NCBI RefSeq assembly: GCF_025642155.1
Contig: NZ_CP106798.1
Span: forward strand, 3,038,001-3,102,000
DNA length: 64,000 bases
Reading direction: 5' to 3'
Source of the DNA: Streptomyces sp. HUAS 15-9
Lineage (GTDB): Bacteria; Actinomycetota; Actinomycetes; Streptomycetales; Streptomycetaceae
Shown here: in pieces, positions 1-64,000 of the stretch
How the letters are laid out: every line of letters starts with the position of its first letter
Numbering within the stretch: the first letter of the stretch is position 1
Made by a program: the position numbers and the translations under genes
Notes under the pieces: generated by a model
The model's input: only the letters and a program-made list of their open reading frames with translations
The model's database searches: none
Told to the model about the DNA's origin: nothing

Positions 1-855
1 GCCGGTGGTCTGCGACCCGTGGAAGAGGCCCGCACCGGTCAGACCGCCCGAGCCGATCGCGATGCGGGCCTGGTTGGTGTTGTAGCCGACGCCCGCGGGG
101 TCGAGGTCCGGGTTGGCGAAGGCCGCGAAGCGGTTGAGCTGGTAGTCGTCCAGGATGTGCAGCTGCCAGACGGCGATCGCGCCGAGCGCGCCCGTGCCGA
201 GCAGGCCGAAGACCCAGCGGTTGGAGGCGCCGGAGGCGAGCAGCACGCCCAGGATGATGATCACCATGACCATGACCGAGCCGAGGTCGGGCATGAGCAG
301 CACGATCAGGATCGGTACGGCGGCCAGGCCCAGGGCCTGCAGAACCGTGCGGTGGTCGGGGTACTTCTTGTCACCGGCGTCCACCCGGGCCGCCAGTATC
401 ATCGCCATCCCCAGGATGATCGTGATCTTCACGAACTCCGAGGGCTGGAGCGAGAAGCCGCCGCCGAGCACGATCCAAGAGTGCGCGCCGTTGACGGTCG
501 AGCCGAGCGGTGTGAGCACCAGCAGGATGCCGAACACCGAGATGCCGTAGAGGATCGGCACGGCCGTGCGCAGGGTGCGGTGGCCGAGCCAGAGCGTGCC
601 GACCATCAGGGCGAGCCCGATGCCGGTGTTCATGACGTGCCGGAGCAGGAAGTAGTACGGGTCGCCCTGGTTGATCTCGGTGCGGTTGCGGGTCGCGGAG
701 TACACCAGCAGCGAGCCGAGCAGGGACAGGGCGAGCGACGCCAGCAGTATCGGCCAGTCCAGGCGGCGGGCCAGCGAGTCGCGGGCGAAGAGCCGGGTCC
801 AGCCGGCGCGCGCGGGGCCGTATCCGGAGACGGAGAAGCTGTTCGCGCCGGTCAT
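1..855 (-). CDS. rodA: RodA, SEDS peptidoglycan polymerase (3' end outside window)
   Basis: Membrane glycosyltransferase that polymerises lipid II during lateral-wall and spore-wall synthesis, working with the transpeptidase PBP2 encoded just upstream. The frame is open for 285 codons from the ATG at 855 to the window edge, so about the first 70 percent of a roughly 400-residue protein is visible. It shows repeated hydrophobic helices and the family's signature stretch SLQPSEFVKI, followed by a MPDLGS segment typical of FtsW/RodA/SpoVE. The ATG overlaps the mrdA stop codon in an ATGA arrangement, which implies translational coupling. Assignment to RodA rather than FtsW rests on the mre/PBP2 neighbourhood. 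Truncation is only the window boundary. Confidence 0.93.
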   Translation of the reverse strand, partial: MTGANSFSVSGYGPARAGWTRLFARDSLARRLDWPILLASLALSLLGSLLVYSATRNRTEINQGDPYYFLLRHVMNTGIGLALMVGTLWLGHRTLRTAVPILYGISVFGILLVLTPLGSTVNGAHSWIVLGGGFSLQPSEFVKITIILGMAMILAARVDAGDKKYPDHRTVLQALGLAAVPILIVLLMPDLGSVMVMVIIILGVLLASGASNRWVFGLLGTGALGAIAVWQLHILDDYQLNRFAAFANPDLDPAGVGYNTNQARIAIGSGGLTGAGLFHGSQTTG

Positions 856-3101
856 GTGAGCGTCCTCCGGCTTCCTCCGCGGCGACGGCGCCTGCGGGTG
901 TTGCTGTTGCCGGTCTCCGGCGAGGCGGTGGTCGCGGCGGGCAGCGACGCGTCCGGTGAGGGCGATCCCGACGGGGTGGCCTGGATGTCCTTGGCCGGGT
1001 CCTTGGACATCTTCGGGGACTTGATCGTGCCGTCGGTGCGGACCTTCGGGAGGTTCTTCTCCGGCGTGGGCAGCAGGGCCTTCTTGTTGTCGACGGAGCC
1101 GTCCGGCTGGACGCCGTACATCGCGCTGTAGATGTTGCGCACGGCCTCACCGGAGGCGCCGGAACCCGTACCGGCCTGGGCAATGGTCATGATGACCGTG
1201 TAGTCCTTGGAGTAGGTGGCCAGCCAGGACGTGGTCTGCTTGCCGTAGACCTCGGCGGTACCGGTCTTGGCGTGCAGGGCGATCTTGTCCTGCGGCCAGC
1301 CGCCGAACTTCCAGGCGGCGGTACCGCGGGTGATGACGCCCGCGAAGGCGTCGTTCATGCCCTTGAGGGTGGCCTTGCCGACCGGCAGCCTGCCGGATTT
1401 CCTGGGCTTGATCTCCTGGACAGACCTGCCGTCGGCGCTGATGACCGCCTTGCCGATGGTCGGGTGGTACATGGTGCCGCCGTTGGCCACGGCGCCGTAG
1501 ATCACGGCCTCCTGGATCGGCGTGACGAGGGTGTCGCCCTGGCCGATGGAGTAGTTGATCTCGTCACCCTCGCGCATCTTGTTGCCTTCGAGGCAGTTCT
1601 CGTACGCGATCTTCTCGACGTACGAGCCGTCCTTCTTGCCGGACTTGCACCAGGCGTCCTTGTTGGCCTTCCAGTAGTTGAGCTTCCACTGGCGGTCCGG
1701 GACACGGCCGGTGACCTCGTTGGGCAGGTCGACGCCGGTCTCCTTGCCGAGGCCGAACTGGTGGGCGGTCTTGAAGAACCAGTCCTTGGGCTGGCCCTTC
1801 TTGGGGTTGATGCCGCCGTCCCTCTTCCACTCGCGGTCGGCGAGGCCGTAGAAGACGGTGTCGCAGGAGACCTCCAGCGCCCGGCCGAGCGAGATCGGGC
1901 CGAAGTTCTCACCCTCGAAGTTCTTGAAGACCTGGCCGCCGACAGAGTACGAACTGGTGCACGGATAGCCGCCGTCCCACACGTAACCGGCCTGGACCGC
2001 GGCGGCCGTGGAGACCACCTTGAACGTCGAACCCGGCGCCGCCTGACCCTGTATGGCCCTGTTGAGCAGCGGGTAGTCCGAGTTCTTGCCGGTGAGCTTC
2101 TTGTAGTCCTTGGCGGAGATGCCGCCGACCCAGACGTTCGGGTCGTAGTTGGGCGCGGACGCCATGGCGACGATCCGGCCGGTCTTGGCCTCCATCACGA
2201 CGACGGCGCCGGAGTCGGCCTTGTAGTTCTCCTGGGTGATCTTGTCCCACTGCTGGCGGGCCTTCTTCATCGCCACGTTCAGCTCGTACTCGGCGACCCG
2301 CTGGACGCGGGAGTCGATGCTGGTGACCAGGTTGGAGCCGGGCTCGGCGGCGTCCGCCTTGGCCTTGCCGATGACCCGGCCGAGGTTGTCGACCTCGTAG
2401 CGGGTGACGCCGGCCTTGCCGCGCAGTTCCTTGTCGTACTGGCGCTCAAGGCCGCTGCGGCCGACCATGTCGGAGCGCAGATACGGCGAGTCGGTGTCCT
2501 TGGCCTGCTGGATCTCGTCGTCGGTGACCGGGGAGAGATAGCCGAGGACCTGCGCGGTGTTGGACTTGCCGGGGGCCGGGTAGCGGCGCACGGCCTCCGG
2601 CTCGGCGGTGATGCCGGGGAAGTCCTCGGAGCGCTCGCGGATCTGCAGGGCCTGCTTGGCGGTGGCCTCGTCGGTGATCGGGATCGGCTGGTACGGCGAG
2701 CCGTTCCAGCACGGCTGCGGGGTCTTGGCGTCGCACAGCCGGACCTTCTGCATGATCTCCTCGGGATCCATACCGAGGACCCCGGCCAGCTTGGTGAGCA
2801 CCCCCTTGCCGTCGTCCTTCTGCTTGAGCAGGTCGGTACGGGACGCGGAGACCACCAGACGGGTCTCGTTGTCGGCGATCGGGACCCCGCGCGCGTCCAG
2901 GATCGAGCCGCGCACGGCGGGCTGGACGACCTGCTGGACGTGGTTGCCGGACGCTTCCTTGGCGTAGGCGGCGCCCTCCCGGATCTGCAGGTACCACAGA
3001 CGGCCGCCGAGGGTGCCGAGCAGGGAGAGGACGAGGATCTGGATCACGACGAGCCGGATCTGGACCCGTTGGGTCCGTCCGGTCTCCGGAATGTTAGTCA
3101 T
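852..3101 (-). CDS. mrdA: Penicillin-binding protein 2, elongation transpeptidase
   Basis: Class B PBP that cross-links glycan strands made by RodA. The protein is 749 aa from the ATG at 3101: one N-terminal membrane anchor (about residues 15-35), a dimerisation region, then a transpeptidase domain with the active-site tetrad STFK near residue 357, SCD near 412 and KTGTA near 610. A longer TTG start at 3122 is open, but the bases AAGGA lie just downstream of it and fit better as the ribosome site for the ATG. The C-terminal tail is Pro/Ser/Thr rich and ends in a run of arginines. It is the fourth gene of the mreB-mreC-mreD-mrdA-rodA order, about 135 bp downstream of mreD. Confidence 0.95.
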   Translation of the reverse strand: MTNIPETGRTQRVQIRLVVIQILVLSLLGTLGGRLWYLQIREGAAYAKEASGNHVQQVVQPAVRGSILDARGVPIADNETRLVVSASRTDLLKQKDDGKGVLTKLAGVLGMDPEEIMQKVRLCDAKTPQPCWNGSPYQPIPITDEATAKQALQIRERSEDFPGITAEPEAVRRYPAPGKSNTAQVLGYLSPVTDDEIQQAKDTDSPYLRSDMVGRSGLERQYDKELRGKAGVTRYEVDNLGRVIGKAKADAAEPGSNLVTSIDSRVQRVAEYELNVAMKKARQQWDKITQENYKADSGAVVVMEAKTGRIVAMASAPNYDPNVWVGGISAKDYKKLTGKNSDYPLLNRAIQGQAAPGSTFKVVSTAAAVQAGYVWDGGYPCTSSYSVGGQVFKNFEGENFGPISLGRALEVSCDTVFYGLADREWKRDGGINPKKGQPKDWFFKTAHQFGLGKETGVDLPNEVTGRVPDRQWKLNYWKANKDAWCKSGKKDGSYVEKIAYENCLEGNKMREGDEINYSIGQGDTLVTPIQEAVIYGAVANGGTMYHPTIGKAVISADGRSVQEIKPRKSGRLPVGKATLKGMNDAFAGVITRGTAAWKFGGWPQDKIALHAKTGTAEVYGKQTTSWLATYSKDYTVIMTIAQAGTGSGASGEAVRNIYSAMYGVQPDGSVDNKKALLPTPEKNLPKVRTDGTIKSPKMSKDPAKDIQATPSGSPSPDASLPAATTASPETGNSNTRRRRRRGGSRRTLT

Positions 3102-3236
3102 GGGCGAAGCCCATTCCTTCAAGGGTGGTGGTGGGAGACGGGTGGGCGTTGGTCACTGTGGCTGCCTCCCCCTCTCAGTGTGTACGAGTCATATACGACG
3201 AACCTGTGCGACCGCCCCCGGCCAACTGGCGTGTCC

Positions 3237-3914
3237 TCACAGCCGCTTGACCCCCTTGATGCGGCCGACGCGGGTGGTGCGGGTACGGGCCTTGGTCTTG
3301 AGGCTGCCGAGGCCGCCGCGCTGGCCGCCGATGCGCAGGCCCGTGCCGGAGGAGAGCCAGCCGGAGGAGAGGTCGGTGGCCTTGGTGCCGGAACCGCTCT
3401 CCGAGAGCGGGTCGTTCTCGGCGCGGCGGGCCAGGGCCATGATCCCGGGGACGACGAACGGCGCGAGCAGCAGGTCGTACACGGCGGCCGTGAGCAGCAG
3501 GCTGGCCAGGCCGACATGGCGGGCGGCGGTGTCGCCGACGAGGGCGCCCACGCCCGCGTACAGCATGGTCGAGCCGATCGCCGCGGCGACCACCACGACC
3601 ATGGGGCCGGTGGCCGACTTGAGCCGGCCGTTCTCCGGCTTGATGAGCCCCGCGCCGTAGCCGATGACGCACAGCACCAGGGCGTAGCGGCCGGCGGCGT
3701 GGTCGGCGGGTGGGGCGAGGTCGGCGAGCAGTCCGGCGCCGAAGCCGACGAGGGCGCCGCCCACATGGCCGTACACCATGGCCAGGCCCAGGACGGTGAG
3801 CAGCAGTATGTCGGGCACGGCACCGGGGAGGTGGAGCCGGGACAGCACGCTCACCTGGACGACCAGGGCGACGACCACAAGGGCGGAGGAGAGCAGGATC
3901 CGGTTGACACGCAT
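3237..3914 (-). CDS. mreD: Rod shape-determining membrane protein MreD
   Basis: Polytopic membrane partner of MreC in the elongation complex; in Streptomyces this complex acts mainly in spore-wall synthesis. The protein is 225 aa with about five hydrophobic segments in the first 165 residues, then a basic cytoplasmic tail rich in Gly, Arg and Lys. The tail is longer than in the 160-170 aa enterobacterial MreD. It starts at ATG 3914, 13 bp after the mreC stop, so the two genes are co-transcribed. Identification rests on size, topology and position between mreC and mrdA, since MreD sequences diverge strongly. Confidence 0.9.
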   Translation of the reverse strand: MRVNRILLSSALVVVALVVQVSVLSRLHLPGAVPDILLLTVLGLAMVYGHVGGALVGFGAGLLADLAPPADHAAGRYALVLCVIGYGAGLIKPENGRLKSATGPMVVVVAAAIGSTMLYAGVGALVGDTAARHVGLASLLLTAAVYDLLLAPFVVPGIMALARRAENDPLSESGSGTKATDLSSGWLSSGTGLRIGGQRGGLGSLKTKARTRTTRVGRIKGVKRL

Positions 3915-3927
3915 GGGGATTCAGCTC

Positions 3928-4869
3928 CTACTGCTGTTGCTCGTCGGTGGCGGTCGCGTCGGCGGACGGGGTGACGGTGACGGTCACCGTCGGGGTGGGG
4001 GTCGGCTTGGGCTTGGCCGGGAGCACCTCGTCGCGCGGGTCCTTCTTCGGGGCCTCGACGACGACGCCGACGATGTCGAGCTTGGTGAAGCCGACGAACG
4101 GCGTGACGTAGAGGGTACGGGTCAGGCCGCCGCCGGAGGGGTCGACCTTGGAGACGACGCCGACCGGGACGCCGGGCACGAAGGGCTTGTCGGCCTGGGA
4201 GCCGAAGGTGATGAGCCGGTCGCCCTTCTTCACCTCCGCCTTGCCGTTGAGGAGTTCGACGCGCAGCGGGCGGTCGCCCTGTCCGGAGGCGAAGCCGAGC
4301 TCGTCGCTGCCCTCCATACGGGTGCCGACGGTGAAGTCGGGGTCGTTGGCGAGCAACACCGTGGAGGCGTCCGGGCCGACGGTGGTGACGCGCCCGACGA
4401 GGCCGTCGCCGTTGAGCACGGTCATGTCCCGTTTGATGCCGTCGTTGGCGCCGACGTCGATGGTGATGGTCCAGGAGAAGCCCTGGGCCGCCCCTATGGC
4501 GATGACCTGGGCGCCCTTGATGCCGTACTGACCCTCGCCGGCCATCTTCAGCATCTTGTCGAGCTGCCCCAGGCGGCTGCGGTTGCGGTCGTCGCTGCCG
4601 AGCTTCGCCTTGAGGGCCGCGTTCTCCTTCTCCAGTTTCGCCAGCCGGTCGTGCCGTTCACCCGAGTTGCGGATGGCGGAGACGGCGTTGCCGACGGGAT
4701 CGACCGCCGACGACACCCCGTTCTCGATCGGACCGAAGACCGCGGCCGCGGCCTGTCGGGCACCGTCGACCGGGGAGTTCTGGCCGCCGCGGATATCCAC
4801 CGTGATCAGCGCGAACGCGATGGCGATCAACAGCACCAGGAGCAGCCGGCTCTCTTTCGTGTCCCTCAC
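3928..4869 (-). CDS. mreC: Rod shape-determining protein MreC
   Basis: Bitopic scaffold of the elongasome that links MreB and MreD to PBP2 and RodA in the periplasmic space. The 313-aa product has a short cytoplasmic start, one transmembrane helix (about residues 9-27), a coiled-coil stretch around residues 70-115 rich in Lys, Glu and Leu, and the beta-barrel MreC domain with the conserved DGLVGRV motif. It ends in a low-complexity Pro/Thr/Val tail, which is common in actinobacterial MreC. It sits 116 bp downstream of mreB, and a strong hairpin lies in that gap, so mreCD may be expressed at a lower level than mreB. Confidence 0.94.
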   Translation of the reverse strand: MRDTKESRLLLVLLIAIAFALITVDIRGGQNSPVDGARQAAAAVFGPIENGVSSAVDPVGNAVSAIRNSGERHDRLAKLEKENAALKAKLGSDDRNRSRLGQLDKMLKMAGEGQYGIKGAQVIAIGAAQGFSWTITIDVGANDGIKRDMTVLNGDGLVGRVTTVGPDASTVLLANDPDFTVGTRMEGSDELGFASGQGDRPLRVELLNGKAEVKKGDRLITFGSQADKPFVPGVPVGVVSKVDPSGGGLTRTLYVTPFVGFTKLDIVGVVVEAPKKDPRDEVLPAKPKPTPTPTVTVTVTPSADATATDEQQQ

Positions 4870-4935
4870 GTGCGGCGGCCGTGCCCTTCCTCATTGGAAT
4901 GGAGTTTGTGGGAGCTAATGCCTCTATATCAACGA

Positions 4936-4971
4936 TCCGCCGTACGAGAGGAGATCATCTCGTACGGCGGA
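4936..4971 (-). terminator. Hairpin between mreB and mreC (attenuator-like)
   Basis: A perfect 14-bp inverted repeat (arms 4936-4949 and 4958-4971, loop 8 nt) lies 15 bp past the mreB stop and about 67 bp before the mreC start. There is no T-run, as usual for Streptomyces terminators. Its position inside an operon suggests partial termination, giving much mreB mRNA and less mreCD read-through. The structure is seen directly; the effect on expression is inferred. Confidence 0.7.
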
Positions 4972-4985
4972 ATCGAAGAGTTACG

Positions 4986-6017
4986 TCATCTGCGCGGCTG
5001 GGCGTCCAGCACCTGCTGGAGCGCCTCGAACTCCTCGACGCACTTGCCGGAGCCGAGCGCGACGCTGTCCAGCGGGTCCTCGGCGATATGGATCGGCATG
5101 CCGGTCTCGCGGCGCAGCCGCTCGTCGAGACCGCGCAGCAGGGCGCCGCCGCCGGTCAGAACGATTCCTCGGTCCATGATGTCGCCGGACAGCTCCGGCG
5201 GACACTTGTCGAGCGTCGTCTTGACGGCGTCGACGATCGCGTTGACCGGCTCCTCGATCGCCTTGCGGACCTCGGCGGCCGAGATGACCACGGTCTTCGG
5301 CAGTCCGGACACCAGGTCCCGGCCGCGGATCTCGGTGTGCTGGTCGTCGTCGAGGTCGTACGCCGAACCGATCGTGATCTTGATCTGTTCGGCCGTCCGC
5401 TCACCGAGGAGGAGCGAGTACTCCTTCTTGATGTGCTGGATGATCGCGTTGTCGAGTTCGTCGCCCGCGACGCGGATGGACTGGGCGGTGACGATGCCGC
5501 CGAGCGAGATGACCGCGACCTCCGTGGTGCCGCCGCCGATGTCCACCACCATGTTGCCCGTGGCCTCGTGGACCGGCAGGCCTGAGCCGATGGCCGCGGC
5601 CATGGGCTCCTCGATGATGTGCACCTGGCGGGCGCCGGCCTGGGACGACGCCTCGATGACGGCGCGGCGCTCGACGCCGGTGATGCCGGAGGGCACGCAG
5701 ACGACGACGCGCGGCCTGGCGAGATACCGCCGCTTGTGGATCTTCAGAATGAAGTAGCGCAGCATCCGCTCGGTGATCTCGAAGTCGGCGATGACGCCGT
5801 CCTTGAGCGGCCGTACGGCAACGATGTTGCCGGGGGTCCGCCCGATCATCTTCTTCGCTTCCGCGCCGACCGCCAGGATGCCACCGGTGTTGGTGTTGAT
5901 CGCGACGACGGACGGCTCGTTGAGTACGATCCCGCGACCCCTGACGTACACCAGCGTGTTGGCGGTCCCGAGGTCGACAGCCATGTCACGGCCGATGAAC
6001 GACATTGAGTTCCCCAT
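4986..6017 (-). CDS. mreB: Actin-like cytoskeletal protein MreB
   Basis: ATP-binding actin homologue that forms membrane-associated filaments directing wall synthesis. From the ATG at 6017 the protein is 343 aa, the usual length. It shows the phosphate-1 motif [10 protein letters not shown] near the start, the phosphate-2 region [10 protein letters not shown] and the adenosine motif [10 protein letters not shown]. An alternative ATG at 6005 has the closer GGGGAA ribosome site and would give 339 aa; an upstream extension to 6098 lacks family similarity and is rejected. It is the first gene of the mre operon and is preceded by a long non-coding region that probably holds its promoters. Confidence 0.95.
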
Positions 6018-6622
6018 CAGGATTCGTCTGGCCTTCCCACGAGCTTTTGAGGGCTTTTCAGGTAGGCGAGGTGGGTGCTGTGACGTGAAGGCTTCCATCG
6101 TAGACGCGCCTGCACGAACACTGCGCGAGGGTCTTCGCCATTGTCAGCATGCGGTGCGCCGCCTCGCTTCTGGAGACGGCCCAACGGGGGCACTCGTTCC
6201 CCCGATCGCCACGCATATGCCAATCGACGGCTGAAAACGTACGCCCGCCGCAGGTCAGCCGGGCCGACCGAACTGACACGCCATCAAAAAAATCCACGAA
6301 AATTTGCCGCCCCGACCCGCCGGAAACCGCTCCCCGCAGGCCTTCACCGAGGCCCACGGCAATGTGCCCGCAACACAACGGACCACACCCATCCCGACCA
6401 CCCGGCGCAAAAGCCACCCCGCCCCACGGCCCCGCCACACCAAGTCCCCGACTCGCCAAGCCGACCGCCCCGCCGGACAATGCGCACCCACAACCACGGG
6501 ACGACGCCCGTCGAGGCGGCCGACCCTTCGGACCGCGAACCACCAGGCGACCCGGATCCGCAGGCTGCCGCCCGCAGCCGGACGGTCCAGGGAGTGAGTC
6601 AGTGCCGGCGGGCCCCGGAGGG
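6018..6622. other. Non-coding region between ndk and mreB
   Basis: About 600 bp between the ndk stop and the mreB start. Both flanking genes are on the minus strand, so this is the ndk downstream region plus the mreB promoter and leader. It contains a locally A/T-rich patch at about 6284-6304, unusual for this genome and a plausible core promoter or UP-like element. Open frames on both strands lack family similarity and ribosome sites. I see no clear hairpin terminator for ndk. Confidence 0.5.
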
Positions 6623-7036
6623 TTACGCGTGGCCGGGGAAGAAGATCTTGACCTCTCGTTCCGCCGACTCCTCCGAGTCGGAGGCGTGGATCAGGTTCTC
6701 GCGGACGATGACGCCGTAGTCGCCGCGGATGGAGCCGGGCGCCGCGGCGATCGGGTCGGTGGGGCCGGCCAGGGCGCGCAGGCCCTCGATGACGCGCTCG
6801 CCCTCGACGATCAGCGCGACCACCGGGCCGGAGGCCATGAACTCGACGAGGGGCTCGTAGAACGGCTTGCCCTTGTGCTCACCGTAGTGCTGCTCCAGCG
6901 TTTCCTGGTCCAGCGTGCGCAGCTCCAGCGCGGTGATCTGCCAGCCGGCCTTCCGCTCGATACGGCTGATGATCTCGCCGGTCAGGCCGCGACGAACGGC
7001 GTCGGGCTTGAGGAGGACGAGGGTGCGCTGGGTCAC
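6623..7036 (-). CDS. ndk: Nucleoside diphosphate kinase
   Basis: Transfers the gamma-phosphate from ATP to nucleoside diphosphates through a phosphohistidine, balancing NTP and dNTP pools. The product is 137 aa, the standard length. The N-terminus reads TQRTLVLLKPDAVRRG, as in the family, and the catalytic histidine lies in the motif NLIHASDSEESAEREV. The start is the ATG at 7036, preceded by AGAAGGA. It stands alone on the minus strand, 64 bp from the DUF4233 gene. Confidence 0.97.
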   Translation of the reverse strand: MTQRTLVLLKPDAVRRGLTGEIISRIERKAGWQITALELRTLDQETLEQHYGEHKGKPFYEPLVEFMASGPVVALIVEGERVIEGLRALAGPTDPIAAAPGSIRGDYGVIVRENLIHASDSEESAEREVKIFFPGHA

Positions 7037-7100
7037 GGGAAGGCTCCTTCTGACTGACGTGTGCGGTGGGACGAGGTTACAGGGCGTGTCCGGGCACCTG

Positions 7101-7460
7101 TTACGCAGCGTCAGGTGTAGTGGGCGACCCGGCCTGCGCAGCGAAGCGGGCCTTCGCCTCGTCGATCTTTCTTCCGTAGTGCACGGAAGCCCACCACAGC
7201 GCCGCGAACAGCACCCCCATGAAGTACATCGTGGGGACGAACACCCCGGAGGCGATCAGCGCGAGCTGGAGGCCCCAGCCGAGGGCCACCCCGCCGGGGC
7301 GCGTCACCACACCGCACAGGACCACGCACAGGAACATCGCGATCCCGCTGACCGTCCACACCGTGGTCGTCGACAGGTCCGGGTCCTTCATCGCCACAAG
7401 CCCGGCGAAGCCGATGACGAAGAGCTCGCCGATCAGGGTCGAGGAGCAGAGCGTACGCAT
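7101..7460 (-). CDS. DUF4233 family membrane protein
   Basis: A 119-aa integral membrane protein with four predicted helices in an otherwise short sequence, followed by a charged C-terminal tail. The start is the ATG at 7460, preceded by a strong GAGGAG ribosome site and only 11 bp after the folC stop, so it is co-transcribed with folC. Small four-helix proteins of this family sit next to folC in many actinobacteria; the function is unknown. It has no catalytic motif I can recognise. The surrounding open frame runs antisense and out of frame through folC and was ignored. Confidence 0.8.
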   Translation of the reverse strand: MRTLCSSTLIGELFVIGFAGLVAMKDPDLSTTTVWTVSGIAMFLCVVLCGVVTRPGGVALGWGLQLALIASGVFVPTMYFMGVLFAALWWASVHYGRKIDEAKARFAAQAGSPTTPDAA

Positions 7461-7471
7461 GATTCTCCTCC

Positions 7472-8986
7472 TCAGCCCTTGCCCAGCAGCAGACGGGCCT
7501 CGCCCACCGTGATGACCGATCCGGTGACCAGCACACCGCCGCCCGCGAACTCGCCCTCCTCCTCGGCCAGCGTGATCGCGGCCTCCAGGGCGTCGGGCAG
7601 CCGCGGCTCGACCTGCACCCGATCCTCGCCGAACACCTCGACGGCGACCGCGGCCAGCTCGTCCGCGTCCATCGCACGGTGACTGGAGTTCTGCGTGACG
7701 ACGATCTCCGCGAAGATCGGTTCGAAGGCCTCCAGGAGCCCGCGCACGTTCTTGTCGCCGCTCGCGCCCACGACCCCGATCAGCCGGCTGAAGTCGAAGG
7801 CCTCGCCGATCGCCTCGGCCGTCGCCCGCGCGCCCGCCGGGTTGTGCGCGGCGTCCAGGACGATCGTCGGCGAGTGCCGTACGACCTCCAGGCGGCCGGG
7901 CGAGGAGACCGCGGCGAAGGCCTTGCGGACGGTGTCGATGTCCAGCGACTCGGCGTGCTGCGCGCCGACGCCGAAGAACGCCTCCACCGCGGCGAGCGCC
8001 ACGGCCGCGTTGTGCGCCTGGTGGGCGCCGTGCAGCGGGAGGTACACCTCGGGGTACTCGCCGCCCAGGCCACGCAGGGTGAGGAGCTGGCCGCCCACGG
8101 CGATCCGGCGGTCCACCACGCCGAACTCCAGGCCCTCCCGGGCCACCGTCGCGTCGACCTCGACCGCCTTCTTCAGCAGCACCTGCGCCGCGTCCACCGG
8201 CTGCTGGGCCAGGATGACCGTCGCGTCCTGCTTGACGATGCCGGCCTTCTCCGCGGCGATCTCGGCGGGGGTCTCGCCGAGCCGGTCCGTGTGGTCCAGG
8301 TCGATGGGGGTGACCACGGCGACGTCGCCGTCGATCACGTTCGTCGCGTCCCAGCTGCCGCCCATCCCGACCTCGACCACGGCCACGTCGATGGGCGCGT
8401 CCGCGAACGCGGCGTACGCCATGCCGGTGAGCACCTCGAAGAACGAGAGCCGGAACTCCTGCAGGGCGTCGACCATCTCGATGTACGGCTTGATGTCCTG
8501 GTACGTCTCGATGAACCGCTCGGCGGAGATCGGCGCGCCGTCCAGGCTGATGCGCTCGGTGACCGACTGCACGTGCGGGGACGTGTAGCGGCCGGTACGC
8601 AGCTCGAAGGCGCCGAGGAGGGCCTCGATCATGCGCGCCGTGGACGTCTTGCCGTTCGTGCCGGTGATGTGGATCGAGGGGTACGACCGCTGCGGATCCC
8701 CCAGCACGTCCATGAGCGCGGCGATGCGGCTGACGGACGGCTCCAGCTTGGTCTCGCCCCAGCGGGTGGCGAGCTCGGCCTCGACCTCGCGCAGGGCCTT
8801 GTCGACCTCGGGGTCCTCGGGCCTCGCGGGTACGTCCGCCTGCGTCTGCCCGCCCTGCGTGCGCAGGGTGCGGCTGCCGGCCTCGATCACCGCGAGGTCC
8901 GGATCGCGGTCGGTCTCCGCCGCGATCATCTCGTCGAAGGAGTCGAGGGGGTCGGGCTGGTCGTTGGTGCCGGGCGCTTCGCTCAC
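7472..8986 (-). CDS. folC: Folylpolyglutamate synthase / dihydrofolate synthase
   Basis: Mur-ligase-family enzyme that adds glutamate to dihydropteroate and further glutamates to folates, using ATP. The 504-aa product has a P-loop ITGTNGKTST near residue 110, the conserved VVEVGMGGSWDATN segment and the C-terminal ligase domain motif LDAAHNPAG. An N-terminal acidic extension of about 60 residues is longer than in E. coli FolC but usual in Streptomyces. It lies downstream of valS on the same strand, separated by a hairpin terminator, and is followed closely by the DUF4233 gene. Confidence 0.95.
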   Translation of the reverse strand: MSEAPGTNDQPDPLDSFDEMIAAETDRDPDLAVIEAGSRTLRTQGGQTQADVPARPEDPEVDKALREVEAELATRWGETKLEPSVSRIAALMDVLGDPQRSYPSIHITGTNGKTSTARMIEALLGAFELRTGRYTSPHVQSVTERISLDGAPISAERFIETYQDIKPYIEMVDALQEFRLSFFEVLTGMAYAAFADAPIDVAVVEVGMGGSWDATNVIDGDVAVVTPIDLDHTDRLGETPAEIAAEKAGIVKQDATVILAQQPVDAAQVLLKKAVEVDATVAREGLEFGVVDRRIAVGGQLLTLRGLGGEYPEVYLPLHGAHQAHNAAVALAAVEAFFGVGAQHAESLDIDTVRKAFAAVSSPGRLEVVRHSPTIVLDAAHNPAGARATAEAIGEAFDFSRLIGVVGASGDKNVRGLLEAFEPIFAEIVVTQNSSHRAMDADELAAVAVEVFGEDRVQVEPRLPDALEAAITLAEEEGEFAGGGVLVTGSVITVGEARLLLGKG

Positions 8987-9022
8987 GACACCAGTCTACG
9001 GAGCGGCACGGACAGACATGGG

Positions 9023-9060
9023 CGAAGGCCCCCGGTGCCGTGTGGCTCCGGGGGCCTTCG
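9023..9060 (-). terminator. Terminator hairpin after valS
   Basis: A perfect 13-bp inverted repeat (arms 9023-9035 and 9048-9060, 12-nt loop) between the valS stop at 9085 and the folC start at 8986. GC-rich stem without a T-run, the usual Streptomyces form. Confidence 0.8.
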
Positions 9061-9084
9061 GTGTCGTACGGACCGTACGGGCGC

Positions 9085-11709
9085 TTACGCCGGGGGCAGC
9101 TTGTCCAGCTGGGCCTGGATCCGCGTGATGTCCTCGTCGGCCTTGGCGAGCCGCGTGCGGATCTTGTCCACGACCTGGTCCGGGGCCTTGGCGAGGAACG
9201 CCTCGTTGCCGAGCTTGGCCGTGGCCTGGGCCTTCTCCTTCTCGGCGGCGGCCAGGTCCTTGGCGAGGCGCTTGCGCTCCGCGGCCACGTCGATGGTGCC
9301 GGAGAGGTCGAGGGCGACCTCGGCGCCGGCCACCGGCAGGGTGGCCGTGGCCGTGAAGGACTCGCCCTCCGGCTGCAGGCGCAGCAGCTGACGGATGGCC
9401 GCCTCGTGCGGGGCGAGCGCCGTGCCGTCCAGGGTGAGGCGGGCCGGGACGCGCTGGCCGGGCTGCAGTCCCTGGTCGGCGCGGAAGCGGCGGACCTCGG
9501 TGATGACGGACTGGAGGGTCTCGATCTCCCGCTCGGCCGCCTTGTCGCGGAAGCCGCTGTCGGCGGGCCATTCGGCGATGACGAGCGACTCACCGCCGGT
9601 GAGGGTGGTCCAGAGGGTCTCGGTGACGAACGGGACGACCGGGTGCAGCAGCTTCAGCGTGACGTCGAGGACTTCGCCGAGGACGCGCTTGGAGACCTCG
9701 GCGGCCTCGCCGCCCGCCTGGAACGTCGTCTTGGACAGCTCGACATACCAGTCGAAGACCTCGTCCCACGCGAAGTGGAAGAGGGCGTCGGAGAGCTTCG
9801 CGAACTGGAAGTCCTCGTAGAACGCGTCGACTTCGGCGACGACGGAGTTGAGGCGGGAGAGGATCCAGCGGTCGGTGGCGGACATCTTCGCCGGGTCCGG
9901 CAGCGGGCCGTCCACCGTCGCGCCGTTCATCAGCGCGAAGCGGGTGGCGTTCCAGATCTTGTTGGCGAAGTTGCGGGAGCCCTGGACCCAGTCCTCGCCG
10001 ATCGGGACGTCGACGCCCGGGTTGGCGCCGCGCGCGAGGGTGAAGCGGAGCGCGTCGGAGCCGTACTTGTCCATCCAGTCCAGCGGGTTGACCGCGTTGC
10101 CGAAGGACTTCGACATCTTCTTGCCGAACTGGTCGCGGACCATGCCGTGCAGGGCGATGGTGTGGAACGGCGGGGTGCCGTCCATCGCGTACAGGCCGAA
10201 CATCATCATCCGGGCGACCCAGAAGAAGAGAATGTCGTAGCCGGTGACCAGGACGGAGTTCGGGTAGAACTTCGCGAGCGACTCGGTCTGCTCGGGCCAG
10301 CCGAGGGTGGAGAAGGGCCACAGGCCGGAGGAGAACCAGGTGTCGAGGACGTCGGTGTCCTGACGCCAGCCCTCGCCGCTGGGCGGCTGCTCGTCGGGGC
10401 CGACGCAGACGACCTCCCCGTCCGGGCCGTACCAGACCGGGATCCGATGCCCCCACCACAACTGCCGCGAGATGCACCAGTCGTGGAGGTTGTCGACCCA
10501 GTCGAAGTAGCGCTTCTCCATCTCCTGGGGGTGGATCTTGACCTTGCCGTCGCGGACCGCGTCACTGGCGGCCTTGGCGAGCGGGCCGACCTTGACCCAC
10601 CACTGCATGGACAGGCGCGGCTCGATGGTGGTCTTGCAGCGTGAGCAGTGGCCGACGGAGTGGACGTACGGCCGCTTCTCGGCGACGATCCGGCCCTCGG
10701 CGCGCAGCGCGGCGACGATCGCCGAGCGGGCCTCCAGGCGGTCCAGGCCCTGGAAGGGGCCGTGGGCGGTGATGACGGCGTGCTCGTCCATGATCGTGAT
10801 GGACGGCAGATCGTGCCGCTGGCCGATCTCGAAGTCGTTCGGGTCGTGCGCCGGGGTGACCTTGACGGCGCCGGTGCCGAACTCGGGGTCGACGTGCGTG
10901 TCGGCGACGACCGGGATGGAACGGTCGGTCAGCGGGAGCTTGATGAGCTTGCCGACGAGGTGCTTGTAGCGCTCGTCCTCGGGGTGAACGGCGACGGCGG
11001 TGTCACCGAGCATCGTCTCGGCGCGGGTGGTGGCGACGACGATGGCGTCGTCCCCGTCGCCGTACTTCATGGAGACGAGTTCGCCGTCGTCGTCCTGGTA
11101 CTCGACCTCGATGTCCGAGATGGCCGTCAGACAGCGGGGGCACCAGTTGATGATGCGCTCGGCGCGGTAGATCAGCTCGTCGTCGTAGAGCCGCTTGAAG
11201 ATGGTCTGGACGGCCTGGGACAGGCCCTCGTCCATGGTGAACCGCTCGCGCGACCAGGCGACGCCGTCGCCGAGGCGCCGCATCTGTCCGCTGATCTGCC
11301 CGCCGGACTCGGCCTTCCACTGCCAGACGCGCTCGACGAAGGCGTCCCGCCCGAGGTCGTGCCGGGACTTTCCTTCCTTGCCGAGTTCACGCTCGACGAC
11401 GTTCTGCGTGGCGATGCCGGCGTGGTCCATGCCGGGCTGCCACAGCGTCTCGTGCCCCTGCATGCGCTTGCGGCGCGTCAGTGCATCGATGAGCGTGTGC
11501 TCGAAGGCGTGCCCGAGGTGCAGGCTGCCGGTGACGTTCGGCGGCGGGATGACGACGGTGTACGCGGGCTTGTCGCTCTTCGCGTCCGCCTCGAAGTAAC
11601 CCCGCTCCACCCAGCGCTCGTACAGCGGCCCCTCTACATCGGCCGGCGCGTACTGGGTCGGCAGTTCGGAGTCGGGCGCTGGTGGCTGCTGCTGAGCGTT
11701 CTCGGTCAC
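9085..11709 (-). CDS. valS: Valyl-tRNA synthetase
   Basis: Class Ia synthetase that charges tRNA-Val and edits mischarged threonine. From the GTG at 11709 the protein is 874 aa, the usual length. It has the HIGH-type motif HLGH in [13 protein letters not shown], the KMSKS loop near residue 531, the CP1 editing domain between them, an anticodon-binding domain and a C-terminal coiled coil rich in Lys, Ala and Glu. An upstream in-frame extension to 12021 is antisense to the next gene's repeat region and has no family similarity. I looked for a T-box leader in the 137-bp divergent gap and saw none. Confidence 0.96.
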
Positions 11710-11846
11710 GGGGGTCAGTTTAGAGGTGTCACGACCCAGTCCCGAAACGCGTTTGTTCTGTAACGGTGCGCCCCCCGATGCGGTGGGCATTCTGTGCCTG
11801 CGCCAGGATGTCAGGAACACATAAGCATCTGGAGGGGAACCCAGGA

Positions 11847-12806
11847 ATGAGTCACAACCAGCCGGGCCCGTACGGCGGGCAGCCCCAGCAGCCCGGACCG
11901 TACGGCCAGCCGGGCCCCTACGGCCAGCAGCCGCAGGCTCCCCAGCCCGGCTACGGCTACCCCCAGCAGACCCCTCCGCCCCAGCCGGGTTACGGCTACC
12001 CCCAGCAGGGCGTCCCCCCACAGCCGAACCCGTACGGCCAGCCGACGCCCCCCTACGGCCAGCCCGGCCAGCCCGGCTACGCCGTCCCCCAGCCCCCGGC
12101 CCCGGGAGGCGGCAAGAAGAAGACGGGCCTGATCATCGGGGCGGTGGCCGTGGTGGCGGCGGTCGCCGTCGGCGCGTACTTCGTTCTGGGCGCAAGCCAC
12201 TCGTCCGGTCTCGCGCACGACGGTGCGCACAAGCTGACGACTCCGTCGACGGTGATCAGCGAATACAACCGCGTAGGCAAGGGCGGCGAGAGCAGCGGCT
12301 CGAAAGCGGTGAAGTACCTGGACACCGCCGGCGTGAAGAACGGTAAGGCCGTGATCGGCCAGTGGTCCACGGCCGACTTCGGGGACTACGACCCGCAGCA
12401 CCCCGACCCGAGCAAGCTGCCCAGCCAGACCGAGCTGCTGACCGCCAAGGGGATAACCATGGTGGGTGGCTACGGTGACATAGCGGATCCCAAGGCATCC
12501 CTGGACAAGTACTTCACGGCGATCACCGCGGAGGTCACGCAGAACGACTCCTCGTCGTCCTCGTCGGGCACCAAGCTCGTGGGCCAGCCCGAGGACGTCG
12601 ACCTGGACGGCGCACTCATGAAGTGCCAGGCGGCGAAGAGCACCAACTCGCTGACCAAGAAGGACTCGACCGACTGGTTCTGCGTGTGGTCCGACTACAG
12701 CACCATCGCCATGGTGTCCCCCGGCGACAACACCAAGAGCATCGGCAAGGACGAAGCCGTCGACCTGACCACAAAGCTGCGCGAACAGGTCCGCGCCAAG
12801 GCCTGA
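11847..12806 (+). CDS. Pro/Gly/Tyr/Gln-rich membrane-anchored hypothetical protein
   Basis: A 319-aa protein with three parts. Residues 1-85 are a low-complexity cytoplasmic segment of PYGQ and GYGYPQQ repeats. A Lys-rich stop-transfer patch is followed by a single helix at about 92-115, then a 200-aa extracytoplasmic domain with two cysteines close to the C-terminus that could form a disulphide. The ATG at 11847 follows GGAGG and AGGA and is preferred over the longer GTG frame at 11766. This PGY-tail-plus-helix layout is common in actinobacterial membrane proteins of unknown function. It is divergent from valS and convergent with clpX. Confidence 0.8.
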
Positions 12807-12810
12807 CATC

Positions 12811-12848
12811 GACGAGGGCGCCCGGTGCATGCACCGGGCGCCCTCGTC
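12811..12848. terminator. Bidirectional terminator, perfect 38-bp palindrome
   Basis: Every base of 12811-12848 belongs to a perfect palindrome with 19-bp arms and no spacer; the RNA would form a GC-rich stem closed by a tight loop. It lies 5 bp past the stop of the PGY-rich gene and 20 bp past the clpX stop, so it can end both convergent transcripts. Confidence 0.88.
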
Positions 12849-12868
12849 TTGCGTGTTCGCGGAAGCGG

Positions 12869-14155
12869 CTACGCCGTCTTCTGCTCGCCCTGCCCCCGCC
12901 CCCGCGCATCCCGCGGAATCAGCGTCGGGTTGACGTTCGAGTGGACGACCTCTGCTGTGATGACGACCCGTGCCACGTCCTTGCGGGACGGGACCTCGTA
13001 CATCACCGACATCAGGACCTCCTCCATGATGGCGCGCAGGCCTCGTGCGCCGGTCTGGCGGAGGATGGCCTGGTCGGCGATGGACTCCAGGGCCTCGCGT
13101 TCGAAGTCCAGTTCCACGCCGTCGAGTTCGAAGAGGCGCTGGTACTGCTTGACCAGGGCGTTGCGGGGCTCCACCAGGATCTTGAGCAGGGCCTCGCGGT
13201 CGAGGTTGTGGACCGAGGTGATCACCGGCAGACGGCCGATGAACTCCGGGATCATGCCGAACTTGACCAGGTCCTCCGGCATGACGTCCTCGAAGACGTC
13301 CTTCGATTGCAGCTCACGCTTCGAGCGGATCGTCGCGCCGAAGCCGATGCCCTTCGCGCCGGCCCGTGCCTCGATGATCTTTTCCAGTCCGGCGAACGCG
13401 CCGCCCACGATGAACAGGACGTTCGTCGTGTCGATCTGGATGAACTCCTGGTGCGGGTGCTTACGGCCGCCCTGCGGCGGGACCGAGGCCGTGGTGCCCT
13501 CGAGGATCTTGAGGAGGGCCTGCTGCACACCCTCGCCCGACACGTCGCGGGTGATGGAAGGGTTTTCACTCTTCCTCGCGACCTTGTCGATCTCGTCGAT
13601 GTAGATGATCCCCGTCTCGGCCTTCTTGACGTCGTAGTCCGCGGCCTGGATCAACTTCAGGAGGATGTTCTCGACGTCCTCGCCGACATAACCCGCCTCC
13701 GTCAGCGCCGTCGCGTCCGCGATCGCGAACGGGACGTTCAGCATGCGCGCCAGGGTCTGCGCGAGGAGCGTCTTGCCGGAGCCCGTGGGGCCCAGCAGGA
13801 GGATGTTGGACTTCGCCAACTCGATGGCGTCGTCGCGGCCTTGGGCGCCGCCGTTCTCCCCCGCCTGAACCCGCTTGTAGTGGTTGTACACCGCGACTGA
13901 GAGAGCCTTCTTGGCGGCCTCTTGGCCGACTACATAGCCCTCCAGGAACTCGTAGATCTCGCGGGGCTTGGGGAGTTCCTCCCACCGCACCTCGCTCGTC
14001 TCGGCGAGCTCCTCCTCGATGATCTCGTTGCAGAGATCGATGCACTCGTCGCAGATGTACACACCGGGCCCTGCGATGAGCTTCTTGACCTGCTTCTGGC
14101 TCTTGCCGCAGAACGAGCACTTGAGCAGATCGCCGCCGTCACCGATGCGTGCCAC
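12869..14155 (-). CDS. clpX: ClpX, ATPase subunit of the Clp protease
   Basis: AAA+ unfoldase that feeds substrates into ClpP. The 428-aa protein begins with the zinc-binding domain (CSFCGKSQ ... CDECIDLC, four cysteines), followed by Walker A GPTGSGKT, Walker [10 protein letters not shown] and the pore loop GYVG. A segment [10 protein letters not shown] and the C-terminal small domain complete the family architecture. The start ATG at 14155 fits the usual [13 protein letters not shown] start. It lies 170 bp downstream of clpP2 on the same strand. Confidence 0.97.
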
Positions 14156-14325
14156 GGTGTGCTTCCCCTTCGCCTGGGAGACGCCTGGACGCTTTCGAAT
14201 CCAGCGGCTCCTGGTGCTGCCTTATGTCCGACGGTACCTTGCCGGGCCCCCCGTTCGGGCCCCCCTTGGCACGGTTCACTTTGACGTGCACCGCGCCAAG
14301 GGCGACAGAGTGCGGGTCCTGCGCG

Positions 14326-14991
14326 TCAGCGGACGATCTCGTTGTTCATCTTCCGGGTGGAGATGATCTGGTCGACGATGCCGTACTCGAGCGCTTCCTC
14401 GGCGGTGAGGATCTTGTCACGCTCGATGTCCTCGCGGACCTTCTCGATCGGCCGGTTGGTGTGCTTGGCGAGCATCTCCTCCAGCTGCGACCGCATCCGG
14501 GTGAACTCGTTGGCGATGATCTCCAGGTCGGAGAGCTGCCCGCGGCCGGTGCTGCCGGCCGGCTGGTGGATCAGGACGCGGGAGTTCGGCAGCGCCATGC
14601 GCTTGCCGGGCGTACCGGCGGCGAGCAGGATGGCCGCGGCGGACGCCGCCTGGCCCATGCACACCGTCTGGATGTCGGGCTTCACGAACTGCATCGTGTC
14701 GTAGATCGCCGTGAGGGCGGTCATGTCGCCACCCGGGCTGTTGATGTAGATCGAGATGTCCCGGTCGGGGTCCATCGACTCCAGGCACAGCAGCTGCGCC
14801 ATGACGTCGTTGGCGGAGGCGTCGTCGATCTGGACGCCGAGGAAGATGACGCGCTCCTCGAAGAGCTTCGCGTACGGGTCGTACTCGCGGATGCCCTGGG
14901 AGGTGCGCTCGACGAAGCGCGGAATGACATAGCGGCTCTCGGGCCGCGGCCCGTCGTAGCGGCCGCTGGCGGCGCCGGGGAAGTTGCTCAT
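14326..14991 (-). CDS. clpP2: ClpP2, ATP-dependent Clp protease proteolytic subunit
   Basis: Serine peptidase subunit that forms the mixed ClpP1P2 barrel of actinobacteria. From the ATG at 14991 it is 221 aa, with the catalytic serine in [12 protein letters not shown] (near residue 118), the histidine in RVLIHQP (near 141) and the C-terminal [15 protein letters not shown] segment containing the catalytic aspartate region. An in-frame GTG four codons upstream (15003) is an alternative; neither start has an ideally spaced ribosome site. It follows clpP1 by 70 bp on the same strand, so the two form one operon. Confidence 0.95.
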
Positions 14992-15061
14992 GTGCGTGTT
15001 CACCGTCCTGGTGGCGTTCTGGGGGCTGGAGTACTCGGCGGAGCGTGCGGGGCCGGGCCGG

Positions 15062-15679
15062 TCAGGCACCGGTGCCGCCGCCTCCCGGAACACCGGAGGC
15101 ATGCGTGATGATCTCGTCAATGAGACCGTACTCCTTGGCCTCTTCCGGAGTGAACCAGCGGTCGCGGTCGCCGTCGCGGATGATCGTCTCGACGGTCTGG
15201 CCGGAGTGCTGCGCGGTCAGCTCGGACATGCGCTTCTTGGTGCGCATCAGGTACTCGGCCTGGATCTTGATGTCCGAGACCGTGCCGCCGAGGCCCGCGG
15301 AGCCCTGGTGCATCATGATGTCCGCGTGCGGCAGCGCGAAGCGCTTGCCCGCGGCACCGCCGGTGAGCAGGAACTGGCCCATCGAGGCCGCCATGCCCAT
15401 GGCGATCGTGACCACGTCGTTCGGGATGTACTGCATGGTGTCGTAGATCGCCATGCCGGCCGTCACCGAGCCGCCGGGGCTGTTGATGTAGAGGTAGACG
15501 TCCTTGCTCGGGTCCGCGGCGAGGAGCAGCAGCTGCGCGGTGATCTTGTTGGCGATGTCATCGTCGACCTGCTGGCCGAGGAAGATGATCCGCTCGCCGA
15601 GCAGCCGGTTGTAGACCTGGTCGCCGAGGCCACCACCGATGGAAGGTTCGCCGGCGGCGGAGGGCATCAGATTCGTCAC
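15062..15679 (-). CDS. clpP1: ClpP1, ATP-dependent Clp protease proteolytic subunit
   Basis: First gene of the clpP1-clpP2 operon. From the GTG at 15679, preceded by AGGTGG, it is 205 aa. The catalytic serine lies in [10 protein letters not shown] (near residue 101) and the histidine in IMMHQGS (near 124). A C-terminal Gly-rich tail follows the core. The frame is open for 14 further codons upstream, but those residues are not family-like. A good match to the actinobacterial ClgR box is 140 bp upstream, consistent with ClgR activation of clpP1P2 known in Streptomyces. Confidence 0.95.
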
Positions 15680-15819
15680 GTATCCACCTGCTCGTCTTAC
15701 GACGGCGCCGGGCCGTCTCACGTAGTCCTGCCGGGGCTTGGCGGGGACTCTGGTCCCCTTGCCCTCGTACTTATGGACCCTAACGCGCTGGTCCCTTCGG
15801 GGAATCCCGTGGAAGGGGG

Positions 15820-15837
15820 TGTTCGCCGGGGGCGTAG
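15820..15837 (-). promoter_or_regulatory. Probable ClgR-binding site upstream of clpP1
   Basis: The 18-mer TGTTCGCCGGGGGCGTAG matches the ClgR consensus WNNWCGCYNANRGCGWWS, as I recall it from Corynebacterium, at all fixed positions except the central A. It lies 140 bp upstream of the clpP1 GTG, within the 350-bp non-coding region between clpP1 and tig. The rest of that region (15680-16030) shows a small GGGGAC/GTCCCC hairpin at about 15745-15760 and a candidate promoter near 15765-15790, and no convincing gene. Confidence 0.6.
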
Positions 15838-16030
15838 CGCGGAGGGCACCGTCGGTAATGCGGTACGGATCGTGGGGGGCGGTATGGAAATCAGCGGGCT
15901 GCGGGCGGGTGGGGGCTGGTCGCGCAGTTCCCCGCGCCCCTTCGGGTCGGCAGCCGCCGCATACGACAACGGACCCCCGGGAGAAAGTCCCCCAAGGGCC
16001 CGTCGTACGCCGTCACACGCTCCGCGGGGC

Positions 16031-17434
16031 TCAGCCCTCGGTCTTCTCCTCGTCCGCGGCCTCGGCGGCACCCTCGACGCCCTCGACGGCCTCGACCGTC
16101 TCCGTGGCCGCCTCGACCTCGTCCTCGTCGTCCAGGTCGACGATCTCGCCGTTCGTGTCCTTCACCGTGGCGGCCTCGACCACGACGGCCAGGGCCTTGC
16201 CGCGGGCGACCTCGCCGACGAGGAGGGGCACCTGGCCGCCCTCGACGACGGCCTGGGCGAACTGGTCGGGGGACATGCCGGAGGACGCCGCACGCCGCAT
16301 GAGGTGCTCGGTGAGCTCCTCCTGGTTGACGTTGAGCTTCTCCGTCTTGACCAGCTCGTCGAGGACGAACTGGGTCTTGATGCCCTTGACCGCGGCCTCG
16401 CGGGTCTCGGTCTCGAACTCCTCGGCGGTCTTGCCCTGGATCTCCAGGTACTTGTCGAGGGTGAGGCCCATCTGCCCGAGCTGGTGGTGCTCGAGGTTGT
16501 GCTTACGGGTGTTGATCTCGTCCTCGAGCAGCTTCTCGGGGACCGGGACCTCGACCAGTTCGAGCAGCTTCTCCAGGACGCGCTCCTGGGCCTGCGTGGC
16601 CTGGTCGTACTGCTTCATGTTCTCGAGGCGCTTGCGGCTGTCCGCCTTCAGCTCGTCGAGCGTGTCGAACTCGGAGGCGAGCTGCGCGAACTCGTCGTCC
16701 AGCTCGGGCAGTTCGCGGGCGGCGACCTGGGTGACCTTGACGGTGACCTCGGCCTCCTTGCCGGCCGCCGAGCCGCCCTTGAGCTCGGAGGTGAAAGTGG
16801 CCTCGCCACCGGCCTCCAGGCCCTTCACGGCGTCGTCGATGCCGTCGAGGAGCTCGCCGGAGCCGATGGTGTAGGAGACGCCCTCGGCCACGCCGTCCTC
16901 GAGGACCTCGCCCTCGACCTCGGCCTGCAGGTCGATCGTGACGACGTCGCCGTCCTCGGCGGCACGCTCGACCGGCGAGGTGGAGGCGAAGCGCTCACGG
17001 AGCTGCTCGACCGACTTCTCGATGTCCTCGTCGGTCACCTCGACGGCGTCGACCTCGACCTCGATGCCCGAGTAGTCCGGGATCTCCAGGGCCGGGCGGA
17101 CGTCGACCTCGGCGGTGAAGTTCAGCGTCTCGCCGTCCTTCAGCTCGGTGATGTCGACCTCGGGCTGGCCCAGCGGGTTGAGCTCGGCCTCGTTGACCGC
17201 CTCGGTGTAGAACTTCGGCAGCGCGTCGTTGACGGCCTCCTCCAGCACGGCGCCGCGGCCGAACCGCTGGTCGATGACGCGGGCCGGGATCTTGCCCTTG
17301 CGGAAGCCCTTCACCGTGACCTGCTGGTTGATTTTCTTGTACGCCGCGTCGAGGCTGTCCTTGAGCTCCTCGAAGGGCACCTCGACAGTGAGCCGAACCC
17401 GGGTCGGGTTCAGGGTCTCCACGGCGCTCTTCAC
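16031..17434 (-). CDS. tig: Trigger factor, ribosome-associated chaperone
   Basis: Binds at the ribosome exit tunnel and helps new chains fold; has peptidyl-prolyl isomerase activity. From the GTG at 17434, preceded by AAGGAG, the protein is 467 aa. It shows the ribosome-binding signature [12 protein letters not shown] near residue 45, a central FKBP-like domain and an alpha-helical C-terminal chaperone domain. The C-terminus ends in a long acidic Ala/Glu-rich tail typical of Streptomyces. It is upstream of clpP1 on the same strand but separated by 350 bp, so it is probably a separate unit. Confidence 0.96.
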
Positions 17435-17625
17435 GGTTCGGTCTCCTTGTGGCTGACTTCTTGGTGTTCGCCGGAGCCAGACAGGTCCGGCGGATTTCGC
17501 CGCCCGGAGGAGTTCGTAGGCCGAGTGGGCCGGGACACACGGGCGCGCAGCTTGCATAGTAACCGCAGCGGCCGAACGCCCCAAAAGGCGATCATCAGGC
17601 GTGGCCGACGAATGATCTCGGCCGG

Positions 17626-17702
17626 TGGTCGGGGTGGCGGGATTTGAACCCACGGCCTTCCGCTCCCAAAGCGGACGCGCTACCAAGCTGCGCCACACCC
17701 CG
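17626..17702 (-). tRNA. tRNA-Pro (anticodon TGG)
   Basis: On the minus strand the 7-bp acceptor stem CGGGGTG pairs with CACCCCG. The anticodon loop reads TTTGGGA, giving TGG, and the T-loop is GGTTCAAATCC. CCA is encoded at 17626-17628. Length is 77 nt including CCA. Confidence 0.96.
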
Positions 17703-17865
17703 TCTGGTGCGACACGTAGGGTACATGCCCGCAGGCACTGTGACCGCCGCATTTGCGGAGCGCGTGGGCGCACGGTGGCGCGGCGCGCAACGGGTGTGCG
17801 GCGAGCGCATACGACCCGCTACGATGCCTCCAGTGCCGCGGTCCACGACCTGCGGCGCGTCCTGT

Positions 17866-17936
17866 GCGGGCGTAGCTCAATGGTAGAGCCCTAGTCTTCC
17901 AAACTAGCTACGCGGGTTCGATTCCCGTCGCCCGCT
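17866..17936 (+). tRNA. tRNA-Gly (anticodon TCC)
   Basis: The acceptor stem GCGGGCG pairs with CGCCCGC and the discriminator is T. The anticodon loop is CTTCCAA, giving TCC, and the T-arm has GGTTCGATTCC. The 3' CCA is not encoded. It is divergent from tRNA-Pro with a 163-bp gap that must hold both promoters. Confidence 0.96.
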
Positions 17937-17945
17937 CTGTACGGC

Positions 17946-17986
17946 TCAGGGCCAGGTCAGAGGATGATTCCTCCGCCTGGCCCTGA
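17946..17986 (+). terminator. Terminator after tRNA-Gly
   Basis: Arms TCAGGGCCAGG (17946-17956) and CCTGGCCCTGA (17976-17986) pair perfectly over 11 bp, and the inner bases AGGA/TCCT extend the stem past a small internal loop. It begins 9 bp after the tRNA 3' end. Confidence 0.8.
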
Positions 17987-18079
17987 TCGCTTCCCCGGAC
18001 TGCGTACATACGGGCACGTCTGTACGTGACGTACAGATCCACGCCCGCCCGGAAGTCACATCACTCCCAGAAGCCCCCA

Positions 18080-18274
18080 TCAGAAGCTGATCGAGTTGAT
18101 CGTCTGGGCTATCGAGTCGAGGAACCGCTGGATGGACGGGGCCATGCCGGTCGAGGCGAGGAAGAAGCCGAAGAGGATCGCGACGATGGCGGGGCCGGTC
18201 TTGATGCTCCCCCCTCGGATCAGCACCACAAGGATGATCGCCAACAGCAGCACCACGGACAGTGAAATGGCCAC
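18080..18274 (-). CDS. Small two-helix membrane protein, unknown function
   Basis: A 64-aa protein from the GTG at 18274, with GAGGG 8 bp upstream. It is almost entirely two hydrophobic helices (about residues 2-20 and 26-46) joined by a short RGGSIKTG turn, with a polar C-terminus containing FLDSIAQTINSISF. No known motif. I think similar small proteins are conserved in Streptomyces, but could not search. Longer in-frame starts up to 18487 add a low-complexity, Arg-rich segment without similarity and are not preferred. Confidence 0.65.
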   Translation of the reverse strand: MAISLSVVLLLAIILVVLIRGGSIKTGPAIVAILFGFFLASTGMAPSIQRFLDSIAQTINSISF

Positions 18275-18712
18275 ACTGATCACACCCTCGGTCGGTCCGC
18301 TCTCCCGGCCCGGAGGCACATCCCCGCACCCCCGCCAGAACCATCGTGCCACCAACCCGGTCACCCTATGCGGCGCGTGACGCATCGTCGGACAACCGCC
18401 CGCGACGGGGTGACGCGCGGCACAGTAATTAGGGAGCCCTACCGCACCCGGAGCACAGGGAATTGCGGGCTTGGTTTCGCTGTCCACACATCTCGTCCGC
18501 AGCTAATTCGAATTGTTGGCCGAAGGACCGCGTTATGCCCCAATTAGTCACGACGAATCGGGACATCAAGGGTGAACGGCGGCCTACTATGTGCCGACCA
18601 TCACGTGGACAAAGACGTCGACTTCCGTGAATCCGGGGCACCCGAAGCCCCATAACAAGGAAACACACTGGGGGTTTTACGAAATCCCACAGACGACGCT
18701 AGGGTGCCTCAG
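18275..18712. other. Intergenic region before the acetylase-like gene
   Basis: About 440 bp between divergent genes. It becomes clearly more A/T-rich from about 18420 to 18700 than the rest of the window. Sequences such as AATTCGAATT (18506-18515) and TACTAT (about 18590) look like promoter material for the downstream gene. I see no convincing small gene here. Confidence 0.4.
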
Positions 18713-19891
18713 ATGTTCGACGCCGCCTCGTCCCACGGCCAGCACCGAAAGCCGCTCCCACCGGCACAGTCGCCGGTGAACGGAGTGCCGAGTCCGCGTG
18801 CCCCGATGAGTACGCAGAAGCGGGACAGACCGGGCAAACAGCGCGACTCGTTCTTCGACAACGCCAAGTACCTGGCGATCGTGCTCGTCGCGATCGGTCA
18901 CTCCTGGGAACCGCTGAAGGGCGACAGCCGCATCCTGGAGGGCGTGTACACCGTCGTGTACACCTTCCACATGCCGGCGTTCATCATCATCTCCGGCTTC
19001 TTCTCGCGCAGTTTCGACATGCGCCCGGACCGGCTGAAACGGCTCATCACCGGCGTCGCCGTGCCGTACATCGTCTTCGAGACCGCCTATCCGCTCTTCA
19101 AGCGGTTCGTCGACCACGCCCCTGACCAGGAGATCAGCCTCCTCGATCCCTGGTATCTGACCTGGTTCCTGTGCGCCCTGTTCATCTGGCGGCTGACCAC
19201 ACCCATCTGGAAACTGGTCCGCCTGCCGCTCCCGCTGGCGATCGGCCTCGCCATGCTGGCGTCGGTCACCCCGAACATCGGCGACGACCTGGACCTCCAG
19301 CGCGTCCTGCAGTTCCTGCCGTACTTCGTGCTGGGCCTGTGCCTGAAGCCGCACCACTTCCAGCTGGTGCGCCGCCGCTGGGTGCGCATCGCGTCGGTGC
19401 CGGTCTTCGCGGCCGCGCTGGCGGTCGGCTGGTGGAGCGTGCCGCGGATGAACACCGCGTGGCTCTACCACCGCCAGTCCGCCCAGGAGTTCGGCGCTCC
19501 CTGGTGGTGCGGCCCGCTCATGGTCCTGGCGCTGTTCGGCTGCTCGCTGGTGCTGACCGCCTGCTTCTTCGCCTGGGTGCCGCGCCGGAAGATGTGGTAC
19601 ACCGCGCTGGGCGCCGGCACCCTGTACGGCTATCTGCTGCACGGCTTCGTGATCAAGTTCGCCGACTACCGGGGCTGGTTCGACCACCCCGCGCTGCACC
19701 ACCCGCTCGGCGAGATCCTGGTCAGCGTCCTGGCCGCGGCGGTCGTCACCGTGCTGTGCACCAAGCCCGTGCAACGCGTCTTCCGGTTCGCCATGGAGCC
19801 GAAGATGGAGTGGGCGTTCAAGCGGGACGCGGCCGAACTGGCCCGTGAACGACAGAAGGCGGAAGGCGCCCGCGAGAAGGTCAGCGCGTAG
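18713..19891 (+). CDS. Acyltransferase-3 family membrane protein (fucose 4-O-acetylase-like)
   Basis: A 392-aa integral membrane protein with about ten hydrophobic helices. It probably transfers an acetyl or other acyl group to an extracytoplasmic sugar or cell-wall polymer. After a polar N-terminal tail of about 45 residues comes the family start FFDNAKYLAIVLVAIGHSWE, with the conserved histidine in the first helix. The region TFHMPAFIIISGFFS is also diagnostic. The ATG at 18713 follows AGGG by 8 bp; a GTG nine bases upstream is an alternative. The C-terminus is a charged helix. It stands alone, so the acceptor cannot be inferred from neighbours. Confidence 0.8.
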   Translation: MFDAASSHGQHRKPLPPAQSPVNGVPSPRAPMSTQKRDRPGKQRDSFFDNAKYLAIVLVAIGHSWEPLKGDSRILEGVYTVVYTFHMPAFIIISGFFSRSFDMRPDRLKRLITGVAVPYIVFETAYPLFKRFVDHAPDQEISLLDPWYLTWFLCALFIWRLTTPIWKLVRLPLPLAIGLAMLASVTPNIGDDLDLQRVLQFLPYFVLGLCLKPHHFQLVRRRWVRIASVPVFAAALAVGWWSVPRMNTAWLYHRQSAQEFGAPWWCGPLMVLALFGCSLVLTACFFAWVPRRKMWYTALGAGTLYGYLLHGFVIKFADYRGWFDHPALHHPLGEILVSVLAAAVVTVLCTKPVQRVFRFAMEPKMEWAFKRDAAELARERQKAEGAREKVSA

Positions 19892-19930
19892 CCGGGCCCC
19901 GTCCAAACCGTCCCGCCGTCCGGCCGTCCG

Positions 19931-20392
19931 TCAGCCCGGGAACAGACCGAGAAGTGCCCGCATCCGCGCGTACTTCTCGGTCAGCCGTTTCCGGACAGGT
20001 TCGTCGAGGACCGCGAGACGCTCCGGGTCCGCGTTGTGGGCCAGATCGGCCTCCTTCACCAGCAGCGCGCCGGGTGTCCGGAGAATGCGCTCGGCGTACG
20101 CCTCCGGCTCCTCCCCCGCCCGCTTGGTGACGGCGAGCACGATGTCCTTGGTGCGCCGGCTCAGCGCGGCCCCGCTCAGCCACTCGCGCGACAGCGCGTG
20201 GTCCTCCACGGAGTCGTGCAGCCAGCCCGCCGCGATCTGCTCGTCGTCCCCGCCCCGGGCGCGTACGCCCTCCGCGACGGCCTGCAGATGTTCCGCGTAC
20301 GGCCGTCCCGCCTTGTCCGTCTGCCCCTCGTGGGCGGCGCGGGCGACGGCCTCGACCTCGGTCAGGGTGAGCATGCGATGCGTTTCGGTCAC
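19931..20392 (-). CDS. Small HD-domain phosphohydrolase
   Basis: A 153-aa single-domain HD protein. It shows the metal-binding residues of the (p)ppGpp-hydrolase-like HD fold: a histidine in AARAAHEGQTDKAG, the HD pair in AGWLHDSVED and a distal aspartate in LAHNADPERLA. The family includes small alarmone hydrolases (Mesh1-type) and other nucleotide phosphohydrolases, so it could hydrolyse (p)ppGpp or related nucleotides; the substrate is not shown by the sequence. The GTG at 20392 is chosen; the ATG at 20374 is an alternative that removes six residues. It lies 60 bp downstream of the phosphatase gene on the same strand and may be co-transcribed with it. Confidence 0.8.
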   Translation of the reverse strand: MTETHRMLTLTEVEAVARAAHEGQTDKAGRPYAEHLQAVAEGVRARGGDDEQIAAGWLHDSVEDHALSREWLSGAALSRRTKDIVLAVTKRAGEEPEAYAERILRTPGALLVKEADLAHNADPERLAVLDEPVRKRLTEKYARMRALLGLFPG

Positions 20393-20451
20393 TGTCCCAG
20401 TGTCCCCCGCGTCAATGGCCGTCGTACGGCCCTTCGGTGACCGCGCGCGGG

Positions 20452-21627
20452 TCAGCGGACCGCCGCGACCGCGGCGTCCCGGCAGATCAGCAGCAGCGCC
20501 CGGTCGTCGTTGACGTCCTTGGCCACCGCCTCGATGAGGTGCCAGGCGGCGCCGTGGAAGCCTCCGGCCACATACCGGTCGGCCTCCCCCGTCAGCCGGT
20601 CTATGCCCTCGACGATGTCCCGGTCGGAGGTTTCCACCAGACCGTCCGTGAACAGCATCAACACGTCCCCGGGACGAAGCGACCCCTTCACGGGGTCGAA
20701 TTGAGCGCCGTCGTACACACCGAGCAGCGGCCCTTCGGCGGCCTTCTCCTCCCAGCGACCGCTGCCGGCGCTCAGCTGCAGCCCCGGCGGATGGCCCGCC
20801 GAGAACAGCTCGTAGTCCCCGGAGTCGAGGTCCAGGACCAGATGGATCGAGGTGGCGAACCCCTCGTCCCAGTCCTGGCGCAGGAGATAGCCGTTGGCCG
20901 CGGGAAGGAACGCGTGCGGCGGCAGCGAGCCCAGCAGCCCGCCGAAGGCCCCCGACAGCAGCAGCGCCCGAGACGCCGCGTCCATGCCCTTGCCGGACAC
21001 GTCCGTGAGGACGACCTCCATCGTGCGGCCGTTGTTCGTACGGGCCGCGACCACGAAGTCGCCCGAGAAGGACTGGCCGCCCGCCGGCCGCAGCGCCATC
21101 TCCCGGTGCCAGCCGCGCGGCAGCTTCGGCAGCTTGCTCTGCACCCGGATCCGCTCGCGCAGGTCGAACAGCATCGTGCCGCCGCGCCGCCAGGGCACCC
21201 CCACCCGGCTGCGGAACTGGGCCGTGAGCAGCCCGAAGAAGCCACAGGCGGCGACCACCAGGACCACGCCGGGGGTGACCCGGGACGGCCCCTCCGTGTA
21301 CGGCCCCAGCTGCACCGACTCCACGATCAGCGCCGTCGCCGCCGCCGCGTACAGCCCGAGCAGACTCGCCGGACGCAGCAGCAGCCCGCCCGCGACGATC
21401 GGCAGCACCAGCGTGGCCGGTGAGCACCACACCGAGTTGGCGAGCGTCATGGACGCGAGGACCGGGATCGTCAGCAGCAGTCCGAAAAGTGCGATCCAGT
21501 CCGAGCCGTCACCACGGAAGTAGTCCACGGCACTTCTGCGCACACCGACCCGGGCCCGGTGCCACTGCATCCTCCACCGGGCCGTCAGCGTCTCGGCCTT
21601 CGCGCGCCGCTCTCCTCCTGCTGCCAT
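20452..21627 (-). CDS. Membrane PP2C (SpoIIE-type) serine phosphatase
   Basis: A 391-aa protein with several hydrophobic helices at about residues 44-145 and a C-terminal PP2C/SpoIIE phosphatase domain. Metal-binding aspartates are visible in SGDFVVAA and LTDVSGKGMDAA, and in the late motif LFTDGLVE. Such phosphatases usually act on anti-anti-sigma factors and so control alternative sigma factors. No sensor domain beyond the membrane segments is present and no anti-sigma partner is adjacent, so the target is unknown. The ATG at 21627 has no obvious ribosome site. Confidence 0.85.
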   Translation of the reverse strand: MAAGGERRAKAETLTARWRMQWHRARVGVRRSAVDYFRGDGSDWIALFGLLLTIPVLASMTLANSVWCSPATLVLPIVAGGLLLRPASLLGLYAAAATALIVESVQLGPYTEGPSRVTPGVVLVVAACGFFGLLTAQFRSRVGVPWRRGGTMLFDLRERIRVQSKLPKLPRGWHREMALRPAGGQSFSGDFVVAARTNNGRTMEVVLTDVSGKGMDAASRALLLSGAFGGLLGSLPPHAFLPAANGYLLRQDWDEGFATSIHLVLDLDSGDYELFSAGHPPGLQLSAGSGRWEEKAAEGPLLGVYDGAQFDPVKGSLRPGDVLMLFTDGLVETSDRDIVEGIDRLTGEADRYVAGGFHGAAWHLIEAVAKDVNDDRALLLICRDAAVAAVR

Positions 21628-21777
21628 TAGTCCGGGACCCTATCCAGCGGACCAGCCGCTTGGCACGCGAGGTCCGACTTATCCCCCGTCCGAGGCTCAA
21701 CTTCACAGAAGCCCGTCACACGGCCGCTCGGGAGAAATTAACTCGCTCGTCCCGCAATGCCCTGGTACGCATGGCTC

Positions 21778-23031
21778 ATGGGCACTGACCTCACGAGCGA
21801 CCGCACGACCGAACTGCGCGTACTGCGCCGGGAAGACCTCGGCCTCTGGTACGACCACTTGATCCGCGCCTTCGGTGCGGTCCCCGAGTCGGCCGAGGAG
21901 CGGGAACTGTGGACCTCGCTCATCGAGCCCGACCGGGCGATCGGCGCGTGGGACGGGGACGAGCTCGTCGGCACGACGGGGGCCTTCGCCTTCCGGCTCA
22001 CCGTGCCGGGCGGCGCCCCGGTGCCGGCCGCGGGCGTCACGATGGTGAGCGTGGCCGCCACGCACCGGCGGCGCGGTGTGCTGACCTCGATGATGCGACG
22101 GCAGTTGGACGACGTGCGGGCATGGGGCTGGCCGCTCGCGGTCCTGACCGCGTCCGAGCCGGTCATCTACGGACGGTTCGGGTACGGCGTCGGGTCGTAT
22201 CACGTGAACGCCGAGATCGACACGGACCGGGTACGGCTGTCGGTGCCGCCCGGTACCGACGCCGTACGACTGCGGTACGCCGCACCGGCCGATGTGCTCG
22301 ACGTGTGCGAGGCGCTCTACGCCCGGCGCGTGCCGCTGCGCCCGGCCATGGTGGAGCGGCTGCCCGGCTGGGACCGGATGGCGCTGCTCGACCCGGAGAG
22401 CGAGCGGCACGGGGCGTCGCCACTGCTGTGCGTACTGGCCGAGCGGGACGGGCAGGCCGTGGGGTTCGCGCGCTTCCGGATCAAGCCCGACTGGGAACCG
22501 GCCGGCCCCAAAGGCACGGTGGTGCTGGAGGACCTGGAGGCGCTGGACGCGGCCGCGCACGCCGCGCTGTGGCGGTTCCTGTTCGACATCGACCTCACCT
22601 CGACGATCGACGCGCGGCGGCGGCCGGTGGACGAGCCGTGGCAGTACCTGGTGTCCGACATCCGGCGCTGCCGGGTGCTGGTGCGCGACTCGCTGCACGT
22701 ACGGCTCGTGGACGTCGGCGCGGCGCTGGAGGCGCGGACCTACCAGGCCCCGGTCGATGTGGTGTTCGAGGTCGAGGACGTCTTCTGCCCCTGGAACAGC
22801 GGGCGTTGGCGGCTCAGTGGGGACATGAAGGGGGCGTCCTGCGAACGCACCGAGGAGGCGGCCGACCTCGCCCTGTCCGTACGGGAGTTGGGAGCCGCGT
22901 ACCTCGGTGGCGTCCCGCTGCTGTCGCTGGCCGGGGCCGGACGGGTGCGGGAGCTGCGGCCGGGCGCGCTGGCGGAGGCGTCGACGGCCTTCGGCTCGCC
23001 GGCGGCACCCTGGCTGCCGCACGGGTTCTGA
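21778..23031 (+). CDS. Eis-like GNAT N-acetyltransferase
   Basis: A 417-aa protein with the three-part Eis layout: an N-terminal GNAT domain with the acetyl-CoA loop VSVAATHRRRGVLTSMMRR, a second degenerate GNAT region and a C-terminal sterol-carrier-like domain. It ends in PWLPHGF; in mycobacterial Eis the C-terminal Phe carboxylate serves as the catalytic base, and this protein also ends in Phe. Eis enzymes acetylate aminoglycosides or other amines at several positions, but the native substrate here is unknown. ATG 21778 is preferred over 21757 on family alignment; neither has a clear ribosome site, so the mRNA may be leaderless. Confidence 0.82.
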   Translation: MGTDLTSDRTTELRVLRREDLGLWYDHLIRAFGAVPESAEERELWTSLIEPDRAIGAWDGDELVGTTGAFAFRLTVPGGAPVPAAGVTMVSVAATHRRRGVLTSMMRRQLDDVRAWGWPLAVLTASEPVIYGRFGYGVGSYHVNAEIDTDRVRLSVPPGTDAVRLRYAAPADVLDVCEALYARRVPLRPAMVERLPGWDRMALLDPESERHGASPLLCVLAERDGQAVGFARFRIKPDWEPAGPKGTVVLEDLEALDAAAHAALWRFLFDIDLTSTIDARRRPVDEPWQYLVSDIRRCRVLVRDSLHVRLVDVGAALEARTYQAPVDVVFEVEDVFCPWNSGRWRLSGDMKGASCERTEEAADLALSVRELGAAYLGGVPLLSLAGAGRVRELRPGALAEASTAFGSPAAPWLPHGF

Positions 23032-23059
23032 CGACCGGTCACGGTCTCCCGGCGGCCGG

Positions 23060-23869
23060 TCAGGCCTTCTGGCAGGCCGGGCACCAGAAGAGGTTGCGGG
23101 CGGCGAGGCCCGCGGTGCGGATCTCGGTACCGCAGATGTGGCAGGGCAGGTTCGCCCTGCGGTAGACGTACACCTCGCCGCCGTGGTCGTCGACGCGCGG
23201 CGGGCGGCCCATCGCCTCCGGGGTGTGTTCGGGACGGACGGTGTCGATGCGGTTGTTGCGGACGCCCTCGCGCATGAGGTCCACGAGGTCGCGCCACATC
23301 GTGTCCCACTCGGCGGGGGTGATGTCCCTGCCCGCGCGGTACGGGTCGATGCCGTGCCGGAAGAGGACCTCGGCGCGGTAGACGTTGCCGACGCCCGCGA
23401 TGACCTTCTGGTCCATCAGGAGGGCGGCGATCGTCGTACGACTGCGCCGCACCCGGGCGTAGGCGGCCGTCGGGTCGGCGTCGGTGCGCAGCGGGTCGGG
23501 GCCGAGGCGGTCGTGTATCGCCCGCTTCTCGGGGTCCGTGATCAGGGCACAGGTGGTGGGGCCGCGGAGGTCGACGTACGCGGTCGCGTTCGCGAGGCGC
23601 AGGCGGACCGTGTCGGTGGGCGGGGGCGCGGGGGCGTCGCCGAAGTTGACCTTGCCGAAGAGGCCGAGGTGGATGTGGACCCAGTCGGTGTCACGGAAGC
23701 CGAGGAAGAGGTGCTTGCCGTGGGCCTCCGTGCGGGTGAGCTCCGCTCCGTTCAGCAGCTCGGCCGCGTCGGAGAACTTGCCCTGGGGGCTGGTGACTCG
23801 CGTCGGTGTGTCCAGGAAATGGTTGGCGTACTCCTGCGCCAGCCGGTGGATCGTGTGCCCTTCTGGCAC
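23060..23869 (-). CDS. Fpg/Nei-family DNA glycosylase (Nei2-like)
   Basis: Base-excision repair enzyme that removes oxidised pyrimidines or other damaged bases and nicks the abasic site. The 269-aa protein begins MPEGHTIHRLA, so the catalytic Pro2 and Glu3 are present, and ends with a zinc finger CHICG ... WCPACQ that binds DNA. A conserved helix-two-turn-helix segment contains the motif MDQKVIAGVGNVYRAE. The PEGHTIHR start is typical of actinobacterial Nei rather than MutM (PELPEVE). It lies 89 bp from rpiB on the same strand. Confidence 0.9.
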   Translation of the reverse strand: MPEGHTIHRLAQEYANHFLDTPTRVTSPQGKFSDAAELLNGAELTRTEAHGKHLFLGFRDTDWVHIHLGLFGKVNFGDAPAPPPTDTVRLRLANATAYVDLRGPTTCALITDPEKRAIHDRLGPDPLRTDADPTAAYARVRRSRTTIAALLMDQKVIAGVGNVYRAEVLFRHGIDPYRAGRDITPAEWDTMWRDLVDLMREGVRNNRIDTVRPEHTPEAMGRPPRVDDHGGEVYVYRRANLPCHICGTEIRTAGLAARNLFWCPACQKA

Positions 23870-23958
23870 GGGTGCCGTGTCCTTCCCTGCCGCCCGGGGC
23901 TCCGCCCCGGATCCCGATTCCCACGCACGGGCGGGGGACCGAAGCCCCCCGTCCGGCG

Positions 23959-24447
23959 TCAGTCCTGCTGCGGGTGGTGCGCCGGGATCGGCGGCAGGTC
24001 GCCCGTCGTCTCGTACTCCGACAGCATGTCGATGCGGCGGATGTGACGCTCGTCACCGGAGAACGGCGTGTTGAGGAAGGTCTCGACGAACTTCGTCGCC
24101 TCCTCCTGCGTGTGCATGCGCGCACCCACGGCCACGACGTTGGCGTTGTTGTGCTGCCGGCCGAGGGAGGCCGTCTCCTCGCTCCAGGCGAGGGCGGATC
24201 GCACGCCCTTGACCTTGTTGGCGGCGATCTGCTCGCCGTTGCCCGAACCGCCGATCACGATGCCGAGGGCGTCGGGGTCCGCGGCCGTCTTCTCCGCGGC
24301 GCGCAGACAGAAGGGCGGGTAGTCGTCCTGGGCGTCGTAGATGTGCGGGCCGCAGTCGACGGGGTCGTGACCCGCCGCCTTGAGCCACTCGACGAGGTGG
24401 TTCTTGAGTTCGAAGCCCGCATGGTCCGAGCCGAGATACACGCGCAT
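23959..24447 (-). CDS. rpiB: Ribose-5-phosphate isomerase B
   Basis: Interconverts ribose-5-phosphate and ribulose-5-phosphate in the pentose phosphate pathway. The 162-aa protein begins MRVYLGSDHAGFELK, the family start, and has the active-site loop GSGNGEQ with Glu at position 72. Actinobacterial RpiB uses this glutamate in place of the cysteine of the E. coli enzyme. The start is the ATG at 24447. No riboswitch or operator is evident in the 200-bp divergent region shared with the permease gene. Confidence 0.95.
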   Translation of the reverse strand: MRVYLGSDHAGFELKNHLVEWLKAAGHDPVDCGPHIYDAQDDYPPFCLRAAEKTAADPDALGIVIGGSGNGEQIAANKVKGVRSALAWSEETASLGRQHNNANVVAVGARMHTQEEATKFVETFLNTPFSGDERHIRRIDMLSEYETTGDLPPIPAHHPQQD

Positions 24448-24650
24448 GGGACGAGTGTGACACGGCCGTGGCGGGGCGGCAGCTCCGGGTGCCAGCCAGG
24501 AAAAATGTGAGTCTCGCCATAGAACCTCAAGGAAACCTCAAGTAACAATCCGGATTCGAAGGTTCCCGAATTCGTTCGCCTCAGATTCACTGGACCGGCT
24601 CGTACGCCGCTGTACGGGTAAGCCCAACAGGCGCAAAGGAATCCCCGCCC

Positions 24651-26081
24651 ATGAACCCTGGTTCCGGACTCCAGGCAGGACTCAAGAACCGCCATCTGAC
24701 GATGATCGCCATCGGCGGTGTCATCGGCGCCGGCCTCTTCGTCGGCTCCAGCTCGGGTATTGCAACCGCAGGCCCCGGCATCCTCCTGTCGTACGCCCTC
24801 GTCGGCACGCTCGTCGTCCTCGTGATGCGCATGCTCGGCGAGATGTCCGCCGCAAATCCGACCTCCGGCTCGTTCTCCGCGCACGCCGACCGTGCCCTCG
24901 GCCGCTGGGCCGGGTTCTCCATCGGCTGGCTCTACTGGTTCTTCTGGGTGGTGGTGCTGGCCGTGGAGGCCACCGCCGGCGCCACGATCCTCGAAGGGTG
25001 GATCCCGGCAGTACCGCAGTGGGGCTGGGCCCTGATCGTGATGGTCGTGCTCACCGCGACCAACCTCGTCTCCGTCGGCTCCTACGGTGAGTTCGAGTTC
25101 TGGTTCGCCGGGATCAAGGTCGTCGCGATCGGCGCGTTCATCGTGATCGGCGGGCTGGCCGTCTTCGGCGTGCTGCCCGGCGTCCACAGCACCAAGGCCG
25201 GCTTCGGCAACCTCACCGACCACGGCGGCTTCCTGCCGAACGGCCCCGGCACGATCCTCACCGGCGTCCTGCTCGTCGTCTTCTCCTTCATGGGCAGCGA
25301 GATCGCCACCCTGGCCGCCGGCGAGTCGGAGAACCCGCAGCGAGCCGTCACCAAGTCGACGAACAGCATCATCTGGCGTATCGGCGTCTTCTACCTCGGC
25401 TCGATCCTCGTGGTCGTCACCCTGCTGCCGTGGAACGACCCGGCCATCAAGGAGAAGGGCTCGTACGTCGCCGCCCTCGACTCCCTCGGCATCGCACACG
25501 CCGGCGAGATCATGAACTTCATCGTGCTGACCTCGGTGCTGTCCTGCCTCAACTCCGGCCTCTACACGGCCTCCCGGATGGCGTTCTCGCTGGGCCAGCG
25601 CGGTGACGCGCCGAAGGCGTTCGCGAAGACCACCTCCCGTGGTGTGCCGATGACGGCGATCATCGCCTCCGTGGTCTTCGGCTTCGTGGCCGTGTTCTTC
25701 AACTACAAGTTCCCGGACTCGGTCTTCCTCTTCCTGGTCAACTCCAGTGGCGCGGTGGCCCTGTTCGTGTGGCTGGTCATCTGCTTCTCGCAGCTGCGGA
25801 TGCGGAAGATCATCCAGCGTGAGGCGCCGGAGAAGCTCGTCGTGAAGATGTGGCTGTACCCGTACCTGACCTGGGCGACGGCCGCGCTGATCGTGTTCGT
25901 CCTCGGCTACATGCTGACCGACACCGAGGGTGAGAGCAGCGGACGTACGACCGTGCTGCTGTCACTGATGGTCGCGGCGGTCGTGATCGCGATCGCCTTG
26001 GTGAAGCAGAAGTTCGTCGGGGACCGTTCGACGGTGGCCCTGGAGTCCGACGAGAAGACCGACAAGGTGCCCGTCGGCTGA
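24651..26081 (+). CDS. Amino acid permease of the APC superfamily (GABA-permease-like)
   Basis: A 476-aa protein with twelve predicted membrane helices. It probably imports an amino acid by proton symport. The start of helix 1 has the consensus MIAIGGVIGAGLFVGSS and helix 3 follows GEMSAANPTSGSF, as in GabP and other AAT-family transporters. The GABA label comes from overall resemblance and is not certain; substrates of close family members vary. The ATG at 24651 follows AAAGGA at slightly long spacing. It is divergent from rpiB and ends at a strong terminator. Confidence 0.85.
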   Translation: MNPGSGLQAGLKNRHLTMIAIGGVIGAGLFVGSSSGIATAGPGILLSYALVGTLVVLVMRMLGEMSAANPTSGSFSAHADRALGRWAGFSIGWLYWFFWVVVLAVEATAGATILEGWIPAVPQWGWALIVMVVLTATNLVSVGSYGEFEFWFAGIKVVAIGAFIVIGGLAVFGVLPGVHSTKAGFGNLTDHGGFLPNGPGTILTGVLLVVFSFMGSEIATLAAGESENPQRAVTKSTNSIIWRIGVFYLGSILVVVTLLPWNDPAIKEKGSYVAALDSLGIAHAGEIMNFIVLTSVLSCLNSGLYTASRMAFSLGQRGDAPKAFAKTTSRGVPMTAIIASVVFGFVAVFFNYKFPDSVFLFLVNSSGAVALFVWLVICFSQLRMRKIIQREAPEKLVVKMWLYPYLTWATAALIVFVLGYMLTDTEGESSGRTTVLLSLMVAAVVIAIALVKQKFVGDRSTVALESDEKTDKVPVG

Positions 26082-26106
26082 CGTCGGTGACCCCGTCACC
26101 GTGACG

Positions 26107-26137
26107 AGGGGAGGGAGCCCGCCGGGTTCCCTCCCCT
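26107..26137. terminator. Terminator between the permease and the kinase gene
   Basis: A 14-bp stem (26107-26120 with 26124-26137, one G-T pair) and a 3-nt loop lie between two convergent stop codons at 26081 and 26157. Suitable for ending both transcripts. Confidence 0.85.
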
Positions 26138-26156
26138 TGGGCGTTCCCGGCCGGGT

Positions 26157-28058
26157 TCACAGCACCGTGAAGCTCTCCTTGACCTTGTCGTACGTCTTCA
26201 GGGCCTGGGGCTCGATGTCCGGCTGGTACCAGGTGTTGATCTGGTACGACTTCCCCTCCACGTCGAAGCCGAGCAGTCGGGCGTGCCAGTGGTCGCCCTT
26301 GAGCGTGAAGGTGTACTCCCAGACGACCGCCGGGTGGCCCTGGAAGGTGGTCTCCTCGAGCCGGATCTTGACGTAGTCCCGGCCCTGGCGGGCGCTCTGC
26401 TCCGAGGTGCGCCAGGTGTCCATCAGATCGCCGCGGGCGAGCGACGACTTGCCGACCAGTTCCTGGCGGCCGTCCGGGGAGGTGTAGTGGACCTCGGAAC
26501 CGGTCTTCACATCACGCCGCCAGCCCTCGGGCGTCGCCCAGGCGAACCCGCCGGCCTCCCGGTGCGCGCCCGGCGGCAGGCTCTGCGGCCGGGCGGTGCC
26601 CTCGACGGTGGGTGACGGAGTACTCGTACTCGTGGCGCCGCTGCTGCTGCCGCTGCTTACGGAAGAGGCCGGCGAGGAGCCGGCGTGCGTGTCGTCCCGC
26701 CGACCACCGGACGACATGGTGAGCAGGACCGCGACCACGGCGGCTACGGCGACCAGACCGACGGCGGCGAGGATGCCGGTGCGGTGACGGGGTACCGGGG
26801 TGACCGGGTCCGGGGGTTCGCCCTGCGGCATGCCGACGGTGCGGGGGCCGCGCGGGCCCGGCGGACCGTGGCCGGGGCCACGCTGGGTCTCCGCCTCGGC
26901 ACGGGTGAGGGAGACGCCCTTACGGGGGTGGACTCCGGGTGCCGGTCCCGCGGAGTTGCTGGAGGGCGTCTCGGAACGGGCTTCGGAGCGCAGTTCGGAA
27001 GCGGCTGCGGGGGGCCCGGGCGGTGTTTCGGGGGGTGTGGGTAGGGGCTCAGGGGCCGCGGGAGGTATTTCAGGGGGTGCGGCGGGCGAGGTGGCGGCCT
27101 GCGGCACCGCGTCGCGCACCGGATCGGGCTCCGCGCGGGGGTCGGGGAGCGGCGAGGACTCCGGACCTCGTACATGCTCGGCCGAACGCCCCTCCCCCAC
27201 CGGCAGAGTCGGTATCGGAGGTGGATACGCGACCGGCCACAGGGCGTCCTCCACCTCGGGGAGGCCCGCCCTGACGGTCGGCTCCTTCTCCAGGAGTGCC
27301 GCCAGGATGTCGCGCAACGGGCCCGCCGCGGCGGGGAGTACGGGCTCCTCGTACAGCACCGCGTGCAGTGTCGCGAGGGTCGTGTCCCGGGAGAAAGGGG
27401 AGCGGCCGCCCAGGGCCGCGCACAGGGTCGCGCCCAGGGACCAGATGTCGGACGGCGGTCCCTGCGGGTCTCCCGACACCCGCTCGGGGGCCATGTAGTC
27501 GGGGGAGCCGACGAGCATGCCGATCATGGTGAGCGCCTTGGCGTCCTGGATGGCCGCGATACCGAAGTCCGTGAGCACCACACGCCCGCCGCTCCGCTCG
27601 ACGAGAACGTTGCCGGGCTTGATGTCCCGGTGCAGCACTCCCCCGGCGTGCACCTGCCGCAGTGCCGCCACCAGCCCCAGCCCGATCCGCGCCGTCTCGG
27701 GCGGAGCCAGCGGGCCCTCCTGCGCCACGATCTGTTCCAGCGAGCGCCCGGCGACCAGTTCCATGACGATCCACAGACGTTCGCCCTCGTCGACGACGTC
27801 GTACACGCGCACGACATTGGGGTGGTCGATCCGGGCCGTCGCCCTGGCCTCGCGCAGCGTGCGCTCACGGCGGGTGCGCGTGTCCTCCGCGTCCAGCCCG
27901 TCTATACGCATTTCCTTGACCGCAACCTGCCGGTCGAGCATTTCGTCGGCGGCTCGCCACACACGCCCCATTCCCCCCTGGCCGATGCTTTCGACCAGCC
28001 GGTACCGCCCCGTCACCAGTAACCCTGGAACGCCACCGCTTCGCGCATTCCCCGGCAA
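26157..28058 (-). CDS. Transmembrane Ser/Thr protein kinase (Hanks type)
   Basis: PASTA-less PknB-like receptor kinase. The N-terminal kinase domain has the Gly loop GQGGMGRVW, the lysine in VAVKEMR, the catalytic loop HRDIKPGN, the DFG motif in LTDFGIAA and MAPERVSG. A Pro/Glu-rich linker of about 170 residues leads to one helix (GILAAVGLVAVAAVVAVLL) and a roughly 160-aa extracellular domain of unknown fold, probably the sensor. The start is unclear: TTG 28058 has AGGGGGG at 8 bp and gives 633 aa, while GTG 28067 or GTG 28016 are possible. It is divergent from the LPKTG protein gene, and the two may be functionally linked at the cell surface. Confidence 0.9.
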   Translation of the reverse strand: MPGNARSGGVPGLLVTGRYRLVESIGQGGMGRVWRAADEMLDRQVAVKEMRIDGLDAEDTRTRRERTLREARATARIDHPNVVRVYDVVDEGERLWIVMELVAGRSLEQIVAQEGPLAPPETARIGLGLVAALRQVHAGGVLHRDIKPGNVLVERSGGRVVLTDFGIAAIQDAKALTMIGMLVGSPDYMAPERVSGDPQGPPSDIWSLGATLCAALGGRSPFSRDTTLATLHAVLYEEPVLPAAAGPLRDILAALLEKEPTVRAGLPEVEDALWPVAYPPPIPTLPVGEGRSAEHVRGPESSPLPDPRAEPDPVRDAVPQAATSPAAPPEIPPAAPEPLPTPPETPPGPPAAASELRSEARSETPSSNSAGPAPGVHPRKGVSLTRAEAETQRGPGHGPPGPRGPRTVGMPQGEPPDPVTPVPRHRTGILAAVGLVAVAAVVAVLLTMSSGGRRDDTHAGSSPASSVSSGSSSGATSTSTPSPTVEGTARPQSLPPGAHREAGGFAWATPEGWRRDVKTGSEVHYTSPDGRQELVGKSSLARGDLMDTWRTSEQSARQGRDYVKIRLEETTFQGHPAVVWEYTFTLKGDHWHARLLGFDVEGKSYQINTWYQPDIEPQALKTYDKVKESFTVL

Positions 28059-28204
28059 TCCACCCACCCCCCTCGACGACCGTAACAACGGAAGCACAAT
28101 GGTCACACTTCGCGTCGTACCAGCATAGTGCGGAGAAATCTTGTGGTACCTCTTCAAGTACTGCGAATTCAGGCGCAGTCCAGGGGGTTGCAAGGGGGAC
28201 GAAC

Positions 28205-28933
28205 ATGAGTTCTCGTCGTTTGACGGTCGTCGTGGGATCGCTGGTCACGGCATCTTTCTCCGCCGTGATGATCCTTCCGTTCACGGCCACCGCCGATGAC
28301 CAGGGATCGGGAAGCAGCAAGGGGGGAAAGGCGGTTGACGAGGCACCGGCGGGCGTGAAGCTGAGCACGCTGCTGCCCGAGAAGATCTCGGTCGACAACA
28401 GTTCGCAAAAGACAGCGATTACCGCCACCGTCAAGAACGACGGCAGCAAGGACAGCGGTGACATCAGGCTTTTGGTGGTCGGTTTCGACGGCCTGAAGGT
28501 GACAGCTGTTCAGGGCTGTGACGCCATAGCGAAAAAGGATCTGCCCGCGGAATCGAACAGCGGTTTCAGTTGCCCGGTCGGCAATCTCGCGGCGGGCAAG
28601 TCCAAGTCGTATGACGTAGAAGCGACTTACGACCTGGGCAAGACGGGCAAGATCTGTCTGCCCGTCCAGACCACCGACGGGAAGAAGACCTTCTGGCAGC
28701 AGGGCCCGGTGCCCTTCGGTACGACGAACCCGTCGCCGAACGCCCCGGCCACCCCGCTGCTGCTCGGCACCGACAACAAGCCGGTGGCACCGGGCGGCGA
28801 CCAACTGCCCAAGACCGGCGTGGGCCGTGACGTCCTGCCGCTCGGCGCGGCCGGCGCGGCGCTGATCACGGCGGGCGCGGCGGGGCTGTGGTGGTCACAG
28901 CGGCTGCCGCGGTCCGCCCGGCAGCGGGGCTGA
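28205..28933 (+). CDS. LPXTG-type (LPKTG) cell-surface protein
   Basis: A 242-aa secreted protein. The signal peptide spans about residues 1-30, and the mature domain has a conserved-looking cysteine pair (QGCDAIAK and FSCPVG) plus one further Cys. A Pro-rich linker precedes the sorting signal LPKTG, a hydrophobic helix and a basic tail (RLPRSARQRG). The sortase should cleave between Thr and Gly and attach the domain to peptidoglycan. The ATG at 28205 follows AAGGGGGA. The mature domain resembles a beta-sandwich of unknown function. Divergent from the Ser/Thr kinase gene. Confidence 0.85.
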   Translation: MSSRRLTVVVGSLVTASFSAVMILPFTATADDQGSGSSKGGKAVDEAPAGVKLSTLLPEKISVDNSSQKTAITATVKNDGSKDSGDIRLLVVGFDGLKVTAVQGCDAIAKKDLPAESNSGFSCPVGNLAAGKSKSYDVEATYDLGKTGKICLPVQTTDGKKTFWQQGPVPFGTTNPSPNAPATPLLLGTDNKPVAPGGDQLPKTGVGRDVLPLGAAGAALITAGAAGLWWSQRLPRSARQRG

Positions 28934-28938
28934 CGCGA

Positions 28939-28981
28939 ACGGCCGCACTGCCCGACGGATTCTGTCGGGCAGTGCGGCCGT
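28939..28981. terminator. Terminator between the LPKTG protein gene and bioY
   Basis: A perfect 18-bp stem (28939-28956 with 28964-28981) and a 7-nt loop between convergent stop codons. One of the strongest hairpins in the window. Confidence 0.92.
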
Positions 28982-29022
28982 ACTGCGGGCGCAGGAGGAA
29001 CTTCGTCCCCCGGACTACGAAG

Positions 29023-29637
29023 TCACCGCTTGTCGGCGAACTTCCAGGCCGTGGGCAGCAGGCCCATCGCCAGGGCGGCCTTCAGGGCATCGCCGATGAG
29101 GAACGGGGTCAGGCCGTTCGCGATCGCCGCGGAGGCGGGCATGTCGGCGGCGTAGGCCAGGTAGGGGACGCCGACGGCGTAGATGATGGCCTCGCCGAGC
29201 AGCATCGTGCCCGCCGTGCGCAGTACGGAGCGGTCGGCGCCGCGGCGGGCCAGGGCTCCGACGACGGTGGAGGCCAGGATCATGCCGAGGATGTAGCCGA
29301 AGGAGACGGCACCCGCACCGGAGGTGCCGCTCGCGAACCACGGCACGCCGACGACACCCGCGAGCGCGTACAGCGCGAGGGAGAGGAAGCCGCGTCCGGC
29401 ACCGAGGGACGTACCGACGAGCAGGGCGGCGAAGGTCTGGCCGGTCACCGGCACCGGGGAGCCGGGCACCGGGACGGAGATCTGGGCCGCGAGGCCGGTG
29501 AGCGCGGCGCCGCCGACCACGAGGGCGACATCGCGCACACGGATGGGGGCACCGCCCTGCTCGAGCGAAGCCGAGAGCTTGGGGGAGGGCAGGAGGTCGG
29601 CGAGGACTGCGCCGGGGCGGGCGGTGGCGGTGCTCAT
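29023..29637 (-). CDS. bioY: BioY, substrate-binding subunit of a biotin ECF transporter
   Basis: Six-helix membrane protein that binds biotin; BioY can work alone or with an energising EcfT-EcfA module, and none is in this window. From the ATG at 29637, preceded by GGAG, it is 204 aa. It has the family's N-terminal region with VPGSPVPVTGQTFAALLVG and hydrophobic helices throughout. The stretch SPKLSASLEQGG near residue 17 is encoded by a copy of a short dispersed Streptomyces repeat and is probably an insertion relative to other BioY proteins. Confidence 0.9.
   Translation of the reverse strand: MSTATARPGAVLADLLPSPKLSASLEQGGAPIRVRDVALVVGGAALTGLAAQISVPVPGSPVPVTGQTFAALLVGTSLGAGRGFLSLALYALAGVVGVPWFASGTSGAGAVSFGYILGMILASTVVGALARRGADRSVLRTAGTMLLGEAIIYAVGVPYLAYAADMPASAAIANGLTPFLIGDALKAALAMGLLPTAWKFADKR
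29560..29588 (-). repeat. Short dispersed repeat, copy 1 (inside bioY)
   Basis: Core TCGAGCGAAGCCGAGA followed by GCTTGGGGGAGG. The same 16-base core followed by CTGGGGGAGG occurs at 49509-49543. From general knowledge, this kind of element is common in Streptomyces genomes both between and inside genes. Confidence 0.65.
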
Positions 29638-29893
29638 GGGGACTCCGCGGGTGTGGGCACGTTGGGACACCGTGACGCTATCCCGCCGCGCCGGAGTCGA
29701 TCACCGTCAGCGCTCGACAAGGGGGGAACGGGGGCTTGGTGGGCTCCACACAAATGGCGCCTGATACACCGGGTTCGGCGTGATACCGATCACTGAGGTG
29801 GGGATGGCTGGCTCACTTCGCACGCCGTGGGCCGGATTGTGGGTTCCCGCCAAAGGAATCCTACTGCTCTGGTCGGATTCACCTTCCCTGCCG

Positions 29894-29993
29894 TACGCTT
29901 CCAGCCATGGTTGCCCAGGCCCGGAACTTGACGTCGCGTCGCTATGTCGACCTGCGACGCCAGGGCACGGCCACCTGTCGCCGTCCGGTCTGA
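29894..29993 (+). CDS. Leader-peptide-like small ORF (28 aa), leaderless
   Basis: The coding part is 29907-29993. The product contains LTSRRYVDLRRQ and ends in TCRRPV. This matches the pattern of actinobacterial putative leader peptides: SRR-x-VDL core followed by a single late cysteine. A -10-like TACGCT (29894-29899) ends exactly 7 nt before the ATG, the spacing of leaderless Streptomyces transcripts; there is no ribosome site. Such peptides usually precede genes for sulphur or thiol metabolism. Here the next ORF is only a truncated regulator, so the regulated gene may be lost. I describe it from pattern recall, without a database check. Confidence 0.55.
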
Positions 29994-30057
29994 GGCGCGG
30001 TCGCGACGCGCCTCGACGTCCGAGACGTGTCGGCCCCGTTCCGAAAGACGGTCAACC

Positions 30058-30360
30058 ATGCCCCGTGCCACGGCACTCCTTCTCCCTTCCCCCATACCCC
30101 GAGCCGCCGACAGCGACCGGCGGCGGACCGGCGCCAGCCTCGTGCTGCGGTCCGTGCTGGAACACGGACCGGTGGCCCGCAGCACCATCGCCCGGCTGAC
30201 CGGGCTGTCGCCCGCGTCCGTGACGGACTGCTGCAGCTGCAAGCTGTTTGCAATAAGAGGTTCGGAGGGGACCATACCCCGAGACGCCCTGCCTCGTGAT
30301 CGTCTTCTCACCCTTCACGTGAGGCAGGCGGATGAGGGGACCGGCCCCGCGAGGACGTGA
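30058..30360 (+). pseudogene. Truncated ROK-family transcriptional regulator remnant
   Basis: The first 57 residues carry the winged helix-turn-helix of ROK regulators (VLEHGPVARSTIARLTGLSP, then ASVTD). Similarity stops at about 30228, in the middle of the DNA-binding domain; the remaining residues are Cys-rich and then charged, and the frame closes at 30360. Full ROK proteins are about 380-400 aa with a sugar-kinase-like domain, which is missing entirely. So this is a 5' fragment, probably left by a deletion or by arrival of the neighbouring carbohydrate cluster. The frame is still open from the ATG, so a short HTH peptide could be made. Confidence 0.6.
30238..30252. promoter_or_regulatory. 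Inverted repeat TGCAA-N5-TTGCA at the ROK breakpoint
   Basis: Perfect 5-bp arms around GCTGT, immediately after the point where ROK similarity ends. It resembles LacI- or ROK-type operators, which often contain TTGCAA, and may have belonged to a lost promoter region. No downstream gene on the plus strand uses it now. Confidence 0.3.
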
Positions 30361-30376
30361 CTCGTGGGGCCGGTCC
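30338..30376. terminator. Terminator after the histidine phosphatase gene
   Basis: A 16-bp stem (30338-30353 with 30361-30376, one G-T pair), 7-nt loop. It ends the minus-strand transcript from the FGGY kinase and phosphatase genes (stop at 30398) and can also end any plus-strand transcript of the ROK remnant. Confidence 0.88.
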
Positions 30377-30397
30377 TGTTCAGCGGGCCGGTCCTGG

Positions 30398-31006
30398 TCA
30401 GGGGCAGGGGACGTTGAGCGACAGCAGGGCCGTGGACCGGCCGTCGACGCGGATCTCGCTGACCGCCGCGTTGCGCAGTTGCGGGAAGACCCGGCGGTAT
30501 CCGGCCAGGGGAATGCCCAGCAGTGAGCACAGCACCAGTCGCAGCAGGGTGTTGTGGGCGACGACCAGGACGCGCCCGCCGGGGTGGGCGGCGGCGATAC
30601 GGCGCAGGGCCGCCGTGCCCCGGGCCGCGGCGGAGCGGGGGTCCTCGGCGCCGGGGAAGGGGTGGGCCACCGGATCGGCACGGAAGGCCTCCGCGGCGTC
30701 CGGGTTCTCGGCGGCGAACTCGGCGAGGGTACGGCCCTCCAGCACCCCGAAGTCGCACTCCCGCAGGCCGGGTTCGCGCCGTGCGGTGAGTCCCAGGGCG
30801 CGGCAGGCGGGCTCGGCGGTGACGATCGCCCGGGAGACGGTCGAGGTCCAGATCGCGTCGACCGGGTGCGCGGCGGCCCACCGGCCCAGCCGCTCGGCCT
30901 GTTCCCGGCCGGTGTCGGTGAGGGCGACGTCGCTGACTCCGGCGTAGCGGTTCTCGGCGTGCCAGACGGTCTGGCCGTGGCGGGCGAGGAGGAGGGTGGC
31001 GCTCAT
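30398..31006 (-). CDS. Histidine phosphatase family protein (phosphoglycerate-mutase-like)
   Basis: A 202-aa single-domain protein with the RHG motif in LLLARHGQTVWHAENRYAG, the second catalytic histidine in VVAHNTLLRL and the conserved LTDTGREQAERLG. Members are mutases or broad phosphatases acting on sugar phosphates. Its ATG overlaps the stop of the upstream FGGY kinase gene (ATGA), so the two are translated together. In this setting it could dephosphorylate a sugar or polyol phosphate from the pathway or relieve phosphate-sugar stress. The family is broad and substrate cannot be read from sequence. Confidence 0.85.
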   Translation of the reverse strand: MSATLLLARHGQTVWHAENRYAGVSDVALTDTGREQAERLGRWAAAHPVDAIWTSTVSRAIVTAEPACRALGLTARREPGLRECDFGVLEGRTLAEFAAENPDAAEAFRADPVAHPFPGAEDPRSAAARGTAALRRIAAAHPGGRVLVVAHNTLLRLVLCSLLGIPLAGYRRVFPQLRNAAVSEIRVDGRSTALLSLNVPCP

Positions 31007-32448
31007 GAGTGTGCAGTATCGGCGTCGATGCGGCTCCGCGCATGCGCCGCGACCGGCGCGGGCAGCCAGCCCCTCGACTCCAGCGCGTCGAGGAGGCAGG
31101 CGTAGGGCTCGGTGAAGCGGGCCGTGCGGTCGGGGCGGGGTTCGACGACGGTACGGATGCGGACCATGCGGCCCGCGGCGTCCGCGAGGGTGTGCGCCGC
31201 GCCGGTGCCGTGGGCGGCCAACGCGGCCATTCCCAGGGCCGGTTCGGTCTGTTCGGGTACGCGGGCCGGGCGGGCCAGGATGTCGGCGCGCAGCTGGTTC
31301 CAGTAGGCGCTGCGGGCCGCTCCGCCGGTGAAGGCGAGGGGGCCGTCGAGCGGGGCGCCGAGATGGTGCAGACAGTCCAGGCAAAGGCGTTCGGTCAGGG
31401 CCACTCCCTGGAGGAGGGCGGCCCAGTGGTCGGCGTCCGACACGGGTTCGCCCAGGAGGAGGGCGGTGGCGTCGGGGGCCCGGAAGGGAAAGCGTTCGCC
31501 CCGCGACACCAGGGGGTACGCGAGCGCACCCGACGGCTCGAAGGCGGCGGCCGCGGCGTCCAGCGCGGCCGGGTCGGCGTCCGGGAAGCGGACCGTCAAG
31601 GCCCCGGCGCCGACGCTGGACGCACCTCCGGGCAGCCAGCTGCCGTCCGGTGCACGGTGGTTGTAGACCACGCCCGCCGTGTCGCGGACGGGCACCGAGG
31701 AGGCGCCCTTGAGGACGAGCGTCGTGCCGAGCACCGAGTTCCAGGCGCCCTCGCTCAGCGCGCCCGACGCGATCTGTGCCGCGCAGCCGTCGGTCATGCC
31801 GGCGATGACGGGCGTGCCGGCCGGAATCCCGGTGGCCTCGGCGGCGGACGGACAGACCTCGCCAAGACGGGTACCGGGCCGGACGACGTCGGGGAGCGCG
31901 TCCGCCGGAACACCGGTGCCGTCCGGCCAGACGTCGCGCTCGACGTCGTACGCCGTCTTGAGCGCATGGCTGGAATCGGTCGGGACCGTATGCCCGACCA
32001 GACGTGCGTTGATCACGTCCGGCTGATGGGTGACCCGGCCGGGGCCGTGGGCAGCGAGCAGCCACAGTGCCTTCGGCAGCGCCCAGGTGTCCTGCACCGC
32101 GAGCCCCGCCCTCCGCAGCCGCGCCGCCTCCGCCCCGGCCCGCCCGTCGTCGTACATCAGCGCCGGACTCACCGGCCGTCCCGCCGCATCCGTCAGCAGT
32201 ACGGTCCCCGAGGTCCCGCACACCGCGACCCCGCCCACCCGGTGCCCGCCCCGCAAGGCGCCCCGGGAGGCGGCGCACACCCCGGCCCACCACTGGCCGG
32301 GATCCTGCTCGTGCCGCACCCCCTCCCGCCGCCCGCGCAGCTCGGCCGAGCCACGGCCCAGGACCCTGCCGTCGGCGGTGACGAGCAGCGCGCGGACGCC
32401 CTGTGTCCCCAGGTCGATCCCCAGCCATGCCGCGCCCTCGGACCTCAT
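31003..32448 (-). CDS. FGGY-family carbohydrate kinase (1 of 2 in the cluster)
   Basis: A 481-aa ATP-dependent sugar or polyol kinase. The N-terminal phosphate loop is GIDLGTQGVRALL, a catalytic-type aspartate lies in IAGMTDGCAAQ, and the C-terminal domain has FTGGAARSAYWNQL. The best-known relatives are xylulokinase, glycerol kinase and L-ribulokinase. The ATG at 32448 follows GGGAGG at ideal spacing; longer frames up to 32610 cross the shared promoter region. It leads the minus-strand arm, divergent from the transporter operon. It differs clearly from the second kinase at 39777, so the two likely have different substrates. Confidence 0.88.
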   Translation of the reverse strand: MRSEGAAWLGIDLGTQGVRALLVTADGRVLGRGSAELRGRREGVRHEQDPGQWWAGVCAASRGALRGGHRVGGVAVCGTSGTVLLTDAAGRPVSPALMYDDGRAGAEAARLRRAGLAVQDTWALPKALWLLAAHGPGRVTHQPDVINARLVGHTVPTDSSHALKTAYDVERDVWPDGTGVPADALPDVVRPGTRLGEVCPSAAEATGIPAGTPVIAGMTDGCAAQIASGALSEGAWNSVLGTTLVLKGASSVPVRDTAGVVYNHRAPDGSWLPGGASSVGAGALTVRFPDADPAALDAAAAAFEPSGALAYPLVSRGERFPFRAPDATALLLGEPVSDADHWAALLQGVALTERLCLDCLHHLGAPLDGPLAFTGGAARSAYWNQLRADILARPARVPEQTEPALGMAALAAHGTGAAHTLADAAGRMVRIRTVVEPRPDRTARFTEPYACLLDALESRGWLPAPVAAHARSRIDADTAHS

Positions 32449-32558
32449 CCGGACCTCCCACATATCGCGTTGCGCGCTGTGAACTTCCCACTCTGCACCG
32501 ATATTTCGTCCTGCACGAGGGATTGACGACCCTCCCCGACCGTTACACCCTCTGTTAG

Positions 32559-32570
32559 CGAGTCGACTCG
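32559..32570. promoter_or_regulatory. Perfect palindrome in the divergent kinase/transporter promoter
   Basis: CGAGTCGACTCG is a perfect 12-bp palindrome flanked by GTTA at 32554-32557 and GTTAAC at 32575-32580. It lies 42 bp before the binding-protein start and about 110 bp before the kinase start, a natural place for the DeoR regulator encoded at 36855. The operator role is inferred. Confidence 0.45.
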
Positions 32571-32612
32571 ACGTGTTAACCCGACCGGCCCCGACCCCCA
32601 CGGAGGTCACGG

Positions 32613-34037
32613 ATGGACAGGCACGCGCACGACCGCCGACGCTTCCTCGCCCTCGGCGCGGCCACCGCCGCGGCCCCGCTGCTCACGGCCTGCGGTGCCG
32701 GATTCGGCGGCGGCGACGACAAGAAGGGCGACGGCTCCGCCGCCGACGACGTCACCGGGTCGTTCGACTGGAAGCGCGAGCGAGGCAGGACCGTGAAGGC
32801 GCTGCTCAACAAGCACCCGTACACGGACGCCCTGATCGCCGACCTGAAGTCGTTCACCGCGAAGACCGGCATCGAGGTCGAGTACGACGTCTTCCCCGAG
32901 GACAACTACTTCGACAAGCTCACCGTCGACCTCTCCAGCGGGCGGGCCTCGTACGACGTCTTCATGCTCGGCGCGTACATGGTGTGGCAGTACGGGCCGC
33001 CGGGCTGGCTGGAGGACCTCGGCCCGTGGATGCGCAACTCCTCGGCCACCGGGGAGGAATGGGACCAGGCCGACTTCTTCCCGAACCTCCTCCAGGCCGA
33101 CCAGTGGTCGCTGAAGGCGGGCGCCCCGCTCGGGCAGGGCGGCCAGTACGCGCTGCCCTGGGGCTGGGAGACGAACGTCGTCGCCTACAACACCGAGGTG
33201 TTCGGAAAGCTGGGGCTCAAACCCGCCGAGACCTTCGACGAGTTGCGCGAACTCGCCGGGGTGGTCAAGAGGAAGGCACCGGGTGCCGGTTTCGACGGGA
33301 TGTACGGGATCGCCGTACGCGGCTCACGGAGCTGGGCCACCATCCACCCCGGCTTCATGACCATGTACGCCCGCAACGGCCTCCATGACTTCACGGTCTC
33401 CGGCGAGAAGCTCACACCCGCCATGAACACCCCGAAGGCCATCGCGTTCACCCGGGACTGGGCGGGCATGGTCAAGCAGGGCGGGCCGCCGTCCTGGACG
33501 TCGTACACCTGGTACCAGTGCTCCAGCGACCTCGGCGCGAAGAAGGCCGGGATGCTGTTCGACGCCGACACGGCCGCCTACTTCCAGGCCGTGAAGGGCG
33601 CCAGCCCCGCGTCCGGGAAGATCGCCTTCCACCCCGGCCCCAAGGGTCCGGACGGGTCGCTGGCCACCAACATGTGGATCTGGTCGCTCGGCATGAACGC
33701 CAGGAGCAAGCGGAAGAGCGCCGCCTGGCTGTTCCTGCAGTGGGCCACGGGCAAGGAGCACCTGCGCAAGGGGGCGATCACGTACAACCACATCGACCCG
33801 GTGCGGAAGTCCATCAGCCAGGACGGCGCCTACAAGGACAAGATGAGGCACCTGCCCGGCTTCATCGAGACCTTCGAGACGGTCGTCGACCAGACGAAGA
33901 TCCAGTTCACCCCGCAGGCCCAGTTCTTCGACGCCACCACCAGCTGGGCCGCGGCTCTCCAGGAGATCTACGGCGGAAAGAGCGCAAAGTCCGTGCTCAA
34001 CGGGCTGGCCGGTGATCTCGCGTCCAAGGTGGGTTGA
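32613..34037 (+). CDS. ABC transporter sugar-binding lipoprotein (Tat-exported)
   Basis: Extracellular solute-binding protein, 474 aa, of the carbohydrate (family 1) type. It captures the substrate outside the membrane for the two permeases that follow. The signal has a twin-arginine motif DRRRFLALG and a lipobox LTAC, so it is probably exported folded by Tat and lipidated. An acidic Gly/Asp/Lys linker precedes the mature domain. The ATG at 32613 follows GGAGG. It ends 6 bp before the first permease. The sequence alone does not identify the ligand. Confidence 0.92.
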   Translation: MDRHAHDRRRFLALGAATAAAPLLTACGAGFGGGDDKKGDGSAADDVTGSFDWKRERGRTVKALLNKHPYTDALIADLKSFTAKTGIEVEYDVFPEDNYFDKLTVDLSSGRASYDVFMLGAYMVWQYGPPGWLEDLGPWMRNSSATGEEWDQADFFPNLLQADQWSLKAGAPLGQGGQYALPWGWETNVVAYNTEVFGKLGLKPAETFDELRELAGVVKRKAPGAGFDGMYGIAVRGSRSWATIHPGFMTMYARNGLHDFTVSGEKLTPAMNTPKAIAFTRDWAGMVKQGGPPSWTSYTWYQCSSDLGAKKAGMLFDADTAAYFQAVKGASPASGKIAFHPGPKGPDGSLATNMWIWSLGMNARSKRKSAAWLFLQWATGKEHLRKGAITYNHIDPVRKSISQDGAYKDKMRHLPGFIETFETVVDQTKIQFTPQAQFFDATTSWAAALQEIYGGKSAKSVLNGLAGDLASKVG

Positions 34038-34043
34038 GCGGCG

Positions 34044-34940
34044 ATGGGTTGGCGGCTCGCCCTGCGCCCGTACCTCCTGATCGTCCCCGCGCTGCTGCTC
34101 ACCTGCGGGATCCTCTACCCGTTCGGGCTCGGGCTGTACTACACGCTGTTCGACTTCTCGGCGAGCAAACCGCAGCCGGACATGGTCCGGTTCCACAACT
34201 ACGAGACCGTCTTCGCCCAGGACGCCTTCTGGAACTCGGCGTGGGTGACCGTGCTGTACGCGGTCGGCGCGGCCGCCGTCGAGACCGTGCTCGGGGTCGC
34301 CGTCGCCCTGCTGCTGCACCGCTCCTCGCTCGTCGGCCGGATCCTGGAGAAGATCCTGATCCTGCCCCTGATGATCGCTCCTGTGATCGCGGCGATCATC
34401 TGGAAACTGATGCTCCAGCCGTCCGTCGGGGTGATCAACCACCTGCTGAAACCCTTCGGTCTCGGCGGGGTCCAGTGGACCGACACCCCGACGGGCGCAC
34501 TGCTGTCGTCGATCGCCGTGGACGTCTGGGTCTACACCCCGTTCGTGGCGATCCTCGCCCTCGCCGGCCTGCGGTCGCTGCCCGCCTCCCCGTTCGAGGC
34601 GGCGGCCGTGGACGGCGCGGGCTGGTGGTACACCTTCCGGCGGCTGACCCTGCCGATGCTGTGGCCGTACGTACTCGTCGCGGTGATCTTCCGGTTCATG
34701 GACTCGTTGAAGGTGTTCGACATCATCTACGCCCTGACGGAAGGCGGACCGGGCGACTCGACCGTGGTCCTCCAGATCCGGGCGTACCTGGAGGCGATCC
34801 GCTTCCAGCGCTACAGCTTCGGGATCAGCTACACGATCGTGCTGTGGGCCGTGGTGTACCTGGCGGCGATGGTGCTGGTGCGCCATCTGGGCCGGATCCA
34901 GCGCAAGGCGGCGGAGGTGACGGAGGTGGCGGCCCGATGA
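34044..34940 (+). CDS. ABC sugar transporter permease (MalF/UgpA type)
   Basis: A 298-aa membrane subunit with six helices. It carries the EAA loop that contacts the ATPase: EAAAVDGAGWWYTFRRLTLP near residue 190. N-terminal segment RPYLLIVPALLLTCGILYPF is typical of MalF-type subunits. It is 6 bp after the binding protein and its TGA overlaps the ATG of the second permease, so expression is coupled. The two permeases differ, as usual for carbohydrate importers. Confidence 0.93.
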   Translation: MGWRLALRPYLLIVPALLLTCGILYPFGLGLYYTLFDFSASKPQPDMVRFHNYETVFAQDAFWNSAWVTVLYAVGAAAVETVLGVAVALLLHRSSLVGRILEKILILPLMIAPVIAAIIWKLMLQPSVGVINHLLKPFGLGGVQWTDTPTGALLSSIAVDVWVYTPFVAILALAGLRSLPASPFEAAAVDGAGWWYTFRRLTLPMLWPYVLVAVIFRFMDSLKVFDIIYALTEGGPGDSTVVLQIRAYLEAIRFQRYSFGISYTIVLWAVVYLAAMVLVRHLGRIQRKAAEVTEVAAR

Positions 34941-35761
34941 AGCACCGCTGGCCGGGATGGCTGGCCGACGCGGCCCTCGTCCTCTACTTCGTCTTCGCGC
35001 TCTTCCCCGTCGCCTGGATGGTGATCCTCTCCCTGAAGCCCGCGGACCAGCTCTTCAGCACGTACTTCTCCTTCACCCCGACCCTCGACTCCTACCGGAC
35101 GGTGCTCGGCGACAGCGAGGGCATCCCCTTCACCCGCTTCTTCGTCAACAGCCTGGTCGTGTCCCTGGGCGCGGTCGCGCTGTCCCTCGTGGTCGGGCTG
35201 CCGGCCGCGTACGCCTCGGCGCGCTGGCGGTTCAAGGGCTCCGAGAACCTGATGTTCACGCTGCTGTCGTTCCGGTTCGCGCCCGAACTCACCGTGATCA
35301 TCCCGCTGTTCGTGCTGTACCAGAAGCTCGGGCTGTTCGACACCTACGTCGGCATGGTGTGGGTGCTGCAACTGGTCACCCTGCCTCTGATCGTATGGAT
35401 CATGCGGTCGTACTTCGCCGACCTCACCCCGGAGCTGGAGCAGGCGGCGCTGCTCGACGGCTACACCCGCAAACAGGCCTTCTTCAAGGTGGCGCTGCCA
35501 CTGGTCAAGCCCGGGATCGCGGCCGTGTCGCTGCTGGCCTTCATCTTCGCCTGGAACAACTTCGTCTTCCCGCTCATCCTCACCTCCAACGAGGCCCAGA
35601 CCGTGACCGTGGGCGCGCTGTCCTTCCTCGGCGGCGACCGGCCCAAGTACAACCTCACGGCCGCGGCCGCGCTGGTGTCCGTCGTACCGCCGCTGCTGCT
35701 CGCCCTCACCATCCAGCGGTATCTGGTGCGGGGCCTGTCCTTCGGGGCGGTCAAGTCGTGA
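34937..35761 (+). CDS. ABC sugar transporter permease (MalG/UgpE type)
   Basis: A 274-aa membrane subunit. It begins at the ATG at 34937 that overlaps the previous stop (ATGA). Six helices and the EAA loop EQAALLDGYTRKQAFFKVAL near residue 170 are visible. The C-terminal LVRGLSFGAVKS is the usual MalG-type end. The stop overlaps the GTG of the first ATPase gene. It pairs with the upstream permease to form the channel. Confidence 0.93.
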   Translation: MKHRWPGWLADAALVLYFVFALFPVAWMVILSLKPADQLFSTYFSFTPTLDSYRTVLGDSEGIPFTRFFVNSLVVSLGAVALSLVVGLPAAYASARWRFKGSENLMFTLLSFRFAPELTVIIPLFVLYQKLGLFDTYVGMVWVLQLVTLPLIVWIMRSYFADLTPELEQAALLDGYTRKQAFFKVALPLVKPGIAAVSLLAFIFAWNNFVFPLILTSNEAQTVTVGALSFLGGDRPKYNLTAAAALVSVVPPLLLALTIQRYLVRGLSFGAVKS

Positions 35762-36858
35762 GCACGGTGATCGGACTGTGGGGAGTGCGCAAGGCGTTCG
35801 GCAAGGTCACCGCGCTCGACGGACTCGAACTCGCCGTGCGGGAAGGCGAGTTCTTCTGCCTCCTGGGTCCGTCGGGCGCGGGCAAGACGACGACTCTGAA
35901 GACCGTCGCCGGACTCGAACCGCCCGACTCCGGCACGGTCGAGATCGACGGCAGGGACATGCGCGGGGTGGAGCCGTACGACCGTGGCGTGGCCATGTGC
36001 TTCGAGAGCTATGCGCTCTATCCGCACCGCTCGGCGTACGACAACCTGGTCTCGCCGCTGCGCTCGCCCCGGTACCGGCTGCCCGCCGCCGAGGCACGCG
36101 AGCGGGTCGGCGCCGTCGCCGAACTCCTCGGCATCAGCGGTCTGCTGGACCGTCCGGTGGGCCAGTTGTCGAACGGGCAGCGGCAGCGCGTCGCCCTCGG
36201 CCGGGTGCTGGTCCGCCCGGCCCGCGCCTTCCTCCTAGACGAGCCCCTCTCCCACCTCGACGCCAAGCTGCGCCAGCAGATGCGGGCCGAGCTGAAGGCG
36301 ATCGGCGCGGTGCGGCGCACGACCACGCTGTACGTCACCCACGATTCCGTCGAGGCGCTGGCGCTCGGGGACCGGATCGGGGTGATCCGGGACGGGCGGA
36401 TCGTGCAGACGGGCACCCGGGAGGACATCTGGTACCGGCCGTGCGACACGGAGGTCGCGCGGGCCTTCGGGCGGCCCCGGATCAATCTGCTGCCGGGGAC
36501 GGTGACGGCCGACGGGGGCTTCCGGTCGGCGGACGGGAAGGTCGAACTGCCGCTGCGGGAGCGGGCTCCGGTGGGCGCCGACGTTCTGGTCGGCCTGCGC
36601 CCCCGGGACATCGCGCTGGGCGGGGAGGGGCACGAGCTCACCGGCACCGTCTATGTCACCGAGGTGCTCGGACGCGCCGTCGAGGTCGCCGTACGGCTCG
36701 GCGGGCAGCGTCTGTCGCTCGTCGCGCCCCGCAGCGCGGCCGCGCGACTGCGTCCCGACGACCCGGTACGGCTCACCGTAAGGCCTGAGAACCTGCTGCT
36801 GTTCGAGGCCGACGGGCCCACGGGCCCAGGACGACGGATCGGGAAGAGCGTGCGATGA
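35758..36858 (+). CDS. ABC transporter ATP-binding protein 1 (MalK/UgpC type)
   Basis: A 366-aa ATPase with an N-terminal nucleotide-binding domain and a C-terminal TOBE/OB regulatory domain. Motifs: Walker A GPSGAGKTT, signature LSNGQRQR (usual LSGGQ), Walker B FLLDEPLSHLD, H-loop VTHDSVEA. At the Q-loop the usual Gln of FQNYALYPH is Glu here (CFESYALYPH). The GTG start overlaps the previous stop. With ATPase 2 it would form a heterodimer, as in glycerol- and erythritol-type ABC importers that carry two different ATPases. Confidence 0.92.
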   Translation: MSTVIGLWGVRKAFGKVTALDGLELAVREGEFFCLLGPSGAGKTTTLKTVAGLEPPDSGTVEIDGRDMRGVEPYDRGVAMCFESYALYPHRSAYDNLVSPLRSPRYRLPAAEARERVGAVAELLGISGLLDRPVGQLSNGQRQRVALGRVLVRPARAFLLDEPLSHLDAKLRQQMRAELKAIGAVRRTTTLYVTHDSVEALALGDRIGVIRDGRIVQTGTREDIWYRPCDTEVARAFGRPRINLLPGTVTADGGFRSADGKVELPLRERAPVGADVLVGLRPRDIALGGEGHELTGTVYVTEVLGRAVEVAVRLGGQRLSLVAPRSAAARLRPDDPVRLTVRPENLLLFEADGPTGPGRRIGKSVR

Positions 36859-37685
36859 GCAGCAGCAGTGCACAGCAGCAGGGGCCCGCGGCCCGGCAGG
36901 CCGCCATGGCCGAACTCGTACTGGCCGACGGCTCGGCGACGGCGGCCGAGCTCGCCGGGCGTTTCGGGGTGAGTCTGATGACCATCCACCGGGACCTCGA
37001 CGAACTCGAACGGCAGGGCATCGTAAGGAAGTTCCGGGGCGGGGTGACCGCCCAGCCGTCCGGGGTTTTCGAGTCGAACGTGCAGTACCGGCTGAAGACG
37101 ATGCGGGCGCAGAAGGCCGCCGTCGCCGAGCGGGCGCTGAAGTCGATAGAGCCCGGTATGGCGATCCTCCTCGACGACTCCACCTCCACCCTGGAGATGG
37201 CGCGCAGGCTGCGGCTCGGCGAGATCACCCCGCTCACGGTCGTCACCAACTTCCTGGAGGCGATCAACCTGCTCTCCGGTCAGCGGGGCATCCATCTGAT
37301 GGCCCTGGGCGGCGACTACGACCCGCTGCACTCCTCCTTCCTCGGGGTGTCCTGCGTGGAGGCGGTGCAGCAGTTGCGGGTGGACGTGTGCTTCGCGTCG
37401 ACGTCGGCCGTGCACGGCGGCTACGCCTACCACCAGGAGCAGCACATCGTGTCGGTGAAGCGGGCGATGCTCGACTCGGCCGCCCGCAACGTCCTGCTGG
37501 TAGACCACACCAAGCTGGGCCGGGTCGCCCTGCACCGGGTCGCTCCCCTCTCCCGCTTCGGCCTGCTCCTGGTCGACGACGGGGCGTCGCCGGAGGCGCT
37601 GCGTGACCTGGACGAGCACAAGGTGCGTTACGAGGTGTGCGCGACGAATCCGAAGGAGGGCGATGACGGCGCTGGAGTTACGTGA
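36855..37685 (+). CDS. DeoR-family transcriptional regulator
   Basis: A 276-aa sugar-phosphate-sensing repressor. The N-terminal winged helix contains AELAGRFGVSLMTIHRDLDE followed by KFRGGVT, and the C-terminal effector domain has LDDSTSTLEMARRL and a VDVCFASTSAV segment, as in other DeoR/GlpR proteins that sense phosphorylated sugars or polyols. It sits between the two ATPase genes and overlaps both: its ATG overlaps the ATPase 1 stop, and ATPase 2 starts 23 bp before its stop. It probably represses the cluster and responds to a kinase product. Confidence 0.92.
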   Translation: MSSSSAQQQGPAARQAAMAELVLADGSATAAELAGRFGVSLMTIHRDLDELERQGIVRKFRGGVTAQPSGVFESNVQYRLKTMRAQKAAVAERALKSIEPGMAILLDDSTSTLEMARRLRLGEITPLTVVTNFLEAINLLSGQRGIHLMALGGDYDPLHSSFLGVSCVEAVQQLRVDVCFASTSAVHGGYAYHQEQHIVSVKRAMLDSAARNVLLVDHTKLGRVALHRVAPLSRFGLLLVDDGASPEALRDLDEHKVRYEVCATNPKEGDDGAGVT

Positions 37686-38736
37686 GCTGCGCAAGACCTA
37701 CCGGTCGCGGAGGCGTCCGGCCGTGGACGCGGTGCGCGGGATCGATCTCGCGCTCGGCTCCGGGGAGCTGCTCGGGCTGCTCGGTCCCTCCGGCTGCGGC
37801 AAGTCCACCACGCTGCGGATGATCGCGGGCCTGGAGACGGTGACCGGCGGGGACATCCTGGTCGGCGGTGCGTCGGTGGTGGCCCGCCCCGCGCAGGCCC
37901 GCAACATCGGGGTGGCGTTCGAGAACTACGCGCTGTATCCGCCGCTGACGGTCGCGGAGAACCTGGCGTTCGGGCTGAAGGCCCGCCGCAGGGGCGCGCG
38001 GGGCGACGTGGCCCGCAAGGTCGCCGAGATCGCCGAGCGGGTCGATCTCACCGGTATCCTCGGCGCCCGCCCGGCCGGCCTGTCCAGCGGCCAGAAGCAG
38101 CGCGTCTGTCTGGCCCGCGCCCTGGTCCGCGAACCGGACGTGCTCCTGCTCGACGAGCCGCTCTCCCATCTGGACGCGGCCCAGCGCGACACCACCCGCC
38201 GCGAACTCAAGCGCATCCAGCGTGACCTGGGCCACACCACCATCCTGGTCACGCACGACCAGGAGGAGGCGCTCTCCCTCGCCGACCGGATCGCGGTGAT
38301 GCGGGACGGCGTGATCCAGCAGTTGGGCACGCCGTACGAGATCTACGACAGCCCCGCCAACACGTTCGTCGCGGACTTCGTGGGCGAGCCCGCGATCAAT
38401 CTGCTGCCCGGCATCGCGACCGACGACGGCCACGCCCGGCTGTCGGCCACCGTGCGGATCGCGCTGCCGGTGCCGGTCGCGCCGGGCCGCGAGGTGGTGC
38501 TCGGGATCCGCCCCGAGGACCTGGAGATCACTGGGTCGCACGGCATGCCCGCCCGGGTCGTGGTCCATGAACCGCTCCTGGAATCGGGCATCGCCACCCT
38601 CGCCCTCGACGGGGTGGAGCGGCACCCGGTCGTCCTCACCGGGCCCGAGGTGCGGCTCGCGCACGACGAGCGCGTCCGGGTGGCGGCCGGGCTCACCCAT
38701 GTCTTCGACGCCGAGACGGGAGACTCCCTGCGATGA
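37663..38736 (+). CDS. ABC transporter ATP-binding protein 2 (MalK/UgpC type)
   Basis: A 357-aa ATPase, clearly divergent from ATPase 1. Walker A GPSGCGKST, signature LSSGQKQR, Walker B LLLDEPLSHLD, H-loop VTHDQEEA, then a C-terminal TOBE domain. The Q-loop Gln is also replaced by Glu (AFENYALYPP). The ATG at 37663 follows AAGGAGGG and lies inside the 3' end of the DeoR gene. The stop overlaps the dehydrogenase start. No third copy of an ATPase is nearby, so both probably serve the single pair of permeases. Confidence 0.92.
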   Translation: MTALELRELRKTYRSRRRPAVDAVRGIDLALGSGELLGLLGPSGCGKSTTLRMIAGLETVTGGDILVGGASVVARPAQARNIGVAFENYALYPPLTVAENLAFGLKARRRGARGDVARKVAEIAERVDLTGILGARPAGLSSGQKQRVCLARALVREPDVLLLDEPLSHLDAAQRDTTRRELKRIQRDLGHTTILVTHDQEEALSLADRIAVMRDGVIQQLGTPYEIYDSPANTFVADFVGEPAINLLPGIATDDGHARLSATVRIALPVPVAPGREVVLGIRPEDLEITGSHGMPARVVVHEPLLESGIATLALDGVERHPVVLTGPEVRLAHDERVRVAAGLTHVFDAETGDSLR

Positions 38737-39761
38737 CCTTCGGGACCAGCGTGTGTGTCGTGGCCGCCGGTGACCATTTCGTGCTGCCGTCACTGATCAG
38801 GGAGGCGGTCCTTCGCGAACACCCCTGTGAGGTACGGGAACTGACCCTCGGCTGGCCGCTCGAACCCTTCGGCCCGGTGGCCGAGGTGGCGGAGGCGAGC
38901 GACGCCGAGGACGAGCTGATCGACGCGCTCGCGCGCGCGCAGGTGCTGGTCACCCAGATGGGCCCGGTGACGGAACGCGTCCTGGGCGCCTGCCCGGAGC
39001 TGCGGCTGGTCGTCGTGTGCCGGGGCGGCCCGGTCAACGTCAACCTGGACGCGGCGAAGCGGCACGACGTACGGGTGTGCTTCGCGCCCGGCCGCAATGC
39101 CGCTGCCACCGCCGAGTTCACCGTCGGCCTGGTGCTGGCGGCCCTGCGCCGCATCCCGCAGGCGCACGGGCTCCTCGCCGGGAAGGGGAGCTGGGCAGGG
39201 GCCGCCTACTACACCTATGAGCACAGCGGTCTGGAGCTGGAGGACCTGCCGGTCGGCCTGGTCGGATACGGCGCGGTGGGCAGTCGTGTCGCACGGGCGC
39301 TGTGCGCGTTCGGGGCGCGGGTGACGGTGTACGACCCGTATGTGCGCGGTGAGATCCACGGCCTGCGCGTCGCCTCCCTCGACGAACTCCTGCGCCGCTG
39401 CCGGGTGCTCACCCTGCACGCCCGGCTCACGCCCGAGACACGCGGCCTGATCGGCGCCCGTGAGCTGGCGCTGCTGCCGCCGGGCGCGGTGCTGGTGAAC
39501 GCGGCCCGTGGTCCGCTGGTGGACGAGGACGCGCTGTGCGACGCGCTGGAGGCGGGCCGGCTGTCGGCGGCGGCCCTGGACACCTACGCCCATGAGCCGT
39601 TGCCGTCCGGTTCACGGCTGGTCGCCCTCGCCGACCGGGTGGTCCTCACCCCGCATCTGGGCGGGGCCAGCCGGGCGGTGGCGGAGAAGGCCGCGCGGAT
39701 CGCGGCCGCGGAGGTGGGGCGCTGGGTGCGCGGCGAGCCGTTGGCGCACTGTCTGACCTGA
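38733..39761 (+). CDS. D-isomer 2-hydroxyacid dehydrogenase (NAD-dependent)
   Basis: A 342-aa oxidoreductase of the phosphoglycerate dehydrogenase, glyoxylate and hydroxypyruvate reductase superfamily. It has the Rossmann motif GLVGYGAVGSRVA, the catalytic arginine region VNAARGPLVDEDAL and the catalytic histidine in LTPHLGGAS. The substrate is not visible; in this cluster it may oxidise or reduce a hydroxy acid (for example a sugar-derived or phosphorylated acid). The start ATG overlaps the ATPase 2 stop. It is followed by the second kinase after 15 bp. Confidence 0.9.
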   Translation: MTFGTSVCVVAAGDHFVLPSLIREAVLREHPCEVRELTLGWPLEPFGPVAEVAEASDAEDELIDALARAQVLVTQMGPVTERVLGACPELRLVVVCRGGPVNVNLDAAKRHDVRVCFAPGRNAAATAEFTVGLVLAALRRIPQAHGLLAGKGSWAGAAYYTYEHSGLELEDLPVGLVGYGAVGSRVARALCAFGARVTVYDPYVRGEIHGLRVASLDELLRRCRVLTLHARLTPETRGLIGARELALLPPGAVLVNAARGPLVDEDALCDALEAGRLSAAALDTYAHEPLPSGSRLVALADRVVLTPHLGGASRAVAEKAARIAAAEVGRWVRGEPLAHCLT

Positions 39762-39776
39762 TGGCCGGGAGGGGCT

Positions 39777-41201
39777 ATGTACGTCGGAATCGATGTGGGC
39801 ACGTCCTTGGTGAAAGCCGCCGCGTTCGACGCCGGAGGTCGTGAACTGGCCGTCGAGGCACGGCCGGTGGGGCTCGATCTGCACGACGGCTCGGTCGAGC
39901 AGGACATGGAGGAGGTGTACGCGGCGGTCGTCGCCGTGCTCGACGCGGTGACGGCGCGGGTGCCGGAGCCGGTGGAGCTGGCGGGGCTCACCGGACAGGG
40001 CGACGGGGTGTGGCTGGTCGACGGCGAGGGGCGGCCGGTGCGGGCGGCGGCCTCCTGGATGGACGGCCGGGCACACGAGCTGCTGGACCAGTGGCTGGCG
40101 GACGGCACCTTCGAGACGGTGTTCCGGCGGACCGGCAGCGCCATGTTCCCGGGCTGCCCCGGCCCGCTGCTGGCCTGGTTCGACCGCTACGAGCCGAAGT
40201 CCCTGGACGCGGCGGCCGCGGCCGTCTACTGCAAGGACATGGTCTTCCAGCGGCTGACGGGCGGGGCACGAGCCACGACGGATGTGTCGGACGCCTCGAT
40301 GCCGTTCCTGGACCCGCGCACCCGGTCGTACGACAACCGGGTCGTCGAGCTCCTGGGCCTGGCCCACCGGCGGGGCCTGCTGCCCGTGATCAGTGATCCG
40401 GTGGCGACGGCCAGGGCGCGCGGCACGGGTCTGCCGCCCGGCACCCGGCTGGCGAACGGGCCGTACGATCTGCCCGCCTGCGCGCTGGGCGCCGGAGTCA
40501 CCGCCCCCGGCGACGGTCTGCTGATCGTCGGCACCTGTCTGGCCGCCCTGGTGGCCACCGCCGAGGTGGATCTGACCGGCGAGCCGGCCGGTCTGTACAT
40601 CTCCACCGACCGCCCCGGGCACTGGCTGCGCGCGATGCCCGCGATGGTCGGCACGGCGGCCCTGGACTGGGTGCTGTCCACGACGCGCGTCCGGCACGAG
40701 GAGGTGGACGCGCTGCTGGCCGAGACCCCGCCCGGCGCCCACGGCGTCCGCGTGCTCCCGTACTTCGCGCCGTCCGGCGAGCGCGCCCCCTTCGTCGACC
40801 CCGCTCTGCGCGCCGAACTGACCGGGGTCTGTCTGGAGTCGACGCCCGCCGATCTGATCCGCGCGACCTGCGAGGGCATCGGCTACGCGGCCCGGCACTG
40901 TCTGGCGGCGGCGGGTCTGACGGGCACGCTGGCGGTGTGCGGCGGGGGTACCCGCAGTCCCGCCTGGATGCGGCTGCTCGCGGATGTGCTGGGCCGTCCG
41001 CTGCGGGTGGTGGAGGGCGAGGTGGGCGCCCGGGGCGCGGTCCTCGCGGCGGCTCAGCGGTACGGGATCACGCTCGACACCGCCGCCTGGACCGGCCCGA
41101 CGGCGGTCGTCGAACCGGACCCGGGGCGGGCGGCGTACTACGCGAAGGGGTACGAGGAGCACCTGGCGCGGCTGGCCCGGGTACGGGGAGCACGGAAGTA
41201 G
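39777..41201 (+). CDS. FGGY-family carbohydrate kinase (2 of 2 in the cluster)
   Basis: A 474-aa kinase beginning MYVGIDVGTSLVKAAAFD, with the substrate region TGQGDGVWLVD and the C-terminal nucleotide segment CGGGTRSPAWMRLLADVLG. GGGA-type family features are intact, so it should be active. It is the last enzyme of the transporter operon. It differs from the kinase at 31003 and is perhaps closer to xylulokinase/erythritol kinase-like groups, though I cannot separate these by eye. Two kinases in one locus suggests two substrates or a branch. Confidence 0.88.
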   Translation: MYVGIDVGTSLVKAAAFDAGGRELAVEARPVGLDLHDGSVEQDMEEVYAAVVAVLDAVTARVPEPVELAGLTGQGDGVWLVDGEGRPVRAAASWMDGRAHELLDQWLADGTFETVFRRTGSAMFPGCPGPLLAWFDRYEPKSLDAAAAAVYCKDMVFQRLTGGARATTDVSDASMPFLDPRTRSYDNRVVELLGLAHRRGLLPVISDPVATARARGTGLPPGTRLANGPYDLPACALGAGVTAPGDGLLIVGTCLAALVATAEVDLTGEPAGLYISTDRPGHWLRAMPAMVGTAALDWVLSTTRVRHEEVDALLAETPPGAHGVRVLPYFAPSGERAPFVDPALRAELTGVCLESTPADLIRATCEGIGYAARHCLAAAGLTGTLAVCGGGTRSPAWMRLLADVLGRPLRVVEGEVGARGAVLAAAQRYGITLDTAAWTGPTAVVEPDPGRAAYYAKGYEEHLARLARVRGARK

Positions 41202-41210
41202 GGAGCGCAC

Positions 41211-41417
41211 ATGGAGTTCAAGCGGTGCCCGAGCTGCGGCGGGCCCCTTCAGGCGTTCCGTGACCTCACCGAGGAGGAGAAGGGGCACGTCCGAAAGGAG
41301 AAGCCGGACTTCGCGCCGGAGGCGTACATCCGCTGCACCCGGGAGGGGTGCCGTCGTTACCAGCGCAAGCTGAAATGGAACGACGGCGGATACTTCCCCC
41401 CGCCCGAGCCGGTCTGA
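41211..41417 (+). CDS. Small zinc-ribbon-like protein, unknown function
   Basis: A 68-aa protein with four cysteines in a zinc-ribbon-like layout: C6-x2-C9 near the start and C42-x4-C47 near residue 45. It is preceded by GGGAG and lies 9 bp after the second kinase, so it is co-transcribed or read through. Highly charged with a Pro-rich end. No catalytic motif. The two genes ending here converge with only 3 bp between stop codons, which supports a real gene with a tight boundary. Confidence 0.65.
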   Translation: MEFKRCPSCGGPLQAFRDLTEEEKGHVRKEKPDFAPEAYIRCTREGCRRYQRKLKWNDGGYFPPPEPV

Positions 41418-41420
41418 GGA

Positions 41421-42065
41421 TCAGAGGTTGCTGAAGTCGGGGCCCTTGGTGCGGGTCCGCTTGATCTCGTAGAAGCCGGGGACGGAGGCGACCTCGAGGG
41501 TGCCGTCCCACAGGCGGGCCGCCTCCTCGCCCTGGGGGGCGGGCGTGACGACCGGGCCGAAGAAGGCGATCTCCTCGCCGGCGGGGCCGGGGACGGAGAT
41601 GACCGGGGTGCCGACCTCCTGGCCGACCTTGTCGATGCCCTCCTTGTGGGAGGCGCGCAGCTCGGCGTCGTAGGTGTCCTTGTCGCCGTACTCGATCAGG
41701 TCCGCGGGCAGGTCCGCGTCGGCGAGGGCGGCGGCGATGCTGTCGCGGTTCACCCCGAGGCCCTCGTTGTGGAAGCGGGTGCCGAGCGCGGTGTAGAGCC
41801 TGCCGACCACGTCGTCGCCGTGCAGCTGCTGGGCCGCGGTCACCACCCGGACCGGCCACCAGGTCCTGCCGCCGGGGCGCATGTTCTCGGCGTAGTCCTC
41901 CGGGAGCTCGTCCAGCCTGTTCTCGTTGAGCACCGACAGGCTCATCACATGCCAGCGGACCTCGATGTCGCGGACCTTCTCCACCTCCAGAACCCAGCGT
42001 GAGGTCATCCAGGCCCAGGGGCACACCGGGTCGAACCAGAAGTCGACGGGGGTCTTCTCCGACAT
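41421..42065 (-). CDS. DsbA-family protein, mycothiol-dependent nitroreductase (Rv2466c) type
   Basis: A 214-aa thioredoxin-fold oxidoreductase similar to mycobacterial Rv2466c, which uses mycothiol. The active-site motif is CPWA in FDPVCPWAWMTSRW; Rv2466c has CPWC, so the second cysteine is Ala here. Conserved family segments VRDIEVRWHVMSLSVLNENR and GTPVISV (cis-Pro loop) are present. The ATG at 42065 follows GGAGA. A single Cys still allows monothiol chemistry with mycothiol. It is divergent from pepN copy 1. Confidence 0.88.
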   Translation of the reverse strand: MSEKTPVDFWFDPVCPWAWMTSRWVLEVEKVRDIEVRWHVMSLSVLNENRLDELPEDYAENMRPGGRTWWPVRVVTAAQQLHGDDVVGRLYTALGTRFHNEGLGVNRDSIAAALADADLPADLIEYGDKDTYDAELRASHKEGIDKVGQEVGTPVISVPGPAGEEIAFFGPVVTPAPQGEEAARLWDGTLEVASVPGFYEIKRTRTKGPDFSNL

Positions 42066-42225
42066 GTCTCTCCTCAAGGGGAACGCTTACCCGTATTCCG
42101 GTGAGAACGTCCCGGTCCACCTGGCCATTCCCGGCTGCCCCCTGTCAGGGGCGCATGGCAGGATCGGTCCTGTTCAGCCGTCATCGGCAAGCCGTCCTTG
42201 CACGCGACCACGAGGGAGTGCACCC

Positions 42226-44820
42226 GTGCCCGGTGAGAATCTGTCCCGCGACGAGGCCCGGGAGCGGGCCGCCCTGCTGTCCGTCGACGGGTACGACGTG
42301 TCCCTGGACCTCAGGTCCGCCGTCGACGCCGGGGACGGCGATCCGCGCACCTTCCGCTCGGTCACCACGATCCGCTTCCGCTGCAACGAGCCGGGAGCGT
42401 CGAGCTTCGCGGATCTGATCGCGCCGAGTGTGACCGCCGTCTCGCTCAACGGCAAGGACCTCGACCCGAGCGAGGTCTTCGACGGCTCCCGGATCGCCCT
42501 GGAGGACCTGGCCGCCGAGAACGAGCTGATCGTCGACGCGCGGTGCGCCTACTCCCGCACCGGCGAGGGCATGCACCGCTTCGTCGACCCCGAGGACGGC
42601 GAGGTCTACCTCTACACCCAGTACGAGCCGGCCGACGCCCGCCGTGTCTTCGCGGACTTCGAGCAGCCGGACCTCAAGGCCCCGTTCCGCTTCGAGGTGC
42701 GGGCGCCGGAAGGCTGGACGGTGTGGAGCAACGGCGCGGGCGAACTCGCCGACGGGGTCTGGCGGTTCGCGGAGACGAAGCCGATCTCGACGTACATCAC
42801 CTGCGTGGTGGCGGGCCCGTACCACTATGTGACCGACTCCTACGAGCGGGTCCTCGAGGACGGCGCGCGTCTGGAGATCCCCCTCGGCGCCATGTGCCGC
42901 AAGGGCCTCGCGCCCTACTTCGAGGCCGACGACGTCTTCCTGATCACCAAGCAGGGCCTGGACTTCTTCCACGACCACTTCGACTACCCGTACCCGTTCG
43001 GGAAGTACGACCAGGCTTTCGTGCCCGAGTACAACCTGGGCGCTATGGAGAACCCGGGCCTGGTGACCTTCCGCGAGGAGTACATCTTCCGCGGGAAGGT
43101 GACCCAGGCCTCGTACGAGGCGCGGGCCAACGTCATCCTGCACGAGATGGCGCACATGTGGTTCGGCGACCTGGTCACCATGGAGTGGTGGGACGACCTG
43201 TGGCTCAAGGAGTCCTTCGCGGACTTCATGGGCACCTTCGCGAACGTCGGCGCGACCCGGTTCGCCAACGCCTGGGTCACCTTCGCGAACCGTCGCAAGG
43301 CCTGGGCGTACCGCGCGGACCAGCTGCCCTCCACGCACCCGATCACGGCGGACATCCGCGATCTGCAGGACGCCAAGCTGAACTTCGACGGCATCACCTA
43401 CGCCAAGGGCGCGAGTGTGCTGAAGCAGCTGGTGGCGTACGTCGGCCAGGACGCGTTCCTGGAGGGCGCGCGGCGCTACTTCAAGCGGAACGCGTACGGC
43501 AACACGCGCCTGGGCGATCTGCTGTCGGTGCTGGAGGAGACGAGCGGCCGGGACATGGCGGCCTGGGCCCGCTCCTGGCTCCAGACGGCCGGGGTCAACT
43601 CGCTGACCCCGCAGGTGCTGCTGGACGCGGAGGGCCGGGTGAGCGAACTCGCGGTGCTCCAGGAGGCCCCGGAATCACACCCTGAGCTGCGTCCGCACCG
43701 GGTCGCGGTCGGCCTGTACCGCCGTACGCCCGAGGGGGCGCTGGAGCGGTACGCGCGCGTGGAGGCGGACGTCGAGGGTGCGCGCACGGTCGTGCCGCAC
43801 CTCGCGGGCGCCGAGGCCCCGGAACTGGTCCTGGTCAACGACGACGACCTGACGTACTGCAAGATCCGGCTGGACGAGACCTCGCTCGCGGCCCTGGGCG
43901 AGCACCTGGGAGCGGTGACCGATCCGCTGGCCCGGGCGCTGTGCTGGTCGGCGCTGTGGAACATGACGCGGGACGCGCTGCTGCCGGCCCGGGACTTCGT
44001 GGATCTGATGCTGCGTCACGCGGCCCGCGAGTCGGACATCGGCGTCCTGCAGATGCTGCACGCGTGGGCGAACTCGGCGCTGGTGCACTACGCGGCGCCC
44101 GAGTGGCGGGCCACGGGTGAGCGTCTGCTGGCGGACGGGGCGCTCGCGGAGCTGCGGCAGGCCGAGCCGGGCAGTGAGCACCAGCTGGCGTGGGCGCGGT
44201 TCTTCGCGACGGTCGCGTCGGGCGAGGCGGACCTCCAGCTGCTCCGGGGTCTGCTGGAGGGCACGGACAAGATCGACGGGCTGGAGGTGGACCAGGAGCT
44301 GCGCTGGGCGCTCCTGGAGCCGCTCGCGGCCCAGGGGGTCGCGGACGAGGCGGTCCTGGCGGCCGAGTTGGCCCGTGACGACACCGCCTCCGGCAAGCGT
44401 CACCAGGTCCGCTGCCTCGCCGCCCGCCCCTCGGCCGCGGTGAAGGCGCAGGCGTGGGCGCAGGTGGTGGAGTCGGACGCGCTGTCCAACGCGCTGGTCG
44501 GGGCGACGATCGCGGGCTTCGCGCAGCCGTCGCAGCGGGAGCTGACGGCGCCGTACACGCAGAAGTACTTCGCCGCGATCGAGCGGGTGTGGACGGACCG
44601 GTCGATCCAGATCGGCATGGACGTGGTCCAGGGCCTGTTCCCGTCCCTCCAGGACTCGCCGGAGACGCTGGACGCGACGGACGCGTGGCTCGACGCCCAC
44701 AAGGACGCGGCTCCGGCGCTGCGCCGACTGGTGTTCGAGGCGCGGGACGACCTCGCACGAGCGCTGCGTGGACAGGCGTGCGACGCGGCGACCTCTGGCC
44801 AAAGCCTGGCCCGTCAGTGA
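42226..44820 (+). CDS. pepN: Aminopeptidase N, copy 1 (M1 family)
   Basis: Zinc metallo-aminopeptidase that removes N-terminal residues. The protein is 864 aa from the GTG at 42226, preceded by GAGGGAG. The exopeptidase motif GAMEN and the zinc site HEMAH followed by the distal Glu in LWLKESFADF are intact. The C-terminal ERAP1-like helical domain follows. It is about 15 kb from a second pepN-type gene (58049) on the same strand and with the same layout. Differences such as HEMAH versus HELAH mark them as separate paralogues rather than a recent duplication. Confidence 0.95.
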   Translation: MPGENLSRDEARERAALLSVDGYDVSLDLRSAVDAGDGDPRTFRSVTTIRFRCNEPGASSFADLIAPSVTAVSLNGKDLDPSEVFDGSRIALEDLAAENELIVDARCAYSRTGEGMHRFVDPEDGEVYLYTQYEPADARRVFADFEQPDLKAPFRFEVRAPEGWTVWSNGAGELADGVWRFAETKPISTYITCVVAGPYHYVTDSYERVLEDGARLEIPLGAMCRKGLAPYFEADDVFLITKQGLDFFHDHFDYPYPFGKYDQAFVPEYNLGAMENPGLVTFREEYIFRGKVTQASYEARANVILHEMAHMWFGDLVTMEWWDDLWLKESFADFMGTFANVGATRFANAWVTFANRRKAWAYRADQLPSTHPITADIRDLQDAKLNFDGITYAKGASVLKQLVAYVGQDAFLEGARRYFKRNAYGNTRLGDLLSVLEETSGRDMAAWARSWLQTAGVNSLTPQVLLDAEGRVSELAVLQEAPESHPELRPHRVAVGLYRRTPEGALERYARVEADVEGARTVVPHLAGAEAPELVLVNDDDLTYCKIRLDETSLAALGEHLGAVTDPLARALCWSALWNMTRDALLPARDFVDLMLRHAARESDIGVLQMLHAWANSALVHYAAPEWRATGERLLADGALAELRQAEPGSEHQLAWARFFATVASGEADLQLLRGLLEGTDKIDGLEVDQELRWALLEPLAAQGVADEAVLAAELARDDTASGKRHQVRCLAARPSAAVKAQAWAQVVESDALSNALVGATIAGFAQPSQRELTAPYTQKYFAAIERVWTDRSIQIGMDVVQGLFPSLQDSPETLDATDAWLDAHKDAAPALRRLVFEARDDLARALRGQACDAATSGQSLARQ

Positions 44821-44850
44821 CCGTTACGGAATTCAGGCAATAACAGCCGT

Positions 44851-44886
44851 AACCCCTGGTCCACACCCGAACGGACCAGGGGTTTT
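44851..44886 (+). terminator. Terminator after pepN copy 1
   Basis: A perfect 12-bp stem (44851-44862 with 44873-44884), 10-nt loop, followed by a short T-run (TTTT). The clearest Rho-independent terminator of the window. Confidence 0.92.
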
Positions 44887-44998
44887 CGGTGCCTATTCGG
44901 CACCCGAACACCCGTCCTTTAGTACCACCTTGTCCGCATTCATCGACGGGCGTGTAACAGCGGTTCAGGGACGGACGGGGCGCGGGAATCTCGACGGC

Positions 44999-46045
44999 AT
45001 GACGCACAACACCCCGCTCTCCCCCCGCCCCGTACGCCGCCTCCCCGAGGTGCGCCGCCGGGTGATGCCGACGGCCCAGCTGCGCGCCCACGGCATCTCG
45101 ACGGCCGAACTCAACGAGCGGTGCCGCCCCGGCGGCGCCTGGCGGCAGCTCCTCCCCGGCATCGTCCTGCTCCACCCCGGTCCGCCCACGAGCGAGGAGC
45201 GCCTGCACGCGGCACTGCTGTACGCGGCACGCGAATCGGCGGCGGGAATGCCGGGGGTGCCGTCCCAGCCGAGCGCGGACGAACCGCACCGCCCGGTGTA
45301 CAAGGAGGCGATGATCACGGGCCTGGCGGCCCTGGCCCTGTACGGCTTCGCCTCCGCTCCCCCGCTCACCTCGCTGGACCGCATCGACGTACTGGTCCCG
45401 CGGCTGCGCCGGCTGCGCACGACGGGCTGCGTCCGCATCCTGCGCACCCCGGCCCTGCCCACCCCCCGCCAGGTCACCGGGCTCCCGGTCGCCCCGGTGG
45501 CCCGCGCCCTGGCCGACGCGGTGGCGGAACTGACCGAGGGCAGCGCCGTACGCCGGCTGCTGACCGAGGCGGTACGCGCCGGCCACTGCGAACCGGCGGC
45601 GGTGGTACGCGAGTTGACCCAGGCGAAGCTGCTGAGCCGGCCGCACGTGGTGGACGCGGTGGACTCGCTCGTGGCCGAGGGCAGGGCGATGGCGGAGGAC
45701 CGCCTGTACCGGATGGTGCGTGAGTACGGCCTTCCCGACCCGGTCTGGAACGTGGACCTGAGGCTCCCGGGCGGTCCTCACCTCGGCGGCCTGGACGCGT
45801 ACTGGCCCGATCAGGCGGTCGCGGTGGAACTGGACACCCGGGCCCCGCGCCAGGACGACGACGTCCTGTGGTCGGAGTACGCCCGCAAGCGCGAGCACCT
45901 GGAGCGCCTGGGCATCACGGTCGTCCACATCACCCCCAGGAAGCTCAGGCACTCCCCGGAACAGCAGGCGGCGGTGGTGCGCACGGCCCTGATGGCCTCG
46001 AACGACCGCGAGCCGGCCGCGTATGTCCTGGTACTGCCCCGATAG
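44999..46045 (+). CDS. Orphan protein with a PD-(D/E)XK-like (DUF559-type) C-terminus
   Basis: A 348-aa soluble protein. The N-terminal part has an AbiEi-like winged helix look (VMPTAQLRAHGISTAELNER, then WRQLLPGIVLLHPG). The C-terminal part has the pattern of the DUF559/Vsr-like nuclease fold: GGLDAYWPDQAVAVELDTRA, then an Arg/Lys-rich helix and GITVVHITPRKL. The putative acidic residues are present. Proteins of this design are widespread singletons in Streptomyces; some are annotated as AbiEi antitoxin-like. There is no toxin or phage-defence partner next to it, so I call no function. Confidence 0.6.
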   Translation: MTHNTPLSPRPVRRLPEVRRRVMPTAQLRAHGISTAELNERCRPGGAWRQLLPGIVLLHPGPPTSEERLHAALLYAARESAAGMPGVPSQPSADEPHRPVYKEAMITGLAALALYGFASAPPLTSLDRIDVLVPRLRRLRTTGCVRILRTPALPTPRQVTGLPVAPVARALADAVAELTEGSAVRRLLTEAVRAGHCEPAAVVRELTQAKLLSRPHVVDAVDSLVAEGRAMAEDRLYRMVREYGLPDPVWNVDLRLPGGPHLGGLDAYWPDQAVAVELDTRAPRQDDDVLWSEYARKREHLERLGITVVHITPRKLRHSPEQQAAVVRTALMASNDREPAAYVLVLPR

Positions 46046-46138
46046 GGACGCACCGGGGGCAACAGGAGGGGAGAGGAGGGGCCACCGGCCGACTGCCGGG
46101 GCCCCTCCTCGTCGTACGCGGACCGTAGTGTGAGTCCG

Positions 46139-46663
46139 GTGACCGACGGACCCGTGATACTGCGCCCCGTCCGCGAGGACGACCTGCCGATGCTGGAGCG
46201 GTTCCTGACGGACCCCGAGGCCACCGGCCCCTTCCAGTGGTTCGGCTGGTCGGACCCGGGGCGCTTCAGACGCCGCTGGGCGGAGAACGGCCTGCTGGGC
46301 GACGACGGCGGCCAGTTGATGGTGGTGACAGACACCGACCCGCTCGGATTCGTGGCCTGGCGGAAGATCGTCACCGGGCCCGCCTCGTACTGCTGGAACA
46401 TGGGGATCCAGCTGGCACCGCACGCCTGCGGCCGCGGAGTAGGCACCCGGGCCCAACAACTCCTGGTCCGCTACCTGTTCGCGCACACCCCCGTGGTCAG
46501 GATCGAGGCCGACACCGAGGCGGAGAACATCGCGGAGCAGCGCGCCCTGGAGAAGGCCGGCTTCACCCGGGAGGGCGTGCTCCGCAGCATCGTCTTCCGC
46601 GACGGGCAGTGGCGCGACGGCGTGTCCTACAGCGTGCTGCGCGACGACGTCAGCCTCAGCTGA
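46139..46663 (+). CDS. GNAT acetyltransferase (RimJ/RimL type)
   Basis: A 174-aa N-acetyltransferase with the acetyl-CoA loop CGRGVGTRAQQLLVRYLF (residues 100-117) and the RimJ-like ending EALRALEKAGFTREG-type segment (ENIAEQRALEKAGFTREG). The acceptor could be a ribosomal protein terminus, an antibiotic or a small molecule. The GTG at 46139 is chosen because a -10-like TAGTGT ends 7 nt before it, the leaderless pattern; the GTG at 46130 would add three residues. It converges with the serine hydrolase gene with an 18-bp gap. Confidence 0.82.
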   Translation: MTDGPVILRPVREDDLPMLERFLTDPEATGPFQWFGWSDPGRFRRRWAENGLLGDDGGQLMVVTDTDPLGFVAWRKIVTGPASYCWNMGIQLAPHACGRGVGTRAQQLLVRYLFAHTPVVRIEADTEAENIAEQRALEKAGFTREGVLRSIVFRDGQWRDGVSYSVLRDDVSLS

Positions 46664-46681
46664 ACCGCGGCCCAACACGGT

Positions 46682-47827
46682 TCACGGTCCGCAGAACTCG
46701 CCCTCCACCACCGCGTCGCTGTCGCCCGTCCAGTCGCCGTTGAAGTTGAACGCCAGGGCGTGGCGGCCGTCGGGTGTGGTCACCGCGGAGGATGTGGAGC
46801 CGTGGATTCCGCCGTCGTGGCCCCAGACGTGGACTCCGCAGGAGAGGGTGCGGTCCATGAGGCCGAGGCCGTAGCCGATGTTCGGGGCGCCCTCGATCTC
46901 GACCGTGGTCTTCATCTCCTTCAGCTGCTGCGGCGGGAGGAGGTCGCCGCGCAGGAGGGCGCGGTAGAAGCGGTCGAGGTCGGCGGAGTCCGAGATCATC
47001 TCGCCCGCGGACGACGCCAGGGACGGGTTCAGCTTCGTGACGTCGTACGTCGGGCCCGTGGTCGTCTCCGCGAGCTTGGAGTAGGCGCGGCTGCTGGGGT
47101 GCGGGACCGTGGCACGGGTGCCGGGCAGGGAGGTCGCCCTCAGGTGCAGCGGGCCGATGACGCGGTGGGTGATCTCCTGGGCGTACGAGTGGCCCGTGAC
47201 ACTCTTGATCACCATTCCGGCGAGCACGTAGTTGGTGTTGGAGTAGTTCCAGGACGTGCCCGGCGCGAAGTCCGGCTTGTGCTTCATCGCGACCGCGACG
47301 AGCTGGGCCGGGGTGAGGGTGTCGTAGCGGTGCTGGAGGAACCCGTCCGCCAGGAAGTACGTGCGGCCGAAGTCTTCGTCCGCCGTGTAGTTGTAGATGC
47401 CGCTGGTGTGGTTGAGGAGCTGGCGGATCGTGATCTGGTGGCCGTCGTGGCCGTGGCCGTGCACCACGCCCGGCAGCCACTTCTCCACCGTGTCGTCCAG
47501 GGACAGCCGTCCCTCCGCCTCCAGTTGGAGGAGGACCGTCGCCACGAACGTCTTGGTGATGCTGCCGACGCGGTAGCGGTCGTCCGCCGAACGCGCGGCG
47601 CCCGTGCGGAGGTTGCCGACGCCGGCCGTGGCCGACCAGGTGCCGTGGGCGTCCTTGGCGGTCGCGGTGACGCCGGGCACGCCCGCCGCGACCGCCGCAT
47701 CGATTGCCTTGCGGGTGGTGGAGTGCTCGGCGCTGCCTCTGGCGGGGCCGGCCGCCAGGGCCGGTCCTGCCAGCGCGGCCGACAGGACCAGGGTCGTGGC
47801 GCCCACCAGAGTCGTACGTACGGACAT
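46682..47827 (-). CDS. Secreted serine hydrolase, class C beta-lactamase / DD-peptidase family
   Basis: A 381-aa exported protein. A signal peptide of about 25 residues ends at an ALAAG site. The active-site serine is in SITKTF (SxxK), the second motif is YSNTN (YxN) and a third HDGGIHG replaces KTG, as in class C-type penicillin-recognising hydrolases (D-aminopeptidase or esterase relatives). The ATG at 47827 follows GGGGGAAG. Likely a cell-wall DD-carboxypeptidase or esterase rather than an antibiotic resistance enzyme, but this cannot be told from sequence. Confidence 0.85.
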   Translation of the reverse strand: MSVRTTLVGATTLVLSAALAGPALAAGPARGSAEHSTTRKAIDAAVAAGVPGVTATAKDAHGTWSATAGVGNLRTGAARSADDRYRVGSITKTFVATVLLQLEAEGRLSLDDTVEKWLPGVVHGHGHDGHQITIRQLLNHTSGIYNYTADEDFGRTYFLADGFLQHRYDTLTPAQLVAVAMKHKPDFAPGTSWNYSNTNYVLAGMVIKSVTGHSYAQEITHRVIGPLHLRATSLPGTRATVPHPSSRAYSKLAETTTGPTYDVTKLNPSLASSAGEMISDSADLDRFYRALLRGDLLPPQQLKEMKTTVEIEGAPNIGYGLGLMDRTLSCGVHVWGHDGGIHGSTSSAVTTPDGRHALAFNFNGDWTGDSDAVVEGEFCGP

Positions 47828-47920
47828 GTCTTCCCCCAACTTCGCCGTCCAGCTCGGTCGGGGGGAGGGACCCGCGGAGAACGACGCGGGTTGCCTGCCA
47901 GGGGGGCGGTTGAGTGACTT

Positions 47921-49705
47921 TCAGCCCTTCTTCAGCACCAGCTCCGTGTTGCGGTCGTTCGCGTCGCCCGCGAGGGTCTTGCCGGCGCCGGGCGCGTTGA
48001 AGGAGAGCTCGCGGTACAGGGCGGCCAGGCCCGTCTGGCTGAGGTCGGCGAAGTCCGTCCGGTGGGGGGCCGCCGACTCGATGAGCGTGGTGAAGATCGA
48101 CAGCGTGCCGTCCTTGTTGTCGACCAGCTCGATCACCCGGGCGAGCTGCGGGTAGTCGACGTGCGAGGCGGTGGAGATCTCCCAGAAGGAGCGGCCGCCG
48201 GACGCGGAGTGCGGGGTGACGACGTTCTTGTGGATGTGACCGTTCACCCAGGCCAGCACGTTGGCGTGGCTGCTGAGGACGGACACGACCTCGGCTCCGT
48301 TGTGGCGGCGCGCGCCGGGGTGGGCGGGGTCCGGGCGGGTGTTGGTCATCGTCTTGCTGGTGTGGTGGCTGAAGACGACGGCGTACGAGTCCTTGTTGTC
48401 CCGCAGCGTCTTGTCCAGCCACTTCAGCTGGGCGGTGCCGATGGAGCCCTCGTAGTGGCCACCGGCGTCGGTGGTGTCGAGGCTGATGCCGATCACGTCG
48501 TCGGCGATGCGGAAGGTGTAGTACTGGGTGCCCGCGGCCAGGTTGGCGGAGGAGTAGCCGTGGCCGACCGGTCCGATGCCCTGGTGGGCCGGGTCCAGAT
48601 GGGCCTTCAGATAGTCGGCGGGGGTGTACGGGGCGCGCTTCTCGTCCGGCGTGACCGAGCGCATGGATCGCGCGTGGGCCTTGAGGAAGTCGCGGTAGCC
48701 GACGCCCTTGGGGTCCTTGGCGTTCTTGATGGCGTCCTGGAGCTTCTTGGCGTCGGCGGCGGACACGTTCATGAGCTTCCTGCCGCCGATGGCCGCCTCG
48801 GCGAGGTAGGGGTCGCCGTGGGAGCCGTAGCAGCCGAGGGGCAGCGCGTCGTGGTTGCCGACGGTGGAGTACCAGGGCAGGTTGAGACCGGGGCTGCGGA
48901 CCTCCCGGACGGCGGCAGCCAAGAAGCCCTTGAGGTGCGGGAATCCCAGCGCCTTGTCGCCGTCGCGGAGCGTGGAGTCCGGCTGCCAGTACAGCTTGAG
49001 ACCGCTGTTCTGAACGCCCTCGTAGTGTCGCGGGTCACCGGAGTCGGGGGTGATGCGGCCGCCGCTCATGACCTTCATGAACCACTCCAGTTCGGAGTGG
49101 GCGTTGTTGTCGGTGTTGTCGCCGGTCGTCATGACGAAGTGCAGCGGGGATCCGGTGACCGGGGCGCCCCGCAGCGCGTTGACCCGCTCGACGAGCGAGA
49201 TGGCGCCCTGTACGGTCAGCGCCTCCTGCGGGCGCCAGGCGTGCGGGTCGGTGGAGCGCAGGAACTCCAGGCGCAGCGGGTGCTGGACGTCCATCAGGTG
49301 CAGATCGGTGAACTGCACGAAGGCGGCGAGGGGCGTACGGCGGCCCGACCGGCCTGACTTGGGGGCGGCGAGCTCGCCGCGCACGACGCGCTTCCAGCCG
49401 GCGCCGTCACCGAGGCGGCGGTATCCGGTGCTGTTGCGGGGTGCGGCGACCGTGGCGAGGGTGGTGCCCTTGGTGTAGGGGGCGAGGGGGGCCGCTGCGG
49501 CCATGGGGGTCCCCCCGGTCGAGCGAAGCCGAGACTGGGGGAGGGAGGAGGCGACGGGTGCCTGGGACGTGGTGGCGGCCTGACTGTCGGTGGGGCGCAG
49601 GGCGTAGCCGATGCCCGCGGAGACGGACACCGCTCCGGCGGCGGCGAGGACGGTGCGGCGGTTGACCCCCAGCGCGGAGGTGACGACAGAGCGTGTGCGC
49701 GACAT
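47921..49705 (-). CDS. Tat-exported metallophosphoesterase (TIGR03767-like)
   Basis: A 594-aa calcineurin-like phosphoesterase. The signal has a twin-arginine start NRRTVLAAAGAVSVSAG and a low-complexity linker. Metal-binding motifs: FTDLHLMD, TTGDNTDNN, STVGNHDALPLG and a late NGHIHKN. The ATG at 49705 follows GGGGAGA. The stretch SLPQSRLRSTGGTPM near residue 55 is encoded by a copy of the short dispersed repeat also found in bioY and looks like an insertion in the exported linker. Substrate unknown. Confidence 0.85.
   Translation of the reverse strand: MSRTRSVVTSALGVNRRTVLAAAGAVSVSAGIGYALRPTDSQAATTSQAPVASSLPQSRLRSTGGTPMAAAAPLAPYTKGTTLATVAAPRNSTGYRRLGDGAGWKRVVRGELAAPKSGRSGRRTPLAAFVQFTDLHLMDVQHPLRLEFLRSTDPHAWRPQEALTVQGAISLVERVNALRGAPVTGSPLHFVMTTGDNTDNNAHSELEWFMKVMSGGRITPDSGDPRHYEGVQNSGLKLYWQPDSTLRDGDKALGFPHLKGFLAAAVREVRSPGLNLPWYSTVGNHDALPLGCYGSHGDPYLAEAAIGGRKLMNVSAADAKKLQDAIKNAKDPKGVGYRDFLKAHARSMRSVTPDEKRAPYTPADYLKAHLDPAHQGIGPVGHGYSSANLAAGTQYYTFRIADDVIGISLDTTDAGGHYEGSIGTAQLKWLDKTLRDNKDSYAVVFSHHTSKTMTNTRPDPAHPGARRHNGAEVVSVLSSHANVLAWVNGHIHKNVVTPHSASGGRSFWEISTASHVDYPQLARVIELVDNKDGTLSIFTTLIESAAPHRTDFADLSQTGLAALYRELSFNAPGAGKTLAGDANDRNTELVLKKG
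49509..49543 (-). repeat. Short dispersed repeat, copy 2 (inside the phosphoesterase gene)
   Basis: Core TCGAGCGAAGCCGAGA at about 49519-49534, with CCCCCC and GGGGGAG flanks that can pair into a hairpin. It lies in the N-terminal linker coding region. Same core as 29560-29588. Confidence 0.65.
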
Positions 49706-49990
49706 GGCGCGATCTCCCCGAGTACGAACGCGTCGGCTGTGGTCGCGGGCGATCGCTGTCGCGAACTTCCCGCTCACTTTGGATCGTTGGCAGCGGGGAT
49801 GACCTGCGCGTGAACGCGACGGCAACGGGCAGCACCGATCACCGTACGTGGATCACGGCGTACGGGGGCGGTCATGGAGTGGATTTCGGGTGGCCCGGGG
49901 GCGGTCACTCAGTGTTCATCTCACGGGGTAGGGGACGGTCCCCGGGGCTCGTGGCCGCGTCCGTGTCCGGTGGAGTCGCGGCCGACCCCG

Positions 49991-50446
49991 TCAGACGGAT
50001 TCCACCCGTCCCTCCGCCGGTCGCTCGCGCCACAGCCGCAGGGCGATGTCGACCAGGCGCACCCGGGTGAGTCCGGGCACCGCGGACAGGTCCTGCCAGG
50101 CGGCCAGGTCGGTGGAGCCGTCGATCTCGTTGCGGAGTTCACCGCCGACGACGCGGCCCTCGTAGATGATCCGTACGCCGTGGTGGTCCATGGCCGAGCG
50201 CAGCCCCTGGCGCCCGCGCAGATGGCGGGAGGAGTCCAGGCCGAGGAGTCCGGTCACCTCGATGCGGTAGCCGGTCTCCTCGGTCACCTCGCGGCGGACG
50301 GTGTCGTAGGGATCCTCGCCGTGCTCCATGCCGCCACCCGGCAGCACCCACTCGGGGGTGCCGTCGGGGGCCGGGGAGCGGGCGAGCAGGATCTGGTCGT
50401 CGCGGACGCACACGGCGTAGGCCGCCACCCTCAACTTCTCACGCAC
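49991..50446 (-). CDS. NUDIX hydrolase
   Basis: A 151-aa enzyme hydrolysing a nucleoside-diphosphate-linked compound. The full Nudix box is present: GGGMEHGEDPYDTVRREVTE followed by ETGY, within the G-x5-E-x7-REUxEExGU pattern. Starts at the ATG 50446. The substrate is not evident: it may be oxidised dNTP, ADP-ribose or similar. It is divergent from the CGNR gene with a short gap. Confidence 0.92.
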   Translation of the reverse strand: MREKLRVAAYAVCVRDDQILLARSPAPDGTPEWVLPGGGMEHGEDPYDTVRREVTEETGYRIEVTGLLGLDSSRHLRGRQGLRSAMDHHGVRIIYEGRVVGGELRNEIDGSTDLAAWQDLSAVPGLTRVRLVDIALRLWRERPAEGRVESV

Positions 50447-50494
50447 GGGGGGACGTTAACGTGAGTGGTCAGCAGAGGAGGAGTGAGTGCCCCC

Positions 50495-51064
50495 ATGTCC
50501 GTCGGTTCCGACCCCCGTCCGCTCACCGGTGAGCCGCTCTCGCTCGATCTGCTCAACACGCGGTGGAACCGGGACGGCGTCACCCAGGACCTGCTCACGG
50601 GCGCCGAAGGGCTGGCGGTGTGGCTGGCGAGCAATGGGCTGGCGGGTGAGTACGCCGCCGACGCGGAGGTGCTGCGTCACCTTCTTCAGGCGCGGGACGC
50701 GCTGACGGCCGTGGTGGACGGGGTGCCCGGTGTGCCCGAGGAAGGCACGCCGCTCGTCGACGCCGTCCTCGCTCACGGCCGGATCCGGCCCACGCTCGCC
50801 GCCGAAGGGCCGGGCGAGCGGGCCGAGTTGAGTGATCCCGCCTGGGGGCCGGCCTGGCTCGCCGCCCGCGACTATCTGGAGCTGCTCGCCACCGCCCCCG
50901 ACCGGATCCGCGGCTGTGCCCATGAGTCGTGCGTCCTGCACTTCTTCGACACGTCGAGGAACGGCACCCGCCGCTGGTGCTCCATGGCCGCGTGCGGCAA
51001 CCGCGCGAAGGCGTCCCGGCATTACGCCCGCTCCAAGGACGAAGTCCTGAAGGGGAAGCCCTGA
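50495..51064 (+). CDS. CGNR zinc-finger (ABATE domain) protein
   Basis: A 189-aa putative transcription regulator. The N-terminal ABATE domain (stress-response type, start PLTGEPLSLDLLNTRW) is followed by the C-terminal CGNR zinc finger: CAHESCVLHFFDTSRNG then RRWCSMAACGNRAKA, with four cysteines and the CGNR motif. Such proteins often repress or activate neighbouring genes. The ATG at 50495 is favoured by family alignment; GTG codons at 50465 and 50483 are alternatives, since the AGGAGG site lies closer to the latter. Confidence 0.85.
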   Translation: MSVGSDPRPLTGEPLSLDLLNTRWNRDGVTQDLLTGAEGLAVWLASNGLAGEYAADAEVLRHLLQARDALTAVVDGVPGVPEEGTPLVDAVLAHGRIRPTLAAEGPGERAELSDPAWGPAWLAARDYLELLATAPDRIRGCAHESCVLHFFDTSRNGTRRWCSMAACGNRAKASRHYARSKDEVLKGKP

Positions 51065-51233
51065 AGGAAGAAGCCTGACCGATTCGGGATTCAACCCCGC
51101 ATATCCCCCACATCCGATAGCGGGTTTTCCCCATACATCGATTTCGTTTCGGTCAACACTCCCCAAAGTTCCGTCTCTTGGGTAAAGCTGTGCGCTCGTC
51201 CGGCACGGAAGTCTCCACCTACAAGGGATGCCG

Positions 51234-54200
51234 ATGACCCACACCCCCGAGCGCGAACCCATACCCGGCCCGAGACGCCTGGCCCGCCTGGCCGTGGCTG
51301 TGGGCGTGGTCGCCGCTCTCTCCGCGGCAGGGCCGATACCCATGGCCTTCTCCGCCGACGCACCGCCCACGGCCGCCGACCCCGGCGTCAAGTCCGCCCA
51401 CGACAAGCTCGGTTCGGACGACGCCGACCTGCTCGCCGAGGCCAAGGCCGCCGGGGACAAGAACGTCACGATGATGATCGCGACCGCCCCGGGCAAGACC
51501 GAACAGGTCGCCCAGGAGCTGGACGCGGTCAAGGGCGGCTCGGTGGGCCGTACGTACGACAAGCTCGGCTACGTCCGCGCCACCGTCCCGACCGGCAGGG
51601 CCGATTCGGCGATCGCCGCCGCCGCGAAGCTGTCCTCGGTGCACGCCATCGACCTGCGCCAGGAGATCCAGCTCGACGACCCGGCACCGAGCGCGGACAC
51701 CGCCAAGGGCGCCAAGAGCTCGGGGACCGCGGCCGCTTACCCCGCACCGGGCAAGAACACCCCGGCTACGAACCCGTACAACCCGTCCTTCGAGACCGGC
51801 GCCGTGGACTTCGTCAAGGAGCACCCGAAGGCGGACGGCCGCGGCGTCACCATCGGCATCCTGGACTCCGGTGTCGACCTCGGCCACCCGGCGTTGCAGA
51901 AGACCACCACCGGCGAGCGGAAGATCGTCGACTGGGTGACGGCGACCGACCCGATCGTCGACAGCGACCAGACCTGGCGTCCGATGGTGACGGCCGTGTC
52001 CGGGCCGAGCTTCAGCTACGGCGGCCGGAGCTGGACGGCGCCCGCGGGGTCGTACCGGATCAGCACGTTCAAGGAGTCGTACACCACCGGCGGTGACGCG
52101 GCGGGCGACGCCAACCGGGACGGCGACACCACCGACTCCTGGGGCGTCCTGTACGACGCGGCGGCCGGCACGGTCACCGTCGACCTGAACAACAACTACG
52201 ACTTCTCCGACGACACGCCGATGAAGCCGTACAAGGACGGCTACCAGATCGGCTACTTCGGCACCGACAACCCGGCCACCGACGTGGTCGAGCGGCAGCC
52301 GTTCGTCGTGCAGATCCGCAAGGACGTCCCGATGGACCCGTACGGCGGGGACTGGGTCGGCAAGAAGGCCGACTTCGTCAACATCGGTGTCATCGAGTCC
52401 GAGCACGGCACCCACGTCGCCGGCATCACCTCCGCGAACGGTCTGTTCGGCGGGAGGATGAACGGCGCCGCGCCCGGCGCGAAGATCGTCTCCTCCCGTG
52501 CCTGCACCTGGACCGGCGGCTGCACCAACGTCGCGCTCACCGAGGGCATGATCGACCTCGTCGCCAACCGCGGCGTCGACATCGTCAACATGTCCATCGG
52601 CGGTCTCCCGGCGCTCAACGACGGCAACAACGCGCGCGCCGAGCTCTACACGCGCCTCATCGACACCTACGGCGTCCAGCTGGTCATCTCCGCGGGCAAC
52701 TCCGGCCCCGGCGCCAACACCATCGGCGACCCCGGCCTGGCCGACAAGGTCATCTCGGTCGGCGCGGGCATCTCCAAGGAGACCTGGGCCGCCAACTACG
52801 GCTCCGCCGTGGAGAAGAAGTACGCGCTGCTGCCCTTCTCCTCCCGCGGCCCGCGCGAGGACGGCGGCTTCACGCCGACGCTCGTCGCACCCGGCGCCTC
52901 GATCAACTCCACCCAGACCTGGCTGCCCGGCTCCCCGGTCGCCGAGGCGGGCTACTCCCTGCCGGCCGGCTACTCGATGCTCCAGGGCACCTCGATGGCC
53001 TCCCCGCAGGCGACCGGCGCGAGCGCGCTGCTGCTGAGCGCCGCCAAGCAGAAGGACATCGCCCTCAGCCCGGCCGACCTGCGCACGGCTCTCACCTCGA
53101 CCGCCCACCACATCAAGGGTGCGCAGGCGTACGAGGAGGGTGCGGGCCGCATCGACATCGTCGACGCCTGGGACGCGATCCGCGACGAGGCGACCGCCCA
53201 CGACTACACGGTCAAGGCACCCGTCGACACCGCGATCGACTTCGCCCTGAAGACGCCGGGCTTCGGCACGGGCCTGTACGACCGCGAGGGCGGTCTGAAG
53301 GCCGGGCAGAAGAAGTGGTACGACGTCACCGTCACCCGTACCTCCGGCCCGGACCGCGCGCTGTGGCACGAGCTGCACCTGGCGAACAACGCCGGTGACA
53401 CCTTCCGGATCGTCGGCGACGACATGGTGAGGCTGCCGCTGAACCAGCCGGTGACCGTCAAGGTCCAGGCGGCTCCGCGGTCCGCGGGCATCAAGAGCGC
53501 GATCCTGGAGGTCGACGACCCGAGGACCGAGGGCATCGACAAGCAGATCCTCACCACGGTCGTCGTGTCGACCCCGGTCGGCTACACCGCCTCCGCGTCG
53601 GGTTCGGTGCAGCGCAACAGCACCCGGTCGTACTTCCTGAACGTCCCGGCGGGCGCCAAGTCCCTCGAGGTCGCGATGAGCGGGCTGAAGGACAAGAGCC
53701 AGACGCGGTTCATCGCGATCCACCCCTACGGCGTTCCGGTCGACAACACCTCGACGCCGTTCTGCTACAACAACTACCTCGACGGCAACGGCTGCAAGCC
53801 CGACGTGCGCGCGTACGCGGACCCGCAGGCCGGCGTCTGGGAGATCGAGGTCGAGTCGCGCCGTACGTCGCCGCTGCTCGACAACCCGTACAAGCTGGAT
53901 GTCACCGTCCTCGGCGCGGCCTTCGACCCGGAGACCGTGACCGTGCCCGAGGCCAAGGTCGGCAGCCCGGCCGCCGTCTCCTGGAAGGTGACCGACAAGT
54001 ACGCTGCCCTGGACGGCAAGCTCGTCGGCGGCCCGCTCGGCTCCTCGAAGACGGCCCGGCCGTCGATCAAGGAGGGCGAGACGCAGACCACCACGGTGAC
54101 CGTGCCCGAGGGCGCCAAGTCGCTGGACGTGGCCATCGGCGGTGTCTCCGACACGGCGGCCGACCTCGACCTGACGGTGTACGACGCGAGCGGCAAGCAG

Positions 54201-54542
54201 GTCGCGCAGTCCGCCGACGGCGACTCCGAGGAGGCGGTCTCCGTCGCCTCACCGGCCGCCGGCACCTACACCATCGAGGTCGTGGGCTACTCGGTTCCGT
54301 CGGGCTCGACCGGCTACGACTACCGGGACGTGTTCTTCTCCTCCGCGCTCGGCTCCGTCACCGTGGACGGCTCGGCGCCGGTGAAGCTCGGCACGGGTGA
54401 CTCGGCCACGGTGACCGGTCAGGTCACGGCGGCCGCGCCGGCCCCCGAAGGACGCGAGTTCTTCGGCCGGGTCCAGCTGGTCAACGCGCGCGGGACGGTC
54501 GCGGGCGTGGGCAGCGTGAAGATCGAGAAGGTCATCCCGTAA
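51234..54542 (+). CDS. Large secreted subtilisin-like serine protease (S8 family)
   Basis: A 1102-aa extracellular protease. A signal peptide (about residues 1-35) and a propeptide of about 130 residues precede the catalytic domain. The triad is visible: Asp in GILDSGVDLGHP (near 211), His in EHGTHVAGI (near 391) and Ser in GTSMASPQATG (near 586). The wide Asp-His spacing indicates a large insertion. The C-terminal half holds beta-rich pre-peptidase-C-like repeats (an AKSLEVAMSGL segment and an AKSLDVAIGGV segment look homologous). The ATG at 51234 follows AAGG by 7 bp. The gene has its own terminator. Confidence 0.93.
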   Translation: MTHTPEREPIPGPRRLARLAVAVGVVAALSAAGPIPMAFSADAPPTAADPGVKSAHDKLGSDDADLLAEAKAAGDKNVTMMIATAPGKTEQVAQELDAVKGGSVGRTYDKLGYVRATVPTGRADSAIAAAAKLSSVHAIDLRQEIQLDDPAPSADTAKGAKSSGTAAAYPAPGKNTPATNPYNPSFETGAVDFVKEHPKADGRGVTIGILDSGVDLGHPALQKTTTGERKIVDWVTATDPIVDSDQTWRPMVTAVSGPSFSYGGRSWTAPAGSYRISTFKESYTTGGDAAGDANRDGDTTDSWGVLYDAAAGTVTVDLNNNYDFSDDTPMKPYKDGYQIGYFGTDNPATDVVERQPFVVQIRKDVPMDPYGGDWVGKKADFVNIGVIESEHGTHVAGITSANGLFGGRMNGAAPGAKIVSSRACTWTGGCTNVALTEGMIDLVANRGVDIVNMSIGGLPALNDGNNARAELYTRLIDTYGVQLVISAGNSGPGANTIGDPGLADKVISVGAGISKETWAANYGSAVEKKYALLPFSSRGPREDGGFTPTLVAPGASINSTQTWLPGSPVAEAGYSLPAGYSMLQGTSMASPQATGASALLLSAAKQKDIALSPADLRTALTSTAHHIKGAQAYEEGAGRIDIVDAWDAIRDEATAHDYTVKAPVDTAIDFALKTPGFGTGLYDREGGLKAGQKKWYDVTVTRTSGPDRALWHELHLANNAGDTFRIVGDDMVRLPLNQPVTVKVQAAPRSAGIKSAILEVDDPRTEGIDKQILTTVVVSTPVGYTASASGSVQRNSTRSYFLNVPAGAKSLEVAMSGLKDKSQTRFIAIHPYGVPVDNTSTPFCYNNYLDGNGCKPDVRAYADPQAGVWEIEVESRRTSPLLDNPYKLDVTVLGAAFDPETVTVPEAKVGSPAAVSWKVTDKYAALDGKLVGGPLGSSKTARPSIKEGETQTTTVTVPEGAKSLDVAIGGVSDTAADLDLTVYDASGKQVAQSADGDSEEAVSVASPAAGTYTIEVVGYSVPSGSTGYDYRDVFFSSALGSVTVDGSAPVKLGTGDSATVTGQVTAAAPAPEGREFFGRVQLVNARGTVAGVGSVKIEKVIP

Positions 54543-54559
54543 CACAGTTGCGGGAAGTT

Positions 54560-54589
54560 GGGGCGGGCGTCCTGGTGGGCGCCCGCCCC
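54560..54589. terminator. Terminator after the subtilase gene
   Basis: A 10-bp GC stem (54560-54569 with 54580-54589) and 10-nt loop between convergent stops at 54542 and 54604. Confidence 0.8.
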
Positions 54590-54603
54590 TTCGTGTGCGC
54601 GGG

Positions 54604-55377
54604 TCATCCGCAGGCGGGAGTGCCGCTAGCGGACGGTGACGCGTCGGGGACGAGGGCGGCCCGTCGGTCGGCGATCTCCTGCTTGCCGGTCACCCACAGG
54701 TCCGGGGCGGCGGCCCGGTCCGCGAAGCCGACCAGCACGTGGTCGCCCTCGCGGGGGGCGGGGTCGATCGACTCGTCCGTGAGGAAGGTGAGTTCGTCCT
54801 TGCCCCGGGACGGCTTGTAGTAGTGGGTCACGCGCAGGGTGACCCGCCGCTGTCCGGTGCCTGGCACCCGCTCGACGGCGGTCACGTCGCCCTCGGCCAC
54901 GAGCCGGGAGCAGGCCACGTACATCGGCCCCTGGTCCGACTTTCCGTCGGAGGCCTTGGCCGCGCTGTCGCTCGCGCCGCCCGCCATGGTGCTCCCCGTC
55001 TGGGTCAGCAGCCAGGCCATCCCGGACAGCACGGCCGCCACGGCGACCACGGCAAAGGCCCCGAAGGCGAGGTTCAGCGCACGGGGCCGACGGGTGCGCA
55101 CGGGCCGTACCGCGTTCATCGGTGCGGGCTTCGGTACCGCCGCGGGCTCGCTCAACGCCTCCGCGAGAAGGCCCAGTTGCTCCCGGAGCAGTACCACGTC
55201 GGCGGTCGCCGCCCGGTGTTCGGCCATGAACGCGGCGTCGGCGCGGGCCTCGTCCGGCAGCGGCCGGTCCGTGAGGACGGCCATCAACGCGTCCAGGCCG
55301 GCGTCACCGCCGTCGTGCCCGACGTCGTGCCCGTCGTATGCCTCGTACGCCTCGTATCCATCGTGTTCGGCGGTCAC
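54604..55377 (-). CDS. Membrane protein paired with an ECF sigma factor (probable anti-sigma)
   Basis: A 257-aa bitopic protein. Residues 1-100 are cytoplasmic, with an acidic Tyr/Glu/Asp-rich start and a leucine-rich patch (VVLLREQLGLLAEAL). One helix follows at about 103-125, then a roughly 130-aa extracytoplasmic domain. The GTG start is 1 bp after the sigma factor stop, so the pair is translationally linked, as is usual for sigma/anti-sigma genes. I do not see the zinc-binding HxxxCxxC signature, so the anti-sigma role is inferred from layout and topology. Confidence 0.65.
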   Translation of the reverse strand: MTAEHDGYEAYEAYDGHDVGHDGGDAGLDALMAVLTDRPLPDEARADAAFMAEHRAATADVVLLREQLGLLAEALSEPAAVPKPAPMNAVRPVRTRRPRALNLAFGAFAVVAVAAVLSGMAWLLTQTGSTMAGGASDSAAKASDGKSDQGPMYVACSRLVAEGDVTAVERVPGTGQRRVTLRVTHYYKPSRGKDELTFLTDESIDPAPREGDHVLVGFADRAAAPDLWVTGKQEIADRRAALVPDASPSASGTPACG

Positions 55378-55378
55378 G

Positions 55379-55912
55379 TCACACCACCTCGTCCTCGTGC
55401 AGGCGGGCGCGCAGGGCCCGTACCGCCGTGTGCAGCCTGCTCTTGACCGTGCCCTCGGGAATGCCGAGCTCCTCGGCTATCCCGCGCACCGGCAGGTCGG
55501 CGTAGAAGCGCAGGACGACGACCTGGCGCTGGCTGTCGGGCAGGTCGTCCAGGCCCTGGGCGACGGCGAGGGAGAGCACGCTGGTGTCCTCGCCGGAGGG
55601 GTGGTCGCCCTGCCGGAGGGAGGCCAGCCGCTCGCCGAGCCGTTCCTGGCGGCGCTTGGCGCGGTGCCAGTCCATGGCGAGGTTGGAGGCCACCACCGCC
55701 GCCCAGGCCGAGACGTCACGCGGCGCCTCCTCGCCCTTCGCGGCCCGCTCCAGCAGCCGAAGGCGGACCTGCTGCACCCCGTCCAGCAGGTCCGCCTGAG
55801 GCACCCCGCCCAGCGCGAGCACCGCCCGCACCCGGCGTTCCTGGGCCGCGTCCAGTGGATCGTCCCCTCCGTGATCCGCACCCTGGCCGCGGCGGGCCTT
55901 TCTGCGCAGCAC
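55379..55912 (-). CDS. ECF-family RNA polymerase sigma factor
   Basis: A 177-aa sigma-70-family factor. Region 2 is recognisable in AAVVASNLAMDWHRAKRRQ and region 4 in LGIPEGTVKSRLHTAVRALR with LPDSQRQVVVLRFYADLPV. The GTG at 55912 has GGAGG at 7 bp; an upstream GTG at 55918 and a longer open frame are not favoured. It is followed directly by the membrane protein. Target promoters are not known from the sequence. The 415-bp region upstream holds its promoter and that of asd. Confidence 0.88.
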   Translation of the reverse strand: MLRRKARRGQGADHGGDDPLDAAQERRVRAVLALGGVPQADLLDGVQQVRLRLLERAAKGEEAPRDVSAWAAVVASNLAMDWHRAKRRQERLGERLASLRQGDHPSGEDTSVLSLAVAQGLDDLPDSQRQVVVLRFYADLPVRGIAEELGIPEGTVKSRLHTAVRALRARLHEDEVV

Positions 55913-57348
<1,436 letters not shown>

Positions 57349-57366
57349 CGCGCGGCAACCTGCGAC

Positions 57367-57398
57367 GAAGGGCGGCCACGATCGCGTGGCCGCCCTTC
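57367..57398. terminator. Terminator between asd and the DUF1203 gene
   Basis: Perfect 14-bp stem (57367-57380 with 57385-57398), loop ATCG, between convergent stops at 57348 and 57418. Confidence 0.9.
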
Positions 57399-57417
57399 CG
57401 CATGCCTGGGTCCGGCC

Positions 57418-57936
57418 CTACGGCCGCCGCACCTCGTACAGGAAGCACCCGTACTCCACGGCCCGTACGTGCACGAGCGCCACCTGGGGGTCGGCGAAGG
57501 CCTCCGTGAAGGCCTGCTCGAAGTCGCCGGGGTGCTCGACCAGCCGGCCGCCCAGGATGTGCCCGTCGGCGGAGTAGCGGCGGACGGTGCGGTGGGCCTC
57601 GGTGAAGGGCAGGGCGCCGCCGTCCGGCCCCGGGCACTCCCGCGCATGGATGAAGACGGGACCCTGCTCGTCGTAGGCGCCCGGCTCGGCGCCGGTCCGG
57701 GCGGCCCAGCGGCGCAGGGGGGCGTAGGAGACGAGGGCGATCGGCTCGCCGGGGACGCTCCGGCGCAGACAGCAGCGCAGTGGCGCACCACCCTCCTCGT
57801 CCGTCACGGGAACCGACTCGCGTCCCGCGTCGTCAGTGGAGCGCAGCTCCTTCAGGACCGGCGGGTCGATGGGTCGTGCGGTGTACGTCGTCAGTCCTGC
57901 GGTGTACGTCGTCAGTCCTGCGGTGTACGTCGTCAT
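57418..57936 (-). CDS. DUF1203 family protein with a triplicated N-terminus
   Basis: A 172-aa protein of unknown function. It has the family's ending AFADPQVALVHVRAVEYGCF and an LYEVRRP C-terminus, and a start-proximal MTTYTA that in relatives is followed by RPI or similar. Here the unit TTYTAGL is present three times before RPIDPPVLKELR, from a 21-bp tandem repeat at 57877-57933. Apart from this the domain looks complete. The ATG at 57936 is the first codon of the repeat block. It is divergent from pepN copy 2. Confidence 0.8.
   Translation of the reverse strand: MTTYTAGLTTYTAGLTTYTARPIDPPVLKELRSTDDAGRESVPVTDEEGGAPLRCCLRRSVPGEPIALVSYAPLRRWAARTGAEPGAYDEQGPVFIHARECPGPDGGALPFTEAHRTVRRYSADGHILGGRLVEHPGDFEQAFTEAFADPQVALVHVRAVEYGCFLYEVRRP
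57877..57933 (-). repeat. 21-bp tandem repeat in the 5' end of the DUF1203 gene
   Basis: On the coding strand the unit ACGACGTACACCGCAGGACTG occurs twice perfectly and then as a partial copy of 15 bases. Coding stays in frame, so copy number changes add or remove seven residues. Confidence 0.92.
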
Positions 57937-58048
57937 CTGCCCAGGCTGGCGCGATCGGGCCCGCTCGACCGGCGGGATCCGGACATCGCGTTCCGCGCGG
58001 GTCCCATGGAAGGATGACGCAACCCACACATAACGAGGAGATGACCGC

Positions 58049-60649
58049 GTGCCTGGCACAAACCTGACTCGCGATGAGGCGCAGCAGCGGGCGAAGCTGC
58101 TGACCGTTGACTCGTACGAGATCGATCTCGACCTCTCCGGCGCGCAGGAGGGCGGCACCTACAGGTCCGTGACCACGGTGCGCTTCGACGTCACAGAAAA
58201 CGGTGCCGCGTCCTTCATCGACCTGGTGGCCCCGACGGTCCACGAGGTCACCCTCAACGGCGACCCGCTCGACCCCGACCAGGTCTTCAAGGACTCCCGG
58301 ATCGCCCTGCCGGGCCTCCTGGAGGGCCGCAACGTCCTGCGTGTCGTCGCCGACTGCGCGTACACCAACACCGGCGAGGGCCTGCACCGCTTCGTCGACC
58401 CGGTCGACGAGCAGGCCTACCTCTACACCCAGTTCGAGGTGCCCGACGCCCGCCGGGTCTTCGCCTCCTTCGAGCAGCCGGACCTCAAGGCCACCTTCCA
58501 GTTCACGGTGAAGGCACCGACTGGCTGGACGGTCATTTCCAACTCGCCGACGCCGGAGCCCAAGGACGACATCTGGGTCTTCGAGCCGACGCCGCGCATC
58601 TCGTCGTACATCACCGCGCTGATCGTCGGGCCGTACCACTCGGTGCACAGCGTGTACGAGAAGGACGGCCAGTCGGTCCCGCTCGGCATCTACTGCCGTC
58701 CCTCGCTCGCCGAGTTCCTGGACTCGGACGCGATCTTCGAGGTGACCCGGCAGGGCTTCGACTGGTTCCAGGAGAAGTTCGACTACGCGTACCCGTTCAA
58801 GAAGTACGACCAGCTCTTCGTGCCGGAGTTCAACGCGGGCGCGATGGAGAACGCGGGCGCGGTGACCATCCGCGACCAGTACGTCTTCCGGTCCAAGGTG
58901 ACCGACGCGGCGTACGAGGTCCGCGCGGAGACGATCCTGCACGAGCTGGCCCACATGTGGTTCGGCGACCTGGTCACCATGGAGTGGTGGAACGACCTGT
59001 GGCTGAACGAGTCGTTCGCCACCTACACCTCCATCGCCTGCCAGTCCTACGCCCCCGGGTCGCGCTGGCCGCACGCCTGGACGACGTTCGCGAACTCCAT
59101 GAAGACGTGGGCCTACCGGCAGGACCAGCTGCCGTCCACCCACCCGATCATGGCCGAGATCAACGACCTCGACGACGTGCTCGTCAACTTCGACGGCATC
59201 ACTTACGCCAAGGGCGCGTCCGTCCTCAAGCAGCTCGTCGCGTACGTCGGCATGGACGAGTTCTTCAAGGGCGTGCAGGCCTATTTCAAGGCGCACGCGT
59301 ACGGCAACACGCGCCTGTCCGACCTGCTGGGCGCGCTGGAGGAGACCTCCGGGCGCGATCTGAAGACCTGGTCGAGGAAATGGCTGGAGACGGCCGGCAT
59401 CAACATCCTGCGCCCGGAGATCGAGACGGACGCCGAGGGTGTCATCACCTCCTTCGCCATCCGCCAGGAGGCCCCGGCCCTGCCCGCCGGGGCCAAGGGC
59501 GCTGTATCCGATGATGCGGCTCCGCCGCGTGGGACGCTGCGCCCGCACCGGATCGCGGTCGGTCTGTACGAGCTCGACGGCGACAGCGGCAAGCTGGTCC
59601 GCGCGGACCGTATCGAACTGGACGTGGACGGCGAGCTGACCGCCGTACCGCAGCTGGCCGGCCGCCGCCGCCCGGACGTCGTCCTGCTCAACGACGACGA
59701 CCTGTCGTACGCCAAGGTCCGCCTGGACGAGCGGTCCCTGGCCTTCGTGACCGAGCACCTCGGCGACTTCGAGTCCTCGCTGCCCCGCGCCCTGTGCTGG
59801 GCGTCGGCCTGGGACATGACCCGCGACGCCGAACTCGCCACCCGCGACTACCTCAGTCTGGTCCTGTCGGGCATCGGCAAGGAGTCGGACATCGGTGTCG
59901 TGCAGTCGCTGCAGCGGCAGGTGAAGCTGGCCATCGAGCTGTACGCCGACCCGGCCGCCCGCGAGGCCCTGCTCACCCGCTGGACGGACGCCACGCTGAC
60001 CCATCTGCGCTCCGCCGCGCCGGGCAGCGACCACCAGTTGGCGTGGGCGCGGGCGTTCGCGGCGACGGCCCGTACACCGGAGCAGCTGGACCTTCTCGAG
60101 GGCCTGCTGGACGGCACCCAGACGATCGAGGGCCTGGTCGTCGACACGGAGCTGCGCTGGGCGTTCGTGGAGCGTCTGGCCGCGGTGGGCCGCTTCGACG
60201 AGGCGGAGATCGCGGGCGAGTACGAGCGGGACAAGACCGCGGCCGGTGAGCGGCACGCGGCCACCTCGCGCGCGGCCCGCCCGACGCCGGAGGCCAAGGC
60301 GGAGGCGTGGGCGTCGGTCATCGAGTCCGACAAGCTCCCGAACGCGGTGCAGGAGGCCGTGATCGGCGGCTTCGTCCAGACGGACCAGCGGGAGCTGGTG
60401 GCGCCCTACACGGACAAGTACTTCGAGGTCCTGAAGGACATCTGGGACTCCCGTTCGCACGAGATCGCCCAGCAGATCGCGATCGGCCTCTACCCGTCGA
60501 TCCAGGTGTCCGAGGAGACCCTCGCCAAGACGGACGCCTGGCTCGCCTCGGCCGAGCCCACCGCGGCCCTGCGCCGCCTCGTCTCGGAGTCCCGCTCGGG
60601 CATCGAGCGGGCCCTGAAGGCACAGGCGGCGGACGCGGCGACCGCGTAG
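58049..60649 (+). CDS. pepN: Aminopeptidase N, copy 2 (M1 family)
   Basis: Zinc aminopeptidase of 866 aa, the usual length for actinobacterial PepN. The GAMEN motif (GAMENAGAVT) and zinc site HELAHMWFGDL are intact, with the distal Glu in LWLNESFA. The GTG at 58049 follows GAGGAG by 8 bp. It shares layout and most motifs with the copy at 42226, but differs widely in the C-terminal helical domain. The two probably have overlapping peptide ranges. It ends at a hairpin terminator before a GC-rich repeat block. Confidence 0.95.
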   Translation: MPGTNLTRDEAQQRAKLLTVDSYEIDLDLSGAQEGGTYRSVTTVRFDVTENGAASFIDLVAPTVHEVTLNGDPLDPDQVFKDSRIALPGLLEGRNVLRVVADCAYTNTGEGLHRFVDPVDEQAYLYTQFEVPDARRVFASFEQPDLKATFQFTVKAPTGWTVISNSPTPEPKDDIWVFEPTPRISSYITALIVGPYHSVHSVYEKDGQSVPLGIYCRPSLAEFLDSDAIFEVTRQGFDWFQEKFDYAYPFKKYDQLFVPEFNAGAMENAGAVTIRDQYVFRSKVTDAAYEVRAETILHELAHMWFGDLVTMEWWNDLWLNESFATYTSIACQSYAPGSRWPHAWTTFANSMKTWAYRQDQLPSTHPIMAEINDLDDVLVNFDGITYAKGASVLKQLVAYVGMDEFFKGVQAYFKAHAYGNTRLSDLLGALEETSGRDLKTWSRKWLETAGINILRPEIETDAEGVITSFAIRQEAPALPAGAKGAVSDDAAPPRGTLRPHRIAVGLYELDGDSGKLVRADRIELDVDGELTAVPQLAGRRRPDVVLLNDDDLSYAKVRLDERSLAFVTEHLGDFESSLPRALCWASAWDMTRDAELATRDYLSLVLSGIGKESDIGVVQSLQRQVKLAIELYADPAAREALLTRWTDATLTHLRSAAPGSDHQLAWARAFAATARTPEQLDLLEGLLDGTQTIEGLVVDTELRWAFVERLAAVGRFDEAEIAGEYERDKTAAGERHAATSRAARPTPEAKAEAWASVIESDKLPNAVQEAVIGGFVQTDQRELVAPYTDKYFEVLKDIWDSRSHEIAQQIAIGLYPSIQVSEETLAKTDAWLASAEPTAALRRLVSESRSGIERALKAQAADAATA

Positions 60650-60668
60650 TCGCTGTCGCTACGACCTT

Positions 60669-60702
60669 GGGGGCGTCCGGTGCTTCACCGGGCGCCCCCT
60701 TT
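60669..60702 (+). terminator. Terminator after pepN copy 2
   Basis: 14-bp stem (60669-60682 with 60686-60699, one G-T pair), 3-nt loop, followed by TTT. Confidence 0.88.
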
Positions 60703-60713
60703 GGTTCGCGTGG

Positions 60714-60934
60714 GCTGCGGGCTGCTGGCCGCAGGCCGCGTGGGCCGCAGGCCGCGAGCTGCAGGCCGCAGGCCGCGTGGGCCGCAGGCCGCGTGGGCCG
60801 CAGGCCGCAGGCCGCTGGCCGCTGGCCGCGAGCTGCAGGCCGCTGGCCGCTGGCCGCCGCAGGCCGCTGTCTGCTGGCCGCTGGCCGCTGGCCGCCGCAG
60901 GCCGCAGGCCGCAGGCCGCAGGCCGCAGGCTGCT
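60714..60934. repeat. Degenerate heptamer repeat block (GGCCGCN)
   Basis: About 220 bp containing 24 copies of GGCCGC, mostly in tandem 7-mers (GGCCGCA, GGCCGCT, GGCCGCG) with a few 2- to 7-base interruptions. A 16-base higher-order unit (GGCCGCAGGCCGCGTG) appears three times. It fills the gap between the pepN terminator and the monooxygenase stop (61073) and is non-coding on both strands as far as I can tell. Likely a variable-number repeat. Confidence 0.85.
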
Positions 60935-61072
60935 CAGTGCGGGACGTCGAGCACTCGGCCGCGTGGGGTCTCGTCAGCTGACTGGGCGACCTGTCGCACG
61001 AGTTGCTCGCGGGCGCGGCCCGCGGCGAGGCCTGAGCAAGGCGCCTGAGCCGGTAGCGGACCCGCTTCCGGG

Positions 61073-62542
61073 TCACCCCATGTGGGCGGTCAGCGCGGCT
61101 TCCACCGTCGCCGGGTCGGTGGCGTCGGCTGCCCAGGCCACGTATCCGTCGGGGCGCACCAGCAGGGCCATGCGGCGGTCGCTCGCCCAGTGCGCCACGG
61201 TCAGCCGCTCCGCGCGGTCCCGACCGCCTTGTCCGCCCTCGTACGTCGCCGGGGTGATCAGTACGAACCGCCCGCCCCGCAGGGCCTCGTAGAGGCGGCC
61301 GCCGTCGGCGAGGGCGACGTCGGGGACGCGTGTGCCGGTGAGGCGGTGGGAGCCGCGGGGGGCCGGGTAGCGGTAGCCGATGCCGGTGATCTGGCCGACC
61401 GCCTTGCGGCGGGCGGGTCCGACGGTGTCGAGGAACGCGGTGAGGGTGGCCCGCAGGGCCAGGGTCCAGGGGCGCTTGGCCATGGCAAGGCGGACGATGC
61501 CGCCGCTGCTGCGGAGCACGGACCTGCCGACGGGGTGACGCTCGGCCTGGTAGGTGTCCAGCAGCGCCGGGTCCGCGTGGTGGTTGGCGACCGCGGCCAG
61601 CTTCCAGCCCAGGTTGGCCGCGTCCTGCAGACCGGTGTTCATGCCCTGGCCGCCGGCCGGGGTGTGCACGTGCGCGGCGTCGCCGGCCAGGAAGACACGG
61701 CCGACCCGGTAGGCGGGGGCCTGGCGCTCGTCGCTGTGGAAGCGGGACATCCAGCGGGCGCCGTGCATCCCGAAGTCACGGCCGAGGGCGAGCCTGGTGA
61801 TCTCCTTGACCTCCTCGAGGTCGATGGGCTCGCTGTCGGCGACGTTACGGCGGCGGTGCCAGCCGATGACACGGTAGTAGCCGTCGCCGAAGGGGGCGAT
61901 GAAGGCGAAGGCGTCGCCGACGGCGTTCACGGTGAGCAGCGTGTCCGGCTTCTCGGCGAGCAGGACGTCGGCGAGGACGACGGAACGGATCACCGACCTG
62001 CCGGGGAAGGGCAGCCCGATCGCGTCACGCACGGCGCTGCGCATGCCGTCGGCGCCGACGACATAGGCGGCCCGCAGGCTCTGGGCCTCGCCGCCGGGAC
62101 CGCGGACCTCGACGGTGACGCCGTCCGCGTCCTGGACCAGCCCGGTCAGCTCGGTCTCGTGACGGAAGTCCACCCCCGCCTCCACCGCGCGCCGCTCCAG
62201 CGCCTTCTCCACCTCGTACTGCGGAAGGACCAGGAGGTGGTTGAAGCGGGAGGGGAGCGTGTCGAGGTCGATGGTGAGGCGGCCGAAGAGGGCGAGCCGG
62301 TCGAGGGGCTGCCCGGCGGCCTCCAGGTCGTCGGCGAGGCCGCGTGCGTCGAGCTGCTCCAGGGTGCGGGCGTGCAGGACGAAGGCCCGGGACAGGTTAC
62401 TGATCTTGTGCGGGCGCCTTTCGAGAAGCGTGACGGGGACGCCCGCGGTGGCGAGGTCGCCGGCCAGGAGGAGGCCGGTGGGGCCGGAGCCCACGACGAT
62501 GACGGGGAGCGGGTTGCGGGTGGTGCCAGTCGTGCCGTTCAT
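61073..62542 (-). CDS. FAD-dependent monooxygenase (aromatic hydroxylase type)
   Basis: A 489-aa PheA/TetX-type flavoprotein hydroxylase. The N-terminal FAD motif is VIVVGSGPTGLLLAGDL, the DG region is YVVGADGMRSAVRDAI, and the second FAD motif is FLAGDAAHVHTPAGGQGMN. A C-terminal thioredoxin-like domain typical of phenol hydroxylases is shorter here but its TPATYEG stretch is visible. Members hydroxylate aromatic compounds or inactivate antibiotics such as tetracyclines and rifamycins. The ATG at 62542 follows AGGAGG. It is divergent from TetR, and four of the seven operator units overlap its 5' leader, so it is the likely regulated target. Confidence 0.9.
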   Translation of the reverse strand: MNGTTGTTRNPLPVIVVGSGPTGLLLAGDLATAGVPVTLLERRPHKISNLSRAFVLHARTLEQLDARGLADDLEAAGQPLDRLALFGRLTIDLDTLPSRFNHLLVLPQYEVEKALERRAVEAGVDFRHETELTGLVQDADGVTVEVRGPGGEAQSLRAAYVVGADGMRSAVRDAIGLPFPGRSVIRSVVLADVLLAEKPDTLLTVNAVGDAFAFIAPFGDGYYRVIGWHRRRNVADSEPIDLEEVKEITRLALGRDFGMHGARWMSRFHSDERQAPAYRVGRVFLAGDAAHVHTPAGGQGMNTGLQDAANLGWKLAAVANHHADPALLDTYQAERHPVGRSVLRSSGGIVRLAMAKRPWTLALRATLTAFLDTVGPARRKAVGQITGIGYRYPAPRGSHRLTGTRVPDVALADGGRLYEALRGGRFVLITPATYEGGQGGRDRAERLTVAHWASDRRMALLVRPDGYVAWAADATDPATVEAALTAHMG

Positions 62543-62560
62543 GGGGGGCCTCCTGGGTTG

Positions 62561-62616
62561 CCAACACCTGTTGACCAACGGTCGCTGGCCAACGCTTGTT
62601 GGTCAACGCTTGTTGG
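62561..62616. promoter_or_regulatory. Operator block A: four tandem 14-bp inverted-repeat units
   Basis: Units at 62561-62574, 62575-62588, 62589-62602 and 62603-62616, each of the form CCAAC-N4-GTTGG with small variations (first base T once, last base A once). Contiguous with no spacer, located downstream of the monooxygenase promoter and thus in its 5' leader. Confidence 0.85.
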
Positions 62617-62618
62617 CA

Positions 62619-62647
62619 ACATTACGACTGAGGCACTGAGACGTCAA
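62619..62647 (-). promoter_or_regulatory. Promoter of the monooxygenase gene
   Basis: On the minus strand, TTGACG (62647-62642) and TAATGT (62624-62619) are separated by 17 bp, a near-consensus vegetative promoter. The -35 box shares bases with operator unit 5 and transcription would start within operator block A. Confidence 0.7.
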
Positions 62648-62685
62648 TACTTGTTGGCCTACGCACGTTGGCCTACGATCGTTGA
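62644..62685. promoter_or_regulatory. Operator block B: three tandem 14-bp inverted-repeat units
   Basis: Units at 62644-62657 (TCAATACTTGTTGG), 62658-62671 (CCTACGCACGTTGG) and 62672-62685 (CCTACGATCGTTGA). Contiguous, ending one base before the TetR ATG. The half-sites of blocks A and B are the same type. The block covers the complete TetR promoter. Confidence 0.82.
62651..62679 (+). promoter_or_regulatory. Leaderless promoter of the TetR gene
   Basis: TTGTTG (62651-62656), 17-bp spacer, TACGAT (62674-62679), then 7 nt to the ATG at 62687. The position of -10 relative to the start codon predicts a leaderless mRNA; there is no ribosome site. Both boxes lie inside operator units, so TetR would repress itself. 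Confidence 0.65.
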
Positions 62686-62686
62686 C

Positions 62687-63295
62687 ATGACTGCGAGCAA
62701 CACCGGCTCCGCCGCCTCCGGCTCCACCGGCTCCCCCAGCGGAGCGCGCCGCTCCGAGACCACCCGCAACGCGATCCTCACCGCCGCCCGCGAGCGCTTC
62801 GCCGCCGACGGCTATGAGCGGGCCACCATCCGCGCGATCGCCAAGGACGCGCACATCGACCCGTCGATGGTGATGCGGTACTTCGGCAACAAGGACGGTC
62901 TCTTCGCGGCGGCCGTCGCGCTCGATCTGCGGCTCCCGGACCTGGTGGCGGTGGGGCGCGACGAGGTCGGCCGGGCGCTCGTGGGTCACTTCCTCGCGCT
63001 GTGGGAGGAGAACGAGGAGCTCACGGCGATGCTGCGGGTCGGCGCCACCAATCAGGCGGGGGCCGAGCGTATGCAGGGCATCTTCCGCGACCAGCTGCTG
63101 CCGGTGGCCCTACAGGTGTGCCCCGACCCCGAGCAGGTCCCGGCGCGGGCCGCGCTGTGCGCCTCGCAGCTGCTCGGGCTGGCGCTCACCCGCTATGTGC
63201 TGCGCCTCCCCCCGGCCGTGGCACTGGCCCGGGAGGAGATCATGGCATGGCTCGCGCCCACGGTGCAGCGGTACCTCACGGCGCCCAGTCCCTGA
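62687..63295 (+). CDS. TetR-family transcriptional repressor
   Basis: A 202-aa regulator. After a Ser/Gly-rich tail of about 25 residues, the N-terminal HTH is typical: AILTAARERFAADGYERATI then HIDPSMVMRYFGNKDGLFAA. The C-terminal ligand domain (about residues 80-202) is all-helical, with a TetR_C type end. The ATG at 62687 sits one base after the last operator unit. It probably represses the divergent monooxygenase gene and itself, and is released by a small molecule that may be the enzyme's substrate. Confidence 0.92.
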   Translation: MTASNTGSAASGSTGSPSGARRSETTRNAILTAARERFAADGYERATIRAIAKDAHIDPSMVMRYFGNKDGLFAAAVALDLRLPDLVAVGRDEVGRALVGHFLALWEENEELTAMLRVGATNQAGAERMQGIFRDQLLPVALQVCPDPEQVPARAALCASQLLGLALTRYVLRLPPAVALAREEIMAWLAPTVQRYLTAPSP

Positions 63296-63340
63296 GGCGC
63301 AGGCACGCACACCGATACGGGTACGGACACGGACGCGGAC

Positions 63341-63396
63341 ACGCCGAGGGCGCCGGCCTCACCGCGAACGTGGCGGGAGGACGGCGCCCTCGGCGT
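63341..63396. terminator. Terminator between tetR and the small membrane protein gene
   Basis: Perfect 15-bp stem (63341-63355 with 63382-63396) with a 26-nt loop, between convergent stops at 63295 and 63413. Confidence 0.85.
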
Positions 63397-63412
63397 ACAG
63401 GTCAGCTTTGGC

Positions 63413-63664
63413 TCAGGCCTTCGCCCTGGACTTGGTCACGCGGTACTTGGACTTGTCCAGGACCATCACCAGACCGGTGATGACGGCGAACAGGACGAGC
63501 GGTGCCACGACATAGAGGCCCAGCGTCTCGATGACGCTCAGGCCCTGACCGGGGTCGTCACCGTCGTCGCGCGTGAGCGCGAGCGCGGGGGACGACATGA
63601 GCAGCATCATCAGCGTCGTACCGGCAGCCAGGGCGCCGGCGCGCAGGGCGTTCTTCTTGTCCAC
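63413..63664 (-). CDS. Small secreted/membrane protein, unknown function
   Basis: An 83-aa protein from the GTG at 63664. A signal-like helix (residues 8-30, ending PALALTRDD) is followed by a short acidic Asp/Gly stretch, a second helix (LYVVAPLVLFAVITGLVMVL) and a basic tail KSKYRVTKSRAKA. This arrangement suggests an N-out or processed membrane protein. It has no recognisable motif. It is separated from malQ by about 100 bp on the same strand. Confidence 0.75.
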   Translation of the reverse strand: MDKKNALRAGALAAGTTLMMLLMSSPALALTRDDGDDPGQGLSVIETLGLYVVAPLVLFAVITGLVMVLDKSKYRVTKSRAKA

Positions 63665-63766
63665 AGTGCCAAAGTAGCGAACGCCTGAACAGGCTGCGCG
63701 CCCGGGGTGCCGTAGACGAGCGCGCGGGCCCCTCGCCGGCCTTCACCGCCCTCCCGGTGCCCGCCC

Positions 63767-64000
63767 TCACCGCCCGTCCCGCAGCACCTCGAGGAGCGCG
63801 TGCAGGCGCGGTGAGGCGGTCAGCTCCTCCAGGGTCACCGGGCGGCCGTCGGCGTCGGCGACGGGCAGGCGCCAGTTCGGGTACTGGTCCCAGGTGCCGG
63901 GGAGGTTCTGCGGGCGGCGGTCGCCGACACCGTCCGGGAGCCAGACGCCGATCATGCGGGCGGGGGTGCGCAGCAGAAAGCGGTGGACGGCCTGGATCTC
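63767..64000 (-). CDS. malQ: 4-alpha-glucanotransferase (amylomaltase), C-terminal end only
   Basis: Transfers alpha-1,4-glucan segments between maltodextrins. Only the last 77 codons are in the window; the frame is open to the right edge. Identification rests on AVHRFLLRTPARMIGVWLPD and the family's C-terminal NLPGTWDQYPNWRLP, which are typical of GH77 enzymes. The gene continues beyond 64000 on the minus strand. Confidence 0.85.
   Translation of the reverse strand, partial: EIQAVHRFLLRTPARMIGVWLPDGVGDRRPQNLPGTWDQYPNWRLPVADADGRPVTLEELTASPRLHALLEVLRDGR

Follow-up and report, generated by a model that had tools for sequence, protein, structure and literature searches.

A variable tandem array of 14-bp units between divergent tetR-family and monooxygenase genes of Streptomyces is very probably the operator array of the neighbouring TetR

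QacR, a member of the TetR family, binds one site as two cooperative dimers. QacR resembles the locus described here in placing more than one dimer on neighbouring DNA, but forms a fixed pair and not an array. In Streptomyces coelicolor, SCO7222 represses the neighbouring monooxygenase gene SCO7223 across a gap of 146 bp, and three operators with the sequence TGGAACGNCGTTCCA give three discrete protected regions and three EMSA shifts (PMC3511530). The present locus shares with SCO7222/SCO7223 a TetR-family gene divergent to a monooxygenase gene and several operators, but the passages on SCO7222 report no 14-bp tandem array (PMC3511530). An assignment to the SCO7222 operator type was rejected, because the operator given in those passages, TGGAACGNCGTTCCA, does not match the consensus derived here from 81 regions, GYCAACRNNYGTTGRC. 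SAV576 of S. avermitilis is likewise a TetR-family protein with more than two palindromic sites, and its targets of repression are its own gene and a divergent oxidoreductase gene; in contrast to the array, the relevant passages describe three separate 15-bp sites with the consensus CCRTACRVYGTATGS (PMC3742746). EthR of Mycobacterium tuberculosis, for which octamer binding has been reported, is a TetR-family repressor divergent to the monooxygenase gene ethA, and the same layout, a divergent monooxygenase gene with a shared intergenic promoter region, is found at our locus; EthR/ethA is set apart by description and not by sequence, in that the passages concerned give one operator and report no variable array (PMC5403819). 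Tn10 TetR has the divergent layout and palindromic operators over both promoters, but its operators, as described in a passage of the SCO7222 paper, are two 15-bp sites (PMC3511530). The operators given in the source passages for CalR3 and MAB_4384 also differ from those described here. As far as these passages go, a described TetR operator consists either of two or three discrete sites or of a single site that takes up several dimers, whereas the present locus carries a variable array. We recognised no description of this array in searches of the open-access literature, and of the 44 papers there with one of five short forms of the motif, none of the 20 titles listed concerned a TetR-family regulator. 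The variable number of units, their mirror polarity and the existence of unlinked copies lift the array above the ordinary.

The array lies between two divergent genes in the window, that is, the whole 64-kb stretch of DNA analysed here. On the minus strand, an open reading frame (61073..62542) encodes a 489-residue FAD-dependent aromatic-ring hydroxylase/monooxygenase (P0001), which scores above cut-off for both PF01494 and PF21274 and has as its nearest solved chain 5kow, a putative rifampin monooxygenase. P0001 falls under every NCBIfam cut-off shown, and its naming as a rifampin monooxygenase was rejected at 356.2 bits for rif_monoox versus a curated cut-off of 800. On the plus strand, the tetR-family gene (62687..63295) encodes a 202-residue protein (P0002), the proposed binder and autoregulator, with an N-terminal TetR helix-turn-helix domain (PF00440, 49.3 bits, cut-off 24) and a C-terminal TetR-type ligand/dimer domain (PF17920, 98.9 bits, cut-off 26.2). 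The DNA-reading stretch of P0002, IDPSMVMRY, is invariant except at S60 across 28 aligned relatives. Elsewhere in the window, a GC-rich repetitive stretch (60680-61050) with RRPQAAG-like words in the reading frames lies between an aminopeptidase-like gene and the oxygenase gene.

The first-pass annotation had described seven 14-bp units in blocks of four and three, 27 bp apart, and the sequence bears this out. Block 1 (62561-62616) lies where the monooxygenase gene is predicted to have its leader and start region and, at a 14-bp period, comprises U1 (62561-62574, CCAAC-ACCT-GTTGA), U2 (62575-62588, CCAAC-GGTC-GCTGG), U3 (62589-62602, CCAAC-GCTT-GTTGG) and U4 (62603-62616, TCAAC-GCTT-GTTGG). 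Block 2 (62644-62685), with the same period, comprises U5 (62644-62657, TCAAT-ACTT-GTTGG), U6 (62658-62671, CCTAC-GCAC-GTTGG) and U7 (62672-62685, CCTAC-GATC-GTTGA). The consensus proposed at first, YCWAY-N4-GTTGR, fits six of the seven units exactly and fails at U2, which ends in GCTGG. This pattern has 9 strand-wise matches in the window, all at the array, whereas 100 shuffles average 0.41 matches and never exceed 3. Furthermore, up to 4 units follow one another at exact 14-bp spacing, and 2000 dinucleotide shuffles give at most 2. A tandem unit pair (≤1 mismatch) occurs in the 9.6-Mb genome at the array locus only (reversed control, 0), and both genome-wide occurrences of the exact 16-bp form of the unit are in the array. 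The shuffles and the single genome-wide locus of the tandem pair rule out a chance origin. The number of single matches to a relaxed pattern is unremarkable (CCAAC-N4-GTTGG with ≤2 mismatches, 32 in the window versus 26.4), so that exactness and the 14-bp register are what set the array apart. With ≤1 mismatch, the 16-bp form is found at 6 places in the array and 14 elsewhere in the genome, compared with 10 for the reversed control. Taken with the single locus of the tandem pair, these counts make the regulator look local in this genome.

The two promoters lie between and within the blocks. Specifically, the monooxygenase promoter (62619..62647, minus strand) reads TTGACG (62647-62642), N17, TAATGT (62624-62619), and its −35 element is overlapped by U5, while the tetR promoter (62651..62679, plus strand) reads TTGTTG (62651-62656), N17, TACGAT (62674-62679), is covered by U6 and U7, and is followed after 7 nt by the ATG at 62687, so that a leaderless start is predicted. 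Both had been annotated as good promoters; their positions hold up, being conserved in 76/81 and 68/81 regions, respectively, but "good" was generous, as a sigma-70 consensus scan gives 0 matches. The positions are credible because of their conservation in relatives and not because of the consensus scan. In particular, TTGAC-N17/18-TANNNT is found between the blocks in all but 5 regions, and where its spacer is 18 and not 17 the inter-block gap is usually one base longer. A −10-like TANNNY, with RTG 6-7 nt further on, stands at the last contiguous unit in all but 13 regions, and in several of these 13 the array continues past a phase break.

To compare the locus across relatives, we searched genome contigs for the TetR, retained the top 80 among the 105 relatives found, and added the window to give 81 regions. 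The search for the tetR-monooxygenase pair with unit counts, as proposed with the first-pass annotation, found units upstream of tetR in 80/80 relatives, with varying copy number. A divergent oxygenase of at least 55% identity is present in 69/80 (about 1.5 kb off in L019 and partial in L028), an oxygenase of 34-41% identity in 7/80, and no divergent oxygenase in 4/80 (L063, L064, L069 and L074), where the presumed divergent neighbours are an ABM-domain protein, a glyoxalase-family protein, a protein of no Pfam family, and a short-chain dehydrogenase. These four loci keep the units at tetR, from which we infer that the units follow tetR rather than the oxygenase. In L019 (~1513-3001), tetR and the oxygenase gene stand ~1.5 kb apart, as though the region had been interrupted by an insertion, and units are found on both sides, at the oxygenase gene (G067:C1:475558-475667) and at tetR. 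Counting units with at least 5 of 8 half-site letters and stopping at a phase break, we find 1 to 7 units in block 1 and 1 to 6 in block 2 across the 81 regions; counts of long arrays depend on the counting rule, as L060 has 18 units by one rule and 10 by another. The 67 Streptomyces regions, including the window, have 3 to 10 units in total, most commonly 6, and the main blocks of the 14 loci outside Streptomyces (one in Kitasatospora) range from 1+1 to 3+2 units. The smallest relative, L073, has 1+1, while L063 has 4 units and L059 has 10.

The spacing of the units is nearly strict. Among pairs of near-perfect units (at least 7 of 8 half-site letters), 267 have a distance of 14 bp and 2 a distance of 13 bp, with no other distance below 23 bp. 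The consensus GYCAACRNNYGTTGRC from the 81 regions improves on YCWAY-N4-GTTGR; it comes from a profile of 474 units, lacking five of the window's, in which 97% of spacers have a purine at the first and a pyrimidine at the last position. The two blocks are mirror images of each other. The units adjacent to the core keep both half-sites, in block 1 (81/81 and 73/81) as in block 2 (80/81 and 78/81, with the window's U5 as the CAAT exception), while interior units keep the outward one: in block 1 the left CAAC in 73/86 versus the right GTTG in 38/86, and in block 2 the right GTTG in 80/84 versus the left CAAC in 7/84. Part of the block 2 polarity has another cause, since the last unit, in its CTAC form, also serves as the tetR −10, but the interior units are biased alike. 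Block 1 of the window is less decayed than the average of its relatives (left halves, 4/4 CAAC; right halves, 3/4 GTTG). An earlier suggestion that the joints between units provide a second, equal binding register is not supported by the comparison: L073 has units without any joint, the core-adjacent units are near-perfect palindromes in the CAAC-N4-GTTG register, and at the relatives' other units the joints mostly pair a conserved half-site with a decayed one. The block 1 joints of the window do resemble half-site pairs, and overlapping binding may occur there.

On this comparative evidence, the array is very probably the operator array of the neighbouring TetR. In the mechanism that we propose, TetR would repress both the leaderless tetR and the FAD monooxygenase gene that diverges from it, with a TetR dimer recognising GYCAACRNNYGTTGRC. 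U4 and U5, on either side of the shared promoter core, lie over the monooxygenase start, −10 and −35 regions, and U6 and U7 over the tetR promoter as far as its start codon. Each additional unit, set off by 14 bp, which by arithmetic is 1.33 turns, so that three units make four turns, would add dimers outward on both sides, probably aided by a bound neighbour. These outward dimers would tighten repression and steepen induction, and a ligand, perhaps aromatic, would release TetR. The mirror polarity, with both half-sites kept in core units and the outward one in interior units, suggests that binding begins beside the promoter and runs outward, contact with a neighbour already bound taking the place of an inner half-site. 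We favour such cooperative outward filling as the binding mode, at about even odds. A less likely but serious contender is that TetR fills each unit independently, extra units raising local occupancy or soaking up repressor with no spreading. Two to four units are enough at 13 of the 14 loci outside Streptomyces, and the core spacing alone could put two dimers over the promoters, both consistent with independent binding; however, independent binding needs neither the near-strict 14-bp spacing nor the outward polarity.

Arrays of the unit also occur at other genes. In two genomes with more distant TetR proteins, G311 (L163, 50% identical to the TetR of the window) and G275 (L164, 48%), three 2+2 arrays lie within ~17 kb, at tetR, before an FAD monooxygenase gene (38% identity to that of the window) and at a third place; in G275, an MFS transporter gene is divergent to tetR and ~400 bp separate the third array from the MMPL gene that follows it. 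It looks as if TetR controls a small oxidation-and-efflux regulon in some species. G017 and G163 each have a 2+2 array ahead of an oxygenase gene (~70% identity) that is not adjacent to tetR, and we count this recurrence of the 2+2 layout before unlinked oxygenase paralogues for the operator reading. Other unlinked arrays, met in passing and not by systematic survey, are often longer than the tetR-locus array: 11 plus 3, 12, 4 and 4 units in G014, 8 and 19 in G040, 8 and 11 plus 4 in G016, 7 plus 7 in G218, and 4 plus 5 in G261. Unlinked arrays are present in 4/11 TetR-bearing genomes tested at 2 mismatches (G014, G016, G017 and G040), and among the matches listed from a search with 50 of 80 loci, three-unit matches off tetR occur at one place in the genome of L007 and on three contigs in that of L021 (S. 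echinoruber). Unlinked arrays upstream of ZIP-type and PHO4-type transporter genes in G014 (L126, 2849-3056; L127, 3027-3192) make these genes possible added targets.

By GC-based gene calls, four unlinked arrays (L129, L138, L140 and L166) lie between convergent genes. That of L138 (1858-2121, in G040) has 19 units and, by eye, a higher-order repeat of three units (42 bp). Arrays in G040, G261, G016 and G014 (L129, L166, L140 and L136, respectively) lie at or beside the junction of a penicillin-acylase-like gene, a label given without a family search, and a hydrolase-like gene; the two genes are convergent in 3/4 of these cases, and in most other genomes examined the gap is short. An array is present at this junction in 3/14 TetR-bearing and 0/12 TetR-less genomes (acylase gene non-adjacent in 3/12), a difference that is not significant and in which the three positives were preselected, since the arrays of all four genomes were known before they were included. 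Within unlinked arrays, conservation is on average higher at half-site letters than in the spacer. Identical spacers are found in 8/93 adjacent pairs and 11/65 pairs three units apart, versus 2.3% for random ones, and this sharing of spacers above random points to local duplication. A bolder and rather unlikely reading is that TetR coats the 14-bp arrays, which gain or lose whole units, as a cooperative helical polymer and that in some Streptomyces the arrays have dispersed over the genome as a repressor-linked satellite serving as repressor sinks or DNA-organising sites. It takes in arrays of up to 19 units, some in convergent gaps without an evident promoter, and, if true, a family of dispersed repeats would owe its origin to the binding sites of a local transcription factor.

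It is unlikely that the core units alone are functional, with the outer units of the tetR locus representing functionless minisatellite drift. Consistent with drift, copy number changes frequently: on a TetR tree of 81 rows, in which 31/78 inner branches are poorly supported, no fewer than 41 changes are required to place the 21 copy-number labels, where the minimum possible is 20 and the shuffled mean is 56.7, and the local duplication in unlinked arrays points the same way. Against drift, outer half-sites are conserved, and neighbouring spacers at the tetR locus are identical in 14/324 cases (4.3%), no more often than random ones (5.4%), so that the extra units there are not fresh duplicates. 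The variation in copy number, read with the favoured operator array, suggests a gene switch that is tunable by gaining or losing sites.

The assignment of TetR as the binder, proposed from the window, is upheld by comparison across genomes. Among 61 genomes (60 drawn plus the window's own), the strict tandem pattern is found in 25, all within the 30 that have a TetR at least 55% identical, the next TetR relatives being at most 46% identical. Across 295 Streptomyces genomes, in which we scored the pair at ≤1 mismatch and the TetR at E ≤1e-45 among the 10 best candidates per genome, 152 have units and TetR, 7 TetR alone, 2 units alone and 134 neither (Fisher p ~2e-72, shared ancestry being ignored). 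At 2 mismatches, the tandem pair is found in 0/31 TetR-less versus 11/11 TetR-bearing genomes tested, and the reversed control gives 1 match each in TetR-bearing G002 and G016 and 3, 1 and 1 matches in TetR-less G022, G037 and G044. Concerning the nine discordant genomes, the array of units-only G269 lies less than 150 bases from the contig start, and in units-only G275 the 48%-identical TetR adjoins an array. The TetR-only genomes are 7/159 of those bearing TetR; of six inspected, G127, G214, G272 and G339 carry units or a degenerate array close to tetR, and G190 and G304 have no upstream unit of 7 of 8 or better. A different DNA-binding protein could in principle occupy the array; the co-occurrence with TetR, the invariant DNA-reading stretch across its relatives and the retention of units at tetR when the divergent gene differs make that very improbable. 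Least probable of all are RNA hairpins in the monooxygenase transcript leader, which would agree with the location of block 1 in the predicted leader and with every unit being an inverted repeat, but which we reject on pairing counts, as 287 of 1944 cells have lost the pairing between half-sites and 15 preserve it through a double change, and block 2 precedes a leaderless gene.

The favoured reading is thus an operator array of TetR that would fill cooperatively from the promoters outward, and its mirror polarity predicts where binding starts and in which direction it spreads. The unlinked arrays pose the question of how a binding site turns into a dispersed repeat. At the tetR locus itself, the relatives provide a natural series of 2 to 10 units around one conserved promoter core, and with these natural variants one could measure how leakiness, steepness and noise depend on the number of operators.
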